From contig CAKZUE010000054.1 in the NCBI GenBank assembly GCA_937920635.1, positions 62,001-126,000 on the forward strand: a DNA stretch of 64,000 nt. Direction: 5' to 3'. The notes beneath the pieces were generated by a model. It ran no database searches. It saw only the letters and a program-made list of their open reading frames with translations, and was not told the origin of the DNA. The translations under genes were made by a program, and so were the position numbers. The stretch is from an uncultured Bryobacteraceae bacterium. GTDB taxonomy: Bacteria; Acidobacteriota; Terriglobia; Bryobacterales; Bryobacteraceae. Below are positions 1 through 64,000 of the stretch, piece by piece (within the stretch, counting starts at the first letter, position 1; each line of letters begins with the position of its first letter).

Positions 1-581
1 GGCACAGGCGTTCCACGGTGGTGGCGGTGAATCAGCGATACGCGCAGAAGACGGATGTGCTGCGGGATGGCGATGAAGTGGCGCTGCTGCCGCCGGTGAG
101 CGGGGGCGAGGGACCGTGGTTGCAGGCGGTGGAGGACGAGGCGGGGCATTTCTTTGGATTGACGCGCGAGCCGATCGACACGGAGTGGCTGCGGGCGCGG
201 ACGGCGCAGCCGCAGGACGGCGCGGTGGTGGTGTTTGAGGGGATCGTGCGAAACCACAGCGGCGGGCGGAGAACGCTGTATCTGGAGTACGAGTGCTACG
301 AGGCGATGGCGGTGCGGGTGATGGCGGAGATGGGGCGCGGGATCGCGGCGAAGCATGGGGTATCGCGGGTGGGGATCGCGCACCGGCTGGGGCGGTTGGA
401 GATCGGCGAGTCGAGCGTGGTGATTGTGGTGGCGTCGCCGCACCGGCAAGCGGCGTTCGACGCGGCGCTGGAGGCGATCAACCGGCTGAAAAAAGAAGTG
501 CCCGTCTGGAAGAAGGAACACTTCGAGGACGGCGCAGCATGGGTGGAGGGCGAGTGGGACTCATCGATCGCCGGCAGGTGA
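1..581 (+). CDS. moaE: MoaD-MoaE fusion, molybdopterin synthase, 5' truncated
   Basis: This is the 3' part of a molybdenum cofactor gene whose beginning lies before base 1; the frame is already open at the edge. The first visible ~33 residues are the end of a MoaD/ThiS-like sulfur carrier (AVNQRYAQ, then DEVALLPPVSGG with the terminal Gly-Gly). A full MoaE domain of about 145 residues follows, with the conserved RLKKEVPVWKKE active-site block. MoaE and MoaD together convert cyclic pyranopterin phosphate to molybdopterin in the cytoplasm. In a free MoaD the Gly-Gly must be the C-terminus to carry thiocarboxylate, so the fusion probably needs processing, as proposed for other MoaD-E fusions. 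GTG at 18 is only an internal codon. Confidence 0.88.
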   Translation, partial: HRRSTVVAVNQRYAQKTDVLRDGDEVALLPPVSGGEGPWLQAVEDEAGHFFGLTREPIDTEWLRARTAQPQDGAVVVFEGIVRNHSGGRRTLYLEYECYEAMAVRVMAEMGRGIAAKHGVSRVGIAHRLGRLEIGESSVVIVVASPHRQAAFDAALEAINRLKKEVPVWKKEHFEDGAAWVEGEWDSSIAGR

Positions 582-1450
582 TGGCGGCGCTGGCAGGGGC
601 GGCGCAGGAGCCGGTGTTCCGCGTCGATGTGCGGCTGGTGCGGATCCTGGCGACGGTGCGGGACGCGCAGGGAGCGCTGGCGGGCGGTCTGGAACGGGAC
701 GATTTCCGGGTGACGGACAACGGCGTGGAGCAGGAGATTGCGGTGTTCGAGCGGCAGTCGGCGCAGCCGTTGTCGGTGGCGGTGCTGATCGACCGCAGCC
801 GTTCGACGCAGCGGGAGCGGGCGTACGAGCTGTCGGCGCTGCAACGGTTTTTCCGGGCGCTGGTGCGGGAGGGAAACGCGGAAGACACAGCGGCGCTGTA
901 TTCGTTCAATTTCGAGGTGGCGCTGCAGGCGGACTACACGCGGCGGCTGGACCGTCTGGAGGCGGCGCTGCGGCGGCTGAAGAGCGAAGGGGCGACGGCG
1001 ATGTACGACGCGATCTATCTGGCGTCGCGCGATCTGGAACGGCGGGGCGGGCGGCGGGTGGCGGTGGTGGTGAGCGACGGGGCGGACACGATCAGCAAGA
1101 CGACGTTTCACGAGGCGCTGGAGGCGCTGCACCGCGCTGACGCGGTGCTCTATGCGCTGCTGCTGGTGCCGGTGAAAGGGGAGGCGGGGAGGAACCTGCG
1201 GGGGGAAAACGCATTGATCCAGTTTTGTTCCGGCACCGGAGGGAAGATGTTTTATCCGGCGGCGCCGCGCGCGCTGGACGAGGCGTTTGCGGAGATCCTG
1301 CGCGACCTGCGGACGCAGTACCTGATCGGCTACTACCCGAAGAACGTGCCGCCCTCGAAAGAGCGTTTTCACCGGGTGAGCGTGACGGTGAAACGGGACG
1401 GCTACACGGTCTCGGCAAGGACGGGATATTTCGCCGATGAGATACGATAG
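554..1450 (+). CDS. Exported VWFA-related protein (acidobacterial type)
   Basis: About 298 residues. The N-terminus (GLIDRRQVMAALAGAA) looks like a short twin-arginine signal. The body is a von Willebrand A fold: VAVLIDRSRST supplies the DxSxS MIDAS motif, ATAMYDAI the MIDAS Thr region and VVVSDGADT the distal Asp. It matches the VWFA-related family that is abundant in Acidobacteria; the role is unknown, probably metal-dependent protein binding in the periplasm or at the surface. Start: GTG 554 has a GGAGGG directly upstream (545-550). ATG 539 and ATG 581 are alternatives; the latter overlaps the previous stop as TGATG. It overlaps moaE, so translation is probably coupled. Confidence 0.8.
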   Translation: MGLIDRRQVMAALAGAAQEPVFRVDVRLVRILATVRDAQGALAGGLERDDFRVTDNGVEQEIAVFERQSAQPLSVAVLIDRSRSTQRERAYELSALQRFFRALVREGNAEDTAALYSFNFEVALQADYTRRLDRLEAALRRLKSEGATAMYDAIYLASRDLERRGGRRVAVVVSDGADTISKTTFHEALEALHRADAVLYALLLVPVKGEAGRNLRGENALIQFCSGTGGKMFYPAAPRALDEAFAEILRDLRTQYLIGYYPKNVPPSKERFHRVSVTVKRDGYTVSARTGYFADEIR

Positions 1451-1472
1451 TGGGGTTGGGGAGGCACGCGGA

Positions 1473-1700
1473 GTGGCAAAATCCAAGGCGCCGGCGCAGA
1501 CGTTTGAAGAGGCGCGCTACCTGCGCAGGCTGGCGAGCACGAAGGCGCGGGTGCGGGTGAAGCTGATGAATGGCGAAGAGGTGGAAGGCTTCATCGAGTA
1601 CTGGGATCAGGCGTTTGTGCGGGTGACGCGCGAGCCCGAGGCGCCGAATCTTTTCATTTTCAAGCACGACATCGCCTACATCGCCGAGTTGGGCGAGTAA
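1473..1700 (+). CDS. hfq: Hfq-like Sm-fold RNA-binding protein
   Basis: 75 residues from GTG 1473, which has GGGGAGG 8-9 nt upstream; a longer reading from ATG 1437 would overlap the preceding gene. The pattern is Hfq: an N-terminal helix (FEEARYLRRL), Sm1 strands with LMNGEEVEGFIEYWDQ (compare LVNGIKLQGQIESFDQ in Hfq), and an Sm2 end with IFKHDIAYIAE in place of YKHAIST. The Lys-His pair of the proximal RNA face is kept (K64-H65). The usual N-terminal Gln-Ser-Leu-Gln motif is not recognisable, so binding details may differ. Hfq normally forms a hexamer that pairs sRNAs with mRNAs. It sits inside a tight run of genes, 14 nt before the next. Confidence 0.75.
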   Translation: MAKSKAPAQTFEEARYLRRLASTKARVRVKLMNGEEVEGFIEYWDQAFVRVTREPEAPNLFIFKHDIAYIAELGE

Positions 1701-1714
1701 GGCGGAGCGGCAGC

Positions 1715-2536
1715 GTGGCAGGTTCCATGACGAGTTACCTGGAGACGGCGGCAGAGATCGCGCGGGAAGCGGGCGCGCTGCTGGCGCACCACTTCGAGCG
1801 CGGCATTTCGTACGACCTGAAGGGCGAGTTCGACCTGGTGACAGAGGCGGACAGAGCGAGTGAAGCGCTGGTGGTGGAGCGGCTGCACTCGTATTTTCCG
1901 GGGCACTCAGTGCTCGGAGAAGAGGGCGGGATGCGGGACAAGCCCGGGGAGTTCTGCTGGTATGTGGATCCGCTGGACGGAACGACGAACTTCGCGCACG
2001 GCTATCCGGCGTTCAACGTGACGCTCGGGCTGGAGCGGCGGGGCGAGATAATCGCAGGCGTGATTTATGATCCGTTGCACCAGGAGATGTTCACGGCGGA
2101 GCTGGGCAGCGGGGCGTTTCTGAACGGGCGGCGGATCCGGGTCAGTTCCGCAGAGAAGCTCGAGGTGGCGCTGCTGGCGACGGGCTTTCCGTCGAGGAAG
2201 CGGCATGAGAACGTGAACGTCCATTTCTTCCATCAGGTGGCGATGTCGTCGCACGGGGTGAGGCGGAGCGGTTCGGCGGCGCTGGACCTGGCGTATGTGG
2301 CATGCGGGCGTCTGGACGGATTCTGGGAATTCGGGCTGAACCCATGGGACATGGCGGCGGGGCTGCTGCTGGTGCGCGAGGCGGGCGGGCGGACGACGAC
2401 GATGACGGGCGAGGCGGCGGACATCCGCGGCGCGCACGTCACGGCCACCAACGGGCGCATTCACGACGCGCTGCTGGAGCTGTTCGGGGAGGTGTTCGCC
2501 GGACGGTACCGGCATCCGATGCCCGGCATCCAGTGA
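1715..2536 (+). CDS. suhB: Inositol monophosphatase family protein
   Basis: 273 residues. The lithium-sensitive Mg-dependent phosphatase family is identified by the metal-binding set: GEE at 68-70, DPLDGT at 85-90 followed by TNFAHG, and NPWDMAAG near the C-terminus. It probably dephosphorylates inositol-1-phosphate or a related sugar or adenosine phosphate in the cytoplasm; the exact substrate cannot be read from the sequence. SuhB homologues also bind NusA and affect rRNA antitermination in E. coli, which is known family biology and not shown here. GTG 1715 has AAGGCGGAG about 8 nt upstream; ATG 1727 is an alternative. It lies 14 nt behind the Hfq-like gene, so an operon is likely. Confidence 0.88.
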   Translation: MAGSMTSYLETAAEIAREAGALLAHHFERGISYDLKGEFDLVTEADRASEALVVERLHSYFPGHSVLGEEGGMRDKPGEFCWYVDPLDGTTNFAHGYPAFNVTLGLERRGEIIAGVIYDPLHQEMFTAELGSGAFLNGRRIRVSSAEKLEVALLATGFPSRKRHENVNVHFFHQVAMSSHGVRRSGSAALDLAYVACGRLDGFWEFGLNPWDMAAGLLLVREAGGRTTTMTGEAADIRGAHVTATNGRIHDALLELFGEVFAGRYRHPMPGIQ

Positions 2537-2594
2537 TCGAAGGAACGGCGATTTGTGTTCGGCAACTGCGGGATGTTACCCTAAGCAGTTGAAA

Positions 2595-3899
2595 ATGCGA
2601 ACCGTCGACCTGATTGAGCGCAAGCGAAACGGCGAAGAGCTTTCGCCTGAAGAGATCCGCTGGCTGGTGGAAGCCTACACGCGCGGAGAAATTCCCGACT
2701 ATCAGATGGCGGCCTTTCTGATGGCCGTGTATTTCCAGAACATGACGGACCACGAAGTGGGCGCCATGGTGGAAGCGATGATCGAGTCGGGTGAGCGGGT
2801 CGATCTCTCGTCCATACCGGGGCCGAAGATTGACAAGCACTCGACGGGCGGCGTCGGCGACAAGACGAGCCTGATCGCCGGACCGCTGGCGGCGGCGGCG
2901 GGCGTGACGGTGCCGATGGTGAGCGGACGCGCGCTGGGCCACACCGGCGGGACGCTGGACAAGCTGGAGTCGATCCCGGGGTTGCGGACCAATCTGACGG
3001 TGGACGAGTTCCGCGATGTGCTGAGCCGGGTGGGCTTTGCGGTGATGGGGCAAAGCGAATCAGTGACGCCGGCCGACGGGAAGCTGTATGCATTGCGCGA
3101 TGCGACGGCGACGGTGGAATCGCCGGCGCTGATCGCGGCTTCGATCATGAGCAAGAAGCTGGCGATGGGCCTGGACGGGCTGGTGCTGGATGTGAAGGTG
3201 GGCTCGGGCGCGTTCATGAAGCGGCAGGTGGATGCGCGGCGGCTGGCGCAGATGATGGTGACGATCGCGCGGCGGAACGATCTGCGGGCGCAGGCGCTGA
3301 TAACGGACATGAACCAGCCGCTGGGACGCGCCATCGGCAATGCGCTGGAGATCATGGAAGTCTCGCAGACGCTGCTGAATTCGGGGCCCGAGGATCTGAC
3401 GCGGATTTCGCTGGAGCTGGCGGCGCGGATGATCTTCCTGGGCCGGATCACGGAGACGCTGGACGACGCGCGGCTGATGGCTCAAAACCTGCTGCTGGAA
3501 CAGGCAGGTTACCGCAAGCTGAAAGAGATGATTGCGGCGCAGGGCGGAGATCCGCAAGTGCTGGACCGGTTCGAGCTGCTGCCGAATGCGCCCATGGCGT
3601 ACGAGATTCTCTCGCCGCGGTCGGGGTATGTGGCGGCGATCGATGCCGAGGAGATCGGGCGCGCTTCAGCGATGCTGGGCGCGGGAAGGGACACCAAGGA
3701 AGACACCGTGGACCCGGCCGTGGGAGTGTTCCTCGAAGTCAAGGCCGGCAGCCGCGTGGACGAGGGCGAAGTGCTGTGCCGGATCCACTACTCCGACGCG
3801 GACCGGTTGCAGGAGGCGGTGGACCGGATCGAAGACGCGTTCCGGATTTCCACCTCGGAGCCGGAGGCGCGGGAGCTGATTCTGGAAGTGGTGGGCTGA
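2595..3899 (+). CDS. pdp: Pyrimidine-nucleoside (thymidine) phosphorylase
   Basis: 434 residues, the normal family length. It cleaves thymidine, deoxyuridine or uridine with phosphate to give base and (deoxy)ribose-1-phosphate. Visible motifs are KHSTGGVGDKTS (81-92, phosphate and substrate loop) and the family signature SGRALGHTGGTLDKLE (110-125). ATG 2595 begins MRTVDLIERKRNGEEL, the usual N-terminus, so the upstream in-frame extension to 2553 is rejected. It is followed after 16 nt by a nucleoside transporter and then a purine phosphorylase and a cytidine deaminase, which places it in nucleoside salvage. Confidence 0.95.
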   Translation: MRTVDLIERKRNGEELSPEEIRWLVEAYTRGEIPDYQMAAFLMAVYFQNMTDHEVGAMVEAMIESGERVDLSSIPGPKIDKHSTGGVGDKTSLIAGPLAAAAGVTVPMVSGRALGHTGGTLDKLESIPGLRTNLTVDEFRDVLSRVGFAVMGQSESVTPADGKLYALRDATATVESPALIAASIMSKKLAMGLDGLVLDVKVGSGAFMKRQVDARRLAQMMVTIARRNDLRAQALITDMNQPLGRAIGNALEIMEVSQTLLNSGPEDLTRISLELAARMIFLGRITETLDDARLMAQNLLLEQAGYRKLKEMIAAQGGDPQVLDRFELLPNAPMAYEILSPRSGYVAAIDAEEIGRASAMLGAGRDTKEDTVDPAVGVFLEVKAGSRVDEGEVLCRIHYSDADRLQEAVDRIEDAFRISTSEPEARELILEVVG

Positions 3900-3915
3900 C
3901 GGCGCGAGGCGACGC

Positions 3916-5133
3916 ATGGAGCGCTTCACGGGCCTGCTGGGGCTGCTGTGCATCCTGGGCCTGTGCTACGCGCTCTCGAGCAACCGGAAGGCGATCCGGC
4001 CGCGGATCGTGCTCTGGGGCGTGTTGCTGCAATTCGCGTTCGCTTTTCTGGTTCTGAAGACGGACTTCGGGCTGCTGTTCCAGGCGGCAAGCGTGGCGGT
4101 GAATGCGCTGCTGGAATTCGCCGAAAAGGGCAGCGAATTCCTGTTCGGTCCGCTGGGAGTGAAGACCGGGGCTTTCGGGGTGGTTTTCGCTTTCCAGGTG
4201 CTGCCGATCGTGATTTTCATCGCCAGCCTGTTTTCGGTGCTTTACTATTTCGGCGTCATGCAGGTGGTGATCCGCGCGATGGCGTGGGCGATGCACCGGG
4301 TGATGCGGTGCTCCGGGGCGGAATCGACCGACGTGGCGGCCAGCATTTTCATGGGTCAGACGGAAGCGCCTTTGACGATCCGCCCGTTTCTGCCGCGGCT
4401 GACGCAGAGCGAGCTGTTCACGATCATGACGGCGGGGATGTCGCATGTGTCGGGAGCGGTGATGGCGGCGTACGTGAAAATTGCGGGCGTCGACATCAAG
4501 CACCTGCTGACGGCAGTGATCATGACGGCGCCGGCGACGCTTGTGCTGGCCAAGATGCTGGCGCCGGAGACGGAACAGCCGGAGACGGCGGGGGAAGTGC
4601 GGGTGGAGATCGAGAAGCCCGGCGTGAACGTGATCGACGCGGCGGCGCGGGGTGCGGGCGAGGGGCTGCACCTGGCGCTGAACATCGCCGGGATGCTGAT
4701 CGCGTTCATTTCGCTGATCGCGCTGCTGAACGGCGTGATGGGCTGGGTGCACGGGCATTTCGCATGGTTTCCGGAGTCGCTGCAAAAGCTGTTCGGGCTG
4801 GTGTTCGCGCCGGTGGCGTGGCTGCTGGGCGTGAGCTGGAAGGACGCGCAGGCGGTGGGCGACATGCTGGGAACGCGGATGGTGCTGAATGAATTCATCG
4901 CGTTTCTGCGGCTGGGCGAGCTGAAAGGGTCGCTGGATCCGCGGTCGTTCGTGATTTCGACGTTCGCGTTGTGCGGTTTCGCCAATTTCAGCTCGATCGC
5001 GATTCAGATCGGCGGCATCGGCGCGCTGGCGCCCAACCGGAAGTCGGATCTGGCGCGGCTGGGGTTGAAGGCGATGATGGCAGGCACGATGGCGAATTTC
5101 ATGTCAGCCTGTATTGCAGGGATGCTGTTATGA
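3916..5133 (+). CDS. nupC: NupC-type concentrative nucleoside transporter
   Basis: 405 residues, very hydrophobic with about ten membrane segments. It belongs to the CNT family of cation-coupled nucleoside importers. Family features are the central GQTEAPLTIRPFLPRL block, the MSHVSGAVMAAY segment and the C-terminal LNEFIAF and STFALCGFANFSSIAIQIGG segments that contribute to the transport site. It acts in the inner membrane and supplies nucleosides to the phosphorylases on either side. It starts 16 nt after pdp and its stop overlaps the punA start as ATGA, indicating translational coupling. Confidence 0.94.
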   Translation: MERFTGLLGLLCILGLCYALSSNRKAIRPRIVLWGVLLQFAFAFLVLKTDFGLLFQAASVAVNALLEFAEKGSEFLFGPLGVKTGAFGVVFAFQVLPIVIFIASLFSVLYYFGVMQVVIRAMAWAMHRVMRCSGAESTDVAASIFMGQTEAPLTIRPFLPRLTQSELFTIMTAGMSHVSGAVMAAYVKIAGVDIKHLLTAVIMTAPATLVLAKMLAPETEQPETAGEVRVEIEKPGVNVIDAAARGAGEGLHLALNIAGMLIAFISLIALLNGVMGWVHGHFAWFPESLQKLFGLVFAPVAWLLGVSWKDAQAVGDMLGTRMVLNEFIAFLRLGELKGSLDPRSFVISTFALCGFANFSSIAIQIGGIGALAPNRKSDLARLGLKAMMAGTMANFMSACIAGMLL

Positions 5134-5936
5134 TCCGCGCCGCCGCAGCCGAGCTGAGCCGCAGGCTTCGCGAATGGCCGCGCGTGGCGCTGGTGCTGGG
5201 CAGCGCGCAGGCATCGTTCAGCGAAGCGATGGAGGAGCGGATCGTCATCCCGTACGGAGAGATTCCGGGGTGGCCAACGCCGCGGGTGGCGGGGCATGCG
5301 GGCGAGCTGATCGTGGGGCGCGCGGGCTCGAAGCCGGTGGCGGTGCTGAGCGGACGCGTGCATCTGTACGAAGGCTGGACGCCGCAGCAGGTGGTGTTCG
5401 GCGTGCGGGTGATGGGGCTGCTGGGCGTGAAGGTGCTGGTGCAGACGAACGCGGCCGGGGGCATCCGCGAATCCTACCGCCCGGGCATGCAGGTTTTCAT
5501 CACCGACCACATCAACCTGCAAGGGGTGAACCCGCTGGTTGGCCCGAACGACGACAGCCTGGGGCCGCGCTTTCCAGACATGTCGGAGGCGTACGACCGC
5601 GGGCTGCTGGAGCTGGCGCGGCGGACGGCGCGCGAATTGGGGATGGAGGCGGGCGAAGGCGTGTACGCGGCGATGCTCGGGCCCAGCTTCGAGACGCCGG
5701 CCGAGATCCGCTTCCTGCGGACGATCGGCGCAGACCTGGCGGGCATGTCCACCGTGCCGGAAGTGATCGCGGCGCGGCATATGGGGATGCGCGTGCTGGC
5801 CATCTCGACCGTGACGAACCTGGCGGCGGGAATGCAGGCCAAGCTGAGCCACGAAGAGGTGCTCGAGACGGGCAAGGCAAGCGCGGCCGAGCTGCGGCGG
5901 TTTCTCGAGGCGTTTCTCGAAAAGCTGGAGGTCTGA
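5130..5936 (+). CDS. punA: Purine-nucleoside phosphorylase (trimeric type)
   Basis: 268 residues. The PNP/MTAP family is shown by LVLGSAQASF (21-30, phosphate loop), SGRVHLYEG (74-82), LVQTNAAGGI (103-112), GPSFETPAEIR (184-194) and ISTVTNLAAG (225-234). Glu188 and Asn230 correspond to the Glu and Asn that select 6-oxopurines, so inosine and guanosine are the expected substrates rather than methylthioadenosine. It cleaves nucleosides with phosphate to base plus ribose-1-phosphate. ATG 5130 overlaps the nupC stop (ATGA); the in-frame extension back to 4971 lies inside nupC and is not used. Confidence 0.93.
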   Translation: MIRAAAAELSRRLREWPRVALVLGSAQASFSEAMEERIVIPYGEIPGWPTPRVAGHAGELIVGRAGSKPVAVLSGRVHLYEGWTPQQVVFGVRVMGLLGVKVLVQTNAAGGIRESYRPGMQVFITDHINLQGVNPLVGPNDDSLGPRFPDMSEAYDRGLLELARRTARELGMEAGEGVYAAMLGPSFETPAEIRFLRTIGADLAGMSTVPEVIAARHMGMRVLAISTVTNLAAGMQAKLSHEEVLETGKASAAELRRFLEAFLEKLEV

Positions 5937-5938
5937 TT

Positions 5939-6325
5939 ATGGACCGGCTGGAGGCAGCGGCGCTGGAGGCGAGGCAGCGGGCGCGGGCGCCGTTTTCCGG
6001 CTTCCGGGTGGGCGCGGCGCTCGAGGAAGAAGACGGGCGGATTTTTGCGGGCTGCAACGTGGAGAGCGCGTCCTACGGACTGACGATGTGCGCCGAGCGG
6101 GTGGCGGCGTTCCGGGCGGTGGCGGAAGGAGGGCGGCGGTTTGTGAGGATCGTGATCGCCGCCGACAGCAGAACGCTGACGCCGCCCTGCGGCGCGTGCC
6201 GGCAGGTGCTGTGGGAGCTCTGTGGGAACGTGGAAATCATCCTGATGAATTTGCAGGGCGCCCGGGAAAGCATGCGCCTTTCGACTCTATTGCCACGGCC
6301 ATTCGATGCGAAATTCCTGGATTAG
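5939..6325 (+). CDS. cdd: Cytidine deaminase
   Basis: 128 residues, the small homotetrameric type. It hydrolyses cytidine and deoxycytidine to uridine and deoxyuridine, feeding the phosphorylase encoded upstream. Zinc site: CAER (51-54; Cys51 ligand, Glu53 proton shuttle) and PCGACRQ (Cys84 and Cys87). The NVESASYG block (40-47) forms the substrate pocket. ATG 5939 is 2 nt after the punA stop; the long open frame starting at 5114 is an out-of-frame reading of punA. The 3' end overlaps the next gene by 20 nt. Confidence 0.94.
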   Translation: MDRLEAAALEARQRARAPFSGFRVGAALEEEDGRIFAGCNVESASYGLTMCAERVAAFRAVAEGGRRFVRIVIAADSRTLTPPCGACRQVLWELCGNVEIILMNLQGARESMRLSTLLPRPFDAKFLD

Positions 6326-7679
6326 CCTGTTTTTGTTTCTGAGCCTCGGGGCGGCCGAGCCGGCCGATCTGGTGATCAGCGCGGCGAAAGTGGTGACGAT
6401 GGACGCGGCCGGGCGGGTGATTGAAGGCGGCGCGGTGGCGGTGCGGGGCGGCAGGATCGCAGGCGTGGGGCCGAAGGCGGAGATCGACAAAAGGTTCCGG
6501 GCGCGGCGGAGGATCGATCGTCCCGACGCGCTGCTGGCGCCCGGCCTGATTAATGCGCACACGCACGCGCCGATGTCGCTGCTGCGGGGCATCGCCGACG
6601 ACGTGCCGTTGCAGACGTGGCTCGAGAAATACATTTTCCCGGCGGAAGCACGGAACGTCGACGAGTCGTTTGTGCGCGCCGGGACGCGGCTGGCGGTGCT
6701 CGAGATGATGTTGGGGGGCATCACGACCTACGCGGACATGTACTACTTCGAGCACGCCATCGCCGAGGAGACGAAGCGCGCCGGGATGCGGGCGGTGCTC
6801 GGGCAGACGGTGATCGGCTTCCCTGCCCCGGACTACAAGACGCCGCGGGAGGCGCTGGCGGGCGCGGAAAAGTTCATTTTGGCGTGGCGCGGGGACGAGC
6901 TGATCACTCCGGCGGTGGCGCCCCATGCGATTTACACGACGGACGCGGTGACGCTGAAGGCGTGCCGGGCGCTGGCAGACCGCTACGGGGTGCCGGTGCA
7001 CACACACGTTTCGGAGACGCGGAAAGAGAACGAGGACGCGAAACGGGCGCACGGGATGACGCCGGCGCGGTATCTGGACTCGCTGGGGTTCTTCAGCGGG
7101 CGGACGATCCTGGCGCATATGGTGTGGGCGGACGCTGACGACCTGACCGCGCTGGAGGGGCGGGCGGCGGGGATCGCGCACTGCCCTTCGAGCAATACGA
7201 AGCTGGCGAGCGGAATCCCGGATTACCGGGCGTGGCTGGCGGCGCGGGTCCCGATCGGGCTGGGGACGGACGGGCCGGCGGGGTCGAACAACGATTTCAA
7301 CCTGTTCGAAGAGATGGATCTGGCGTCGAAACTGGCCAAGGTTTCGACGCTGGATCCGACGGTATTGCCGGCGGAAAAAGCGTTCCGGATGGCCACGATT
7401 GAAGGGGCGAAAGTGCTGGGAATGGAGAAGGAAATCGGATCGCTTGAAACCGGCAAGAAGGCGGATCTGATCACGGTTTCCCTGTCGGCGCCGCATGCCA
7501 TTCCGGAGCATGACGTCTACTCGATGCTGGTCTACAGCCTGAAGTCGAGCGACGTTCGGGACGTGGTGATCGGGGGCCGGGTGACGGTGCTCGACCGGAG
7601 GCCACAAACGCTGGATGCCGCCCGCATCCTGAGAGAATCGGCGCTGTTCCGGGCGCGGGTGGCGGCGTCGCTGCGCTGA
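6306..7679 (+). CDS. Exported amidohydrolase, SAH/MTA deaminase-like
   Basis: 457 residues. It belongs to the metal-dependent amidohydrolase superfamily, closest in pattern to S-adenosylhomocysteine/methylthioadenosine deaminases and TrzN/AtzB-like enzymes: PGLINAHTHAPMSLLRG (HxH), VHTHVSETRKE (third His), and GIGLGTDGPAGSNN (metal Asp). That fits deamination of an adenosine-type compound in a nucleoside operon. Unlike its neighbours it begins with a signal-like stretch (MRNSWISLFLFLSLGAA), so it is probably periplasmic. It overlaps cdd by 20 nt. Other ring-deaminating or hydrolysing activities cannot be excluded. A fossil fragment of the same gene lies at 11.9 kb. Confidence 0.85.
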   Translation: MRNSWISLFLFLSLGAAEPADLVISAAKVVTMDAAGRVIEGGAVAVRGGRIAGVGPKAEIDKRFRARRRIDRPDALLAPGLINAHTHAPMSLLRGIADDVPLQTWLEKYIFPAEARNVDESFVRAGTRLAVLEMMLGGITTYADMYYFEHAIAEETKRAGMRAVLGQTVIGFPAPDYKTPREALAGAEKFILAWRGDELITPAVAPHAIYTTDAVTLKACRALADRYGVPVHTHVSETRKENEDAKRAHGMTPARYLDSLGFFSGRTILAHMVWADADDLTALEGRAAGIAHCPSSNTKLASGIPDYRAWLAARVPIGLGTDGPAGSNNDFNLFEEMDLASKLAKVSTLDPTVLPAEKAFRMATIEGAKVLGMEKEIGSLETGKKADLITVSLSAPHAIPEHDVYSMLVYSLKSSDVRDVVIGGRVTVLDRRPQTLDAARILRESALFRARVAASLR

Positions 7680-8040
7680 ACGGGAAAAACTCGACGCCGG
7701 GCGCCGGGGGCGCCTCCAGAAGTATTCTCCGCAAAGCGTTTTCTGGTCACTCAGCCGCAGGGTGCCGCACGAACACGAGGTTGCGAGTTACGCCAGCGAG
7801 GAAGCTGCCGGGAAAATTCTCCAGGAATTGACACTTATAGCGACGGAACGGGGGTGTACCAATCGCCCGGGAGTCGAAAGCGGGAATCCCTGTTCTTTGG
7901 CGGTGCTCACTCAGGGCAGGCTGTCCTGCCGCCCGGGGAGGACTGCGATCCCATCTTGCAAAGCCGGCCGGGCGGATTCACCCTTGTGCTCCGCGCGCGC
8001 ATTTGATAGCGTCCAGTCACGGTGTAGGAGACCGCAGATA
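7680..8040. other. Intergenic gap before the TonB receptor
   Basis: About 360 nt with no convincing gene. GGCGCC-GGG-GGCGCC (7700-7714) is a possible weak stop for the upstream operon but has no T tract. A perfect 6-bp hairpin GGCAGG-CTGT-CCTGCC lies at 7915-7930. A TTGACA at 7828-7833 has no -10 partner at the right distance, so I do not call a promoter. The in-frame upward extension of the receptor gene through this gap lacks coding character. Confidence 0.5.
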
Positions 8041-11000
8041 ATGCTTCGTTCCCTTCGAGCCATGTGGCTCTCTCTCGTCTTCGCCGCAACGATGTGCGGC
8101 CAAGGCTTAACAGGTACGATCTCCGGAAGCGTCACCGACCCGTCGGGGGCAGCGATTCCCGGAGCCGACGTCAGCCTGGTGAATGTGGAAACCAGCCAAA
8201 CCAGACAAACCAAAACGGACAACTCTGGCGACTTTGTCTTCACGCAGATCCTGCCGGGCAACTTCCGGCTGATCGTGACGGCCAAGGGTTTCAAGCGGCT
8301 GGAGAAGACGGGCCTGGTGCTCAGCGCGACCGAGCGTTTGGTAGTGGGCACGATGGCTTTGGAGGTAGGCGAACTGACGCAAACCGTCGAGGTGACCGCT
8401 GAAGTGGCACGCCTGCAAACACAATCAGCCGAGCGCAGCGGCCTGATTTCGACCGAGCAGACACAGAACATCCCGCTCAAGGGCCGCGACTACCTCGGCC
8501 TGCTGAAGATTCTGCCGGGCGTGGTTGATACCCAGAACCGCAATGCGCCGGGCTGGAACAACCTGAGCAGCGTCAGCATCAACGGCGGGCGGACGGGCAC
8601 GTTGAACCTGACGCTGGACGGCGTTTCCTCGCTGGACACGGGCTCGATGACCGGCCCCTATCTGGCGCCATCGATCGACGCGGTGGCGGAGATCAAGGTG
8701 CTGCTCACCAACTACCAGGCCGAGTACGGGCGCAGCTCCGGCGGCACCATCAATACGGTGATCAAGAGCGGCACGCGCGAACTCAGGGGCGGCGCGTATT
8801 ATTTCCACCGGAACGAGGCCTTCAACGCCAATGAATTCTTCCGCAACCGCGACGGGTTGCCGCGGCCGGTATACCGGTTCCACTATCCCGGCTACTTCCT
8901 CGGCGGCCCGATCCCATTTGGTTCCTACAACAAGAACCGGGACAAGCTGTTCTTCTTCTGGTCGCAGGAGTTCCTGCCGCGCAATTACCCAACCGCGCTG
9001 GTGCGCCGCACATTCCCGACAGCGCTCGAACGGCAGGGCAATTTCTCCGAGACCCTGGACCAGAACGGCAAGCTCATCCCGATCTGGGATCCGGCAAACA
9101 ACCGCACTCCGTTCCCGGGCAACATCATCCCCGCGAACCGGATCAACAAGAACGGGCAGGCGTTGCTCAATATCATGCCGCTGCCGAACGCGGTGGACCC
9201 GGCGCGTTCGTACAACGCATTGATTCAATCCACGGTCGACCAGCCGCGGCGGGATTCCATTCTCCGCATCGATTGGAACATCGGTCCGAGCACGCAGTTC
9301 TACTGGCGCGGCATTCAGGACTACGAAGCGTTCAAGGGCGAATTCAACTTCGTGCTGGCGAGTTCGAGCTGGCCGCAGTTGCCGATCATCTACGACATCC
9401 GTTCAGCCGGCTCGGTGGCCACGCTGATCCACACCTTCAGTCCCACGAAAGTGAATGAGTTCACCTTCGGCGTCAACAGGGCCAAGCAGAATGTGGAGCC
9501 GCTCAATCAGGAAGGCTTCAACCGCAACGTGCGCTCGAAGATCGGCCTGAACCTCAAGCAGTTCTACCCCAGCGCCAACCCGGACGACCTGATTCCAAAC
9601 GCCAACTTCGGCGGCGTGCCCAACGCCGGGGTGCTGAGCATCGAAAGCCGCTATCCGTTCTTCGGCACGAACAACATCTGGAACTGGAACGACAACTTCT
9701 CCTGGCTGAGCGGGCCGCACAACATGAAGTTCGGCATCTACATCGAACGCACCACCCGCAATGCGCAGCGCGGCTCGGCGTTCAATGGAACATTCAACTT
9801 CAACCGCGACGTCAACAATCCCTACGAAACCAACTACGCCTATTCCAACGCGATCCTGGGCAGCGTGCAGAGCTACACGGAATCGACGAACCATCCACAC
9901 GGCCACGCGCGCTATGTGAACGTGGAATGGTACGCGCAGGACACCTGGAAGGTGACGCGCCGGTTCACCATCGACGCCGGCATGAGGTTCTACTTCATCC
10001 AGCCCACGTGGAGCGCGGGGGACAAACTCGCAGCCTGGGACCCGGCGCTTTACGACCGGACCAAGCAGCCGCCGCTGATCCAGCCGATCCGGAACGCCGC
10101 CAATCAGCGTGTCGGCTTCGATCCGGTGACCGGACAGTACCTGCCAGCCGCGGTCATCGGCCAGTTTGCCAGCAGCCCGCTGGCGCCCTTCCAGGGCATG
10201 AACGTGTTCGATGAGAAAATCATGAACACACCGGGCATCCAACTGGCGCCCCGGTTCGGCTTCGCCTGGGACGTCTTCGGCAACAGCAAGACCGCCATCC
10301 GCGGCGGCGCCGGCATCTTCTATGACCGGTTCAACGACGACCAGATCATCCAACTTCGCGAACAGCCGCCGAACACCATCACGAACACGGCCACCTACGT
10401 GACAATGGACGATTTGCTTGCCAGCCCGTTCCGCACGTCGCCTCCTGGCACATTCGCCATCGAACGCAGCTACCAGCCGCCGCGCGTTTACAACTGGAGC
10501 TTCGGCTTCCAGCAGGCCATCGGCTGGGGCACGGTGCTCGATTCCGCTTACGTCGGCAGTGTCGGGCGCAACCTGCTTCAGCGCCGCAGCCTGAACGCGC
10601 TGAATTATGGCACGCGCTTCCTGCCTGCCAGCATCGACCCCACGACCGGCAACACCGCGCTGCCGGACAACTTCCTGCGGCCCAACCCCGGTTACGCCGA
10701 CATCCAATACATCGAAATGGCGTCGAACTCAAACTACCATTCGCTCCAGACACAGGTGAACAAGCGCATGTCGAACGGCCTGATGTTTGGCGTGGCATGG
10801 ACCTGGTCGAAGTCGATGAATTACGTCAATGGCAACAACGACGCCGTGAATCCATTCCTCAATTTCCGCATGCGGAATTACGGCAAGGGCAACTTTGACC
10901 GCACGCACAATTTCGTGGTGAACTACACTTACAACCTCCCGAAGCTGAGCAAGGTCTGGGCCAATCCGGTGTCGAAGTGGGTCTTCGACAATTGGGATCT

Positions 11001-11481
11001 CGCCGGCGTCACTTCCTTCATCAGCGGCGCCCCGTCGGGCGTGGGCTACTCGCTCGTGCAGGCGCAGGATCTGACCGGCGGCGGCGGGGCGGGCGTGGAC
11101 AGCCGCATCAACGTGCTGTCGAACCCGATCCTGCCCAAGAGCGAACGTACTGTGCTCCGGCACTTCAATACATCCGTGTTCGCGCCGCCGACGAAAGCGG
11201 AACTCGGCATCGGCAACGCTCCAAAGGACGTCTTCCGCGGCCCCGGAACAAATGTCTTCGACGTGTCCCTGTACAAGAACATCCCGTTCGACAGGGAAAA
11301 CCGCTACCGGCTCCAGTTGCGGTTTGAGTTTTACAACTTCTTCAACCACGCGAGCTTCCAGGGCGTCGACACAACGGCCCGGTTCGACGCCACGGGCAAA
11401 CAGGTGAGCGGAACTTTCGGACAGTACACTTCGACGCTGGATGCGCGGCGCATTGTGCTGGGCGCGAAGTTCCATTTCTGA
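8041..11481 (+). CDS. Oar-like TonB-dependent outer-membrane receptor
   Basis: 1146 residues. A signal peptide (MLRSLRAMWLSLVFAATMCG) is followed by a carboxypeptidase-regulatory/CNA-B-like domain (about 24-100, GTISGSVTDPSGAAIPGADV), a plug domain (SVSINGGRTGTLNLTLDG; YGRSSGGTINTVIKSG) and a long beta-barrel that ends in Phe, the usual outer-membrane sorting signal. The architecture is the acidobacterial Oar/cna-B receptor; such proteins are thought to import or bind large polymers, but the ligand is unknown. ATG 8041 is preceded by TAGGAG 11 nt upstream; ATG 8062 is an alternative. No regulator is adjacent and a terminator follows. Confidence 0.9.
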   Translation: MLRSLRAMWLSLVFAATMCGQGLTGTISGSVTDPSGAAIPGADVSLVNVETSQTRQTKTDNSGDFVFTQILPGNFRLIVTAKGFKRLEKTGLVLSATERLVVGTMALEVGELTQTVEVTAEVARLQTQSAERSGLISTEQTQNIPLKGRDYLGLLKILPGVVDTQNRNAPGWNNLSSVSINGGRTGTLNLTLDGVSSLDTGSMTGPYLAPSIDAVAEIKVLLTNYQAEYGRSSGGTINTVIKSGTRELRGGAYYFHRNEAFNANEFFRNRDGLPRPVYRFHYPGYFLGGPIPFGSYNKNRDKLFFFWSQEFLPRNYPTALVRRTFPTALERQGNFSETLDQNGKLIPIWDPANNRTPFPGNIIPANRINKNGQALLNIMPLPNAVDPARSYNALIQSTVDQPRRDSILRIDWNIGPSTQFYWRGIQDYEAFKGEFNFVLASSSWPQLPIIYDIRSAGSVATLIHTFSPTKVNEFTFGVNRAKQNVEPLNQEGFNRNVRSKIGLNLKQFYPSANPDDLIPNANFGGVPNAGVLSIESRYPFFGTNNIWNWNDNFSWLSGPHNMKFGIYIERTTRNAQRGSAFNGTFNFNRDVNNPYETNYAYSNAILGSVQSYTESTNHPHGHARYVNVEWYAQDTWKVTRRFTIDAGMRFYFIQPTWSAGDKLAAWDPALYDRTKQPPLIQPIRNAANQRVGFDPVTGQYLPAAVIGQFASSPLAPFQGMNVFDEKIMNTPGIQLAPRFGFAWDVFGNSKTAIRGGAGIFYDRFNDDQIIQLREQPPNTITNTATYVTMDDLLASPFRTSPPGTFAIERSYQPPRVYNWSFGFQQAIGWGTVLDSAYVGSVGRNLLQRRSLNALNYGTRFLPASIDPTTGNTALPDNFLRPNPGYADIQYIEMASNSNYHSLQTQVNKRMSNGLMFGVAWTWSKSMNYVNGNNDAVNPFLNFRMRNYGKGNFDRTHNFVVNYTYNLPKLSKVWANPVSKWVFDNWDLAGVTSFISGAPSGVGYSLVQAQDLTGGGGAGVDSRINVLSNPILPKSERTVLRHFNTSVFAPPTKAELGIGNAPKDVFRGPGTNVFDVSLYKNIPFDRENRYRLQLRFEFYNFFNHASFQGVDTTARFDATGKQVSGTFGQYTSTLDARRIVLGAKFHF

Positions 11482-11506
11482 CACCGAGGCGGCGAGAAAG
11501 CAGAGC

Positions 11507-11536
11507 GGGCCGGTCCGCCACCGGCCCGGTTCTTTT
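11507..11536 (+). terminator. Rho-independent terminator after TonB receptor
   Basis: A perfect 8-bp stem, GGGCCGGT (11507-11514) with ACCGGCCC (11520-11527), closes a 5-nt loop and is followed by GG then TTCTTTT. It lies 26 nt after the receptor stop codon, so it most likely ends that transcript. Confidence 0.85.
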
Positions 11537-12175
11537 CGGTTCCGGCGCGGACGGCTTGATCAACGCCGCCGTTGATGCGCAGGAAATGCGCCGGAAACGC
11601 GGATCATCCGCACCGGCGGAAGCGGCTGGCAGCCGTGGCGAGAGTTGGCACGTCCGGCTCACCAACACCCTGTCACGCGCGGCGTCCACCACCGCCCGCT
11701 CCCCGCTGCCGCGCATTTCCGTGAACTGCAACGCCCCGGTTGAGCGATGCGGGGCTGCGCCGCGGGGCTCACAGCCAACACGAACCCCCCGCAACCTGTT
11801 TCCATGCCGTCGCGGCGCCCGCCGCCCATTTCTCCGTCCGGGAACCCGGCACGAGCTGTGCCGGTCCAAGAGCCGGCAGAGCAAAACCGTTCCGCGGCCG
11901 CGGGTATGTAGGCACCGCCCGGCAGACGGTGACCGGCTTCCCTGTCCCGGACGTCAGGACGCCGCAAGGGGTGCCGGCAGGAGCGGGTGGCGGCGTCGCT
12001 GCGGTGACCGGGGGAGGCTGAAACCGGCCGAGCGGGCGGCGCGTCTCACCGGATGGGCGCAGACAACCGGCCAGTCGACAGGGGGCGCCGGAAAGAGCGG
12101 TCTGCGCATCCAAAAACTTCAGGAGTTGAGCCGGCGCGAAATTTCCATTCGCCCGGCGGGAGGTGAGATTCGCTC
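11537..12175. other. Gene-free debris region
   Basis: About 640 nt without a credible intact gene. The longest open frame (11556-12179) is rich in Arg, Pro and Ala with no domain and looks like chance. A 7-bp hairpin CCGGCAC/GTGCCGG sits at 11846-11864. A decayed fragment of the amidohydrolase gene is at 11918-12008. The stretch GGCTTGATCAACGCC near 11550 also resembles that gene's GLINA codons, so more of the region may be relic sequence. Confidence 0.5.
11918..12008 (+). pseudogene. Decayed fragment of the exported amidohydrolase gene
   Basis: Bases 11918-11986 match 6799-6867 of the amidohydrolase gene at roughly 80 percent by eye without gaps; in protein terms RQTVTGFPVPDVRTPQG against GQTVIGFPAPDYKTPRE. 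The match then jumps to the 3' end of the same gene: GCGGGTGGCGGCGTCGCTGCG is shared with the last codons before its stop (7655-7679). The fragment is therefore an internally deleted relic with a roughly 790-nt gap, lying after the TonB receptor. No start, metal-site histidines or full domain remain, so it cannot be functional. Confidence 0.75.
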
Positions 12176-12817
12176 ATGAGAATGCGTGGGATGTTTGTGT
12201 CTCTTTGGACTCTGCTGTTCGCAGGCATTTTCACCGTCGTGCTGCCCGCATTCGCCCAGGAAAGTCTGGACGTGTATGTGGGCACGGTGACAAACCAGGT
12301 GAAAGCGCGGGAGACGCCGATTGACACCTTTGGCGACGGCGTTCTGCGGTTTGGGCCGCAGATGACGGGCGCGTTCCCGAAGTTCGGCGCGAACCTGAAG
12401 CTGAATTCGAAATTCGCCGTGGGCGGCGAGATGAGCTGGCGCGCCTCGAAGGGCGACTACGCGGCTCTGAGTTACAGGCCGTTCTTCTATGACTTCTACG
12501 GCATGTATACGCCGCCTGCCTGGTCGAAGTGGTTCGTGCCGGAGCTGCAGGCCGGCATGGGCGCGGCGAACCTGCGCTTCTACTACGACCAGAGGCTCTG
12601 CAATAACTTCACCGGGTGCAGCACGTCGAGCGCGCTGGTGGGTTCGAGCAAGAAGTTCACCACGCACTTCGGCGGCGGCTTCAAGACGTTCGTCTACAAC
12701 AACGTGTATGTGAAGCCGGAGTTCAAGCTGCGCTGGGTGAACGACTTCTTCCAGTTCGGGCGCAACTGGGTGCCTGAGTACGGGGTGTCCGTCGGTTACA
12801 CCTTCGGCGGAAGGTAA
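12176..12817 (+). CDS. Small outer-membrane beta-barrel protein
   Basis: 213 residues. A signal peptide ends at about AFA-QE. The mature part alternates hydrophobic and polar residues in aromatic-rich strands and ends GVSVGYTFGGR, like OmpA/OmpW-type 8-stranded barrels. CNNFTGC gives a possible disulfide in a surface loop. I do not recognise a named family. Start ATG 12176 is preceded by GGGAGGTGAG 9 nt away; ATG 12182 or 12191 would give shorter signals. It is monocistronic: gene-free DNA lies upstream and a strong terminator downstream. Confidence 0.75.
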   Translation: MRMRGMFVSLWTLLFAGIFTVVLPAFAQESLDVYVGTVTNQVKARETPIDTFGDGVLRFGPQMTGAFPKFGANLKLNSKFAVGGEMSWRASKGDYAALSYRPFFYDFYGMYTPPAWSKWFVPELQAGMGAANLRFYYDQRLCNNFTGCSTSSALVGSSKKFTTHFGGGFKTFVYNNVYVKPEFKLRWVNDFFQFGRNWVPEYGVSVGYTFGGR

Positions 12818-12836
12818 TCGTCGATCGACCCGCACG

Positions 12837-12872
12837 AGCTGCTGCGCGCTGACACGTGCAGCAGCTTTTTTC
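12837..12872 (+). terminator. Rho-independent terminator after small barrel gene
   Basis: AGCTGCTGC (12837-12845) pairs with GCAGCAGCT (12858-12866), a 9-bp stem with a 12-nt loop, followed by a run of six T. It begins 20 nt after the stop codon. Confidence 0.9.
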
Positions 12873-12969
12873 TTTTCAGGGTGAATGAGAGGCTGGCGCT
12901 TCGTAGTCCGTGACTCTCAGCAGGCGGGCGGTCCCGGGCTGAAGCCGGGGGAAAGCCGGTGGAGCGGGG

Positions 12970-12999
12970 AAAAGGGGAATTGTGTTCCTGTCCCCTTTT
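12970..12999. repeat. 30-nt imperfect palindrome, copy 1
   Basis: AAAAGGGG at 12970-12977 pairs with CCCCTTTT at 12992-12999, enclosing an inner GGAA/TTCC stem. The same 30 nt recurs exactly at 28021-28050. Both copies lie a few bases beyond the stop codon of a minus-strand gene and have T runs on both sides, so they can serve as bidirectional terminators. The CCTGTCCCC core resembles a repeat I know from many genomes that is associated with REP-type transposases; no transposase is present here. Confidence 0.8.
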
Positions 13000-13003
13000 C
13001 GGA

Positions 13004-13708
13004 TCAGAGGTGGCGCCAGAGGGAGCGTTCGTCCTGCTCTTCGGCGCCGGGGGAGCGGGATCCGGCGAACCAGCGGTAGACCTCGCGGTGGTTGAGAGCC
13101 AGCACGAGGCAGGCGGCGCAGACCGCGCCGATCGTGAAGATCAGGAAGGCGGAGAAAAAGACCGTGCGGGCGAAGTTGAGCACGTCGGCGGCGACGACGA
13201 TGGCAACGAAGACGACGACGACGCGCACGAAGGCGCAGAAGCGGCGCGCCCAGGAGAAGCCTTCATTGCTGGCCCAGAGCAGGGCGCCGCGGCCCAGGTA
13301 CTGAGCCAGCCAGACGCCGGCGAGAATGATGGCGGCGGCGGCGAAGAGCTTCGGCAACAGGTGGACGACGCCATCGACGATTTCGCGGGTGATTTCCGTT
13401 TCGAAGACGCTGATGGCGTTCAGCAAGCCGATCAAGAGGATGGCGTAATAGATGCCGTGGGCCAGCAACGGGCTGGCGCGCAGGCGTCCGGAGTGGTCCA
13501 GCATCGTGCCGATGCCGGTCTTGCGCAGGAAGGCATCGAAACGCTCTCCTTTGAAGGCATGCAACAGCAGCCAGCGCAGCAGGATCGCCACCAGCCAGGC
13601 GACGCCGAAGACGACGAGGGCCACGAAGAGCGGCGGCAGGAATTGAGTCGCCTGTGCGGAGAGGCGGGCGACAGATTGCTCGAGAACCTGACGGAACGTC
13701 TCAATCAT
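13004..13708 (-). CDS. MscS-type conserved TM-helix membrane protein
   Basis: 234 residues with about five membrane helices (for example FVALVVFGVAWLVAILLRWLL and LFAAAAIILAGVWLAQYLG). The repeated amphipathic helix pattern resembles the conserved TM-helix domain found at the N-terminus of some small mechanosensitive channels. The MscS pore and beta domains are missing, so channel activity is uncertain. The start overlaps the stop of the glycosyltransferase gene by 4 nt (ATGA), with AGGAGG upstream, so the two are co-translated. A link to turgor is an inference from the neighbour's possible role in compatible-solute synthesis. Confidence 0.7.
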   Translation of the reverse strand: MIETFRQVLEQSVARLSAQATQFLPPLFVALVVFGVAWLVAILLRWLLLHAFKGERFDAFLRKTGIGTMLDHSGRLRASPLLAHGIYYAILLIGLLNAISVFETEITREIVDGVVHLLPKLFAAAAIILAGVWLAQYLGRGALLWASNEGFSWARRFCAFVRVVVVFVAIVVAADVLNFARTVFFSAFLIFTIGAVCAACLVLALNHREVYRWFAGSRSPGAEEQDERSLWRHL

Positions 13709-15045
13709 GAGGGCACCTCCTGAGTGTGGCCGGAGGCCGGTGCGGGCTGAGGGATGTAGTCGTCGACGCGGGGACCGCCCCAGCGCTCGACGAGAAACGG
13801 CTTGAGGCGCTCGAACATGAGGCAGAGCTGTTCGATGCGGTCCTCGACTTCGGATGCGTTCATGTCGCGGGTCTCGTTGACGAACGAAGCGACGCGGCCG
13901 AGGTAGAGCGGCGTGAGGGAGCGCACCAGGTGGGCGCGCGCGGCGGGCAATTCCGCATAGGCAGAGGCGAGCTCGAAGATGATGTTGACCCAGAGCTCAT
14001 CGGAGAGGCGGAACTGTTCGGCGGGCGAGGTGCGGGCGGCGGCGGCGAGGGCGGCGAGCTGGCGCAGCGTGCGGTCGGAGAGAGCGAGCGACCAGATCTC
14101 GCGCAGGTCGGATTCGCCGCGGAGGAAGGCCTGAATCATGCGGTCGAGGTTGACGGCGATAGGATCGAGACCGACGTCGTAGCGGAAGCCGAACAGTTCG
14201 ATGTCGCGGCTGCCCTGGATGCGCATCCAGACGTCCTTGAATTCGATCATGAGGCTGAAGACGCTGCCGACGACCTGCTGGAGCATGGCGCTCAGGTCGG
14301 CGCCGGGATCCTTGGCGTCGTGGAGCTTGGCGCCGAGGAAGCTCTGGCAGACTTTGAAGCCGGAGGCGACGGCGATGGTGGTCATCCAGATGTCGATGCC
14401 GTAGCGGGCGACATCGGTTTCCCAGTCGGTGCGCTTGAGGTAAGTTTCGACGACGGGCAACGACATGCCAAAGTCGCCGCCGATGGGCTGGCGGATGCGA
14501 TAGCCGTAAAGGGCGCGGGTGAGCGGGTAGATGATGCTGTTGGTGATGGTGCCGTCGTACTTGTGGCGGTGGTAATAGTGGGCGACGAAATCGTAGCCGC
14601 GGTGGAGAACGGGGCGCAGGAGCAGGTCGAACCACTCGGGCGTGATGGAGCGCAGGTCGGAATCGACGACGGCGCAGGCTTTGGCGCCGAGATCGCGCGC
14701 CATCTGGAAGATCATGCGGAAAGCGCTGCCTTTGCCGGGGATGCCGTGGTAGGGGAAGGAGAGGCGGTGGACGGGGTTCAGCGGCGTGTTGACGAGCAGG
14801 AGCTGGGAGGGGTCGAGCTGGGCTTCGAGCACCTGCTTGCGGGTGTCGTCTTTGGAGCCGCCATCGGAGTTGACGATGACACCGCGGAACTCGGGGAAAT
14901 GCTTGTTGAGCCCCGCCTGGGCGGCGCGCACGACATGGCCGATGGTGCGGCCGTTGTTGTAGCTGGGGATGCCGATGACGATGTCGGCGCGGCCGAGCTT
15001 CTCAATGGCCTGGCGGGCTTCCGCGGGCAAGATGTCCTGGGACAT
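13705..15045 (-). CDS. GT-A glycosyltransferase, GpgS/MgS-like
   Basis: 446 residues. A GT-A fold nucleotide-sugar transferase: DIVIGIPSYNNGRTI (nucleotide-binding start), VNSDGGSKDDT, AVVDSDLRSI (DxD metal site), YDGTITNSIIYPLTRALYG and QPIGGDFGMS. This order fits family GT81/GT78 enzymes that make glucosyl- or mannosyl-glycerate precursors, which are compatible solutes; the donor and acceptor here are not proven. A ~150-residue helical C-terminal extension follows. ATG 15045 has GGAAGGG upstream; the longer reading to 15090 would need TTG in non-coding sequence. A broken copy of the first 36 codons lies at 18.2 kb. Confidence 0.78.
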   Translation of the reverse strand: MSQDILPAEARQAIEKLGRADIVIGIPSYNNGRTIGHVVRAAQAGLNKHFPEFRGVIVNSDGGSKDDTRKQVLEAQLDPSQLLLVNTPLNPVHRLSFPYHGIPGKGSAFRMIFQMARDLGAKACAVVDSDLRSITPEWFDLLLRPVLHRGYDFVAHYYHRHKYDGTITNSIIYPLTRALYGYRIRQPIGGDFGMSLPVVETYLKRTDWETDVARYGIDIWMTTIAVASGFKVCQSFLGAKLHDAKDPGADLSAMLQQVVGSVFSLMIEFKDVWMRIQGSRDIELFGFRYDVGLDPIAVNLDRMIQAFLRGESDLREIWSLALSDRTLRQLAALAAAARTSPAEQFRLSDELWVNIIFELASAYAELPAARAHLVRSLTPLYLGRVASFVNETRDMNASEVEDRIEQLCLMFERLKPFLVERWGGPRVDDYIPQPAPASGHTQEVPS

Positions 15046-15117
15046 GAAAGGGTACCCTTCCAGTTTGACCGCTGGCGGAGGAGAGGACAATCCCGTGGAT
15101 GGGGGACGGGAGCGGGG
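14935..15117. repeat. ~180-bp direct repeat, copy A
   Basis: This copy covers the first ~37 codons of the glycosyltransferase and 72 nt upstream. It aligns to 18131-18309 without gaps through the coding part (constant offset 3196), then with a net 4-nt indel in the leader, ending at the shared GGGAGCGGGG. Similarity in the coding part is high and the leader ends AATCCCGTGGATGGGGGA in both. The two copies flank the HELGH gene. Confidence 0.85.
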
Positions 15118-15213
15118 GGCCTGGATCGCGCCTCTCGGAGGGGGGCGGCTTTCATCGGCCAGGCGGCTGAAGCAGGCTTGACGGAACAGCGGCGCAGCCC
15201 GCGCCGGAGGCTG

Positions 15214-17772
15214 CTATCGCTCGAGGGGCGGCGCCACGTGGATTCTGGCCTCCGCCTCCCCGTGTTCGCCAGCTTTCGCTGCAATCGTGAAGGTGCCGGC
15301 TTCGTCCCCGGCCGTGACCCGGATCTGCACTTCCCCGTTTCGATCCGTGCTCGGTTCGGACGGCTCGAGTTTGCCCGGGCCGGAGAATGTCACGGCGACG
15401 GCCTGACCGGCGAGCGGCTCACCCTTCTCATCCACCACCAGACGGAACACGACGGGCCATTCGGCCTGGGCGCCAGTCTCCACCCATTGATGGTTTCCCG
15501 AGACAACCCCGAGGCGGGAGGCGGACTTGTCTTCGAGGCGCGAGACCATGCTCGCACGGCCTGACGTGGCATGGGAAAAAGTCTCGATCCATGCCTCGCG
15601 GATTCCCTGAACTCTGGCCAGTTGATCCTCGCGCAGTTCACTTCCGTCGAGGACAAACAGCACGTACACGGTGTTGAATTCTTTCTGCGAATGAGCCGGA
15701 TCCGGCCATCTGCGGCCAAGATCCTGGATGACTGCATCGATGCTGAACTCTTCCCGGCTGGCGGTAAAACCCCAGCCGAGCCCGTTCCGAAACTCGCGGC
15801 GGGCGTCCTTCAGGGCGAAAAGCCGGCTGACCTCTTCAGCCGGCATCAGGCCCATGATGTAGAGATCCAGCGGTCCGTAGCCGGTCTTTTGCAGATAGCC
15901 GTTGCGGTGCTTTGACAGGAAAAAGCCGGGTTCGGCTTCTTCCCAGACCGAGCCGCCCATCAGGGATGAGCACGGCGAATCGGATTCGCAGAACCCGGCG
16001 GGATGATGCAGCTCGCCGAGCCAGTGCACGTTGTCGCTGATTCTGGGCAGCGCGTTGCGGCCGGGCGGATCGAACTTGATTCCCCAACGGTGACCAAGTT
16101 CGTGCCCATTGAGGTGCATCGCGAGACTGTAGGATTCGAACGGCCCGAAGTCGCGGGAGATGCCCGAAGGCTGGCAACTGTAGGCGTCGATCCAGCTCAC
16201 TTCCTGATAGCCCTGGAGCTTTCCGGCGCTGCCGGTATTCGCCCGCCATTTATTGCCGATTCCGATTCCGCGGATGCCTCCGGCCAGTGCTCCGCTGCTG
16301 CGCGCCCCCCCTTCCGTCCAGTCCGGCCTTTCGCTCATGTAAAACACCAACAGGTCTGCTGTATCGGCGAAATTCTCGTAAAAAGCCTTTGTCCAGCCTG
16401 AAGGGTTCAGGACAGGATGGCCGTGGAAAACCTCGAAAACCGGGCCTCGGCGGGTTCCTTCCGGCAGCTCGCTGAGGTCCAATGGAATCGCAGCCTCGGC
16501 TTCCGCCGAGATTTCCAGTACCCGCGCCGGAAACTGGCTGAAGGCTCCGCTGATGTCGAAATCCACAGCATCGGCGAACCAACGGACTTTCCCCCCTTGC
16601 GCGAGCCGGCCCAGCGGCACAATGATTCTCACTTCACGTCCCTGGACTTCACCTTCCGTGTCGTTGTCCCAGACTCGAAAACGCCATTTTCCGTCCTGCC
16701 ACAGGGCGGTGGCAACGGTTTCCTCCTCGCCAAAGGGCATTCCACCGGTGTCAAATGGTCCAGTAGTATCGAGAAAGTGCCTGTAAAACAACCGGCTCCG
16801 CCGCGGCTCGGGCTCGCCCTTCAATTCCATGCCGAGTAGCATTTCAGATGGCGAGATTCGCTCGGCCCAGACGCGCACCATCTGGGTATAATCCGGGATC
16901 TGGGGGCGCGGAGCGACCGTGAAGGTTGCCATGGGTTTGGGTTCTGAATAGCGGCTCTGGCCCGGAAAAACGCCCACGATTCCCGCCAGCGTGGCCATTT
17001 CCCGGTAAGACAGCAGGATGTCTCCGTTCCGGCGCAAGACGATTTGAAACTCGTCGTAGCCCGCGTCGGCGCGGAAAGCCAGTCCCCGGGCGTAAGACTC
17101 CGTCACCCGCCACGTGGCCACGGCCTCGTCTTCCGAGACTTGCCACCAGAGCGCATGATCAGTCCAGTCGTAGGTGATGGTCCAGAAGGCGGCGATCAGC
17201 CGCTCCTTCGCCAGTCGGTTCGGACCGTATTCGCTGTACTTGAAGAAGCGCGGCCGCCCAGTCACGTCTTCCCGAAAGCCGAAGCTGATACTTCCTGTAT
17301 TGTTTAAAGCAATCCTGTTCCAGATCTCGCCACCGAAAGGAAAACCGAATGGCAGATCGACCTCGACGGATCGCCTGGGCCAGCCGGATTCGTATGGGAC
17401 ACGATCCCCATTCACCTCCCTCCACTCCAGTTCTCCGCTGCGGAAATGGTAACCGGAACCATCCTCCAGCCGCTCGAAGTGAAGCGTGACATTCTGCAAA
17501 TCCCGCCAGTTCGCCGGACCGAACAGCCGTCCGTCGTCGTAGATAACAGCAACATCGCCATGCCGCTCCGCCCGCAAGGGCTCGGCCCGCCGAATGCCGG
17601 ACGCGGCTGCCCGGATCCCCCTCTCCAGCGGGCGGAATCCGCTCGGATCAGTAAGCTGAGCCGGAAGCCTGGCCTCTTCGATGAGGCATTCCTGATGGGG
17701 ATACTGCTGCGCCAGCGCCCCTGTGCCCATGGCACAGAGCAAGAAGACGTTAAGCCGCGCGGATCGGATCAT
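15214..17772 (-). CDS. Secreted protein with HELGH metalloprotease-like motif and Ig-like tail
   Basis: 852 residues from ATG 17772 (GGAGGGG 11 nt upstream). A signal peptide (MIRSARLNVFLLCAMGTGALA) is followed by ~450 residues with a jelly-roll or propeller-like character. A zinc-protease-like motif, NGHELGHRWG, sits near residue 560 with further His and Glu residues downstream (LGELHHPAGF), and the C-terminal ~90 residues resemble a Big_1/invasin-type Ig domain (GQAVAVTFSGPGKLEP). I do not recognise the family; peptidase activity is inferred only from HExxH. Base composition looks less GC-biased than the neighbours, and the gene lies between two direct repeats, suggesting insertion. It has its own TATAAT. 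Confidence 0.7.
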   Translation of the reverse strand: MIRSARLNVFLLCAMGTGALAQQYPHQECLIEEARLPAQLTDPSGFRPLERGIRAAASGIRRAEPLRAERHGDVAVIYDDGRLFGPANWRDLQNVTLHFERLEDGSGYHFRSGELEWREVNGDRVPYESGWPRRSVEVDLPFGFPFGGEIWNRIALNNTGSISFGFREDVTGRPRFFKYSEYGPNRLAKERLIAAFWTITYDWTDHALWWQVSEDEAVATWRVTESYARGLAFRADAGYDEFQIVLRRNGDILLSYREMATLAGIVGVFPGQSRYSEPKPMATFTVAPRPQIPDYTQMVRVWAERISPSEMLLGMELKGEPEPRRSRLFYRHFLDTTGPFDTGGMPFGEEETVATALWQDGKWRFRVWDNDTEGEVQGREVRIIVPLGRLAQGGKVRWFADAVDFDISGAFSQFPARVLEISAEAEAAIPLDLSELPEGTRRGPVFEVFHGHPVLNPSGWTKAFYENFADTADLLVFYMSERPDWTEGGARSSGALAGGIRGIGIGNKWRANTGSAGKLQGYQEVSWIDAYSCQPSGISRDFGPFESYSLAMHLNGHELGHRWGIKFDPPGRNALPRISDNVHWLGELHHPAGFCESDSPCSSLMGGSVWEEAEPGFFLSKHRNGYLQKTGYGPLDLYIMGLMPAEEVSRLFALKDARREFRNGLGWGFTASREEFSIDAVIQDLGRRWPDPAHSQKEFNTVYVLFVLDGSELREDQLARVQGIREAWIETFSHATSGRASMVSRLEDKSASRLGVVSGNHQWVETGAQAEWPVVFRLVVDEKGEPLAGQAVAVTFSGPGKLEPSEPSTDRNGEVQIRVTAGDEAGTFTIAAKAGEHGEAEARIHVAPPLER

Positions 17773-17810
17773 GATTGGCAAAGCCCCTCCATGAACCAGA
17801 TTTTTCCGAC

Positions 17811-17816
17811 ATTATA
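17811..17816 (-). promoter_or_regulatory. -10 box for the HELGH gene
   Basis: Perfect TATAAT on the minus strand, about 38 nt before the ATG at 17772. No clear -35 is seen 17 nt upstream. The perfect match differs from the TACAAT-type boxes of other genes in the window. Confidence 0.55.
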
Positions 17817-18130
17817 AAGCGATTCCCGCGCTGGATTCATGAAAAGTTGATGACCAGGCCTGAATACTTCTGAATGATCCGGCTGAGCTGACGATGTGCC
17901 GATATTTTCAACGAACGCCGATTCTTCTCCGACATCGCCGGTTCGCTCCGGCACGGCCCCTGGTCCCGAGGCCGGTAACATCGATATCCTCAATTGGCGC
18001 CAGCCGTAACGGCTGTCCGCTGGGTGTTTTGGATCCGAGATTCGACGGTATGGAAGCAGAAGCGCACTTCTGGGCAAGGGTGCTCTCCGGAACACCGGCG
18101 AACGGCGAGCTGGCCCTCGGACGAAACCGC
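17817..18130. other. Non-coding part of the inserted segment
   Basis: About 310 nt between the HELGH gene promoter and repeat copy B. It is visibly more AT-rich than the surroundings, has no credible gene on either strand and no terminal inverted repeats that I can see. Confidence 0.5.
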
Positions 18131-18241
18131 GCGGCCGATGGTGCGGCCGTTGTTGTAGCTGGGGATGCCGATGACAATGCCGGCGCGGCCGAGCTTCTTA
18201 ACAGCCTGGCGGGCTCCCACGGGCAAAATGTCCCGGGCCAT
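18131..18241 (-). pseudogene. Truncated 5' copy of the glycosyltransferase gene
   Basis: Starting at ATG 18241, 29 of the first 36 residues match the intact protein (for example GIVIGIPSYNNGRTIG against DIVIGIPSYNNGRTIG). Similarity ends abruptly after GRAV, and the frame runs on into unrelated sequence to a stop at 17990. No DxD metal site remains, so it is a broken gene. It lies 69 nt downstream of the MESH1-type gene and may mark the ancestral position of the glycosyltransferase. Confidence 0.85.
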
Positions 18242-18309
18242 GAAGGGGCAATTCCAGTCTGCCCGGTAACGGCGGGGGGCAATCCCGTGGATGGGGGATG
18301 GGAGCGGGG
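18131..18309. repeat. ~180-bp direct repeat, copy B
   Basis: Second copy of the glycosyltransferase 5' end plus leader (see copy A at 14935-15117). Its outer end, GGGAGCGGGG at 18300-18309, abuts the stop codon of the MESH1-type gene at 18310, while the inner end stops inside the broken reading frame. Confidence 0.85.
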
Positions 18310-18894
18310 TCAGGCGCCGGCGGGAGGGGCTGGAGGAACGTGATTGAAGACGGCGGTGACTTCGGCGGCGAAGATGGCGGCGAGGCGGGCGCCGATGCCT
18401 TGGGTGCAGCGTTCGGTGAACACGGCGGATAGGTTTTCGTAGTACCAGCGCTGCTTGTCGCGCCCGCGGCGGAAGCGGAGCCAGGCGAGCTCGCCGTGCA
18501 GGGCGAGGTCCTCGCGGATGGAGCGGATGTTGTCGAGCTTGTCGGCGAGGCAGACGAGCAGTTGGTCATCCCCGGCGGTTTGCAGGAAATCGATGGTGTG
18601 CTGCTTGCGGTCTTCCCAGGGGAGCGTCTTGTCGGGTTCGCTGGCGCCAGCGACGAGCTCGGCGATGCGCGGGCCGAAGAGGCGGCGGATCTGATCAAGG
18701 GAGACGAAGCAGTCTTCGACGGTGTCGTGGAGCACGGCGGCGACGGCAAGGTCTTCCGCGCAGCCGGATTCAAGCAGAATGGCCGCGACGCGGAGGGGGT
18801 GGATGAGGTAGGGGATGCGCGTGCCCTTGCGGTACTGGCCGGCATGGGCGGCGGAGGCGAACTGGATGGCGTGGAAGATGAGCGGCGAGTCCAT
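18310..18894 (-). CDS. MESH1/SpoT-type HD hydrolase (ppGpp pyrophosphohydrolase-like)
   Basis: 194 residues: only the hydrolase domain of RelA/SpoT proteins, without synthetase or regulatory parts, as in metazoan SpoT homologue 1 and small alarmone hydrolases. Motifs are HAGQYRKGTRIPYLIHPLRVA with His32, AVLHDTVED with His56-Asp57, and LADKLDNIRS with Asp118. These supply the Mn site and the guanine-binding residues. The likely reaction is removal of the 3'-pyrophosphate of (p)ppGpp; some relatives act on NADPH. ATG 18894 gives the family's usual MDSPLIFHAIQFA start. The gene was probably once followed by the glycosyltransferase. Confidence 0.88.
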   Translation of the reverse strand: MDSPLIFHAIQFASAAHAGQYRKGTRIPYLIHPLRVAAILLESGCAEDLAVAAVLHDTVEDCFVSLDQIRRLFGPRIAELVAGASEPDKTLPWEDRKQHTIDFLQTAGDDQLLVCLADKLDNIRSIREDLALHGELAWLRFRRGRDKQRWYYENLSAVFTERCTQGIGARLAAIFAAEVTAVFNHVPPAPPAGA

Positions 18895-19027
18895 TGCGGG
18901 CTTGTTTCCAGTTCACCACAAGTGATGACGTCTGTTCGGGGAGTTCAGGGACGGTTGCGACCGGTACCGCCGCGGGCCGGGCGGCGTCCGGACCGGTGCG
19001 GACAGCGCGGCAGAGAGCCGCGAGTGA

Positions 19028-19059
19028 AGCGGCCGAGGGCCGCGCGAACGAGCGGCCCC
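19028..19059 (+). repeat. GGCCG/GAGCGG palindromic repeat, copy 1
   Basis: AGCGGCCGAGGGCCGC followed by GCGAACGAGCGGCCCC. It can fold into nested GGCC/GCGGCC stems. It is closely similar to copy 2 (19160-19190) and, inverted, to 19218-19246 and 24656-24674. Confidence 0.65.
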
Positions 19060-19159
19060 AACAGGGCTATCAGAGCGCCCGCAGGTGCGCGGCACAGAAG
19101 CGTGTCGATGCAGTTTTCCCGGGCACCGCGGCCGGAGAAGGTGTCTGTGCCGCGGGCGG

Positions 19160-19190
19160 AGCGGCCGTAGGCCGCGGGAGCGAGCGGTCT
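19160..19190 (+). repeat. GGCCG/GAGCGG palindromic repeat, copy 2
   Basis: AGCGGCCGTAGGCCGC followed by GGGAGCGAGCGGTCT. It differs from copy 1 at only a few positions over 30 nt. Confidence 0.65.
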
Positions 19191-19217
19191 CAATGCGGGT
19201 TCGGCGGCCATGTGCGG

Positions 19218-19246
19218 ACCGCTTGCTTCGGCCGCTCAGGCGGCCT
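19218..19246 (-). repeat. GGCCG/GAGCGG palindromic repeat, copy 3 (inverted)
   Basis: On the minus strand it reads AGGCCGCCTGAGCGGCCG followed by AAGCAAGCGGT, an inverted and more diverged copy. Together with copy 2 it makes a larger inverted arrangement, like paired REP elements. Confidence 0.55.
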
Positions 19247-19385
19247 GCGTGCGCGGCACAGAAACACGCTCCAGCGGCCGACGTCCACGGCGCAGACCTG
19301 CGGCGGGGGCGCCCCTGGATTTTCCTGCTTCCCAGTGAAGCCCCGCTTCATGACCGGCTGCTGTCCGAGGTTTCTTGAAAAGATT

Positions 19386-19419
19386 AAATTGGTGCCAGGC
19401 GGGCCTGTCCCCGGTTTTT
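19386..19419. repeat. Decayed copy of the CCTGTCCCC palindrome
   Basis: AAATTGGTGCC, then a short AGGCGGG insert, then CCTGTCCCC and GGTTTTT. It resembles the 30-nt element at 12970 and 28021 with an interruption and a changed loop, so it is probably an old relative rather than a working copy. Confidence 0.45.
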
Positions 19420-19589
19420 CCCGGTGGCACGTCGCCTCGGCGGGAGCAACGGGACGCAGCCGAAAAGCGGGGCCGGGCGGGCCTGACGCCATTTTTATCC
19501 CACCGTTCAACCCAACTTTTTACGAACTTTCTCTCTGTTTTTTTCGCGCAATGTCCGGAGAAATGAAGACGGCGGTTCCAGTTCGATTT

Positions 19590-20858
19590 TTATTTCTTGC
19601 GGACGGAGACGAGTTCGTAGCGGGAGACGGAACTGCGGGCGAGGTAGGTTTTCAGCAGCACCTCGAAATAGGGCATGACGCCGGAGGGCGCGCCGAGGCG
19701 GCTGCGGAGCTGCCGGACCCAGGATTCGGTGGTGATGAACTCGACGCCGGCATCGGAGGAGTTGACATCGGTGCCGGAGATCAGCAGAGCCGTGCCGCCG
19801 CCCTTCAGGCTGGGAAGGTAGGCGACGCGGCAGTAACCGATGCGGCTCCATTCGACGGGATACTCGGGCTGCTCGCCGGGCAGAGGGCTGGTGTTGCGGA
19901 ACGAAGCCCGCCGGGGTGGTTCGGTAAATACGGTCTGGAAGTTGAGCTGGGCTTCGTAGACGCCGACCCACGGATTGCCGCGGCGGCTGCCGAGCAGGAC
20001 GACGTTGCTCGAGGAGACCATGTTCATGTTGGCGTCGCGGGCGGAGAGCACATCAAGCGGAAGACCGTTGAGGGCGAACAGGAGCCCGAGGCGGCGGGCG
20101 GCGGAGGCATCGGCGACAGTGGTGGGATAGCGGTTGAAGAAGCTGATGACGGAGGAGCGGAGCACGGGGTCGGCGATCTCTTTCTCCGCCAGCGCTCCGA
20201 AGCCGCGGTTCTGGTATTGCTCGAGCGAGATGTGATGCTGGAGGGCGTCCTGAAGCGGGAGCAGGCCGAGGTCGGAGAGGAGAAGGTGGGTCTGGTGGCC
20301 GTTGGCGAACATCTGGCGCCAGAGGCTGTCGACCGTGGGGTGGGGCCCGAGACCCGCCTGGAGGCGCGAGTCGAGCCGGCGGTTCACGAGCAGCAGCGCC
20401 AGACAGGCGACCAGGAGAAGCGCGGCCAGAAACCAACCGAGACGCGGGCGGCGTTCGAGCAACCGGACAGGGGCAGCCGCAACCGGCTCGTCGTGCCACT
20501 CATAGAACTGGAGGGAGTAGCTGCCCTTGGGGAGCCGGACGCGGAGGGACTCCTCCCTGCCTTCCTCTTCGAAATACTGATCGATCTTCTTGCGCAAGTG
20601 CGACGCCTGGACGCGGACGAGGGTGTCCTGGGAGGTGTCATAGCCGGCGGGACGCCCGAAGACAGCGATGCCGATCTCCTGTTCGCGCGGGGGATGGTCA
20701 GGGGACTCGATGGAGCGGCGTCCGAGGTATTCGAGCAGTTCGCGGGCGCGTTGTGATTTCTGGAAGGACGCGCTGGCAGCAATGCGGGCGAGCAAGGCCA
20801 GCTTGCGGGCCTCATCGGGTCCTGTAACACGAGGCTGGATGGGCAAGCCGAGGGCCAA
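19590..20858 (-). CDS. Membrane-anchored winged-helix regulator
   Basis: 422 residues. About residues 30-120 form the N-terminal DNA-binding domain seen in many acidobacterial one-component regulators (SQRARELLEYL; EIGIAVFGRPAGYDTSQDT; VRVQASHLRKKIDQYF; LPKGSYSLQF). One membrane helix follows (about 140-158, LGWFLAALLLVACLALLLV), then a ~260-residue periplasmic sensor domain that I cannot assign. The topology resembles CadC/ToxR. The start is TTG 20858, supported by a TATACT about 20 nt upstream; no ATG is available before the DNA-binding domain. It is divergent from the TonB receptor at 21132, the likely target. Confidence 0.8.
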   Translation of the reverse strand: MALGLPIQPRVTGPDEARKLALLARIAASASFQKSQRARELLEYLGRRSIESPDHPPREQEIGIAVFGRPAGYDTSQDTLVRVQASHLRKKIDQYFEEEGREESLRVRLPKGSYSLQFYEWHDEPVAAAPVRLLERRPRLGWFLAALLLVACLALLLVNRRLDSRLQAGLGPHPTVDSLWRQMFANGHQTHLLLSDLGLLPLQDALQHHISLEQYQNRGFGALAEKEIADPVLRSSVISFFNRYPTTVADASAARRLGLLFALNGLPLDVLSARDANMNMVSSSNVVLLGSRRGNPWVGVYEAQLNFQTVFTEPPRRASFRNTSPLPGEQPEYPVEWSRIGYCRVAYLPSLKGGGTALLISGTDVNSSDAGVEFITTESWVRQLRSRLGAPSGVMPYFEVLLKTYLARSSVSRYELVSVRKK

Positions 20859-20877
20859 CGAGAACTACCTGTGCAAA

Positions 20878-20883
20878 GTATAT
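20878..20883 (-). promoter_or_regulatory. -10 box for the winged-helix regulator
   Basis: TATACT on the minus strand, about 20 nt before the TTG start at 20858. A TTGC-containing hexamer lies upstream but at poor spacing, so only the -10 is claimed. Confidence 0.5.
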
Positions 20884-20942
20884 CACCGGGCCAGTGGCGT
20901 GCAAGAGCCTGATTTCACAAGCCTGGCGGGCGTTTTCGCGGC

Positions 20943-20961
20943 GAATTCACCGTGAATTCAC
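20943..20961. promoter_or_regulatory. Candidate operator: GAATTCAC direct repeat
   Basis: GAATTCACCGTGAATTCAC: two identical 8-mers with start points 11 bp apart, one helical turn, the second half also forming the palindrome GTGAATTCAC. It lies in the divergent gap between the winged-helix regulator and the TonB receptor, and stands out as AT-rich in GC-rich DNA. Tandem half-sites on one DNA face are typical of OmpR/CadC-type winged-helix dimers. Confidence 0.5.
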
Positions 20962-21131
20962 TTGTGCGGCGGCAAAGATCCGATGGAAGCTTGATGCGGA
21001 ACACGACCAGGCGTGCGCGCGCGGCGACGGACCGCGTCCAGCGTGCGCGATTTCAGGGGAACCGTGGTTCGGCATCAGAGCCGGGAGGCTTTGGGCGCCG
21101 GGCAGGCACGAATCAGGAAGGCAGGAAGATC

Positions 21132-24100
21132 ATGGCAGGTCTGATGAGAAGGACGTTTTGGCTTGCGGCGCTGGCAGCCCTGCTGTCGCCGGCAGTGGCG
21201 CTGGCGCAGTCTCAGGACGCCAGGGGCAACATTCTGGGACGGGTGACGGACCCGTCGGGCGCGGTGATTCCGGCAGCGGAGGTGAAGGCGAGGAACACCG
21301 CCACCGGAGTGACGGTGGGCGCGAGGACCAATGAGAGCGGCGCCTATGTGCTGCCGTTCCTGCCGCCCGGGGTGTATGAAGTCGCAACCGAGGCGCCGGG
21401 ATTCCGGAAGTTCGTGCGCGGCAACATTCAGGTGCGCGTGAACGAGAACGTGCAGCTCGACATTCAGATGACGGTGGGCGATCTGGCGGAGGTGGTGCAG
21501 GTGACCGCCGAGACACCGCTGTTGCAAACAGCGGAGGCGACGCTGGGACAGGTGGTGGACGAGCGGCGGATCCTGGAGCTTCCGCTGTTTGCGGGAAACG
21601 CGATGGATCTGGTGCATCTGGCGCCGGGCACGGTGAACGGAACGGACATGCGGCTGCGCAAGGCTCCTTTTAACAACGCGCCGTCGCAGTTCTCCACCGA
21701 CGGCAGCGGCAACTATGGGAATGCGTTCACGATCGACGGCGTGGCGAATCTGTATTCGGATGGCACAAGTCCGCGGGTGGCGTTTTCGCCACCGCAGGCG
21801 TCGCTGGCGGAGTTCAAGGTGCAGACGTCGTCGTTTGACGCCAGCGTCGGGCGCACCGCGGGCGCGCTGGTGAACGTGAGCACCAAGGGCGGCACGAACG
21901 AGCTGCACGGAATGATGTGGTACTGGCTGCGGCACTCCAAGCTGGACGCGCCGACCATTTACCAGAACCGCTCGAATCCGCCGGGCTACAAGCTGCCCAT
22001 TTATCAGGATCACCGCTACGGCATTTCCGGCGGCGCGCCGGTCATTCTGCCGCGCATTTACAACGGAAAGAACCGGACTTTCTGGCACTTCACATACGAG
22101 GCAAACAAGTTTGGCGACCCGAACGTGGGCGGATCGATGATTTCGACGGTGCCCAGCGAGGCGTGGCGGAACGGCGATCTTTCCGACCTGCTGAAGCTGG
22201 GTGCGAACTATCAGTTATACGACCCGATGACGATAGCCACGGCGCCGGGCGGGCGGTTCAGCCGGCAGCCGCTGCCGGGCAACATGTATCCGAAGAGCCG
22301 CATCCATCCGGTGGCGCAAAAACTGCTGGCGCTCTATCCGCTGCCGAACCAGCCGGGCACGGCGGACGGGCGGAACAACTATTTCATGTCGAAGCCGGCG
22401 CTGGAAGACTACTGGACGACGATCGGTCGCGTGGATCACGCCTTTAACGAGAAGAACCGGATGTTCGTGCGCTTCCACCGGGACTTCTGGGAGGAGGACA
22501 AGAACCGCTCGTTCGGCAACTCGGTGAACGGCATCATTCTGAACCGCATCAACCGCGGCATCGCCCTGGACGACGTGCACATGTTGTCGTCGACGATGGT
22601 GGTGAACCTGCGTTACGGGATCAGCGCGCAGGAGTTTCCCGAGCGCCGCGTGAGCCGCGGTTTCGACCTGTCGTCGCTGGGATTTTCGCAGAGCCTGGTG
22701 AGTCTCATCGACAAACAATATGCAACGATTCCGCGCACGGCTGTCGGCTCGCTGACGACACTGTCGGGCTGGGAGTCGGGTGACGGGAAGACGGCGTCGA
22801 TCAGCCACAATGCGGTGGCGAGCCTGACCTGGATCAGGGGCGCGCACAATATGCGGATGGGGCTGGACTGGATGGCGTTCCGCGAGTTCCGCGCACGATT
22901 CCCCGGCGATGTCTCGCCGGATCTGAGTTTTTCAAACGCGTGGGCGCGCGGTCCGCTGGACAACAGTCCGGCGCCGCCGGTGGGCGCAGAGTTCATCGCG
23001 CTGCTGGCGGGCATTCCGGGCGGGAGCCTCTCGCGCACGGGCACGTATGCGGAACAGGATGTCTATACGGCGCTCTATTTTCAGGACGACTGGCGGGTAA
23101 CGCCGAAGCTGACGCTGAACCTGGGGCTGAGAGCGGAGCATGAATCGCCGATCACGGAGCGGTACAACCGCAGCGTGACGCAGTTCGACGAGGTGAATCC
23201 GAATCCTATCGAGGCGGCGGCGATCGCGAATTATGCCAGGGCGCCGATTCCGGAGCTGGCGCCGCAGAATTTCCGCGTGATTGGCGGAGTGACGTTTGCC
23301 GGCGTCGGCGGCAATCCGCGCCAGTACTGGCGCGGGCAGGGCATCCAGTGGTCGCCGAGGTTCGGGCTGGCTTACCAGCTTTCGCCGAAGACGGTGCTGC
23401 GGGCCGGCCACGGGATCTTTTACGCGCCCATGGGCATCCTGCGCACGAACTCGATTCTGTCGGGCTTCTCGCGGAGCACTCCAATCGTGGCGACCAATGA
23501 CAGCGGGCTGACCTGGATCGCCGATCTGGCCAATCCGCTCCCCGGCGGGCTGCTGCCAGTGCTGGGCGCCGGCGACGGGCTGAAGACGACGCTGGGACAG
23601 GGCACTACGTCGTTCGCTTTGAACAGGAAGATGCCGCCGACGCACCGGTTCTCGTTCGGCTTCCAGCATCAACTGCCGGGCGGGATCATGGTGGAGTCGT
23701 CGTATGTGGGCAGCCGCAGCTACCGGCTGCCGGTGTCGCGTCCGATGAGCTATACGCCGAAGCAGTATTACAGCACGCTGCCATACCGCGACAACGCGAC
23801 GATCAATTTCCTAACGGCGAATTTCACGAGCCCGTTTTTCGGGTTGTACCCGAATTTCACTTCGCGCAACATTACGCGGGCGCAATTGCTGACGCAATAC
23901 CCGCATTTTTCGAGTGTGACGTTCGAGGATTCCGTGGGTTATGCCTGGTATCATTCCATGCAAAACCGGCTGGAGAAGCGGTTCAGCCAGGGCTGGACGC
24001 TGCAAATGGCCTGGACGTGGTCGAAGGCGATGGCGGCGGATTCGTACCTGAATTCTTTCGATGCGCTGCCGTACGAGTCGATCGCAGCGTTGGACCGCCT

Positions 24101-24623
24101 GCACCGCGTGACGGGAAGCGGGATTTACGAATTGCCTTTCGGCAAAGGGCGGAAGTTCGGCTCGTCGATGCCGCGGGCGCTGGAGTTCCTGGCCGGCGGC
24201 TGGCAGATCAGCGGCGTGTGGCAGTTCCAGAGCGGCGCGCCGCTGGGCTTCGGGCAGGCGCTGTTCGTGGACGATTCGAACAAGATCGCGCTGCCCTCAG
24301 ACCAGCGGAACACGGACCGGTGGTTCAACACGGACGTGTTCAACCGGAAGTCGACCGACGTGCTGGCGTGGAACGTGCGCACAGCGCCGCTGCGGTATTC
24401 CAACATCCGCACGGATACGCAGCGCCGGCTGGACCTGTCGGCGAACAAGACGTTCCGGGTAACGGAAGGCATCCGGGTGGTGTTCCGCGCCGATACGTTC
24501 AACGCCCGCAACGAGGTGGTGCTGCGGGCGCCGAACACGGATCCGGTGAACACGGCGTTCGGACGCGTGACGGCGCAGGAACCGCCGCGGTCGTGGCAGT
24601 TCTCATTGTCGGTGAAGTACTAG
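21132..24623 (+). CDS. Oar-like TonB-dependent outer-membrane receptor
   Basis: 1163 residues. A signal peptide (MRRTFWLAALAALLSPAVALAQ) precedes a carboxypeptidase-regulatory domain (GNILGRVTDPSGAVIPAAEV), a plug (TIDGVANLYSDG; GRTAGALVNVSTKGGTNELHG) and a long barrel ending in Tyr. It has the same architecture as the receptor at 8 kb but is not a recent copy. ATG 21132 is preceded by GCAGGAAG; ATG 21144 is possible. The in-frame extension to 20952 crosses the probable promoter and is rejected. Divergence from a membrane winged-helix regulator suggests ligand-controlled expression. Confidence 0.9.
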   Translation: MAGLMRRTFWLAALAALLSPAVALAQSQDARGNILGRVTDPSGAVIPAAEVKARNTATGVTVGARTNESGAYVLPFLPPGVYEVATEAPGFRKFVRGNIQVRVNENVQLDIQMTVGDLAEVVQVTAETPLLQTAEATLGQVVDERRILELPLFAGNAMDLVHLAPGTVNGTDMRLRKAPFNNAPSQFSTDGSGNYGNAFTIDGVANLYSDGTSPRVAFSPPQASLAEFKVQTSSFDASVGRTAGALVNVSTKGGTNELHGMMWYWLRHSKLDAPTIYQNRSNPPGYKLPIYQDHRYGISGGAPVILPRIYNGKNRTFWHFTYEANKFGDPNVGGSMISTVPSEAWRNGDLSDLLKLGANYQLYDPMTIATAPGGRFSRQPLPGNMYPKSRIHPVAQKLLALYPLPNQPGTADGRNNYFMSKPALEDYWTTIGRVDHAFNEKNRMFVRFHRDFWEEDKNRSFGNSVNGIILNRINRGIALDDVHMLSSTMVVNLRYGISAQEFPERRVSRGFDLSSLGFSQSLVSLIDKQYATIPRTAVGSLTTLSGWESGDGKTASISHNAVASLTWIRGAHNMRMGLDWMAFREFRARFPGDVSPDLSFSNAWARGPLDNSPAPPVGAEFIALLAGIPGGSLSRTGTYAEQDVYTALYFQDDWRVTPKLTLNLGLRAEHESPITERYNRSVTQFDEVNPNPIEAAAIANYARAPIPELAPQNFRVIGGVTFAGVGGNPRQYWRGQGIQWSPRFGLAYQLSPKTVLRAGHGIFYAPMGILRTNSILSGFSRSTPIVATNDSGLTWIADLANPLPGGLLPVLGAGDGLKTTLGQGTTSFALNRKMPPTHRFSFGFQHQLPGGIMVESSYVGSRSYRLPVSRPMSYTPKQYYSTLPYRDNATINFLTANFTSPFFGLYPNFTSRNITRAQLLTQYPHFSSVTFEDSVGYAWYHSMQNRLEKRFSQGWTLQMAWTWSKAMAADSYLNSFDALPYESIAALDRLHRVTGSGIYELPFGKGRKFGSSMPRALEFLAGGWQISGVWQFQSGAPLGFGQALFVDDSNKIALPSDQRNTDRWFNTDVFNRKSTDVLAWNVRTAPLRYSNIRTDTQRRLDLSANKTFRVTEGIRVVFRADTFNARNEVVLRAPNTDPVNTAFGRVTAQEPPRSWQFSLSVKY

Positions 24624-24655
24624 AAGCGGCAGAGGCGCGCCGGGGGCTGTGACTC

Positions 24656-24674
24656 GGGGCCGCTCGTGCGGCCG
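24656..24674 (-). repeat. GGCCG/GAGCGG palindromic repeat, copy 4
   Basis: On the minus strand it reads CGGCCGCACGAGCGGCCCC, matching the GCGCGAACGAGCGGCCCC end of copy 1 at 19028-19059. It sits 33 nt after the TonB receptor stop codon. Confidence 0.55.
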
Positions 24675-24901
24675 GAGAGCCTGATCCGCGCCCCGGGCGC
24701 CCCCAGCGGCGCGAGCCTGGGACGATTCCGCCGCAGCGCGGCGCTGCTTCGGGCTGGCGCGACGGCGGCCGGGTTCTCGCACGCCACCTTTCGCGCGGCT
24801 CTGAAGCCGCCCTTGCGCACTTGCGTGCCGCCGGCGTTGGCGCAGGCCGCACGTGAGCTTCATTGTGCGCACGGCTCATCATCGCCTGGCGAACGCAAAG
24901 T

Positions 24902-24938
24902 GCGAAGGCGCCAGTGGTATCTGGCACCTTCGCGATTT
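24902..24938 (+). terminator. Stem-loop terminator
   Basis: GCGAAGGCGCCAG (24902-24914) pairs with CTGGCACCTTCGC (24921-24933), 12 of 13 pairs with a 6-nt loop, followed by GATTTTA. It lies 280 nt after the receptor gene and 85 nt before the ECF sigma gene. Confidence 0.7.
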
Positions 24939-25022
24939 TACAGAGGGAGCGGGGTCACGCTGCTCCCTTCGTGAGATAGTGGAGAAGAAAATCGGCCGCC
25001 GGGCGTAATAGACAGCAGAGCC

Positions 25023-25571
25023 ATGACGGCCACAACCACGATGCCAGCGATGCCGGTGGGAGACGCAGCGGACAGCGGGCCGGAGAGCTTCGCAGAGTTT
25101 TTCGAGCGGGGCTGGAAGAAGGCCTACTGCTTTGCGTTGCACCTGGTGGGCGAGCGGGAACAGGCCATGGACATCACGCAGGAGGCCTACCTGCGGCTGC
25201 ACGAGCGGTGGGCGAGCCGCGACCCGGCGCGTGAGCCGACGGCGTGGCTGTATTCGGTGATCCGGAACCTGGCCATCGATCACCTGCGGCGCCGGGCGCG
25301 CAGGCAGGAGGCGGAAATCGATCAGGCGCTGCTCCGGTCGCCGGCGGCAGGGCCGGATAAAGCCGCCGAGCAGAGCGAACTGGCTGAACGGCTGTGGGCC
25401 GCGATTCGGTCTTTGCCGGCCGAGCAGCGCGAGATCCTGCTGCTGCGGGACTGGCACGGGCTGGACTACGGGCAGATTGCGGAGGTGCTGGGGTTGAGCC
25501 TCGGCACAGTCTCTTCGCGCCTGCATCACGCGCGCGAGAAAGTGCGCGAGCAGATGAGGAGGTATCTGTGA
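25023..25571 (+). CDS. ECF-family RNA polymerase sigma factor
   Basis: 182 residues. Region 2 is visible in DITQEAYLRLHERW and AWLYSVIRNLAIDHLRRRAR; region 4 in LPAEQREILLLRDWHGLDYGQIAEVLGLSLGTVSSRLHHAREKVREQ (given here as positions about 128-175 of the protein, ending in the helix-turn-helix). It directs RNA polymerase to a regulon that normally includes its own operon. ATG 25023 has no strong ribosome site. The stop overlaps the next start as GTGA, so it is coupled to its anti-sigma factor. Confidence 0.92.
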   Translation: MTATTTMPAMPVGDAADSGPESFAEFFERGWKKAYCFALHLVGEREQAMDITQEAYLRLHERWASRDPAREPTAWLYSVIRNLAIDHLRRRARRQEAEIDQALLRSPAAGPDKAAEQSELAERLWAAIRSLPAEQREILLLRDWHGLDYGQIAEVLGLSLGTVSSRLHHAREKVREQMRRYL

Positions 25572-26014
25572 CAGCACCGAACCAGCACGAGGAAATCCGC
25601 CAGATGTTGTCGGCCTATCTGGATGGCGAGCTGACCCAGGGCTCCGCGCAGAGAGTGCGGGTGCATCTGGAAGACTGCGAGGAATGCCGCCGGGCTTTCG
25701 AGGAGATGGCGCGGCTGCAAGAACTGACGAAGGAACTGGCTTTTGCCGAACCGCCGGAGGCGAGGATGAAAGACCTGGAGAAGAGCCTGAGCGTGCAGGC
25801 GCCGCGGCGCCTGGGGTGGCTGTTCGTGCTGGCGGGAGTGGCGGCGTGGTTCATTTATGGAACCATCACCTACATCCGCCACTGGCGGCCGCCGACGGTG
25901 GAAGAACTGATCGGCAGCGCGGTGGTGATCGGGTTCGTGCTGCTGTTTGTGAGCGTCGCCGTGGAGCGGTTGCGGCAGTTGCCCCATGACAAGTACCGGA
26001 GGATCGAGAAATGA
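25568..26014 (+). CDS. Anti-sigma factor with zinc-finger domain
   Basis: 148 residues. The N-terminal ZAS-type domain has the HxxxCxxC motif (HLEDCEECRR, about 29-38) that grips ECF sigma factors. Then come a linker (KDLEKSLSVQ) and two membrane helices, WLFVLAGVAAWFIYGTITYI and LIGSAVVIGFVLLFVSVAVE. It is therefore an inner-membrane anti-sigma that holds the upstream sigma factor inactive. GTG 25568 overlaps the sigma stop and is preceded by AGGAGG at 25557-25562. Its own stop overlaps the next start as ATGA. Confidence 0.9.
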   Translation: MTAPNQHEEIRQMLSAYLDGELTQGSAQRVRVHLEDCEECRRAFEEMARLQELTKELAFAEPPEARMKDLEKSLSVQAPRRLGWLFVLAGVAAWFIYGTITYIRHWRPPTVEELIGSAVVIGFVLLFVSVAVERLRQLPHDKYRRIEK

Positions 26015-26331
26015 TCATCACGACAAGCGAGACAATTGCAGGCAAGCGGATCGTGCGCACGCTGGGACTGGCGCGCGGCAACACGGTGCGGGCGCGGCAC
26101 ATCGGGCGTGACATCCTGGCCTGGCTGCGCAACATCGTCGGCGGCGAAGTACAGGAGTACACGAAGCTGCTGGCCGAGAGCCGCGAGCAGGCGCTGGACC
26201 GCATGGTGACGGAGGCGGAGATGCTGGGGGCGAGTGCCGTGGTCGGCGTGCGGTTCGTCACCTCGATGGTGGCGGAGGGCGTGGCTGAGCTGCTGGCGTA
26301 TGGGACGGCGGTGGTCGTCGAAGATGAATAG
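26011..26331 (+). CDS. YbjQ/UPF0145 family protein
   Basis: 106 residues. The family pattern is clear: a start like ITTSETIAGKRIVRTLGLARG, a central helix (EYTKLLAESREQALDRMV) and a GASAVVGVRFVTS strand, ending in a short acidic tail. YbjQ proteins form homopentamers; no biochemical function is firmly assigned. Here it is the third gene of a sigma/anti-sigma operon, with 4-nt overlap upstream and 8-nt overlap downstream, so it is probably part of the stress response controlled by that sigma factor. Confidence 0.88.
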   Translation: MIITTSETIAGKRIVRTLGLARGNTVRARHIGRDILAWLRNIVGGEVQEYTKLLAESREQALDRMVTEAEMLGASAVVGVRFVTSMVAEGVAELLAYGTAVVVEDE

Positions 26332-27640
26332 GCGGGCGCTGACACTGCTGCTGTGGGTCGGGGCCGCGGCGGCACCCGCGCAGGCGCCGGAGACGGCGGC
26401 GCGGGCGCGCGAGGCGGCAGGGCTGCTGGTGCGCGGCGAGTACGAAGCGCTGGCGGAGAAGTTCTCCGCCGAAATGCGCAAAGCCGCTCCACCGGAGATG
26501 CTGCGGAAGGCCGTGGGCGCGCAACTGGCCGCGCTGGGAGCGGTGAAGAAGATCGGCGAACCGGAGATCTCGAAGGCAGGGCCGATGGAGCTGGCCTTCG
26601 TGCCGGTGGAGTTCGAGCAGGGTTCGCTCCGGGTGCAAGTGTCGATCAACGCCGCGGGCGAGGTGGCAGGCCTGTTCCTGCGGCCTCCGGCGGCGGCTCT
26701 GTCCCGGGCGCGGCCGTCCTACAGCGCGCCTGAACGGTTCACCGAGCGCGAGGTGTCGGCGGGCGCGGCGGGCTGGCCGCTGCCTGCCACGCTGACGATG
26801 CCCCGGGGCGAAGGGCCGTTCCCTGCCCTGGCGCTGGTGCACGGGTCGGGGCCCAACGACCGTGACGAGACGGTGGGCGCGGCCAAGCCGTTCCGCGATC
26901 TGGCCGAGGGGCTGGCATCCTGCGGCGTGGCGGTGTTGCGTTACGAGAAGCGCACGCGGCAGCACGCCGCGAAGCTGGCGGCGGCCAAAGCGATCACCTT
27001 GCGGGACGAAGTGATCGACGACGCGCTGGCGGCGCTCGATCTGCTGCGGAAGACGCCCGGCGTGGATCCGGAGCGCGTCTTTCTGCTGGGCCACAGCCTG
27101 GGCGCGTGGGCCGCGCCTCTGATCGCGGCAGAAGACAAGCGGCTGGCAGGCGTCATCCTGATGGCGGCGCCGGCGCAGCCGCTCGAGGATCTGTACGTCG
27201 AACAGGTGCGCTACCTGCTGCCATTGCAGATGGGCGACACGGACGCCGCCCGCGAGAAATTGGCCGAGGCGGAAAGGGAAGCGGCTGCGGTGCGGCGCAT
27301 CCGCGAGACGGGGGAGGGGCCGGAGACGGCGCTGGGCGCGCCGCGCGCCTACTGGCTCTCCCTGCGCGGGCTGGATCCGCTGGCGGAGGCGGCGCGGCTC
27401 AACACCCGCATCCTCCTGCTGCACGGCGGGCGCGATTATCAGGTGACGGACGAAGATTACCGGCTGTGGCAGAAGGCGCTGGCCCGGCACCCGCGGACAG
27501 TGCTGAAGCGCTACGAGGCGCTGAACCACCTGTTCCAGGCGGGCGAGGGCAAAAGCCGGCCAGAAGAATATCAGCGGCCGGGCCATGTGGCGGGAGCAGT
27601 GATCGAAGAGATCTGCGGCTGGGTGCGGCAGGCGCGGTAG
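26324..27640 (+). CDS. Exported alpha/beta hydrolase with DUF3887-like N-domain
   Basis: 438 residues. A signal peptide (MNRRALTLLLWVGAAAAPAQA) precedes a ~100-residue cone-like domain (about 25-125) of the type often fused to such hydrolases. The alpha/beta hydrolase follows: oxyanion HGSG (173-176), nucleophile GHSLGAW (Ser258), acid HGGRD (Asp371) and base LNH (His402), all in place. It is probably a periplasmic esterase or peptidase-like enzyme; the substrate is unknown. ATG 26324 overlaps ybjQ by 8 nt, so it closes the ECF operon. Confidence 0.85.
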   Translation: MNRRALTLLLWVGAAAAPAQAPETAARAREAAGLLVRGEYEALAEKFSAEMRKAAPPEMLRKAVGAQLAALGAVKKIGEPEISKAGPMELAFVPVEFEQGSLRVQVSINAAGEVAGLFLRPPAAALSRARPSYSAPERFTEREVSAGAAGWPLPATLTMPRGEGPFPALALVHGSGPNDRDETVGAAKPFRDLAEGLASCGVAVLRYEKRTRQHAAKLAAAKAITLRDEVIDDALAALDLLRKTPGVDPERVFLLGHSLGAWAAPLIAAEDKRLAGVILMAAPAQPLEDLYVEQVRYLLPLQMGDTDAAREKLAEAEREAAAVRRIRETGEGPETALGAPRAYWLSLRGLDPLAEAARLNTRILLLHGGRDYQVTDEDYRLWQKALARHPRTVLKRYEALNHLFQAGEGKSRPEEYQRPGHVAGAVIEEICGWVRQAR

Positions 27641-27777
27641 CGGGCGGAGCTCTCAGAAAGCCAGGCGCGACGGGAGAGCCTTGCCCGGGTGCAGGGGCGG
27701 GTCGAGCCTGGGCTGCTTGCTTGCAGCCGGAATGCTTGAGGATTGCGGCCCAGAACAGAGGACGGGAGCAACGGGAA

Positions 27778-27954
27778 GCGCAGCCCTCGCGCGAGCGCGA
27801 GGGGAACCGTGGGGCGAAACGCAGCCCTCGCCCAAGGGCGAGGGGAATGCGTGCATGGAAGCGCAGCCCTCGCGCGAGCGCGAGGGGGAATCCGGAGGAA
27901 ATGGCGCCAGGCGACACGTTCGGCTTGCAGCCGCCGCCCGAGGGCGGCGGGAAA
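27778..27954 (+). repeat. Array of four hairpin repeats
   Basis: Four ~28-nt units at 27778-27806, 27820-27846, 27861-27890 and 27927-27954. The first three read GCAGCCCTCGC...GCGAGGGGAA with a perfect palindromic core (CCCTCGCGCGAGCGCGAGGG in units 1 and 3); unit 4 is a compensated variant, CCGCCGCCCGAGGGCGGCGG. Start-to-start spacing is about 42, 41 and 66 nt. Stem-preserving changes argue that the hairpin itself is maintained, as in REP/BIME elements. The array lies between a plus-strand gene end and a minus-strand gene end. Confidence 0.8.
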
Positions 27955-28020
27955 CCGCGCAGAGAAAGGCGCGGTGAAGTCCTGTCAGAAAAGGGCGCGG
28001 GAAAACCTGGGGCGGAGGGA

Positions 28021-28050
28021 AAAAGGGGAATTGTGTTCCTGTCCCCTTTT
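28021..28050. repeat. 30-nt imperfect palindrome, copy 2 / bidirectional terminator
   Basis: Identical over 30 nt to 12970-12999 (AAAAGGGG ... CCCCTTTT). It is 1 nt beyond the stop codon of the RND adaptor gene and is followed by extra T residues, so it can terminate from both sides. Confidence 0.8.
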
Positions 28051-28051
28051 T

Positions 28052-29275
28052 TCAGCTCTTGGGCGGCGCGCCCTGCTGGATTTTGATGGTCATGCCGGGC
28101 GTGAGGCGGGCGAGGTTCGAGACGGCGACGGTCTCGCCCGGCTCGAGCCCTTCCAGGATTTCGACCTCTTCGGGCAGGCGCTCCCCGACCTTCACCTCGC
28201 GAGCCTCGACGGTGGAATCGGGCTTGACAACGAAGCTCTTGTTGGAACCGAGGACATAGAGCACGGCGCGCGCGGGGACGACGGTGATCGTTTCGGCTTT
28301 TTCGGTCTGGATGCGGGCGCGGGCGTAGGAGCCGGGCTTGAGCTCGGCGCGGGGATTCTGGATGAGCGCTTCGACCACGAAAGTGCGCTTGGTCTGATCC
28401 ACGGTGGGCGAGATGCGCCAGACCTTGCCGGTGAACTTGCGGTCCGCAAAGGCCTCGAGGGAGACTTCGACATTCTGCCCGGCGCGCACCCACGGGCTCA
28501 TGCGCTCCGGCACCTCGATGCGCAGGCGGATGGGGTCGATCTTGACGAGCGTGAACAGGGGCGAGTTGGCACGGACATAAGCGCCGACGACAGCCTGGCG
28601 CTCCTTGACATAGCCGGCGAAGGGCGCGCGGACCACCGTGTCCCTCAGTTTCTTGCGCTGAAGGCTGAGGGCGGCCTTGAAGCGCTCGACCTCCTGGAGC
28701 AGGTTGCGGGTCTGGTTGCGGGTCTGGTCGTAGGCGGCCTGGGCAGCCTGGAAGCGGGCCAGAGCCTGGTCGAGGTCGGACTGGGGACCGATGCCCTGGT
28801 CGACGAGCTCGCGGACGCGCTTGTAGCGGGACTCGGCGTCGAACAGATCGGCGCGGGCGCGGCGGACGTCAGGGGCGTCCTCGATGTCCTTCAGGCGGTC
28901 GCCTTCGTTCTTCAGGCCGAGCCGCTCGAGGGACTGGCGGAGCTGCGCCTCCTGCTGGGCGACGAGGTAGCGCTGTTCCTCATCCGAGATGCGGGCCAGC
29001 ACCTGGCCTTCCTTGACCTGGTCGCCGAGATCGGCGGCGACTTCGACGAGCGGCCCGTCGACTTCCGCGCTGATGATGGCTTCGTCAAAAGGGAACAGCG
29101 TGCCGACGCTCTCGATGGCGCGCTGGATGGTGCGCTGGGCAACCTGAGCGACGCGCACGGCGCCGACTGCGCCTTCTTTCTTGGCGGCGGGCTGACTGTG
29201 ATTCCGGCAGCCGGAGACGAACAACAGAAAAATGGCGCAGACAAGCGCGGAGGAAATGGAGCGGGACGATGACAT
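28052..29275 (-). CDS. RND/HlyD-type periplasmic adaptor lipoprotein
   Basis: 407 residues. A lipoprotein signal ends at FVSGC (Cys23), so the protein is anchored to the inner membrane. The order is membrane-fusion-protein typical: a lipoyl half (EVDGPLVEVAADLGDQVKEGQ), a long coiled-coil hairpin (about 110-200), the second lipoyl half (VVRAPFAGYVKERQAVVGAYV) and beta-barrel and proximal domains. It would bridge an RND pump and an outer-membrane channel. Neither partner is adjacent, so it is an orphan here. ATG 29275 is chosen over the longer reading to 29323 because the lipobox then sits correctly. Confidence 0.88.
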   Translation of the reverse strand: MSSSRSISSALVCAIFLLFVSGCRNHSQPAAKKEGAVGAVRVAQVAQRTIQRAIESVGTLFPFDEAIISAEVDGPLVEVAADLGDQVKEGQVLARISDEEQRYLVAQQEAQLRQSLERLGLKNEGDRLKDIEDAPDVRRARADLFDAESRYKRVRELVDQGIGPQSDLDQALARFQAAQAAYDQTRNQTRNLLQEVERFKAALSLQRKKLRDTVVRAPFAGYVKERQAVVGAYVRANSPLFTLVKIDPIRLRIEVPERMSPWVRAGQNVEVSLEAFADRKFTGKVWRISPTVDQTKRTFVVEALIQNPRAELKPGSYARARIQTEKAETITVVPARAVLYVLGSNKSFVVKPDSTVEAREVKVGERLPEEVEILEGLEPGETVAVSNLARLTPGMTIKIQQGAPPKS

Positions 29276-29391
29276 GAATCCACCTGGGGAGCGGGCGGAA
29301 GACCGCCGCAAGCCCAAAAACATTCAGGCGCAAGCAGTGGCGGCAGGTTACCGGCAAGGGCCATTCTACCGAAGAGGCGCCGGAGCCCGCT

Positions 29392-31701
29392 TCAGGGAAC
29401 GATGCGGATGAAGACACCTGCGTCGCGGCCGAGGCCGTTGGGCTTGGCCGCCGCGCCGGCGATGTTCAGGTTGAGCGAAGTGGAATAGCCGCCGACGAAT
29501 ACGCTGCCGTCGGGACCGATGGCGATGCCGGTTCCGACGTCGGCGTTGGCGCCGCCGAACATGGTGGACCAGACCAACTGGGCTTCTCCCGTCTCCTCCT
29601 CCGCGAAGCGCGTCACGAAGATCTCGTACGAGCGGATGCGGGGCTGCTCGTAGCCGGGGAAGTTTTTCACGGGGAAGTCGGGCGAGGTGGTGTAGCCGGT
29701 GAGCGTGATGGAGCGGGTGAGCGGGTCGTAGGCCATGGCGTTGGGCACTTCGCTGCGGAGCCCGCCGAAGTAGGTGCAGAAGGGCGTGAAATTCACGCCG
29801 TAGCCGCGGAGATTCAGCTTGGCCAGAAAAGCGTCGGCGGCGCCGCGGCGGGAGCTCTGGTGCGCGCCGGGCGTGACGGGCAGATCGTCGGAGAAGCTGT
29901 AGCCGGAGATCCAGACCTCGTCCGGGGCGGTGACGGCGATGGCGGTGATCACATCGAGATCATTGCCGCCCCAATAGCCGCCGTAGAGGAACGAGTCAAA
30001 CCAGAGCTGATCGGGATCGATCTTGAGCAGGAAGCCGTCACCGACCGAGAGCGGGCTGCCGATCTGCACGTTGTCGGTGATGGGCAGATCCTCCGACATT
30101 GAGACGCCGGCCACATACACCTTGCCCTCTGAATCGAAGGCGACGGCGTTGGCGATGTCGGTGGAGGCGCCGCCGAAGTAGGTGGCGTAGACGAGCGAGG
30201 CGGGAGCTTCCTGGAAGGGATCGGCGACGACGAGAAACGCCTCGGTGCCGCCGCGGTTGGCGGGCTGGAGCGAGAGGCCGGAGACGACGAAGTTCAGGAA
30301 GCCGGAATCGGTGTAGCCGGCCACGGCGATGCGGCCATTGGGGCCGGCGGCGATGGCGGTGGGAGTGTCGGAGAGTTCGCCGCCGTAATAGGTGGAGAAT
30401 GTCAGCGCGTCGGGACCCGAGGAGAGGGGATCATACAGGGCGATGAAGATGTCGTATTGGGCGTTGCGCTTGGGCTGGAAGGCGTTCCAGGTGACGGGGA
30501 AGTTCTCCGAGGCGGTCTTGCCGGCGATGGCCACGCGGCGTCCGGCCATGGCGATGGAGAGGATCTCGTCCTCACCGCCGCCGCCGATGTAAGTGAAATA
30601 GGCCACGCGCCAGGAGTCACCCTCGGGCACGATCTTGGCCAGGAAGGCGTCGCGGGTGGTGATGTCGGGGACGTAGTAAAAGACACTCGTACCGGCGGGA
30701 TGAGCGGCGGGAGCCGTGCCGTTGACGCCGCGGCGGACGGTCCAGGTGGTGCCGCCGGCGATCTGGGTGACGGTCATGACCTCTTCGCCGATGGTGATCT
30801 CGTAAGTGGGGACAAAGGGGAAGCCGGTGGCGGAATCGACGGTGATGGTGTCGTCGGCGGCGGAGACGGCGGCGGCGAGCACGGTGGCGGCGCGCGAGCC
30901 GTTGCGCTCCCACTGGAAGGGATCGGTATTGGGGGCTACCGGGAGGATGGAGTTGGAGCTGCCGGCGATCCAGTAGCCGCCGGCGGGATCAGCCGCGACG
31001 CTACGGATGACTTCCATTTCGTCCCCGCCGAAGTAGCCGCCCCAGTCGATGACGGGATCGATGACGAGAGGCAGTCGGGGATCGTAGCTGCCTAGGATAA
31101 AGCGTGCCGAGGCGCCGTCCACGGCATAGCGGCTTTCAACAGGAATGCGGCGCGTGCCGGCGATCTGGTAGGCGACGGGGGGGCGCTGGCGGATGCGGCC
31201 ATTGAGCGAGAGGCTGCCGTCGGCTTCGAGCGCGGGCTGGGCGCCGCGGAAGTCGAGAACGATGGCGGAGGGATCGGCGCCGGGGGCGACGAGAAGATCG
31301 AACTCGAGCTCGCGCCCATTGGAGTAATAGACAGCGTCGATGCCCGGGTAGAGCTGGCGGGCGGCGACGCGGCGGTAGTGGGGGACGTCGTTGCGCCACT
31401 GGCGGCGGTCGCGTCCGACCAGATACTGGCTCTTGCCGGGCAGGGGTTCGAGCGGTTCGAGACGGGCGGGCTGGGCGCCACGGAACTCGAGGCGCGCGGC
31501 AAAGCCGGGCCGGGCGAGGTCTGCGCCGGTCGCGTCAATGGCGAGGGCCAGAGCGGGCGTGCGGCTGACGAACGTGCCCGGAGAGGGGCCGGGTTCAAAC
31601 CAGGCAGGAAGCTGGGAGAAGGCCGTGCGGGGGTCGGCTGAATCAGCCCCGGCGGCAGCCGCGAGAAGGAATGCGGCGCAAAAGACAGGCAAGATGCGCA
31701 T
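29392..31701 (-). CDS. Secreted SBBP-repeat beta-propeller protein
   Basis: 769 residues. After a signal peptide (MRILPVFCAAFLLAAAAG) comes an N-terminal domain typical of acidobacterial SBBP proteins (LEPLPGKSQYLVGRDRRQW; YPGIDAVYYSNGRELEFDL), then repeated blades with YFGG and SEGKVYVAG-like strands (for example YATYFGGASTDIANAVAFDS). Between the first blades (about residues 250-325) lies an extra domain with ITIGEEVMTVT and WTVRRGVNGTAPAAHPAGT, of a kind also found in phage-tail-associated proteins. The function is unknown, probably surface or extracellular binding. ATG 31701 has a TATAAT upstream; it stands alone. Confidence 0.78.
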   Translation of the reverse strand: MRILPVFCAAFLLAAAAGADSADPRTAFSQLPAWFEPGPSPGTFVSRTPALALAIDATGADLARPGFAARLEFRGAQPARLEPLEPLPGKSQYLVGRDRRQWRNDVPHYRRVAARQLYPGIDAVYYSNGRELEFDLLVAPGADPSAIVLDFRGAQPALEADGSLSLNGRIRQRPPVAYQIAGTRRIPVESRYAVDGASARFILGSYDPRLPLVIDPVIDWGGYFGGDEMEVIRSVAADPAGGYWIAGSSNSILPVAPNTDPFQWERNGSRAATVLAAAVSAADDTITVDSATGFPFVPTYEITIGEEVMTVTQIAGGTTWTVRRGVNGTAPAAHPAGTSVFYYVPDITTRDAFLAKIVPEGDSWRVAYFTYIGGGGEDEILSIAMAGRRVAIAGKTASENFPVTWNAFQPKRNAQYDIFIALYDPLSSGPDALTFSTYYGGELSDTPTAIAAGPNGRIAVAGYTDSGFLNFVVSGLSLQPANRGGTEAFLVVADPFQEAPASLVYATYFGGASTDIANAVAFDSEGKVYVAGVSMSEDLPITDNVQIGSPLSVGDGFLLKIDPDQLWFDSFLYGGYWGGNDLDVITAIAVTAPDEVWISGYSFSDDLPVTPGAHQSSRRGAADAFLAKLNLRGYGVNFTPFCTYFGGLRSEVPNAMAYDPLTRSITLTGYTTSPDFPVKNFPGYEQPRIRSYEIFVTRFAEEETGEAQLVWSTMFGGANADVGTGIAIGPDGSVFVGGYSTSLNLNIAGAAAKPNGLGRDAGVFIRIVP

Positions 31702-31742
31702 GATGGGTGTCAAGGCCCCGAGCGGGGAGGTCCAAACACTTC

Positions 31743-31748
31743 ATTATA
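31743..31748 (-). promoter_or_regulatory. -10 box for the SBBP propeller gene
   Basis: Perfect TATAAT on the minus strand, 41 nt before ATG 31701. No convincing -35 hexamer is seen. Confidence 0.5.
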
Positions 31749-31790
31749 CGAAGGGGGCGGGCGCCCAGGGTACGGAGCGGGGAGGCGGGA

Positions 31791-32069
31791 TCAGCCGGCC
31801 AGGACGAAGAAGCCGGACTCGACGCCGTCCTGAGTGACGCGGGTCCAGGCGACGCGGGCGCGGCCGCGGCGGCCCTCATGTTCGAAGACAACTTCCTGGC
31901 CGCAGGTCAGACCGGAGAAGCCGTGGGCAGCGCGGAAGCCGTGGTCGCTGATATCGAGGAGGCTGCCCTGCACGATGCGGGGTTCGAGGGAATCCTGGAG
32001 AACCAGTTTGACCGGGCCGCTGGCCGCCCGGCGGGCCTCACGCCGTTTTTCCTGCCAGCTGCGGCTCAT
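31791..32069 (-). CDS. PilZ-domain c-di-GMP receptor
   Basis: 92 residues, a stand-alone PilZ domain. Both c-di-GMP motifs are kept: RxxxR (RREAR, about 10-13) and DxSxxG (DISDHG, about 39-44). ATG 32069 is preceded by AAGGAG. Its start overlaps the 3' end of the sigma-54 activator gene by 32 nt, so they are probably co-transcribed. With an HD-GYP/GGDEF protein encoded divergently just upstream, it is the natural sensor of locally produced c-di-GMP. The regulated target is unknown. Confidence 0.88.
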   Translation of the reverse strand: MSRSWQEKRREARRAASGPVKLVLQDSLEPRIVQGSLLDISDHGFRAAHGFSGLTCGQEVVFEHEGRRGRARVAWTRVTQDGVESGFFVLAG

Positions 32070-33081
32070 GACCGCTCCTTCCATTGGCGTCGGCCGAAGG
32101 CGCGCGGGACGTCCGGCTTTCGCGCAGGAGCGCCGGCCCGCCTTCCTCTTCATATTGCCTGAGCTTGCGGCTGAGCGTACGGCGGGAGATGCCGAGCAGC
32201 GCGGCCGCCTTCTGGCGGTGGCCGCCGGTCTGTTCAAGCGCCTGACAGATGGCTTCGCGCTCGAGAGATTCCAGCCCATGCAGGACGATGGGCTGGCCGC
32301 AGCCGCGCGGGGCGGCCGCCAGGCCGAGGTGGCAGGGTTCGATGGGAGCGCCGGCAGCGGCGAGTGCGGCGCGGGTGAGCACATTGCGGAGCTCGCGGAC
32401 GTTACCGGGCCAGTGGTGGTTTTCGAGCATGGCAAGCGCCGCGCGGGTGAGTTTAGGTTGCGCCTCGTAGGAGGCGAGGAAGTGCTCGGCCAGCGGGGCG
32501 AGGTCTTCCGGGCGCTCGCGGAGCGGGGGCACGCGGAGCACGACCTGGCTCAGGCGGTGGTAAAGGTCGCTGCGGAAGCGGCCTTCGCGAACGGCGCGCT
32601 CGAGGTCGGCATTGGTGGCGGCGACGATGCGCACATCCACCTGGACCTTTTTGGTGCCGCCCAGGCGGTAATAGGGAACGCCGTCAAGGACGCGGAGGAG
32701 CTTGACCTGCATGCGGGGATCAAGTTCGCCGATTTCATCCAGGAAGAGGGTGCCGGTATGGGCAAGTTCGAACAGGCCGGGCTTGGGGGAGAAGGCGCCG
32801 CTGAAGGCGCCGCGCTCGTAGCCGAACAGTTCGCTTTCCAGGAGATGTTCCGGAAGCGCGCCGCAACTGAAGTCCACCCAGGGGCGGGCGCACCGGAGGG
32901 AGAAGTGGTGCACGGCGCGGGCGGCGAGCTCTTTTCCCGTGCCGCTTTCGCCGAGGATCAGAACGGCTGCCGGGGAGCGGGCGACGCGCTCGATGAGTTC
33001 GAACAGGGCGCGCATGGCGGGGCTGGCGAAAACCGCCGGCAGCCCCAACAGATCCAGCCTGATGGTGGCGCGGTCTGACAT
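32038..33081 (-). CDS. Sigma-54-dependent transcriptional activator
   Basis: 347 residues. The AAA+ core shows Walker A GESGTGKE (about 46-53), the sigma-54 contact loop GAFSGA (a variant of GAFTGA), Walker [12 protein letters not shown] and the sensor region [11 protein letters not shown]. The C-terminus is a Fis-type helix-turn-helix ([20 protein letters not shown]) and a basic tail. There is no receiver or GAF domain at the N-terminus (about 20 residues only), so control must come from expression or a partner protein. ATG 33081 is preferred to TTG 33087. It is divergent from the HD-GYP gene across ~125 nt. Confidence 0.9.
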
Positions 33082-33206
33082 CGTCAACGCTGTTACGTTT
33101 ATCTTGCAGGAGGTTGACGAGAAAAGGGAGAGGGCAGTTCCGCACCCTGAGACGATGGGAAAACCTGAGCAATGCTGAGGAAATCACCTTAGTCCGGGGC
33201 CGCGTA

Positions 33207-35729
33207 ATGTTCCACGCCACAACCGCCGATGATTTGGGCATGAACGCCCACGGCGTGGGCCGAGCCTATATCCGGCTGGTCATCCTGGTGGCTGCCGCAC
33301 TGACAGTGCCGTCGCTGCTGACGTGGCAGGCGACGGAGCAGCTCCAGTTCCTGTCGTATCTGTTGTTGTCAGTTCTGGCGAGCTATTGGCAGGTGGGAGT
33401 GAATCAGGGGGGGCAACTCCTGCCGGCGAGCCTGCTGTTTGTGATGATCGGGCTGCGGGCGCTGGGGGGAGAGCAGGCGATCGTGCTGGGGGCGCTGAAC
33501 GGAGCGGCGATCGAGCTGGGGGCGCGGCGAGGGGAGAGGAAGTCGGCGGAACGGATTCTGTTCTCGGTGGCGCTGTGGAGTCTGGCGATGGCGGCGGGGG
33601 ATTACGCTTTGCGGGGCGTGGCGCCAGCGTCCGCAAGGCGCGAGCTGGCGGCGGCGGTGAGCGCGGTGCTGGCGGGCGTGGCGGTATTCCTGCCACTGTC
33701 GTTTCTGGATGTGGTGAGGCAGGCGCTGGAAGAGGGGAGGCGGCTGGGGCAGATCTGGAAGGAGCGCCACTTCTGGATGATGCCGTACTATGTGGCGGCA
33801 TCCTTGCTGTCGGCGCTGTTTGATCTGGCGCGGATCCAGTTCGGGTGGCAGATCCCGCTGCTGTTGCTGCTGGCGTTGTACCTGCCATACCGTGCCTATC
33901 TTCTGTACCTGGAAAAGGTGGAGGCGGGGCTGCGGCACGCCGAGGAGATGGCATCGCTGCACCTGCGAACGATCGAGGCGCTGGCGCTGGCTATCGACGC
34001 CAAGGACGAGACGACGCAGGAGCACTTGCAGCGGGTGCAGGTCTACGCCATGGAGATCGGGAGGGATTTGAGGCTGAGCGCAGAGGAACTGGAGGCGCTG
34101 CGGGCGGCGTCGCTGCTGCATGACATCGGGAAGCTGGCGGTGCCGGAGCATATCATCTCGAAGCCGGGCAAGCTGACGCCGGAGGAGTTCGAGCGGATGA
34201 AGATCCATCCGGTGGTGGGGGCGCAGATCCTGGAGCGGGTGCGTTTCCCGTATCCGGTGGCGCCGATCGTGCGGTCCCATCATGAGAGGTGGGACGGGAG
34301 CGGATATCCGGACAAGCTGAAGGGCGAGGAGATCCCGATCGGAGCGAGAATTCTGAGCGTGGTGGACGCGCTGGACGCGCTGGCGACGGACCGGCAATAC
34401 CGCAAAGCCCTGCCGCTGGACGAGGCGGTGGGCGTGATCCTGAGCGAGGCGGGCAAGGCGTTCGACCCGAAGGTGGTGGAGGTGCTGGCGAGGCGCTACC
34501 GCGAGCTGGAGAAGATGGCGCGCTCGCGGCAGGTGGAGGACCTGAAGCTGGCCAAAAACTTCGACATCCAAGGCGGCGAGGCGCCTGCGGCAGGTTTCCA
34601 GAGGGCGGCTGAGCCCGCCGGCGAGCAGCCGGATTTCCTGAATCAGATCGCCTCCGCGCGGCAGGAGGCACACGAGTTGTTCGAGCTGGCGCATGACCTG
34701 GGCACATCGCTCAGCCTGGATGAGACGCTGTCGGTGCTGAGCGTCAGGCTGCAACGGATCGTGCCGTTCGACGCGATGGCGGTGTACCTGTTGAAGGAAC
34801 AGGTGCTCGAACCGGTCTTCGTGGTCGGCGAGAATGCACGGCTGTTTTCCTCCCTGCGCATTCCGCTGGGGCAGGGGCTGTCCGGATGGGTAGCCGAGAC
34901 CGGGCGGGAGATCCTGAACGGAAATCCGAGCGTGGAGCCGGGATACCTGAACGACGATTCGAAGTTTTCGACCCTGCAATCGGCGCTGGCGGCGCCGTTG
35001 GAGGGGCTCAACGGCGTGGTGGGGGTGGTGACGCTATACCGGGCTGAGCGGAATGCTTTCAGCAAAGACCATCTGCGGATCCTGCTGGCAATCAGTTCCA
35101 AGCTGGCGCTGGCGGTGGAAAACGCGCTGCGGTACAAGCAGGCGGAGAGTTCGGCCACGACGGACTTTCTGACCGGGCTGCCCAACGCGCGGTCGCTGTT
35201 CCTTCATCTCGACGGGGAACTGGCGCGGGCGCGGCGGCAGAGCGAGCCGCTGACGGTGGCGGTCTGCGACGTGGACAATTTCAAACTGATCAACGATCAG
35301 TGCGGCCATTTCGAGGGCAACCGCCTGTTGCGGGTCCTGGGCGAGGCCCTGCGGACGCGCTGCCGCGAGTACGACTATGTGGCCCGGATGGGGGGCGATG
35401 AGTTTGTGCTTGTCTTCAGCGGACTGAACCGGGACTCGGCGCCGCTGCGCCTCGGACAGTTCAAGCACGCCGTGGAGGAGGACGTGCATCAGCGCACGGG
35501 CTACGATCTGATCCTGTCGATGGGGTGGGCTTCCTACCCCGACGACGGCGCCGACGCGGAAGACCTGCTGGCGATGGCTGACCGGGAGATGTACCGCGCC
35601 AAGGAGCAGAGCGAGTCGCGGCGGAAGGCGCGCACACGGTGGCTGCAGTGGGTGCAGGCCCCGATGGAAGGCTCCGCGATTCAGCAAACGCGCGGCGTTC
35701 AGGAGCGCAGCCTGGGCACGACGCGGTAG
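33207..35729 (+). CDS. Membrane HD-GYP + GAF + GGDEF c-di-GMP turnover protein
   Basis: 840 residues. The first ~240 residues form a MASE-like sensor with about eight membrane segments. An HD-GYP phosphodiesterase domain follows (HDIGKLAVPEHII; HHERWDGSGYP), then a GAF domain (LSLDETLSVLSVRLQRIVPF; GQGLSGWVAETG) and a diguanylate cyclase domain with intact MGGDEF. No inhibitory RxxD motif is obvious five residues before GGDEF. It can in principle both make and break c-di-GMP, with the GAF domain choosing. ATG 33207 is tentative; ATG 33240 is possible. It overlaps the convergent permease gene by 31 nt. Confidence 0.88.
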   Translation: MFHATTADDLGMNAHGVGRAYIRLVILVAAALTVPSLLTWQATEQLQFLSYLLLSVLASYWQVGVNQGGQLLPASLLFVMIGLRALGGEQAIVLGALNGAAIELGARRGERKSAERILFSVALWSLAMAAGDYALRGVAPASARRELAAAVSAVLAGVAVFLPLSFLDVVRQALEEGRRLGQIWKERHFWMMPYYVAASLLSALFDLARIQFGWQIPLLLLLALYLPYRAYLLYLEKVEAGLRHAEEMASLHLRTIEALALAIDAKDETTQEHLQRVQVYAMEIGRDLRLSAEELEALRAASLLHDIGKLAVPEHIISKPGKLTPEEFERMKIHPVVGAQILERVRFPYPVAPIVRSHHERWDGSGYPDKLKGEEIPIGARILSVVDALDALATDRQYRKALPLDEAVGVILSEAGKAFDPKVVEVLARRYRELEKMARSRQVEDLKLAKNFDIQGGEAPAAGFQRAAEPAGEQPDFLNQIASARQEAHELFELAHDLGTSLSLDETLSVLSVRLQRIVPFDAMAVYLLKEQVLEPVFVVGENARLFSSLRIPLGQGLSGWVAETGREILNGNPSVEPGYLNDDSKFSTLQSALAAPLEGLNGVVGVVTLYRAERNAFSKDHLRILLAISSKLALAVENALRYKQAESSATTDFLTGLPNARSLFLHLDGELARARRQSEPLTVAVCDVDNFKLINDQCGHFEGNRLLRVLGEALRTRCREYDYVARMGGDEFVLVFSGLNRDSAPLRLGQFKHAVEEDVHQRTGYDLILSMGWASYPDDGADAEDLLAMADREMYRAKEQSESRRKARTRWLQWVQAPMEGSAIQQTRGVQERSLGTTR

Positions 35730-37084
35730 CGGTAGACGAGCGCGCCGGAGATCAGGGTGAGCGCCGCGGCGGTGGAGATGACCGGCGCGAAGCGCAAACC
35801 CGCCACGACGAGCCACAGCCCCGGCACAACAAACAACAGGGGAACCACCGGCCAGGCGAAGCTGACGGGGGCCAGTTTCTGCCAGTCGGGCCTCCTCCGC
35901 AGCCAGAAGAGGCTGGCCACGGCGAGCATCGCGAAGAGATTCAGCAGGTAGCCGATGTAAGTCATCAGATTGCCGAAGTTGACCAGGGTCATCAGCATCG
36001 CGCAGGCGCCCTGGAAGAGAATGGCGGGCACGGGCGTGCGCCACTTTGGATGCACCCAGGCGGCCGAGGGAAGGAACGCGCCATTTTTCGCCATCGCGTA
36101 ATACAGGCGCGGCCCGATGGTCACCATCGCGTTCACCGTGGACATCAGACTGACGGCCAGCAGCCCGCTGAAGACGCCGGCGGCTTCAGGACCGAACAGG
36201 GCGCGCGCGGTGACGCTGCCGATGGCCAGCACGCCCTTCATCTGCTCGAGCGGCATGGCGTAGATGAACACCACGTTGAACAGGATGTAGAGGATGCCCA
36301 CCGTGATCGTGCCGATGGCCAGCGCCATGGGCAGCGTGCGTTCGGGTTTTTTCAATTCCTCGGCGATGTAGGTAGCGGCGTTCCATCCGCTGTAGCCGAC
36401 GTAGATCCAGAAGAGGCTGAGGGCGAACTGCGCGGCCAGAGGGGTGGAGGAGGTCCGCACGGCTGTCTGGGACAGATGCGACCAGTCGCCCTGGCCGACG
36501 GCGAGGCCGAAGGCGATGAAGGCCACCATGACGAGCACCTTGATCGACGTGAGCGTGTTCTGGATGCGCGCGATGAATTCCACGCCGAACAGGTTGAGAA
36601 CCGTGAAGACGAGGATGAGCGTAGCGGCCGCCAGTTGGGCGCCGCCCGCTTCGATGCCGATTTCGCCCCAGGTGCGCCGGAACCAGACGTTTTCCTGCCG
36701 AAGCGCGGGGAAGAAATAGCCGAGGTAATTCGAGAATGCCAGCGCCGCTGTCGCCACGGGCGCGCTGAAGCCGGCGAAGAAGCTCACCCATCCGCTCATG
36801 AACCCGAGCGTCGGCCCATAGGCGCGCGTCAGGTAGACATATTCGCCGCCCGAGGCGGGGAAGTTCACGCCCAACTCGGAATAGGAAAGCGCGCCGGCCA
36901 GCGCCACGACGCCACCTACCAGCCAGATGACGAGCACGAGCCGGGGGTCGCCCAGATCGCCGGCGAGGAAGCCGGTGGAGGTGAAGATGCCCGTGCCCAC
37001 CATGTTGGAGATGACGAGCGCGGTGGCGCTGAACAGGCCCAGACGCCTGAGCAGCCCGGGCGTGGAAGCCGATGCCATTGCCAT
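35699..37084 (-). CDS. APC-family amino acid permease
   Basis: 461 residues with about 12 membrane segments. The family start is NMVGTGIFTSTGFLAGDLGD, with an unwound glycine-rich helix, then SYSELGVNFPASGGEYVYLTRAYG and a YIAEELKKPERTLP loop, as in LAT/APC exchangers and GadC/PotE relatives. It moves amino acids across the inner membrane; the substrate is not readable. ATG 37084 or, more likely, ATG 37078, because a TACAAT box ends 8 nt before the latter. The 3' end overlaps the convergent HD-GYP gene by 31 nt. Confidence 0.88.
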   Translation of the reverse strand: MAMASASTPGLLRRLGLFSATALVISNMVGTGIFTSTGFLAGDLGDPRLVLVIWLVGGVVALAGALSYSELGVNFPASGGEYVYLTRAYGPTLGFMSGWVSFFAGFSAPVATAALAFSNYLGYFFPALRQENVWFRRTWGEIGIEAGGAQLAAATLILVFTVLNLFGVEFIARIQNTLTSIKVLVMVAFIAFGLAVGQGDWSHLSQTAVRTSSTPLAAQFALSLFWIYVGYSGWNAATYIAEELKKPERTLPMALAIGTITVGILYILFNVVFIYAMPLEQMKGVLAIGSVTARALFGPEAAGVFSGLLAVSLMSTVNAMVTIGPRLYYAMAKNGAFLPSAAWVHPKWRTPVPAILFQGACAMLMTLVNFGNLMTYIGYLLNLFAMLAVASLFWLRRRPDWQKLAPVSFAWPVVPLLFVVPGLWLVVAGLRFAPVISTAAALTLISGALVYRYRVVPRLRS

Positions 37085-37086
37085 GC

Positions 37087-37092
37087 ATTGTA
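37087..37092 (-). promoter_or_regulatory. TACAAT -10 box next to the permease start
   Basis: TACAAT on the minus strand, ending 2 nt before ATG 37084 and 8 nt before ATG 37078. Transcription would begin at or next to the second ATG, giving a leaderless mRNA. Confidence 0.5.
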
Positions 37093-37173
37093 CTGGAGGG
37101 TCACCGTCTGCCGCTGTGAAGTGCCGCCGCGCCGGGGCTCAAAAAGGGGGGCGTGCCTCCAGCGCCGCATCCG

Positions 37174-39318
37174 TTACGGAATCGGCTTCCGGGCAGCCGG
37201 ATTGCCCGTGGGCGGCGGGGCGGAGTCTTCCTGCGCGGGCGGACCAAGGAGTTCGAGCAGGTGCGGCCGCAGCGCATCCGCCCATGCCTCGTAACCCGGA
37301 AGCGCGAGATGGACGCGGTCGGCCTCGAGCAGAAGGCCTGACAGCCCCGTCCGGGCGGTCAGGAAACGGTTGCCAAAGTCCACGAAGCGGACCTGCTCTC
37401 CAGCGAGCTTCGCGAGCTCCTGATTGATGAGCGGAATGGTGGCGCGGTGGACGGGGTTGTCGCCCCGCGGCGTGATGCCCATCAGGATGATGTGCGCGCC
37501 GGGGGCCTTCTCGTGGACCGTGGCGATAATGGCGCGGATTCCCTCGACGATCCAGCCCACGGAATCGCGGCCAAGATTGTTGGTTCCGGCCATCAGCACG
37601 ACGACTTTCGGGTTCACGCCGTCGAGCCCGCCGTTCCGGATGCGCCACAGAATATTGCGCGTGGTGTCGCCGCCCCAGCCGAAATTGGCGGCGTTCCAGC
37701 CAAAAAATGTCTTCTTCCAATGCTCTAAAAGATGAGGATAATCGAGAGCTCCCCATCGCCGGGTGATGGAATTGCCGAGAAAATAGAGGTCGATTTTGCC
37801 CTTTTTTGTTTTTTCCAGAAGCTCGGCGTGGGCCTCCAGCGAGTTGGCGTCGAGGCGCGGCACGGGCTCGTCCGGCGGAAATTGCGGATGCGGAGGCGCT
37901 TTCCAGCCGAGCTTGCCGGAAGCCCAGGGGATGAAATACTTCCAGTTGGGTCCGTCGGTGTGGCCGCCGTCATGCTGCCGCCAGGCGAGTTCGCCGTCCA
38001 GAAGCCCGGTATTGACGGGCGGCATCTTCGCAACCCGGTAATCCTCTGTTACGCCGAGATCCTTCGCGCCGAGCAGGCGCCAGGCAGGCCCGGCGGCCAC
38101 GGCAGCCATGAAAGAACCCTGCTGATCGAGCCATTTGGCGTCGCCTTTCTCCGGAATTCCATAGCTGACAAAGACGAGCCGCGGCGCGCAGAGCGCCAGC
38201 AACTGGTGGGAATCGACAGGAATATCGCCCGCATTTTTGCTCCCGAAATCAGATTCCGCTGCTCCGTATTTCAGGAAATTGCCGGCCATCCAGTGGTATT
38301 CCCCGGCCCCGGTGAGATTCTCGACGGCTTCGCCGAAGTTCCTCCTGTGGGGCTTGACGCCGCCCTCGCCGGAAGAACCGATCAGAGCCACGGCGAAGCG
38401 GGCATCGAAGGCCATCGTCACCAGCGCCGCCTTGCCAAAGCGCGAGACGCCTTCAATACCCACGCGCTTCGCATCGACGGAAGGATCGGTTTCGAGAAAG
38501 TCGAGCGCCCGCGAGGCGCCCCAGGCCCAGGCGCGCAGCGCGCCCCAGTCATCGGGCTTCCGCGGGCGGCCTCGATTGGCGAGGCCGATGATGCCTTTGG
38601 TGAGCCCCGCACCGTTGTCGGCCTGGATGCTGGTTGGGCTCAGCAGAGCGTAGCCCCAGCCGGCGCCGATCAATTGCACCGTGGCGGGAGGATCGGGACC
38701 GGCCAGGGCGGCGAATCTGGCGAACGCGGGCGGCACCGGGTCGGACGGAAAGGCGGGACGTCCGAACAGGATCATCAGCGGCACGGGCTGTTTGATCCAT
38801 GCGGGCGTCACCACGACCATCTGGATTTCCACCTCAATTTCCGGGAATTCGCGGTTGTCGGCGCGGCCGCGCAGTTCGCGGGCCAGACTGGGAAACGGTC
38901 CGGCCTTGTCTTCCGCAGTTCTGACGACGCGCCACTCGATTTTCGGCGCATCCGGCGGGACGCGCCCATAGACTTCGCGCTCGAAGTCCTCGGCGATCTC
39001 CGGCCGCCGCCTCTTCCACCAAAGTTCAGGCGTAGTGACGGGGCTGCCGTCCTTCAGCCGCAGCAGTTCGGGGTAGCCGGGAAACGGGTTGGCCTTCGAT
39101 TCGTCGTAGTTGGCCGCGTTGGGGGCCTTCTCATTCCCGCTCGGCCCCGGGCGCAGGGCGCGGATGCCGAGCTGCTGCATCATGTGTTTGTGATCGTCGG
39201 CGGTGGTCCAGCGGCGCGTGTCCGGCGCCTGCTGCGCGGCGAGCGAAGGCGGAGCCGCCAGCAGCCAGCCGGCCACCAGCCAGAGAGCGGCGGCGCCGCC
39301 GAAGGCTGAGACTTTCAT
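37174..39318 (-). CDS. CE15-like esterase fused to an SGNH/GDSL esterase
   Basis: 714 residues from ATG 39318, with a signal peptide (ALWLVAGWLLAAPPSLAAQQ). Residues ~90-470 match CE15 glucuronoyl esterases: GVSRFGKAAL (Ser292; family form GCSRxGKxA), GSSGEGGVKPHRRNFGE and QHDGGHTDG with the likely His. Residues ~505-690 are an SGNH hydrolase: FLGNSITRRWG (Ser517), NFGWGGDTTRN, MAGTNN (Asn580) and DRVHLALPGY (Asp/His). CE15 enzymes split lignin-glucuronoxylan esters and SGNH enzymes often remove acetyl groups from xylan, so a two-step hemicellulose de-esterifying enzyme is likely. Substrates are inferred. TATGAT about 50 nt upstream may be its -10. Confidence 0.82.
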   Translation of the reverse strand: MKVSAFGGAAALWLVAGWLLAAPPSLAAQQAPDTRRWTTADDHKHMMQQLGIRALRPGPSGNEKAPNAANYDESKANPFPGYPELLRLKDGSPVTTPELWWKRRRPEIAEDFEREVYGRVPPDAPKIEWRVVRTAEDKAGPFPSLARELRGRADNREFPEIEVEIQMVVVTPAWIKQPVPLMILFGRPAFPSDPVPPAFARFAALAGPDPPATVQLIGAGWGYALLSPTSIQADNGAGLTKGIIGLANRGRPRKPDDWGALRAWAWGASRALDFLETDPSVDAKRVGIEGVSRFGKAALVTMAFDARFAVALIGSSGEGGVKPHRRNFGEAVENLTGAGEYHWMAGNFLKYGAAESDFGSKNAGDIPVDSHQLLALCAPRLVFVSYGIPEKGDAKWLDQQGSFMAAVAAGPAWRLLGAKDLGVTEDYRVAKMPPVNTGLLDGELAWRQHDGGHTDGPNWKYFIPWASGKLGWKAPPHPQFPPDEPVPRLDANSLEAHAELLEKTKKGKIDLYFLGNSITRRWGALDYPHLLEHWKKTFFGWNAANFGWGGDTTRNILWRIRNGGLDGVNPKVVVLMAGTNNLGRDSVGWIVEGIRAIIATVHEKAPGAHIILMGITPRGDNPVHRATIPLINQELAKLAGEQVRFVDFGNRFLTARTGLSGLLLEADRVHLALPGYEAWADALRPHLLELLGPPAQEDSAPPPTGNPAARKPIP

Positions 39319-39447
39319 AGACGCTTGATCCTGGGAGCAGGCCGTTGTCCGGCGTGCACCCGGAATCATATCAAGGCAGGCAAGCCCGGCCCGGAGGACG
39401 GTTCAGAGCGTCCCGCGTCCCGCTTCGATTGCTGGGCTGCGGCGGCG

Positions 39448-39873
39448 TCAACCGCGCAACAGGACAGCATGGCGGGAAGCCTTTGCGAGCTTCTCGTCGA
39501 AGGTGACCAGCTTGCCGCCGCGGTGGCAGGCCAGGCCGAGCAGGTAAAGATCCGTGACGTGCTGGTGACCCTCCAGGGGCACACCGGACAGGCGGATGGC
39601 CTCCGGGAGGGCGATGTCCATCGGCCAGAACTCGTGCCTGGAGTCCTTCGAATTCTCCAGGAGCAACTGGAGGGCCTCCTGCGGCTGCACATGGCCGAGG
39701 GTGAGGGCCGGATTCGACAGCAGCCGGACGAAGCCGGCCTCGGTGAGCGCGCACGTCGCCCATGCCTGATTCCGGTGGGAAGCGAACCAGCGCCGGGCCG
39801 CGGCGTGGCCCGTGTGCCGTGGCCAGAACAGAGCCAGAAGGACATTGACGTCGAGCAGGTTCGCTCCGCTCAC
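39448..39873 (-). CDS. vapC: PIN-domain toxin (VapC family)
   Basis: 141 residues. The PIN nuclease acidic residues are in place: LLDVNVLLALFW (first Asp), CALTEAGFVRLL (Glu), HVTDLYLLGLA (Asp) and LVTFDEKLAKA (last Asp). VapC toxins cleave tRNA or rRNA. ATG 39873 overlaps the stop of the antitoxin gene by 4 nt (ATGA), the standard antitoxin-first order on the minus strand. The pair lies between an esterase gene and an exported flavodoxin, with no mobile-element marks visible. Confidence 0.9.
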   Translation of the reverse strand: MSGANLLDVNVLLALFWPRHTGHAAARRWFASHRNQAWATCALTEAGFVRLLSNPALTLGHVQPQEALQLLLENSKDSRHEFWPMDIALPEAIRLSGVPLEGHQHVTDLYLLGLACHRGGKLVTFDEKLAKASRHAVLLRG

Positions 39874-40100
39874 TCTTGCTCCTGTTCGAGGATCTGGCAG
39901 ACCTCGCGCGGCGTAATCCTGGGGAGGTCTTGCGGGGGATCGAAGATGAGCAGCCCGTCCACCACCTTCGTCGGCATGCGCGCCTGGGCGGCCCTGAGCA
40001 CCAGCTCGGAAACGGCCTTGCCCAATCCGATGCGGCGGCGCCGTGCGTGGCGGAGGGCAATTCTGTAGGCGGCGTCATCCAGATGCAGAGTCGTCCTCAC
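39870..40100 (-). CDS. vapB: Ribbon-helix-helix antitoxin (VapB-like)
   Basis: 76 residues. The N-terminus MRTTLHLDDAAYRIA is the beta strand and first helix of a ribbon-helix-helix DNA-binding domain, and LGKAVSELVLRAA is its second helix. The C-terminal part (LLIFDPPQDLPRITPREV) would wrap and block the toxin. It should repress its own promoter together with VapC. Confidence 0.85.
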   Translation of the reverse strand: MRTTLHLDDAAYRIALRHARRRRIGLGKAVSELVLRAAQARMPTKVVDGLLIFDPPQDLPRITPREVCQILEQEQE

Positions 40101-40163
40101 AATTTGATGATACTCCAGGAGTTCAGTAGATGATAAGTGCCAAGAATGATGCCAAGCATTCTC

Positions 40164-40709
40164 TTATGGCATCCTCAGGGTGAATCTGGCGAACCGTTCA
40201 CCGAAGCGGCGGGCGTCTTCCCGCGCAGCAGGCGTGACGCTCCCGAACGCCTGGGGGCCAAGAGAGCCATAGCCGCCTTCGATGACGCCGCCGATGACGA
40301 CGAAGCGCAGCGACAGCAGCGAGGCGATGACGTCGAGCCGCGCCAGATCCGCTCCGTTGGAGGGCGAGCCCGAGGTGACGAAGACGCCGCCGGTCTTCCC
40401 TTCCCCGTATGACGGACCCAGCACGCGCCCCAGGCGGTCCAGGAACGACTTGGCCGCCGCGGAGAGCGTCTGCCAGTGAACGGGCGTGCCGAGGACAATG
40501 CCGTCCGCGGCGCGGATCTCCCCGTCCCGGACTTCCTGCATGGGCCTGACCGCGACACTGACGCCCTCGACGCGCATGGCGCCCTCGCCGACGGCTGTGG
40601 CGAGCGCCGCGGTGTTGCCGGTTTCGGAGTGAAACGCGACGAGGATGCGCCGCGGCTCGCCGCGCAGGGCGGCGGCGAGAATCAGTAAAATCGGAATTCC
40701 GCGCCTCAT
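40164..40709 (-). CDS. Exported flavodoxin/WrbA-like protein
   Basis: 181 residues. RILVAFHSETGNTAALATAV is the FMN phosphate loop of the flavodoxin fold, and VLGTPVHWQTLSAAAKSFLDR and TSGSPSNGAD are the other FMN loops of NAD(P)H:quinone oxidoreductases like WrbA. Unusually it starts with a signal-like stretch, MRRGIPILLILAAALRGE, suggesting export. ATG 40709 is chosen because a TACAAT box ends 7 nt upstream; the longer frame to 40835 runs through the divergent gene. The role could be quinone reduction at the membrane. Confidence 0.8.
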   Translation of the reverse strand: MRRGIPILLILAAALRGEPRRILVAFHSETGNTAALATAVGEGAMRVEGVSVAVRPMQEVRDGEIRAADGIVLGTPVHWQTLSAAAKSFLDRLGRVLGPSYGEGKTGGVFVTSGSPSNGADLARLDVIASLLSLRFVVIGGVIEGGYGSLGPQAFGSVTPAAREDARRFGERFARFTLRMP

Positions 40710-40716
40710 GCTGGCG

Positions 40717-40722
40717 ATTGTA
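40717..40722 (-). promoter_or_regulatory. TACAAT -10 box for the flavodoxin gene
   Basis: TACAAT on the minus strand with 7 nt to ATG 40709, so the transcript would be leaderless. It lies in a divergent gap of only 30 nt shared with the gene starting at 40740. Confidence 0.5.
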
Positions 40723-40739
40723 CGGCGCGGGCGGTTCCT

Positions 40740-41459
40740 ATGCACTTTCTTCTCTTCCTCGCATGGACGCTGGTTCGCGTGATCCCGCTCGAAGGCGACA
40801 CCCATCACGTGCAGGGCATCGTGGTGGACGGGCAACGCCTATGGGTGACCAGCGTGGAGCGGGCGGCGCGCAAGGGGTGGCTGTTCGAATACGAACTGGA
40901 GACGGGCAAGCGGCTGCGGGCGGTCGAAGTGCAGCAGGGGGAGATGTACCACCCCGGCGGGTTTGATCATGACGAGGAGTCTCTGTGGATCCCCGTGGCG
41001 GAATACCGTCCGGACGGGCGAACCGTAATCCAGAGGCGCTCGAAAGAGACGCTGGAGGTGATCTCCGCCTTCGAGTCGGCGGACCATATCGGTGCGCTGG
41101 CGGTGTTGCCGGACGGGCTGCTGGCGGCGAACTGGGACGCGCGGCAGTTTCATCTGTACTCTCGGGAGGGGAAGCTGCTGAGGACGCGCGCGAATCCGCA
41201 CGGCGTGCGGTATCAGGACATCAAGCGGCGGTACGGTTCGATCGCCGCATCGGGGCTGCTGGGCAAAGGTGCAACGGCGCGAGCCGTGGTCGACTGGCTG
41301 GATCCTGACACGCTGGGGCTGCTGGGAAGAGAGACGCTGGGCCGCACGGACCGGGGCGTTCCTTACACGAACGAAGGCATGGATGTCCGCGACGGCCTGC
41401 TGTACCTGCTGCCCGAGGACGCGCCCTCGCGGCTGTTCGTGTTCCGGGGCGATTCCTGA
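40740..41459 (+). CDS. Exported beta-propeller-like protein (DUF6454 type)
   Basis: 239 residues. A short signal-like start (MHFLLFLAWTLVRVIPL) is followed by propeller-like strands: THHVQGIVVDGQRLWVTSVE, YHPGGFDHDEESLWIPVAEY, ESADHIGALAVLPDGLLAAN and YTNEGMDVRDGLLYLLPED. It resembles DUF6454 proteins as I remember them. No catalytic motif is seen. ATG 40740 follows a 30-nt gap from the divergent flavodoxin gene. Function unknown. Confidence 0.7.
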   Translation: MHFLLFLAWTLVRVIPLEGDTHHVQGIVVDGQRLWVTSVERAARKGWLFEYELETGKRLRAVEVQQGEMYHPGGFDHDEESLWIPVAEYRPDGRTVIQRRSKETLEVISAFESADHIGALAVLPDGLLAANWDARQFHLYSREGKLLRTRANPHGVRYQDIKRRYGSIAASGLLGKGATARAVVDWLDPDTLGLLGRETLGRTDRGVPYTNEGMDVRDGLLYLLPEDAPSRLFVFRGDS

Positions 41460-41517
41460 TCGACCGTCCGGGCAGCGGCTGGCGGCAGCCCGCGGGGCCT
41501 CAGGCGCGCACGCCCAC

Positions 41518-41523
41518 TACAAT
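41518..41523 (+). promoter_or_regulatory. TACAAT -10 box for metX
   Basis: TACAAT 17 nt before the metX ATG at 41541, implying a leader of about 10 nt. GGAGAG lies just after the box. No -35 consensus and no SAM riboswitch fits in the 81-nt gap. Confidence 0.45.
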
Positions 41524-41540
41524 GGAGAGTCAGGCGGCCC

Positions 41541-42656
41541 ATGATTACCGAGACAAGGCTGGTGCAGTTCGACTCGCTGGAGCTGGATTGCGGGGAGACG
41601 CTGCACGGCCTTCAGGTCGCCTACGAGACCTACGGGCGGCTGAATGAAGAGAAGAACAATGCGGTGCTGATCCTCCACGCGTTCACGGGGGACGCGCACG
41701 CGGCGGGCATCGATCACGAAGGCAAGACCGGGTGGTGGGACAACATGATCGGCCCCGGCAAGGGCTTCGACACGAACCGCTACTTCGTGATCTGCTCGAA
41801 CGTGCTGGGCGGTTGCCGGGGCACCACAGGCCCTTCGTCGATGGATCCACGCACGGGGCGCCGCTACGGGCTGCGATTTCCTGTGATCACGATCTCCGAC
41901 ATGGTGCGGCTTCAGAAGAAGCTCATCGACCATCTCGGGATTCCGCGCCTGCTGGCGGTGGCGGGCGGATCGATGGGCGGCATGCAGGCGCTGGAGTGGG
42001 CCGTTGCATATCCGGAGGCGGTGGAAGCGTGCATCCCGATCGCCGCCACGGCGCGGCACAGCGCGCAGCAGATCGCGTTCAACGAGACCGGGCGGCAGGC
42101 GATCATGATGGACCCGGATTTCCAGAACGGCGATTACCCGGACGACAAGCCTCCGGCGCGCGGGCTGGCGGTGGCGCGGATGATCGGCCACATCACCTAC
42201 ATGTCGGACGAGTCGATGCGCGAAAAGTTCGGGCGGCGGCTGCGGAACCGCGAGGCGTTCAGCTTCGGCTTCGACATCGACTTCGAGGTGGAGAGCTACC
42301 TGCGCTACCGCGGGCAGCAGTTCGTGGGGCGGTTCGACGCCAACTCGTATCTTTACATCACGAAGGCGATGGATTATTTCGACCTGACGCTCGGCTACCC
42401 GTCGCTGGCGGCGTCGCTGGAGCGCGCGACGGCGCGGTTTCTGGTCATCAGCTTCACTTCCGACTGGCTGTATCCTTCGTATCAGTCGCTGGAGATCGTC
42501 AACGCGCTGCGCAGCCGGAATCACGATGTCACATATTGCGAACTGACATCGAACTACGGCCATGATGCGTTTCTCGTCGACATTGCCGAGCAGACGGAGG
42601 TGATGCGCGGATTCCTGGACCGGTGCCAGCGGGACTTCCGGAGGCCGCAGCCATGA
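41541..42656 (+). CDS. metX: Homoserine O-acetyltransferase
   Basis: 371 residues, the normal length. It transfers acetyl from acetyl-CoA to homoserine, the first step toward methionine by direct sulfhydrylation. It is an alpha/beta hydrolase fold enzyme: [14 protein letters not shown] (88-100, oxyanion region), [13 protein letters not shown] (nucleophile Ser144), FTSDWLYP (Asp) and NYGHDAFLV (His). Some family members use succinyl-CoA; the sequence alone does not settle this. Its stop overlaps metW as ATGA, the common metXW arrangement. Confidence 0.95.
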
Positions 42657-43252
42657 AGGTCCGCGACGTGCTGGGGCGCGGCGACTATGCGTTGATCAGC
42701 GAGCTGATTCCAGAGGGGGCGCGGGTGCTCGATCTGGGCTGCGGGGACGGAGCGCTGCTGGCGTGGCTGCGGGAGAACAAGCGGATCGAAGGACGGGGCA
42801 TCGAGGTGAAGCCTGAGCTGGCGCAGCGGGCGGCGTCGCGGGGCGTGCCTGTGTATCAAGGGGATCTGGAATCGAGCCTGAGCGAGTATCCCGAAGGCGC
42901 CTTCGATATCGTGATCCTGAGCCAGACGTTGCAGGAGCTGCGGCGGCCGCTGGAGGTGGTGGAGCAGATGCTGCGGATCGGGAAGCACGCGATCGTGGCG
43001 TTTCCGAACTTCGGCCACTGGCGCGTGCGCCTCCACCACCTGCTCAGCGGGCGCGCCCCGCGGACGGCGCTGTTTCCTCACTCGTGGCACAGCTCGCCAA
43101 ACATTCATTTCCTCACGGTGCTGGACTTCGAGGAGACGGTCCAGGAGAAGGGCTGGCGCGTCGAGAGCCGGCTGTTCCTCTCCGGGCACGCGCAGATCCG
43201 TTTTGCGCCGAACTGGCGAGCGGAGATCGCCGTGTATCTGCTGAGGCGATGA
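42653..43252 (+). CDS. metW: MetW, methionine biosynthesis methyltransferase-like protein
   Basis: 199 residues. A class I methyltransferase fold with the SAM loop [15 protein letters not shown] (about 25-39) and the MetW-specific blocks [20 protein letters not shown] and [14 protein letters not shown]. MetW works with MetX and is reported to be needed for full acyltransferase function in several bacteria; its own methylation target is uncertain. ATG 42653 overlaps the metX stop by 4 nt. Confidence 0.94.
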
Positions 43253-43284
43253 GCACAGCCTGCGAGGCGGGCGCCAGACCGTTG

Positions 43285-43290
43285 TAGCAT
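43285..43290 (+). promoter_or_regulatory. Possible -10 box next to the glgX start
   Basis: TAGCAT 6 nt before ATG 43297, the same spacing as the TACAAT boxes elsewhere in the window; a leaderless glgX transcript is possible. The match is weak. Confidence 0.35.
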
Positions 43291-43296
43291 GGCGCC

Positions 43297-45291
43297 ATGG
43301 CCGGCTTTTTGTGCGTGGACCGCGGCGTGGCTCTTCCGCTGGGCGCGACGCCGCTCGGGGAAGGCGTCAACTTCGCGGTGTTCAGCAAGCACGCGACGCA
43401 CGCGTGGCTGAGCCTGTTCCGCCCCGGCAGGAAGCTGCCTTTCCATGAAATCCCGCTGGACGCAGGCGCCAACCGCACGGGGCACATCTGGCACGTCTGG
43501 ATCAGCGGACTGCCCCGCGATGTGCTGTACGCGTGGCGGATGGACATGCGCCCGAATCCGAACCCCGCCATTCACCGCTTCGATCCGTCCGTGTATCTCC
43601 TCGATCCTTACGCGAAGGTGCTGGCGGGCGGCGAAGAGTGGGGCGTCAGCTCGCGGCGGGTCTGCGGCATGCCGCTCGAGCGCTTCGACTGGCTGGGCGA
43701 CCAGCCGCTGAACACGCCGCTGGCCGAATCCGTGATTTACGAACTGCACGTGCGGGCGTTCACACGCCATCCCTCGTCGGGAGTGAGCGCGCCGGGCACC
43801 TACCTGGGCTTGACGGAGAAGATCCCGTATCTGAAAGAACTCGGCATTACGGCCGTGGAACTGATGCCGGTGTACGAGTTTGAAGAGGCCGATACGGACC
43901 GCTTCAACCCGCTCACCGGCGAACGGCTGTTCAACCTGTGGGGCTACCACCCGATCGGCTTCTTCGCGCCGAATTCCTCTTATGGGTCGCGCGCGGAACC
44001 CGGCGCGGCGGTGACTGAATTCAAGCAGATGGTGCGGGCGTTCCACGACGCGGGGATCGAAGTGATCCTCGATGTGGTTTTCAACCATACCGCGGAAGGC
44101 GACGAGCGCGGGCCGACACTGTCCTTCCGGGGCCTGGACAATTCCGTCTATTACCTGCTCGACGCCAACGGGCGGTATCTGAATTTTTCCGGATGCGGCA
44201 ACACGCTGAACTGCAATCATCCGGTGGTGCGCTCGCTGATCAACGACTGTCTTCATTACTGGGTGATGGAGATGCACGTGGATGGCTTCCGCTTCGATCT
44301 GGCGAGCATTCTCGGCCGCGGCAAGACGGGCGAGCCGCTGCCCGATCCGCCGCTGCTGGAGCGGCTGGCCTACGATCCGGTGCTGGCCAACACGAAGCTG
44401 ATCGCCGAGGCGTGGGACGCGGCTGGGCTGTATCAGGTGGGCACGTTTCCGGCATGGGGCCGGTGGGCGGAGTGGAACGGGCGCTACCGCGACGACGTCC
44501 GGCGCTTTGTGCGCAGCGACGCGGGGCTCGTGCCGGTAGTAGCGGAGCGGCTGAAGGGCAGTCCTGATCTCTACGCGCGCAGCGGGCGGCAGGCGCAGCA
44601 CAGCATCAACTTCGTCACCTGCCACGACGGCTTCACGCTGGCCGATCTGGTGAGCTACAACCAGAAACACAACGAAGCCAACGGCGAGGACAACCGCGAC
44701 GGCGCGGATGAGAATTTCAGTTGGAATTGCGGCGCGGAAGGGCCGACAGACGATCCGGAGATTCTGGCCCTGCGGCAGCGGCAGATGCGGAACTTCCTGA
44801 TCCTGCTGTTCGCGAGCGGCGGCGTGCCGATGCTGTTGGCAGGCGACGAGTTCGGCCGGACGCAGCAGGGCAATAACAACGCTTACTGCCAGGACAACGA
44901 AATCGGGTGGGTGGACTGGCGGCTCAAAGAGACCAACCGCGGGCTGCTCGAGTTTGTGCGTTCTCTGATTGCGTTCCGGAGAGACCACGGACTGTTCGCG
45001 CACATCGACTGGGAACCCATGCCGGGAGCCGAGCAGACGGAGATCCGTTTTCACGGCGTGCGGCTGCACCAGCCAGACTGGAGCTTCGATTCGCGCTCGC
45101 TGGCGATGGAGGCGCGGTGGCGCGGGGAACACATTTTTCTGATCGCCAATGCCTATTGGGAGCCGCTGGAGTTCGAATTGCCAGCCGGCGCGGCGTGGAA
45201 GGCGGCGTTCTATTCCGGCGGCACGGTTCCGCCCACCGGCAGCACGGTGAAAGTGGAGGCGCGCTCCACACTGCTGCTGGCGGCGGAATGA
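43297..45291 (+). CDS. glgX: Glycogen debranching enzyme (GlgX/TreX type)
   Basis: 664 residues. An N-terminal CBM48 (GEGVNFAVFSKHATHAWLSL) precedes a GH13 catalytic barrel: DVVFNHTAEG (region I), GFRFDLASIL (Asp nucleophile), LIAEAWDAAG (Glu acid/base) and NFVTCHDGFTL (Asp). The block EANGEDNRDGADENFSWNCG is typical of GlgX/TreX isoamylases. A C-terminal beta domain ends the protein. It removes alpha-1,6 branches during glycogen breakdown in the cytoplasm. It is monocistronic; no other glycogen genes are in the window. Confidence 0.94.
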   Translation: MAGFLCVDRGVALPLGATPLGEGVNFAVFSKHATHAWLSLFRPGRKLPFHEIPLDAGANRTGHIWHVWISGLPRDVLYAWRMDMRPNPNPAIHRFDPSVYLLDPYAKVLAGGEEWGVSSRRVCGMPLERFDWLGDQPLNTPLAESVIYELHVRAFTRHPSSGVSAPGTYLGLTEKIPYLKELGITAVELMPVYEFEEADTDRFNPLTGERLFNLWGYHPIGFFAPNSSYGSRAEPGAAVTEFKQMVRAFHDAGIEVILDVVFNHTAEGDERGPTLSFRGLDNSVYYLLDANGRYLNFSGCGNTLNCNHPVVRSLINDCLHYWVMEMHVDGFRFDLASILGRGKTGEPLPDPPLLERLAYDPVLANTKLIAEAWDAAGLYQVGTFPAWGRWAEWNGRYRDDVRRFVRSDAGLVPVVAERLKGSPDLYARSGRQAQHSINFVTCHDGFTLADLVSYNQKHNEANGEDNRDGADENFSWNCGAEGPTDDPEILALRQRQMRNFLILLFASGGVPMLLAGDEFGRTQQGNNNAYCQDNEIGWVDWRLKETNRGLLEFVRSLIAFRRDHGLFAHIDWEPMPGAEQTEIRFHGVRLHQPDWSFDSRSLAMEARWRGEHIFLIANAYWEPLEFELPAGAAWKAAFYSGGTVPPTGSTVKVEARSTLLLAAE

Positions 45292-45342
45292 AGCCATCTG
45301 CCGGATTCAGGCTGGCGCCGCGGCTGCGGGGCGAGGCGGTGT

Positions 45343-46701
45343 TCAGCCGGTCTTTTTCACGGGCCAGAACTCGCTTTCCGTCCTGGCCTCGCGCATGAGG
45401 CGGCTGATTTCGCGCACGATGGCGGGCTGCTGGGACGCGAGATTGCGGGATTCATGCAGATCCTCGTCGAGGTTGTAGAGTTCGATGGGACCGTCCAGCC
45501 CCTTGCGAATGCCTTTCCATGAGCCCATGCGGACGGCCTGCGAGAAGCCGCCTTCGTGGAATTCCCAATAGAAATAGTCGTGGGGCTTCTGCGGCTGGCC
45601 GAGCAGCGCGGGCACGATGGAGATGCCGTCGAGACCGGAGGGGACAGGGGCGCCGGCGAGTTCGGCGAAGGTGGGCAGGACGTCCCAGAAGGCCCAGGGG
45701 AAGTCGACGGTCTGGCCGGCGCGGATGCGGGCGGGCCAGCGGGCGATGGCGGGCACGCGGATGCCGCCTTCGGTGAGATCGCGCTTGATGCCGCGCAGGG
45801 GGCCGGAGGATTCGAAGAACGCGGGGCTGTGGCCGCCCTCTTTGTGCGGGCCGTTGTCGGAAGTGAAGACAACCAGCGTGTTGTCGTCGAGGCCCCTGCT
45901 TTTCAGGGCGGCGAAGAGGCGGCCGATGTCGGCATCCATGCGGGTGATCATGGCGGCGAAGCCTTTCTCCGGTTGCGGCCAGGGCCTGTTGGCGTAAGGC
46001 CCGTAGGAGGGCGCTTCCATGCCGTCGCCGGAGTCGCGGCCCATCTCGTTGTTGGCGTGGGGCACGGTGTAGGCGAGATGGAGGAAAAACGGATTGGATA
46101 AATTCTGTTTTTCGATGAATTGCAGGGCGCGCTGCGTGAAGAGGTCCGAGGCGTAGTCTTTGCGCTGGAGGCCCATGTTGCCGCGGCACAGATACGCGGT
46201 CTCGCCGTCGAGCAGGTGCTCGGGGTAGTAGTTGTGCGCGTGCAGTTGCGAGAAAAAGCCGAACCACTCGTCGAAGCCTTTGCGCGTGGGGTAGCCGGTG
46301 GAGCCAAGCTCGCCGAGGCTCCACTTGCCGAACAGGGCGGTGCGGTAGCCGGCGTTTTTCAGGATCTCGGTGAAGGTGAGGTCTTCCGGCCGCAGGGGCA
46401 GGTCTGGCGAACGGTTGCCGCGGGTGCGGGCGTGGCCGGTGTGCAGTCCGGTCATGAGAGAGCAGCGGGAGGGGGCGCAGACGGTGGAGCCGGCGTAGGC
46501 GGAGGTGAAGCGGATGCCTTCGGCGGCCATGCGGTCGAGGTTCGGGGTGTGGATGCGGGTCTGGCCGTAGCAGCCGAGATCGCCGTAGCCAAGGTCGTCG
46601 GCGAGGATCAGGATGATGTTGGGCCGGCGGGCGGCGGCGGGCTGCCCGAACGGCGCGGCAACGGCAGCCGCGGAGGCGAGAAACTGTCTTCGATTTACCA
46701 T
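45343..46701 (-). CDS. Exported sulfatase (S1 family)
   Basis: 452 residues. A twin-arginine signal, VNRRQFLASAAAVAAPF, precedes NIILILADDLGYGDLGCYG (metal Asp pair) and the sulfatase signature CAPSRCSLMTG. The Cys in CxPSR would be converted to formylglycine. KWSLGELG, VVFTSDNGPHKEGG (Asp-Asn metal ligands) and the C-terminal LYNLDEDLHESRNLA complete an arylsulfatase A-type protein. The natural substrate is probably a sulfated polysaccharide. No maturase gene is adjacent. ATG 46701 is preferred to ATG 46713 for the signal; either overlaps the end of the upstream deacetylase gene. Confidence 0.9.
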   Translation of the reverse strand: MVNRRQFLASAAAVAAPFGQPAAARRPNIILILADDLGYGDLGCYGQTRIHTPNLDRMAAEGIRFTSAYAGSTVCAPSRCSLMTGLHTGHARTRGNRSPDLPLRPEDLTFTEILKNAGYRTALFGKWSLGELGSTGYPTRKGFDEWFGFFSQLHAHNYYPEHLLDGETAYLCRGNMGLQRKDYASDLFTQRALQFIEKQNLSNPFFLHLAYTVPHANNEMGRDSGDGMEAPSYGPYANRPWPQPEKGFAAMITRMDADIGRLFAALKSRGLDDNTLVVFTSDNGPHKEGGHSPAFFESSGPLRGIKRDLTEGGIRVPAIARWPARIRAGQTVDFPWAFWDVLPTFAELAGAPVPSGLDGISIVPALLGQPQKPHDYFYWEFHEGGFSQAVRMGSWKGIRKGLDGPIELYNLDEDLHESRNLASQQPAIVREISRLMREARTESEFWPVKKTG

Positions 46702-47618
46702 CGGCGCGCCCATTCCTTCATGCTTTCGTTCAATGCCATCACGGTTTGCACGTGCAAGTCTACCGTATCGCTGGTGGAACGGGCATAGCCTCCGGCGAGC
46801 GTGACGGCAACGGGAACGTGCTTGCGGAGGGCGAGGCTGAACACGAGGCGGTCGCGCTCGTAGAGGCCTTCTTTGCTGAGGGAGAGTCCGCCGAGCTGGT
46901 CGTCCTGGTAGGGATCGACTCCGGCGACGTAGAAGAGAATGTCGGGACGAAATCCCAGAACGGCTGCCTCGCAGGCGGGGCGGAGGCGGGCGAGGTAGTC
47001 GGCGTCGCCCGCGCCGTCCTCGAGATGGATGTCGATGGTGGAGGGCGGCTTCACCGCCGGGTAGTTGTTGAAGTGGTGGATGGAGAGCGTGAAGACATCC
47101 GGATCGGCGCCGAAGATCCCGGCGGTGCCGTTGCCGTGGTGCACGTCGACGTCGACGATCAGGGCCTTCTTTACCAGGCCTTCCTTCTGGAGAACGCGGA
47201 CGGCGACTGCCACGTCGTGCACGGCGCAGAAGCCCTCGCCGTGATCGGGAAAGGCATGGTGGAAGCCGCCGCCGATGTTGAAGCCGGCGCCGTCGGCCAG
47301 GGCGCGGCGCGCGGCGAGAATGGTGCCGCCGGCGGCGAGGAAGACGCCTTCCACCATGCGCCGCGAGTAAGGGATCTCGAGCTTGAGCACCTCCTGATAG
47401 CTGAGCCTGCCGCGCTCGAGCTTCCGGATCCAGTCTTCGGTGTGGACGAGCAGCAACTGGTCGCGCGAGGCGGGCTGCGGTTCCAGAAAATCCTCTTCGC
47501 CGGCGATTCCGCGCTCGAGCAATTGCTGGCGCACCAGGCGGTACTTTTGCGCGGGGAAGACATGGGCGCCGAGATGCAGATCGTACCGTTCGTGGTAGAC
47601 CAGTTTGAACGGCAGCAC
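46695..47618 (-). CDS. acuC: Histone deacetylase family protein (AcuC-like)
   Basis: 307 residues. Zn-dependent deacetylase signatures are GGGFHHAFPDHGEGFCAVHD (catalytic His pair), LIVDVDVHHGNGTAGIF (Asp and His zinc ligands) and AGVDPYQDDQLGGLSL (second Asp ligand). In bacteria AcuC removes acetyl groups from lysines, for example on acetyl-CoA synthetase. It lies 9 nt downstream of pta, which makes acetyl phosphate, the main non-enzymatic acetyl donor. The pair may therefore set and reset protein acetylation; that link is an inference. Polyamine deacetylase activity is an alternative. Confidence 0.87.
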   Translation of the reverse strand: MLPFKLVYHERYDLHLGAHVFPAQKYRLVRQQLLERGIAGEEDFLEPQPASRDQLLLVHTEDWIRKLERGRLSYQEVLKLEIPYSRRMVEGVFLAAGGTILAARRALADGAGFNIGGGFHHAFPDHGEGFCAVHDVAVAVRVLQKEGLVKKALIVDVDVHHGNGTAGIFGADPDVFTLSIHHFNNYPAVKPPSTIDIHLEDGAGDADYLARLRPACEAAVLGFRPDILFYVAGVDPYQDDQLGGLSLSKEGLYERDRLVFSLALRKHVPVAVTLAGGYARSTSDTVDLHVQTVMALNESMKEWARRW

Positions 47619-47627
47619 CGGCGTACC

Positions 47628-48623
47628 CTAATCGCCCGCCTGGAGAGCGGTGAGGATGGCGAGGCGGTAGATGTCTTCGGCCGAGCAGCCGCGGGAGAGA
47701 TCGTTGGCGGGCCTGGCGAAGCCCTGAAACAGCGGCCCGGTGCAGACAGCGCCGCCGAGGCGCTCGACGAGTTTAACGCCGATGTTGGCGCTGCCGACGT
47801 CGGGGAAGATGAGGGTGTTCGCCTTGCCGGCGACAGTGGATCCGGGGGCCTTGGAGCGGCCGACGCTTTCCACCAGCGCGGCGTCGGCCTGGAGTTCGCC
47901 ATCGACGTGCAGCTCCGGGCGGCGGGCTTCGACGATGCGGCGGGCTTCAATGACTTTGGACGCGAGCGGGTGTTTGGCCGAACCTTTGGTGGAGAACGAC
48001 AGCAGAGCGACCGCGGGTTCGACGCCCATGACGCTGCGGACGGTGTCGGCGGTGGCGATGGCGATGTCGGCCAGTTGCGACGGCGTAGGGTCGATGACGA
48101 GGGCGGGGTCGGCCATGGCCAGGACGCCGCCGGCGCCGCATGGCTCGGCGTGAGTGCAGACGATCATGACGCCTGAGGCGGTCTTGATGTCCGGGCGCAT
48201 GCCGATGGTGCGGTGGGCGGCGCGGAAGGTGTCGGCGGTGGTGGTGGCGGCGCCGCCGACGAAGCCGTCGGCATCGCCGGAGGCGACCATGAGTCCGGCG
48301 AAGACGAGAGGATCGAGGGCCATGCGGCGGGCCTCCATCTCGGTGACGCCGCGGGCGCGGCGCTTCTCGTGGAGGAGGCGGGCATAGTCGTTGAGCTTCG
48401 GGTTGTTTTCCGGCTGTTCGACGACGACACAGGAGGCGACCTGGCCGGAAGGACGCCCCATGAGAATGGGGATGGCGAGCTCCTCGGTGCAGAGGCGGTT
48501 GGCGGCGGCGATGACGCGCGGGTCTTCGCCTTCGGGGAAGGCGATCCTCTTTTTCCTGATCTGCCGCCTCAGGCGCTCCTTCTGCTCGTCGAAGAAGCGG
48601 CGGGCGGATTCGGGCTGCTGCAT
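47628..48623 (-). CDS. pta: Phosphate acetyltransferase
   Basis: 331 residues, the compact catalytic form without the N-terminal regulatory domains of E. coli Pta. Motifs are [46 protein letters not shown] and [24 protein letters not shown] (positions about 275-298). It interconverts acetyl-CoA and acetyl phosphate. ATG 48623 has GGGAGG right upstream and TAGAAT at 48633-48638. No acetate kinase gene is adjacent; the next gene is an AcuC-like deacetylase. Confidence 0.93.
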
Positions 48624-48660
48624 GAACCTCCCATTCTAGCGCCGCAGCGTGAGACGGCGA

Positions 48661-48689
48661 TTCACGGCCGCGGCGGCCGGGTCTACAAT
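48661..48689 (+). promoter_or_regulatory. Promoter of mdh
   Basis: TTCACG (48661-48666), a 17-nt spacer, then TACAAT (48684-48689). The spacing is ideal and both hexamers are near consensus. It precedes mdh by about 73 nt and follows the divergent pta start by 38 nt. Confidence 0.6.
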
Positions 48690-48761
48690 CGAAGAGGATT
48701 GTCCGCCAGGCGGCGGGCTTGCCGCAATCTCGTTCAAGTTCTCAAAAGGAAGGGTCCTGAT

Positions 48762-49700
48762 ATGCGGAAAAAAGTCACGGTAGTGGGCGGCGGTAACGTG
48801 GGCGCGAATTGCGCGCTGCGGATCGCCGGCAAAGAGCTGGCCGATGTGGTTCTGGTCGATATTGTCGAGGGCATGCCGCAGGGCAAGGCGCTGGACATCC
48901 TCCAATCCGGGCCGGTGGAAGGTTACGACGTCATGGTCACCGGCTCGAATGATTACGGGCCAACGGAGAATTCAGACATCGTCATCATCACCGCGGGCTT
49001 CCCGCGCAAGCCCGGCATGAGCCGCGACGACCTGTTGATGGCCAATTACGAGATCGTGAAGAAGGCCACGGAAGAGGCCGTCCGGTATTCGCCCAACGCA
49101 TTTCTGATTCTTGTCACGAATCCGCTGGACGCCATGTGCTGGGTGGCGTACCAGGTATCGAAATTCAGCCGCAACCGGGTGATGGGGATGGCGGGGGTGC
49201 TGGACACGGCGCGCTACCGGACGTTCCTGGCGATGGAGCTGGGCGTTTCCGTGGAGAGCATCTCGGCGCTGGTGATGGGCGGGCACGGCGACACGATGGT
49301 GCCGCTGCCGCGGCTGACGACGGTGGGCGGAATTCCGCTGCCGGAGCTGCTGCCGAAGGAAAGGATCGACGCGATCGTGCAGCGGACACGGGACGGCGGC
49401 GCCGAGATCGTGAAGCTGCTGAAGACCGGAAGCGCCTATTACGCGCCTTCGGCGGCGGCGGTGGAGATGGCGGAGTCGATCCTGAAAGACAAGAAGAAAG
49501 TGCTGCCGTGCGCGGCGTATCTGGAAGGCGAGTACGGGCTGAACGGCCTTTTCGTGGGCGTGCCGGTGAAGATCGGCGCCAACGGCATCGAGAAGGTGTA
49601 CGAGCTGACGCTGAACGAAGAAGAACGGGCGCAGCTCCAGAAGAGCGCCGACGCGGTGAAAGAGCTGATCGGCGTGTTGAAGGAAAAGGCGGGACTCTGA
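48762..49700 (+). CDS. mdh: Malate dehydrogenase (LDH-like type)
   Basis: 312 residues. The Rossmann loop is [18 protein letters not shown] (5-22), the NAD-selecting acid is in VVLVDIVEG, and the substrate residues lie in [23 protein letters not shown] and the catalytic [12 protein letters not shown] (His). Arginines at the substrate loop indicate malate/oxaloacetate rather than lactate. It catalyses the last TCA step in the cytoplasm. ATG 48762 has AAAGGAAGG about 8 nt upstream, and the promoter is visible; the upstream in-frame extension over pta is rejected. Confidence 0.95.
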
Positions 49701-49788
49701 CGGGCGTTGAGGCGGGAGGCGCGGGCGCTTTCACGTGCGTCCGCGCCCCGGCAGCGGGCTGGGGGCGATGCGGACCGGGCCTTCGCGT

Positions 49789-49794
49789 TACAAT
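49789..49794 (+). promoter_or_regulatory. -10 box upstream of a 36-codon ORF
   Basis: TACAAT 24 nt before the GTG at 49819; no good -35 is visible. It is the main reason to take the small ORF seriously. Confidence 0.4.
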
Positions 49795-49818
49795 ACAGAC
49801 TCGCGCAGAGGTGGCGCC

Positions 49819-49929
49819 GTGGACGAGCAGACCATCCGGATCGCCAGCGGAGTACTGGCGGCGGTGTGTTTCCTGCTGCTCCTGCGGCGGCGCGCCCGGC
49901 GCAAGTCGAAACATCATCCGGAGCCCTGA
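49819..49929 (+). CDS. Putative 36-residue single-span membrane peptide
   Basis: GTG start, acidic N-terminus (DEQTIRI), a hydrophobic helix SGVLAAVCFLLLL, then a strongly basic tail RRRARRKSKHHPEP. This follows the positive-inside rule for an N-out single-span peptide. A TACAAT box lies 24 nt upstream and AGAGG about 7 nt upstream. I do not recognise a family. It could be chance; the composition differs from the Arg/Pro-rich random frames nearby because of the clean helix. Confidence 0.4.
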   Translation: MDEQTIRIASGVLAAVCFLLLLRRRARRKSKHHPEP

Positions 49930-49986
49930 ACCGCCCCGCTTCGGGAGCGGCCGGAGACGGCCGCCCGGAGCGCCAGGCGCAGCCCT

Positions 49987-50526
49987 ATGCCTGAGACGCA
50001 CAAAACGACGGAAAAAGCCCCAGCCATTTCAGAAAAACACTGTTGTTTCCGCCTTTCGGTGCACCCTTCGCCAATTCACCGTTGGGGCGTATTCGCCGAA
50101 GAATTTATTCCAAAAGGCCGGAAAATCATCGAGTACACGGGGGAGAAAATCAGCCGGCGCGAGACGGCGCGGCGCGCGCGGCGCCGCTACAATTACCTGT
50201 TCACGCTGGACAGCTACTGGACGATCGACGGCAGCGCGGGGGGCAGCGGCGCGGAGTTCATCAACCACTGCTGCGAGCCCAACTGCGTGGCGCGGATCGT
50301 CAAGGGGCACATTCTCTATTTCGCCGCCCGCGACATCCAGCCGGGAGAGGAGCTGACGGTGGATTACCGCTTCGACCCCGACGTCGAGGAAGTGAAATGC
50401 CGGTGCGGCGCGGCCAACTGCCGGGGCACGATCAATCTGAAAAGGGAAAGCAGGAAAGGGGCTAAGCGCCGGAGGGGAAAGGCAGCGGGCGCGGGCGCGC
50501 CGCACGGGGCGGAAACGGCAGCCTGA
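49987..50526 (+). CDS. SET-domain protein lysine methyltransferase
   Basis: 179 residues. A SET core and post-SET region: VHPSPIHRWGVFAEEFIPKG (start of SET), IIEYTGEKI, FINHCCEPNC (SAM and active-site pseudoknot), YFAARDIQPGEELTVDY (catalytic Tyr) and the zinc-binding post-SET cysteines CRCGAANCRGTI. A basic tail (KRESRKGAKRRRGKAAG) may bind nucleic acid. The arrangement resembles eukaryotic histone methyltransferases; bacterial versions are found sporadically and the target here is unknown. ATG 49987 is 286 nt after mdh. Confidence 0.88.
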   Translation: MPETHKTTEKAPAISEKHCCFRLSVHPSPIHRWGVFAEEFIPKGRKIIEYTGEKISRRETARRARRRYNYLFTLDSYWTIDGSAGGSGAEFINHCCEPNCVARIVKGHILYFAARDIQPGEELTVDYRFDPDVEEVKCRCGAANCRGTINLKRESRKGAKRRRGKAAGAGAPHGAETAA

Positions 50527-50839
50527 GCCCGGGGCTGAGCGGGCAGGACTCGCTGAGGGAGAGCGTCCAGACTTCCGGGCCACTATACCGGCAGAGGCAT
50601 GGCCCGCCGATCCTGTGTCGGGGGTGAGGGCGCCGCCCATGGGTCCACTCCCCCGTGGCGAATCCAGACTGCCCGATCCTGCCTTGGAAGCGGATCGGCA
50701 GGCCAGCAGCCGGCGGACTCACACTGCCGGAAGGAGGGCGCGGCGCTCCTCACCCGCCGCGCCCCCCGAACGGAAGGGCGTCGGGACGTGCGGCGTGTTC
50801 ACCGCGCAGCTCGGCCGTCCGGAGGGGGCGGAGGAAGGG
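50527..50839. other. Gene-free gap between convergent genes
   Basis: About 310 nt between the SET gene and the end of cpaE, which converge. I see no gene, no clear terminator with a T tract and no repeat shared with the rest of the window. Confidence 0.5.
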
Positions 50840-52048
50840 CTACCTTCGGAAGAGGGACAGGATGCCGGAAAGTCCGCCGCTGCCGGGCTTGGCCTGCGGC
50901 TCGCTGTCTTCCATGGACTTGCCTGCCAGTTTCTCGGCCACCTGGAGGAATCCCCTGCCCGCAGGGGAATTCACAGGGACGGGTTTGCCTTCCACCACGG
51001 CGTGCTGGACGTCTTCATAGGCGCTGGGCACGACATGGAACACCTCCAGGTGGAGGGCCGTCTCGACGAGTTCTTTCTGCAGTCCGATCTCCTTGCGGAA
51101 GCGGTTGATGACGAGGCGGATTTTGGCCGGATCCACGCGGTGCTTTTCAAAATTGGCGAGAGCGCGCTGCGTGGCGTGCAGCGATGGCAGTTCGTTGGTG
51201 GTGACCAGAACGAGTTCGTCGCACAGGTTGGCGAGGCTCAGGTTCCAGGGGCCGTAAGGGCCTCCCGTATCCACGAGAACGACGCCGTAGATGGAGCGCA
51301 TGAACTGAATCAGCCCGGCAGGATTGGTGTCGCCGTTGATGCCATGGACCGGCTGCTCGGGGGCGGCGAGCACGTCGACGCCCGACTTGGCAGAGACGAG
51401 TCCTTTCCAGACGTCCTCGTCGAGTTCGCCGGCGCGGGACAGCGCGTCGAGAAAAGAATAGCTCTGCTTGACCTTGGCCTGAAAAGCCACGGTTCCGGCA
51501 AGAAGATCAAGGTCGGCCAGGGCGACCTTGCCTTGGGTCAGCTTGCGCCAGTGCCAGGCCACATTGCAGGCCAAAGTGGAAGCGCCGCAGGCGCCCTTGA
51601 CGGGCATGAAGCAGACGACCTTGGCCTCCGAGCCGCCCCTGGCCCGGTGGACGGAGGCGATCCGCTCCATGACCGTGCAGAACTGGTCTTCCGTGAGCGG
51701 AGCGCAGAGGAATTCAGTGGCTCCCTGGCGGAGGGTTTTCAGGATCAGCTCAGGCTGGTTGGCGGCGTGAACGGCGACGACGGGGAGCTTGGGGTTCAGC
51801 AGAGCAAGGTCGCTCAAGAGGGCCAGAGCCCACTCTTCGCGTGAAGTGGCATCCACGAAGCACAGGCTGACGCCGTGGCCGGTGAGGATCTCTTCCAGGA
51901 CAGCCCGGGTCGGATACTCCTCCAGAGCCATGACCGGAGAAAACGGCAGCAACTCCGCCAGCAATGATTCCATGCCGGCCTTCAGGCCGGGATCGGGGCA
52001 AATGAGAAGGACTTTCCATTGACCGAAATTGCGGCGTGTTCCCGACAT
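50840..52048 (-). CDS. cpaE: CpaE-like pilus assembly ATPase
   Basis: 402 residues. The N-terminal ~130 residues are a receiver-like domain (KVLLICPDPGLKAGMESLL; CFVDATS) that is probably not phosphorylated, and the rest is a MinD/ParA ATPase with a deviant Walker A, PVKGACGASTLACNVA (Lys151 and Lys-Gly-Ala-x-Gly-Ala-Ser-Thr), ALADLDLLAGTVAF (switch) and VLVDTGGPYG (Walker B). CpaE/TadZ places the Tad/Flp pilus at the cell pole. No other tad genes are present in the window. ATG 52048 is the first good start; it is divergent from a LuxR-type regulator. Confidence 0.85.
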   Translation of the reverse strand: MSGTRRNFGQWKVLLICPDPGLKAGMESLLAELLPFSPVMALEEYPTRAVLEEILTGHGVSLCFVDATSREEWALALLSDLALLNPKLPVVAVHAANQPELILKTLRQGATEFLCAPLTEDQFCTVMERIASVHRARGGSEAKVVCFMPVKGACGASTLACNVAWHWRKLTQGKVALADLDLLAGTVAFQAKVKQSYSFLDALSRAGELDEDVWKGLVSAKSGVDVLAAPEQPVHGINGDTNPAGLIQFMRSIYGVVLVDTGGPYGPWNLSLANLCDELVLVTTNELPSLHATQRALANFEKHRVDPAKIRLVINRFRKEIGLQKELVETALHLEVFHVVPSAYEDVQHAVVEGKPVPVNSPAGRGFLQVAEKLAGKSMEDSEPQAKPGSGGLSGILSLFRR

Positions 52049-52210
52049 GTCCAGAACCGGGGCGGGTTGAACCCTTCCAGCCCGTCTAGTAGCGCTATCG
52101 ACTTTCTGCACGAAAAACTTGAGAGTCTTGTCCCGCTCCACCGACTTTTTCTTGGGACCGGTCAGCCCCGCCCCCGGGGGGCTGCCACCCAGATCAACGG
52201 GACAGAGAAC

Positions 52211-52882
52211 ATGGACTCACACAGCACACCAGCACAGGCTCCGATCCAGGTCGGGATCTGCGAAACGCAACCGGCCACGGCGGAGGGACTCCGATCCCTT
52301 CTGGAACGCAGCGCAGGACTCCATTGCGCCTGGATCGTGCCGCACCTGCCAGTGGTACTTCAGTTGGCCCGGCAATCGCCGCCCGGCGTCATTCTGCTGG
52401 ACAAACACTTCGGGCAGCAGCTCGTGATGAGGACCGTGGAGGAGCTGCTGCGCCACGCCTCGGTCCCAGGGGTCGTGGTGTGGGGCACGGCGATCGGCGA
52501 AGCGGAGGCGCTGCGCTACCTTCAGGCGGGGGTGCGCGGGCTGATGAAGAAGAGCGCCAGTCTCGCCACGATCGAGCGCTGCCTGGCGACGGTTGGGCAA
52601 GGAGGCATGTGGGTGGAGGACGCCGTGGCGGCGCCGGCGGCGGGAGAGACACGGGCCACGATGCCGCAATTGACGCCGCGCGAGTCCCAGGTGCTCGAGC
52701 TGGTGCGCCAGGGCATGCGGAACCGGGAGATCGCCACGGCGCTCGGCATCCGGCCAGGAACGGTGAAGATCCATCTGCGGCACATTTTTGAGAAGACGGG
52801 GATCCACGGGCGGTTCTCGCTGGCGCTGAACCTGATGGCGGCGCGGCCGGCGGCGCAGTCCAAACACGCCGAGGTAGCCTGA
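52211..52882 (+). CDS. LuxR-type response regulator with atypical receiver
   Basis: 223 residues. A receiver domain (13-130) has a possible phosphorylation Asp in VILLDKHFG (Asp64) and a Lys in LMKKSAS, but the usual acidic pair at the first strand is reduced to CETQ, so Mg-dependent phosphorylation may be weak. The C-terminal LuxR helix-turn-helix is complete: LTPRESQVLELVRQGM, REIATALGIRPGTVKIHLRH and IFEKTGI (about 155-201). ATG 52211 is chosen because the longer frame runs into the divergent cpaE start. No histidine kinase gene is near. Confidence 0.87.
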   Translation: MDSHSTPAQAPIQVGICETQPATAEGLRSLLERSAGLHCAWIVPHLPVVLQLARQSPPGVILLDKHFGQQLVMRTVEELLRHASVPGVVVWGTAIGEAEALRYLQAGVRGLMKKSASLATIERCLATVGQGGMWVEDAVAAPAAGETRATMPQLTPRESQVLELVRQGMRNREIATALGIRPGTVKIHLRHIFEKTGIHGRFSLALNLMAARPAAQSKHAEVA

Positions 52883-53131
52883 GTCCGGAAAGTGCGGGCG
52901 AGGTTGCACCGCCGGCAGGCCGGCGCCGCCGCGCCCGTGGCTGCGGCTGCACCAGTTCAGCAGCGGTGGCAACCGGGTGGGGGATCGCGTCTTCCGGCGG
53001 GAAGTGCGGTCCCCCGCCGCGGCGCTGAACAGGGCCGCAACCCGTCGCCTGGGGCGTTGAGCGCGCCTGGGGGGCGATGCCGAACTGCCGGCGACGGGGC
53101 GGCGTGCCAATAGAGCGCAGCGGGCCTCTGG

Positions 53132-53137
53132 TATTCT
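53132..53137 (+). promoter_or_regulatory. -10 box next to the TldD-like start
   Basis: TATTCT 6 nt before GTG 53144. With initiation about 7 nt downstream of the box, the transcript would begin at the GTG, so it is probably leaderless; no ribosome site is visible between. Confidence 0.45.
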
Positions 53138-53143
53138 GACAAG

Positions 53144-54862
53144 GTGCGAAAGGGCTCTATCAGCCGAATCGGCGCGGCGCTGCTGCTGCTGGCCGCGGCA
53201 ATCCCGCCGGGCAGCCGGGCGTCCAACGGCCAGGCGGGCGCCGCGCCCGCGCTGGCAGACATCCTGGCCGCGGAGTTGGACCGCAATTTCCGCATTTTGA
53301 AGGAGAAAGCGGAACCGAAGCCGTACTACATCTGCTATCGCGTAGCGGAATCAGAGGGCGGCGCCATGGCGGCCACGCTGGGCAGCCTGGCCCAGCGCGG
53401 CGTCAACCACCGGCGCAACCTTGACGTTACCGTGCGGGTAGGCTCGCCAAAGCTGGACAATTTCCACCTCCTCAAGGGGGAGAGGCCCCGCCTCACGGCC
53501 TCCGCCCCGCTGCCGGTGGAAGACGGGGCGGCGGCGATCCGGCGGATCGCCTGGCGGGAGACGGACCGGGCGTGGCGGGCGGCGGCGCAGCGCCTGATGC
53601 AGGTGGAATCAGCCGTCAAGATGCGCACCGAAACGGCCGAGATGGCCGATCTGCCGGACTTTTCCGAGCAGCCCCCGGCAGTGGAATTCCAGGACGTGCC
53701 GCGGCAGAAATTCCCGGCCGAAGAATGGGCCGCGAAATTGAGAAAATGGTCGTCGATTTTCAGTGAATATCCCATGCTGGTAACCTCGAATATCAGCCTG
53801 CAATGGCAGCGGGAGACACGGACTTTCATCAGCAGCGAGGGGAGCCGGACGCACCACGGCCGGTATTTTTACCGGCTTTCGATCAACGCCACGGCAAAGG
53901 GATATGACGGGAACGACTTGAACCTGTTCGAGAGCTTCGACGCCGACGACGCCGCGCGGCTGCCCCGGGACGGCGCGGTGGAGCAGGCGGTGCGGAGAGT
54001 GGGCGCGCAACTGACGGCGCTGATGCGCGCGCGGCCGGCCGAGCCGTATGTGGGGCCGGCGATCCTGTCCGGCACGGCGGCGGGCGTGTTCTTTCACGAG
54101 ATTTTCGGCCACCGGATTGAAGGCCACCGGCTGCGGGACGAGACCGAAGGGCATACCTTCGCCGGCTCCGTCGGCAAGCCGGTGCTGCCGGAATTTCTGA
54201 GCGTGATTTCCGACCCGACGCTGCGGCGCGCGGCCGGGCAGGACCTGAACGGGTGGTACGCCTACGATGACGAGGGCGTGCCGGCGCAGCGGGTAGTGGT
54301 GGTGGAGAAGGGCGTCCTGCGGAATTTCCTGATGTCGCGCCTGCCGGTGCCGGGCTTTGCCCGGACCAACGGGCACGGGCGCGCGCAGCCGGGGATCGAG
54401 CCGCTGTCGAGGCAATCGAACCTGCTGGTGGAGTCGTCGAAGCGGGCGTCCAGAGAGGAATTGCGGCGGCTGCTCCAGGCCGAGATCCGGCGGCAGAACA
54501 AGCCCTACGGGCTGTATTTCGAAAAGGTGACCGGAGGGTTCACGCGGACGCGGCGCGGCGGGCTCCAGGCATTCACCGTGATTCCGCTGCTGGTGTACCG
54601 CGTCTATGCCGACGGTCGTCCCGACGAACTGATCCGGGGCGCCGACATTGTGGGCACGCCGCTGGCGAGTTTCTCCAAGATTCTGGCCACGGGAGACCAG
54701 CCGGAAGTGTTCAACGGATATTGCGGGGCCGAATCGGGCAACGTGCCAGTGGCAGTGGTGGCGCCGGCGCTGCTGGTGGAAGAGATCGAAATCCAGAGGC
54801 AGCCGGAGTCGAAAGACATTCCGCCGATCCTGCCGCGCCCGGCGATGGAGGTGCAGCAGTGA
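53144..54862 (+). CDS. Exported TldD-like metallopeptidase (catalytic partner)
   Basis: 572 residues. It starts with a signal peptide (ISRIGAALLLLAAAIPPGSRAS), whereas TldD of E. coli is cytoplasmic. The TldD/PmbA fold is shown by the zinc motif FFHEIFGHRIEGH (His318, Glu319, His323) and the C-terminal YCGAESGNVPVAVVAPALLV, whose Cys would be the third metal ligand. The N-terminal half is longer than in TldD. TldD works with TldE in peptide maturation or CcdA degradation. GTG 53144; the stop overlaps the next start as GTGA, so the two proteins are made together. Confidence 0.85.
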   Translation: MRKGSISRIGAALLLLAAAIPPGSRASNGQAGAAPALADILAAELDRNFRILKEKAEPKPYYICYRVAESEGGAMAATLGSLAQRGVNHRRNLDVTVRVGSPKLDNFHLLKGERPRLTASAPLPVEDGAAAIRRIAWRETDRAWRAAAQRLMQVESAVKMRTETAEMADLPDFSEQPPAVEFQDVPRQKFPAEEWAAKLRKWSSIFSEYPMLVTSNISLQWQRETRTFISSEGSRTHHGRYFYRLSINATAKGYDGNDLNLFESFDADDAARLPRDGAVEQAVRRVGAQLTALMRARPAEPYVGPAILSGTAAGVFFHEIFGHRIEGHRLRDETEGHTFAGSVGKPVLPEFLSVISDPTLRRAAGQDLNGWYAYDDEGVPAQRVVVVEKGVLRNFLMSRLPVPGFARTNGHGRAQPGIEPLSRQSNLLVESSKRASREELRRLLQAEIRRQNKPYGLYFEKVTGGFTRTRRGGLQAFTVIPLLVYRVYADGRPDELIRGADIVGTPLASFSKILATGDQPEVFNGYCGAESGNVPVAVVAPALLVEEIEIQRQPESKDIPPILPRPAMEVQQ

Positions 54863-56637
54863 AGCGCGCGTTGCTGGTTTGGATGCTGGCTGCGGCAGCG
54901 GCGGCGCAGCCGCAGACGCCGGATGCGGCCGTGGCCGCAAAGATCAACGCGGCGCTGAACAGCGACCCGGTGCTTCGGGCGATGGCGCAAGAGCTGGGCC
55001 GGGCGAAAAACCTGCGGGCGCTGGGGGAGGCTGTCTATTTCGGCGAGGTCTCCGCCGACGACGCGGAGAGCTTTTCGGTCTCGGCCACGCTCGGCTCGAT
55101 CTTCGCGCCGCAGCAGGCCCAACTGCGGCCGGTGCGGCCGCTGCTGCGGGTGGGGCAGGCGAACTTCGACAATACGGGCTCGATTTATTCGGACTACTTC
55201 GAAGGCACGCGGTTCGACGCAGGCATGCTGCCGCTGGACAACCAGGTTCCGGCCCTGCGCCACGCGCTGTGGCTGGCCTTCGACCGCGCCTACAAGACGG
55301 CCTACGGGGCGCTGGGGCGGAAAGCGGCGGCGTTGCGGGGCGTGACGCAGAGCGAGGTGCTGCCGGATTTCTGGCCGTCGACGCCGGTGGTGGTGATCGA
55401 AACGCCGTCGCGGGTGAAAATCGACGAAGCCGCCTGGACGCAGCGCGTCAGGCAGCTTTCGGCGCTCTTTTCGGCCTATCCGGCGGTGACCTCGTCGGGC
55501 GTGGATTTCCAGGTGTCGCAAGGCACATCGTATTACCTGAACACCGAGGGGACGCTGGCGCGGGTGAATGACCGGATCGGGTACCTTCGCGTGCGCGCCG
55601 CAGCGCAGGCGCCCGACGGGATGATCCTGTACGACGGCGATTCGGTGGAGGCGCTGGAGCCGCAGCGGATGCCCGGGGAGGCGGAACTGCGGCAGACGGT
55701 GGAGGCGGTGGCGAAGAATGTCGCCGCGCTGGTGGCGGCGCCGCCGGGCGGGAGTTACTCGGGGCCGGTGCTGCTGGAGGGGATCGCCGCGGCGCAGGCG
55801 TTCGGAGAAGTGTTCGGTTCCAACCTGGGAGTGACGCGCCGTCCGGTGGCGGAGCCCGGGCGGCAAGTGCCGGTGCTGGGCAGCGAACTCGAAGGGCGTC
55901 TGGGATTGCGGGTGTTGCCGGAGTGGATGGACCTGATCGACGACCCCGGGCAACAGGAATTCGCCGGACGTCCGCTGCTGGGCTTCTACCTGGTGGATCT
56001 GGACGGCGTGCGGCCGCAGCGGCTGGCCGTGGTGGAGAAGGGCGTGTTGAAGACGCTGCTGGCCACGCGCCAACCGGTGAAGGGGATGAACGGGCCGAGC
56101 GGGCGCTCGCGGCTGCCGGGCGCGTTCGGGCTGAAGACGCCGAGGATCTCCAACCTGTTTGTGCAGGCCAGTGTCACGGAGAGCGAGGGGGCGCTGAGGA
56201 AGCGGCTGCTGGATCTGGCGGCGCAGGCAGGGCGCGAGTACGCGATCGTGATCCGCAAGCTGGACTTCCCCTCGTTCGGCTCGGTGGATGACCTGCGGCA
56301 ACTGGCGGCGCAAGCGGGGCGCAGCGGCGGCGGGAGCCGCCCGGCTCCGCTTCCGGTGCTGGTGTACCGGGTGTACCGGGACGGGAGGGAGGAGCTGGTG
56401 CGGGGGATGCGGCTGCGCTCGCTTGGGACGCGGCAATTCCGCGACATTCTGGCGGCAGGCGACCGGCCGTACCAGTTTGATTATCTGGACAACGGCGCGC
56501 CGCTGGCGATCACGGGGGCTGGCAATTACATCGTGGGGTGCTCGGTGGTATCGCCCTCGCTGCTGTTTGAGGAGCTGGATCTGGAGCCGGTGAGCGCCGA
56601 CCTGCCCAAGCCTCCCATCGTGCCGCCGCCTCAGTGA
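54859..56637 (+). CDS. Exported TldD/TldE-like protein lacking metal ligands
   Basis: 592 residues. A signal peptide (MKRALLVWMLAAAAAAQ) precedes the same fold as the upstream protein, but the zinc motif is replaced by AFGEVFGSN (Gly316 and Ser321 for the two His; Glu317 kept) and the C-terminal Cys-Gly motif is absent (TGAGNYIVGCSVVSPSLL instead). That is the pattern of TldE/PmbA, the non-catalytic partner in the TldD-TldE heterodimer. I infer a periplasmic heterodimer. It is coupled to the upstream gene by a 4-nt overlap and followed after 48 nt by the LptFG fusion. Confidence 0.83.
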   Translation: MKRALLVWMLAAAAAAQPQTPDAAVAAKINAALNSDPVLRAMAQELGRAKNLRALGEAVYFGEVSADDAESFSVSATLGSIFAPQQAQLRPVRPLLRVGQANFDNTGSIYSDYFEGTRFDAGMLPLDNQVPALRHALWLAFDRAYKTAYGALGRKAAALRGVTQSEVLPDFWPSTPVVVIETPSRVKIDEAAWTQRVRQLSALFSAYPAVTSSGVDFQVSQGTSYYLNTEGTLARVNDRIGYLRVRAAAQAPDGMILYDGDSVEALEPQRMPGEAELRQTVEAVAKNVAALVAAPPGGSYSGPVLLEGIAAAQAFGEVFGSNLGVTRRPVAEPGRQVPVLGSELEGRLGLRVLPEWMDLIDDPGQQEFAGRPLLGFYLVDLDGVRPQRLAVVEKGVLKTLLATRQPVKGMNGPSGRSRLPGAFGLKTPRISNLFVQASVTESEGALRKRLLDLAAQAGREYAIVIRKLDFPSFGSVDDLRQLAAQAGRSGGGSRPAPLPVLVYRVYRDGREELVRGMRLRSLGTRQFRDILAAGDRPYQFDYLDNGAPLAITGAGNYIVGCSVVSPSLLFEELDLEPVSADLPKPPIVPPPQ

Positions 56638-56685
56638 AGCGGCGGGCCCGCACGCGAGGTTGCTAAGCTCGAAATCGGAAGCTCC

Positions 56686-59019
56686 GTGGGACTGCTGACG
56701 CGCGCCATATTCGCCGAGATCGCCGCCAGCGCGCTGCTTGGGACGGCGCTTTTCGTCTTCGTGCTGTTCCTGCAACGGGCGGCGCAACTGTTTTCGATTC
56801 TGGTGACCACCTCGGCGGCGGCAGGCACGGTGGGCTATCTGTTCCTCCTGCTGCTGCCATCGACGATGCCGCTGACGGTTCCGCTGGGCGTGCTGGCCGG
56901 CATCCTGGTCACGCTGAGCCGGATGTCGGGCGACGGCGAGGTGACGGCGCTGCGGGCGGCGGGGGTGCCCGCATGGCGGCTGCTGGCGCCGGTGGCGGGT
57001 TTTTCCCTGCTGGCGGCTTCCGCAGCCGGCTTCTGCTCGCTGCATTTGACGCCGCTGAGCAACCGCGAGCTGGTGCGGGTGATCAACAAGCTGGGCGCGG
57101 CGCAACTGTCGTCGGAGATCCAGCCCCGGGTGTTTGAAGAGAGCTTCCCCAACAAAGTGCTCTACGTCGGGGATCTGATCCCCGGCACGCCCGTAGTGTG
57201 GCGCAGGATCTTCATCGCGGACCTGACACCGGCGTCCGAGCGGCAGAGCGCGGCGCCGCGCAAGGGAGATTGGCCGGTGGTCACGCTGGCGGCGGAAGCG
57301 GTGGTGCTGCCGGACCCGGCGCGGAACCGGCTCCAGCTTTCGCTGAAGCAGGGGGCGACCTACGAGGCGGCGCCGGACCCGGCCGAGTACCACCGCATTC
57401 AGTTCCCCCGCGGCGAACAGGCGCTCGAGGCGCGTCCGCGCACGGAGGTGCGCGCCAAGAATTACACGGCGACGCCGACGCTCGATCTGCTGCCGGAATT
57501 GCAGCGCAGCGTGGAGGCGCGGATCGAATTCCACCAGCGGATGGCGCTGCCGATGGCGTGCCTGCTGCTGGGGCTGGCGGCATTTCCGCTGGGCGTGGCG
57601 GCGCGCCGGGGCGGCAAGAGCGGGGCGTTTGTGATCACGGTGGGCTTCGCGCTGTTCTACTACACGGCGCTGGTAAGCCTGATCGGGCTGGCGCGGGAGG
57701 GGCGGATTGCCGCCGAACTGGCTGCATGGCTGCCGGACGCGGCGTTTGCGCTGCTGGCCGTGGCGCTGCTCCTGCGGCTGGAGAAGCCCGGCGACAGGGA
57801 CTGGCTCGCGGGCGCGCGGGAGCGCGCTTCCGGACTGCTGGAGCGGATCCGCTCGCTGCTGCGGTTTCCGGCGCCGGCGCCGGGCGTGATGAGCCTGAGG
57901 ACGGGCGGAACAAGAGTCTTTTTCCTGCCGCAGGTGATCGATTTCTACGTCATTTCCAGCTTCTTTTTCTATTTTCTGGTTCTTTTATTCACGTTTGTCA
58001 TTCTTACCGAGGTATTCAATTTCTTCGAGCTGCTGGGAGATGTCTTCCGCAATCAGATCCCAATCGCTGACCTGTTCCGGTACCTGTTCTTCCTGGCGCC
58101 CAAGCTGATCTACGACGCCGCGCCGCTGAGCGTGCTGGTGGCCACGCTGGTGTCGTTCGGGATTCTTTCCAAGCACAACGAGATCACCGCCATGAAGGCG
58201 TGCGGCGTGAGCCTGCACCGCTTGAGCCTGCCGGTGCTGGCGGCGGGCGCGGCTCTCAGCGTGGGGCTGTTCGCTTTCGATCACTACGTCGCCACCGGCG
58301 CCAACGTAATCCAGGAACGGTTGCGCAACCAGATCAAGGGGCGCCCGGCGCAGACGTACATGCGCCCGCAAAGTCCATGGATTTTCGGGCGGGGGCCGCG
58401 GATTTATTACTACCGGTATCTGAACGAAGCGGAGGGCGTGCTGGGCGGCGTGAGCGTGTACGAATTCTCGGAAACAGGATTCGATCTGGCGCGCCATATC
58501 TACGCCGAACGGGCTCGCTGGGAACCGGGTTTGCGCACGTGGGTTTTTCAGAACGGCTGGATCCGCGACCTGGGGTCTAAAGAGGAACGGTTCCGCAAAT
58601 TCGAGGGGGAGGCGGCGACGTTTCCGGAGATTGACGAGCCGCCCTCGTGGTTCGTCAAGGAGGTGAAGACATACAAGCAGATGACGTTCCAGCAGCTGGG
58701 AGACTATATCGCCGAGATGCGCCAATCGGGGTTCAACACGATTCCGCTCCAGGTGCAGTATCACAAGAAATTCTCGGCGCCGCTGTTCGCGCTGGTGATG
58801 GCGCTGTTGAGCGTGCCGTTTGCGTTTCTGACCGGCACGCGGGGCGCGCTCACCGGAGTGGGCGTGAGCCTGGGCATCGCGGTGGCGTACTTCGCGCTGA
58901 ATTATCTGTTCGAGCAGCTCGGCAACGCGGGGCAGCTTCCTCCGCACCTGGCGGCGTGGTCGCCGAACGCGCTGTTCGCCCTGACCGGGCTGTACCTGAT
59001 GTCGAGAATGCGGACGTGA
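56686..59019 (+). CDS. lptFG: LptF-LptG fusion, LPS export permease
   Basis: 777 residues, about twice a single YjgP/YjgQ permease. The first half (1-365) has six membrane segments around a periplasmic beta domain (GLLTRAIFAEIAASALLGTALF; MALPMACLLLGLAAFPLGVA). A ~40-residue basic linker follows, then a second complete permease (about 405-777: VIDFYVISSFFFYFLVLLF; KKFSAPLFALVMALLSVPFAFLTGT). LptF and LptG are normally separate and form a heterodimer with the LptB ATPase to extract lipopolysaccharide. Fusing them fixes one-to-one stoichiometry. GTG 56686; it overlaps the next gene by 1 nt. lptB is not in the window. Confidence 0.9.
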   Translation: MGLLTRAIFAEIAASALLGTALFVFVLFLQRAAQLFSILVTTSAAAGTVGYLFLLLLPSTMPLTVPLGVLAGILVTLSRMSGDGEVTALRAAGVPAWRLLAPVAGFSLLAASAAGFCSLHLTPLSNRELVRVINKLGAAQLSSEIQPRVFEESFPNKVLYVGDLIPGTPVVWRRIFIADLTPASERQSAAPRKGDWPVVTLAAEAVVLPDPARNRLQLSLKQGATYEAAPDPAEYHRIQFPRGEQALEARPRTEVRAKNYTATPTLDLLPELQRSVEARIEFHQRMALPMACLLLGLAAFPLGVAARRGGKSGAFVITVGFALFYYTALVSLIGLAREGRIAAELAAWLPDAAFALLAVALLLRLEKPGDRDWLAGARERASGLLERIRSLLRFPAPAPGVMSLRTGGTRVFFLPQVIDFYVISSFFFYFLVLLFTFVILTEVFNFFELLGDVFRNQIPIADLFRYLFFLAPKLIYDAAPLSVLVATLVSFGILSKHNEITAMKACGVSLHRLSLPVLAAGAALSVGLFAFDHYVATGANVIQERLRNQIKGRPAQTYMRPQSPWIFGRGPRIYYYRYLNEAEGVLGGVSVYEFSETGFDLARHIYAERARWEPGLRTWVFQNGWIRDLGSKEERFRKFEGEAATFPEIDEPPSWFVKEVKTYKQMTFQQLGDYIAEMRQSGFNTIPLQVQYHKKFSAPLFALVMALLSVPFAFLTGTRGALTGVGVSLGIAVAYFALNYLFEQLGNAGQLPPHLAAWSPNALFALTGLYLMSRMRT

Positions 59020-59729
59020 TGCGGGCGATGAACCGGAGAGAATTGCTGGCGGGTTTCCTGCCTGCGGTCTGCGCCGGTGCGGATCGGGATGACTGGACGC
59101 GCTGGAGCGACAGGAAGGTGCTCGAGATCCTGACCGATTCGCCTTGGGCGCGCCGGCGGCGGGTGCGGCTGGAATGGTTCCGCCGCGACCCGGAGCCGCC
59201 GCGCGCCGAAGAGATGCCGGGGGCGACGGGACCGAACATGAGGCGGCCGGGAGGGAGCAATCCGATCGGGGGGATCGGCGTGCCGCGGACTTCTCTGCCG
59301 CTGGAGGCGGATCTGATCATCCGCTGGTCTTCGGCGCTGCCGGTGCGGCAGGCGCGCGCCCTGTATGTTCAGCGCTCGCAGGGGGGAGCCGGGCGGACGC
59401 TGGGCGAGCTGCTCGAGGATGAACCCGAACATGCCACGCTGGAGATTCACGGTCTGCCGGCGCAGATCGCGCACAAGGGAGCGGGGTCGGTGGAGCTGGC
59501 GGCGATGCAGGGCATCAGGCTGCGGCTGCCGCGCGGAAAAGTGGTGGCGCCGGTGAAGACGCGCGCCGATATCACCGGACTGACGCTGGATCTCTACGCG
59601 TACTTCGAGCGCTCCGCGCTGGGGCCTGCGGGCGGCGAAATCGAAGTGGTGGCGGACCTGCAAATCGCGCGTTTCCGCGAGCGCTTCCGCACGTCGCAGA
59701 TGTTGTACGGCGGGCGGTTCGAGATCTGA
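59019..59729 (+). CDS. Exported GWxTD-like protein
   Basis: 236 residues. The N-terminus MNRRELLAGFLPAVCAGA is a short twin-arginine-type signal. DDWTRWSDRKVLEILTDSPW matches a motif common in acidobacterial GWxTD proteins. Later segments (EADLIIRWSSALPVRQA; FRERFRTSQMLYGGRFEI) are beta-rich with no catalytic motif. Function unknown. ATG 59019 overlaps the lptFG stop (TGATG); ATG 59028 is an equally good start for the signal. It may belong to the envelope operon. Confidence 0.65.
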   Translation: MRAMNRRELLAGFLPAVCAGADRDDWTRWSDRKVLEILTDSPWARRRRVRLEWFRRDPEPPRAEEMPGATGPNMRRPGGSNPIGGIGVPRTSLPLEADLIIRWSSALPVRQARALYVQRSQGGAGRTLGELLEDEPEHATLEIHGLPAQIAHKGAGSVELAAMQGIRLRLPRGKVVAPVKTRADITGLTLDLYAYFERSALGPAGGEIEVVADLQIARFRERFRTSQMLYGGRFEI

Positions 59730-59819
59730 CCGCACGCGGGGCGCGGCACGCGGCCGATGCGATAGTCTCTTGGGGAAGCGGTCCCGCGGTGGACCGGCAT
59801 ACTCGAGGAGGCATCACAG

Positions 59820-61709
59820 ATGAGATGGGCATCTCTGTTGGCGGCAAGCTTCCTGCTGGCGGCGCCCGCCGCGGCGCAGGCGCAGAAGCAGTTCCGCACG
59901 GTGATCTTCGGCCGCTATTCGGACTCGATTCAGAGTTTCGAAGCATTCGCGCAGCGCGCCAGACAATCCGGCGCCACGCACATCGTGATCACGGCTGAGG
60001 ACCTGCCGTGGGCGTTGTGGATGCTCGATACGCCGGGCGATCCGTATCCCGCGTGGGCGATGTCAAACATCGGCATTTTCAAGGCAGCCACGCCGGATGC
60101 GCTGAAGCCCTATCTGCCGCAGGACTATGCGGACCGCGTGATGGGCATCCTCAAACAGCGCTGCGAGGTGCTGCGGAAGCTGGGGCTGAAGGCGGCGTAC
60201 ACGACGTTCGAGCCGCAGATTCTGCCGGAAGCGGTATACCGCGACCATCCACTGTGGCGCGGTCCGCAGGTGGATCATCCTCTGCGCTCCCGCGTACCGC
60301 GGTTTGCGCCCAATATCGACAACCCGGAGGTGCTGGCGCTGTACCGGGAGTCCATGCGGAAGTTCTGCACCCTGTGTCCGGAAGTGGAGGTGGTCTCGCT
60401 GCACACGAACGATTCCGGCTCCGGCATGAGCTGGAGTCCCGGGCTGTATCAGGGGCCCAACGGCAGCGCGCTCACACGCGGCCGGAAGATGTATGAACGC
60501 TACCGGGAGTTCTTCGGCGCGCTGCGGCAGGGAGCGCAGGACGCGCGGCAGGGACCGCTGGAGATCGACGCGGAGTGGGTGCGGGAGTCCGTGCCGGAGC
60601 TGTTCGCCCAACGGCTCGAGGCGGGCATGGCGATTGCAAACATCGAGGGACCGAAGGCGGCGCCGTACAAGGCGGTGGTGGGATTTTTACTCGATTATTT
60701 CTATCCCTTTTATCCGGCGCTGGGAATTCCGCTGCCGGTGCGGTATCTGGAGGAACTCGAAAAAGCCTCCCGGAGCAGCGCGCCGCGGCTGTTTTATCTG
60801 ATCGGCGACCGGTACAACACGGACATCTATTTCGACATCTATGACCGCTTTTGGAAAAGCCCCACGTCGGATGACGTTTCCCGAATGCAACTGCTGCGTT
60901 CGATCGCCGCGGCCCGTGTCGGGGAAGCTGGCGCCGGCGCTCTGGTAAGCGCGTGGAACGCCATTCACCGCGCCGGGCGTGATGTCGATATTCTCAATTT
61001 TGGCGGCACGCTGTTCTACATTGGGGGCGTTCATCAGCGCTGGATCACGCGGCCGTTCGTGCCGTTTCCCGAGGAGCTTCAGGAAGCAGAGCGCAGCTAT
61101 TACCGCCGGTTCCTGTTTCAGGCGCGCGGCGAGGACCGGGCGCGCGATCTGGGCGACATCCAGGGAACGCGGCAGTACCAGGGCCTCGGGGGCATGGCCG
61201 TCTCCGGGCAACTGCTGGTGCGGATGAAGGCCGACATCGCAGAGGCGCGGGAGATCATCGGCAGGATCGCCTCTTTGCCCGCAGCAGCCTCGCGCAAGGC
61301 GGAACTCGATCTGCTCGACAGGCGCCTCCAAGTGTTCGACATCCTCATCGACAACTGCCGCGACGGGCTGGAGTATCAGTACCTGCTGGACTTCATGAAG
61401 GGCGGACGGCTGCGCCGCCCGGTGGAATTCCAGGAGCACCTGACCGACATCACGGAATGGCGCCAGATCAAGGACATCGCCCGGCGCGAGATGGACAACA
61501 GCATCGTGCTGGCTGAGATGCTCGAGTCGACGAAGGACGTGCTGCTGGATCTGGCGCGGACGAAGGAAGAAGAGAACATCCGCGTGCTGGGGCCGGACCT
61601 GGCTGCCCAGCTCAGGCTGCGCGCGCAAATCATGGCCAAGTATTGGGAGGATTACGAGCGGCTTTTCGACGAGGAGAAGCCTCTGCCCGCGGCGGTGGAG
61701 AGGCGCTGA
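59820..61709 (+). CDS. Secreted protein of unknown family, TIM-barrel-like
   Basis: 629 residues with a clean signal peptide (MRWASLLAASFLLAAPAAAQA) and a strong ribosome site GAGGAGG 8 nt before ATG 59820. Residues ~25-350 alternate strands and helices with acidic and aromatic residues at strand ends (HIVITAEDLPWALW; VVSLHTNDSGSGMSWSPGLY; PLEIDAEWV; NIEGPKAAPY), reminiscent of a glycoside-hydrolase barrel. The C-terminal ~250 residues are helical with coiled-coil character (LVRMKADIAEAREIIGRIA). I cannot name the family or the catalytic residues. The stop codon is 1 nt from the stop of the convergent gene. Confidence 0.65.
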   Translation: MRWASLLAASFLLAAPAAAQAQKQFRTVIFGRYSDSIQSFEAFAQRARQSGATHIVITAEDLPWALWMLDTPGDPYPAWAMSNIGIFKAATPDALKPYLPQDYADRVMGILKQRCEVLRKLGLKAAYTTFEPQILPEAVYRDHPLWRGPQVDHPLRSRVPRFAPNIDNPEVLALYRESMRKFCTLCPEVEVVSLHTNDSGSGMSWSPGLYQGPNGSALTRGRKMYERYREFFGALRQGAQDARQGPLEIDAEWVRESVPELFAQRLEAGMAIANIEGPKAAPYKAVVGFLLDYFYPFYPALGIPLPVRYLEELEKASRSSAPRLFYLIGDRYNTDIYFDIYDRFWKSPTSDDVSRMQLLRSIAAARVGEAGAGALVSAWNAIHRAGRDVDILNFGGTLFYIGGVHQRWITRPFVPFPEELQEAERSYYRRFLFQARGEDRARDLGDIQGTRQYQGLGGMAVSGQLLVRMKADIAEAREIIGRIASLPAAASRKAELDLLDRRLQVFDILIDNCRDGLEYQYLLDFMKGGRLRRPVEFQEHLTDITEWRQIKDIARREMDNSIVLAEMLESTKDVLLDLARTKEEENIRVLGPDLAAQLRLRAQIMAKYWEDYERLFDEEKPLPAAVERR

Positions 61710-61710
61710 T

Positions 61711-64000
61711 TCAGCGCTCGAGCCGCTTCGCCTTTTCAGCGAGCCGCTGAGAGAGCGCGCCGTCGCCGCGCCGGCGCGCGGCATCGGCGGCGCGGCGGGC
61801 GGCGGCGAGGGCGTCGGCGGCGCGCCCCGCCTCCAGGTACAGATCCGACAGCCGCTCGAGGATCACAGGTTCCCCGCCGCCGCTCAACTGCGCCGCCTTC
61901 TCGACATGGGCGAGACCTTCCTTCAGGCTGCCGGAGGCAGCCAGCGCGCGGCCGAAATTGAAGTGCAATACGGAGGAATTCGGCTCGAATTCGAGCGCTT
62001 TTTGGAAATACGGGAGGGAATCCTGGTAGCGGCCGGCTCGCGCCAGCGCCCCGGCGTAATTGTTGAGCGCGTCCGGACTGTCCGGCGTCAACTCCAGAGC
62101 GACACGCAGGTGAACGAGGGCCTTTTCCGTTTCCCCTGTCTCCACGAGCATTCCCCCGTAAGCGCTGCGCGCCTGGGCGTCGCCCGGGCGCAGTTCAAGG
62201 GCGCGTTCCAAGTGGCGCGCGGCCTCGTCATATTTCTTTGATCGCGCCAGGGCGATGCCGATGTTGGTGTGGGCGCGGACGTTGTCGGGATCGAGTTCGA
62301 GCGCGCGCGCAAACTCCCTTGCGGCGTCGTCCAGGCGTCCGGCGCCGTGGAGGGCGGCGCCGAGGTTGCTGATGGCGGCGGCGTCCTGCGGGTCGAGTTC
62401 CAGCGCTTTCTTCCACTCGCTGATGGCGTCTTCGAATCTGCCCTGCCGGTACAGCGCCAGAGCTCGGTCGGAAATGCGGTAGAACTCGGTGGCGGGGGCA
62501 TCGATTTTCAGCCACTCATCCACGCCGATATTGACGAATTCGGGGATGTTCACGGCGCGGTTGGCGGCGGTCGCGTTCTCGATCAGGACCGCCGGGCTGT
62601 CGTTGCCGTTCTCGTCGATATGAGTGAGGAACATCTGCGTATAGGGGGAGCGGCTCTTGGAGGAGAAAACGAGCCACCGCCCGTTGGGGGAGAAGCTGTG
62701 CCAGGAATTCATCAGCGGCGTATTGCAGCTCATGCGCCGCGGCGTGCCGCCTTCAAAAGGGACGATATAGAGCTGGCTGTCGGGGCGCATCAGCAACCCG
62801 TTGCGCGCCTGCACGAAGACGATCCATTTGCCATCGGGGGAGACCTTGGGGAAGCTGTTGCTCATGCCGTTGGCAGAGGCGCCGGCGACCGGCTCCGCCT
62901 TTCCGCCGCGCCCGCCGTTGAACGGGATGCGGTAGAGGTCGTAATGGATCTGCGTTTCGTTGGGGTCATTGGCGCGTTCCGCCAGTTGCGCGCCGGGCGG
63001 GTAGGCATCGCGGGCGCGCGCCCGCGCGAAGACGATCCACTTCCCGTCGGGGCTCCAGGCGGCGTTGGTGTGAACGTAGTCCTGATCGTCAGCGCCGGGC
63101 AGCGGCTTCAACTGGCGGCTCTCGCGGTCGTACCAGGCAAGGATGCCGCGGGTGGGATAAAAGACCTGGAGAAAGCGGTAGTCGCGGAAATTGGCGACGT
63201 AGAAATTGCCCTGTACATCCGGAGGCAATTCCGGAGCGATTCCAGCGCCTTTCACGGGTTGGGAACGGTCAAATTCCGAGCCGTTGACCATGGTGACAAC
63301 GGTCTGCCCGTCCGGCGAAACCTGGGACATGAATCCCACGCGGATCTTCCCGCCCAGCTTGCCGCGGAAATTGCTCCAGGCGATCACGTCGCGGTTGTGG
63401 ATCACGGTCTCCTTGCGGATGGGGACGAGGGCGTAGAGGCCCTTGTCGTTCTGCGGCCCGTCGACGTCGAGCCCGAGAGTCCTGCCGTCGCGCGAAAAGG
63501 AGTGGCAGTTCATGCACACGGGCAGGTCGTCGATGAGGAGGCGGCTCTGATCTTCGTGCACGTAGCGCAGGCGCCACGCGACCAGAGGCAGGGCGGAGGG
63601 CGGCAGCGGCTTGATGACGCCTCGTTCCAGTTGCGCAGGCATGAGCGGAACATCGCGGAAAAAGATGGGCGCGCCGACGGGGTCTTTCGAGGTGCGGAAG
63701 GTGACGCTGCCGGTGGAGACGATCCTGTCCGGCTCGAGCGGGCTGTAGCCTTCGATGACAACAGTGGCCGGCTTCTCGGCGCTTCTCCGCTGGATCTTCT
63801 CCCACTCTTCACGGGATGGCCGCCAGGTGCGGGAGGCGGCTTTGTCGGCGGGGACCTTGGGCAATTCGTTGGTGTCGGCCACGGCGCGGTAGTCGATCTC
63901 GCCGGATTCGAGCCAGCGCGCCTGCACTTGCAGGCGCAGGGGTGCGCCGCCATCGGTGAACCGGACTTCGGCGCGCCAGGCGGTGTTCGACGCTGCCGAA
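61711..64000 (-). CDS. PD40/TolB-like propeller with CXXCH motif and TPR tail, 5' truncated
   Basis: At least 763 residues; the frame is open to the window edge, so the N-terminus, probably a signal, is missing. The first part contains PVCMNCHSFSRDG, a CXXCH c-type heme-binding motif. Then come WD40-like PD40 blades with SPDGKWIVFARAR, SPDGKWIVFVQAR and SPNGRWLVFSSKS. The C-terminal ~250 residues are about seven TPRs (ALELDPQDAAAISNLGAALH; ALELDPDNVRAHTNIGIALA; and so on). It is probably periplasmic. Whether heme is attached is untested; Cys-Xaa-Xaa-Cys-His could also bind metal. Known only as a recurrent acidobacterial architecture. Confidence 0.78.
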   Translation of the reverse strand, partial: SAASNTAWRAEVRFTDGGAPLRLQVQARWLESGEIDYRAVADTNELPKVPADKAASRTWRPSREEWEKIQRRSAEKPATVVIEGYSPLEPDRIVSTGSVTFRTSKDPVGAPIFFRDVPLMPAQLERGVIKPLPPSALPLVAWRLRYVHEDQSRLLIDDLPVCMNCHSFSRDGRTLGLDVDGPQNDKGLYALVPIRKETVIHNRDVIAWSNFRGKLGGKIRVGFMSQVSPDGQTVVTMVNGSEFDRSQPVKGAGIAPELPPDVQGNFYVANFRDYRFLQVFYPTRGILAWYDRESRQLKPLPGADDQDYVHTNAAWSPDGKWIVFARARARDAYPPGAQLAERANDPNETQIHYDLYRIPFNGGRGGKAEPVAGASANGMSNSFPKVSPDGKWIVFVQARNGLLMRPDSQLYIVPFEGGTPRRMSCNTPLMNSWHSFSPNGRWLVFSSKSRSPYTQMFLTHIDENGNDSPAVLIENATAANRAVNIPEFVNIGVDEWLKIDAPATEFYRISDRALALYRQGRFEDAISEWKKALELDPQDAAAISNLGAALHGAGRLDDAAREFARALELDPDNVRAHTNIGIALARSKKYDEAARHLERALELRPGDAQARSAYGGMLVETGETEKALVHLRVALELTPDSPDALNNYAGALARAGRYQDSLPYFQKALEFEPNSSVLHFNFGRALAASGSLKEGLAHVEKAAQLSGGGEPVILERLSDLYLEAGRAADALAAARRAADAARRRGDGALSQRLAEKAKRLER

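Follow-up and report, generated by a model that had tools for sequence, protein, structure and literature searches.

TldD/E proteins are widespread among bacteria and archaea, and to our knowledge the normal job of these enzymes outside the peptide antibiotics is unclear. In the closest described system, TldD/TldE of E. coli (TldE is PmbA; MEROPS M103 / U62; PF01523-PF19290-PF19289; PDB 5nj5), both subunits are needed and the active site is enclosed. The metal sits in the active subunit, and with the dead subunit in place a hollow shell is complete; its entrance is narrow, so that the enzyme trims unfolded peptides, starting at their N-terminus (PMC5810440). No description of an exported TldD/E was found in the literature searched, in agreement with an earlier sequence-only reading of the DNA studied here, which called a periplasmic system not well described; a 2022 review of TldD/TldE (10.1016/j.micres.2022.127186) may mention exported members.

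Here we describe two neighbouring genes, xD and xE (Table 1), from a 64,000-nucleotide stretch of DNA (the window) of an uncultured Bryobacteraceae bacterium. Based on alignments, predicted structures and a survey of relatives, we suggest that their products probably form an exported heterodimeric metallopeptidase, TldD/TldE-like and located outside the cytoplasm, for which we infer the heterodimer, the metal binding, the activity and the substrate. The pair resembles E. coli TldD/TldE in fold, in the HExxxH and distant Cys ligands of xD, and in the logic of pairing these with a partner that has lost them all. Unlike the E. coli proteins, xD and xE carry predicted signal sequences, are ~100 residues longer each, have no recognised PF01523 domain and show about 20% and 15% identity; their genes are overlapping neighbours, and the inactive subunit would come from a separate duplication. 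If this reading is true, the TldD/E enzyme type moves into the cell envelope.

Table 1. Features of the xD/xE locus, in window coordinates.
Feature	Position	Strand	Details and basis
LuxR-type regulator upstream of xD	52019..52882	+	PF00196, 57.5 bits; same place in Bryobacterales relatives L064, L077, L033 and L117
xD, putative exported TldD-like metallopeptidase subunit	53144..54862	+	572 aa, GTG start; PF19289, phmmer, AlphaFold, 76-row alignment
Predicted Sec-type signal sequence of xD, residues 1-26	53144..53221	+	predicted cut between SRA and SN; heuristic Sec scan
HEIFGH motif, xD residues 318-323	54095..54112	+	alignment with E. coli TldD
Cys527 of xD, invariant	54722..54724	+	aligned with TldD metal ligand Cys454
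xE, putative exported TldE-like partner without metal ligands	54859..56637	+	592 aa, GTG start; PF19289, AlphaFold, 79-row alignment
Predicted Sec-type signal sequence of xE (VKRALLVWMLAAA)	54859..54897	+	predicted cut within AAAAAAQ stretch; heuristic Sec scan
lptF-lptG fused in one ORF	56686..59019	+	777 aa, 48 nt after xE; TIGR04407 at residues 4-363, TIGR04408 at residues 418-774; synteny

The 4-nt overlap noted from the sequence (xD ends at 54862, xE starts at 54859) recurs well beyond the window. We found xD and xE adjacent on one strand at 102 loci, and at 80 of these they overlap, by exactly 4 nt in 61 and by 1 nt in 17, so that the pairing is not due to chance. A scan of GTDB genomes returned 80 loci, all labelled Acidobacteriota or Acidobacteria-class, and ~30 further loci were found besides; a profile search of 396 genomes of the phylum detected the system in 65, about 60 of them with both genes. 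The distribution was followed in this one phylum, Acidobacteriota, and beyond it in plasmids, where queries with xE, with xD and with two divergent relatives of the latter gave ordinary TldD-level matches or none.

The first gene had been singled out for HEIFGH and a Cys ligand region, and both are present and aligned with the ligands of TldD. Residues His262, Glu263, His267 and Cys454 of the E. coli protein align with H318, E319, H323 and C527 of xD, invariant in 76/76 aligned xD orthologues, and the C-terminal NGYCGAESGNVPV of xD is the counterpart of the Cys454 region in this alignment. A complete TldD metal-ligand set in xD, HExxxH plus a distant Cys, is supported by these comparisons. The domain PF19289 (PmbA_TldD_3rd) scores 98.3 bits in xD against a Pfam cut-off of 22, and phmmer matches xD to the TldD chains of PDB 5nj5 (7.8e-19 for chain A). 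Like the leaderless archaeal and bacterial TldD and TldE paralogues (NF040952, PRK10735, PRK11040), xD scores on TldD models, at 82.7 and 62.7 bits; unlike them, it stays far below the curated NCBIfam cut-offs of 635 and 513 and falls in another clade.

In the second gene GEVFGS is present and no Cys matches the TldD ligand, as had been stated. None of the TldD metal ligands is conserved across 79 aligned xE orthologues, in which the residues at the xD ligand columns are mostly A/G/S/N/D, E/Q/R, R/P/D/S, and M/L/I/V or a gap. PF19289 reaches 44.1 bits in xE (cut-off 22). A PDB sequence search with xE alone gave no match, and a profile of xE orthologues gave weak matches to TldE and TldD.

AlphaFold models of the two proteins have pLDDT values of 92.0 (xD) and 91.1 (xE). 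The best match of the xD model is the catalytic TldD chain 5nj5_C (VIA Z 38.1, 3.2 A, 448 residues), with the TldE/PmbA chains clearly below it at Z 26.5-30.3; its metal ligands align with those of TldD in this high-confidence prediction, and HEIFGH sits in helix 310-325. The xE model matches the TldD chain (Z 26.1, 440 aligned) and the TldE/PmbA chains (Z 24.3-24.5) about equally. Unrelated VIA rows stay under Z 5.6 for both models. The predicted structures support a TldD/TldE two-domain fold that spans mature xD and mature xE.

Signal peptides had been proposed for both genes, and they hold up across ~100 orthologous pairs in a home-made Sec test that judges n-region charge, h-region and cleavage site. 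Among xE sequences 98 of 104 passed the test, and among those of xD 96 of 110; the N-terminus is missing in 7 of the 14 xD failures. Several failures of either protein are truncated, or are leader-like but miss the charge rule. With the same start-codon freedom, 4 of ~39 leaderless TldD/TldE genes of the same phylum pass. Leader-like N-termini are found in ~95% of complete xD and xE orthologues, in unrelated sequence, and both proteins are predicted to be non-cytoplasmic, unlike canonical TldD/TldE. Other TldD-like pairs of the carrier genomes were considered as further exported examples and rejected, with no leader at the start of any inspected pair.

The sequence-only reading saw in the locus the active/inactive logic of TldD-TldE repeated outside the cytoplasm. 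That logic is borne out by ligands kept in xD and lost in xE and by leader-like N-termini on both; descent from TldE is not part of it, and the label "TldE-like" for xE is apt for fold and role alone. Our trees join xD and xE in one clade, opposite cytoplasmic TldD and TldE. The alternative that groups xD with cytoplasmic TldD and xE with cytoplasmic TldE has a p-AU of 1.5e-79, and of 2.5e-6 for the C-terminal domain only, with the catalytic columns dropped and two more paralogue classes added. Some long branches meet in the C-terminal-domain tree, in which the xD+xE join itself is starred (99). xD and xE also share the invariant residues E44, R98, G100, D105 and W137; the cytoplasmic proteins have no counterpart of D105 and have other residues in place of E44, R98 and W137. 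The joint clade, the AU tests and the shared residues, most of them absent from the cytoplasmic proteins, together argue for an independent duplication. The candidate explanation of xE as an exported TldE was rejected by the full-length and the C-terminal-only trees, with catalytic columns removed and other TldD-like paralogues added, and on this evidence xE originated by duplication within the exported clade.

On the unrooted topology the metal site switched state at least two times, whatever the position of the root. To gain the site twice in identical form is much less probable than to lose it twice, which argues for two independent losses, and the active/inactive pairing of the exported clade appears to have an evolutionary origin distinct from that of the cytoplasmic pairing. 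On balance we favour a broader reading. In it, Acidobacteriota possess an exported TldD/TldE system with an evolutionary history of its own: a His2-Cys metallopeptidase and its pseudo-peptidase partner would go back to a duplication that took place within the envelope compartment, and in some lineages, the window's genus among them, they would have persisted after the cytoplasmic system disappeared. The division into active and dead subunits would thus have evolved at least two times in one fold. The enzyme type itself is known; new are a dead subunit that originated independently and a genus from which the cytoplasmic counterpart has been lost. Such an origin raises the question of why the fold keeps needing a dead partner, and a shared constraint (shell closing or substrate gating) could be tested by comparing exported and cytoplasmic pairs.

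Three genomes of one Acidobacteriota family, f26, encode lone xD-like proteins (L060:7268-8920, L212:4985-6658, L213:5502-7235). By sequence these are the closest to xD, and they are catalytically complete, with HExxxH, as HE(A)(V/L)GH, and CGAESG motifs; unlike xD, they have neither a leader nor an xE partner. They possibly represent the state before the duplication, or a lineage that lost xE. We dropped them as a clear pre-duplication relic, as an xD+xE clade and an xD+f26 clade fit about equally in the placement tree.

In the window's genome xD and xE are the sole PF19289 proteins, and PF01523 has no match anywhere in it, xD and xE included. All 5 sampled genomes of the genus, two of them single-contig, have the exported pair only and no cytoplasmic TldD/E, and several carriers outside the genus (G143, G024, G050, G088) likewise have just two matches. 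A cytoplasmic pair is retained alongside the exported one in most of the remaining carriers, and the two systems are therefore not interchangeable in general. A genus with the exported pair only would allow its function to be tested without cytoplasmic overlap. In L196, L199 and L203 (Bryobacteraceae and relatives) we also observed a further leaderless TldD/TldE-like pair, with HESVGH or HESIGH, besides the ordinary cytoplasmic pair.

In our proposal, the overlapping genes would be translated together, Sec would carry xD and xE across the inner membrane, and folding would take place in the periplasm. One metal ion would be held by xD through His318, His323 and Cys527, and Glu319 would serve as general base. 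A Cys metal ligand is unusual in the oxidising periplasm, and its invariance is a second question raised by xD. Following the E. coli precedent (PMC5810440), xE may close a hollow shell around the active site of xD, so that only unfolded peptides could enter and be trimmed. Peptidase activity is not assured, because proteins of the TldD fold can act as N-deacetylases, to judge by the title of a review from 2022 that PMC10885120 cites. As to origin, a gene of a single exported lineage would have duplicated and one of the copies then lost its metal site, a course of events separate from that in cytoplasmic TldD/TldE. The role of the pair is probably the general turnover or trimming of cell-envelope peptides.

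The genomic setting bears on this role. In Bryobacterales the gene order is a LuxR-type regulator, xD, xE and a fused lptF-lptG, and the observation that the pair lies beside an LPS export gene is correct for the window. Surveyed across relatives, the co-occurrence is partial: the order xD-xE-lptFG was found in 63 of the 98 loci with room for it, usually with an xE-lptF gap of 0-25 nt, and all 63 belong to Bryobacterales, where they make up nearly all loci, none lying outside that lineage. The 35 other loci with room, mostly of Acidobacteriaceae and other families, have xD-xE without lptFG. Within Bryobacterales, lptFG does not follow xE in L098 and L117, and two genomes of the genus to which the window belongs, G258 and G259, have it elsewhere. 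Confined to one lineage and broken within this genus, lptFG does not define the system, and a lineage-wide link to LPS export was rejected on these counts. Acidobacteriaceae commonly have a gene for an M48 membrane protease divergently upstream of the pair, and family f20 has planctomycete-type cytochrome genes downstream; as neighbourhoods differ between families, they give no consistent hint of a substrate. The only stable unit across them is xD-xE itself. The close spacing in Bryobacterales would suit a system dedicated to LPS export, which would act at the LptFG permease by processing or removing stalled peptides or some component of Lpt. The many loci without lptFG make this improbable; in Bryobacterales, expression of the pair would be tied to this permease, and the link may go no further.

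A role in maturing a peptide product, exported or of ribosomal origin, like that of TldD/E for microcin B17, has precedent in several peptide natural product pathways, for which enzymes of this type are often encoded off-cluster (PMC10885120). We consider it quite improbable here, since no precursor or modifying-enzyme genes were recognised beside any inspected locus and the wide, conserved distribution resembles housekeeping, not a variable product pathway. Least probable of all, with a very small chance, is that the leader-like N-termini mislead and that the pair is a cytoplasmic TldD/E replacing the usual one: the window's genus has no other, the leaders were judged by a home-made test and the start codons are GTG, but leaders of unrelated sequence in ~95% of complete orthologues, rare in TldD/E controls, and the cytoplasmic pairs kept by most other carriers speak against it. 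Somewhat less remote, though still unlikely, is that xD and xE are both exported and do not form one enzyme, xD being a homodimer and xE either inhibiting it or forming a homodimer of its own. Such an arrangement would fit the lone f26 relatives, the homodimeric active TldD of Sulfolobus solfataricus (discussed in PMC5810440) and G051, in which xD and xE lie on different contigs. Against it stand the near-obligate co-occurrence and overlapping genes of the exported members, and the E. coli enzyme, which is active only as a heterodimer (PMC5810440). We therefore retain the exported heterodimer as the probable reading.

Several further observations concern the surroundings of the pair. All 5 genomes of the genus have lptF and lptG fused head to tail in a single ORF, and so do 51 of the 53 Bryobacterales loci with room, where it is >650 aa long. 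In the closest named relative (72% identity), a transposase-like ORF (L117:12904-13956) follows xE in the place of lptFG. Downstream in the window, a 629-aa ORF with a leader-like N-terminus (59820-61709) has no Pfam or NCBIfam match. The cytoplasmic tldD of E. coli (L144:4584-10001) adjoins yhdP, an envelope lipid transport gene. Upstream, the window encodes a small bacterial SET-domain protein (49987-50526; PF00856, 93 bits), and its N-terminal sequence is also found in the same region of L064 and L077.
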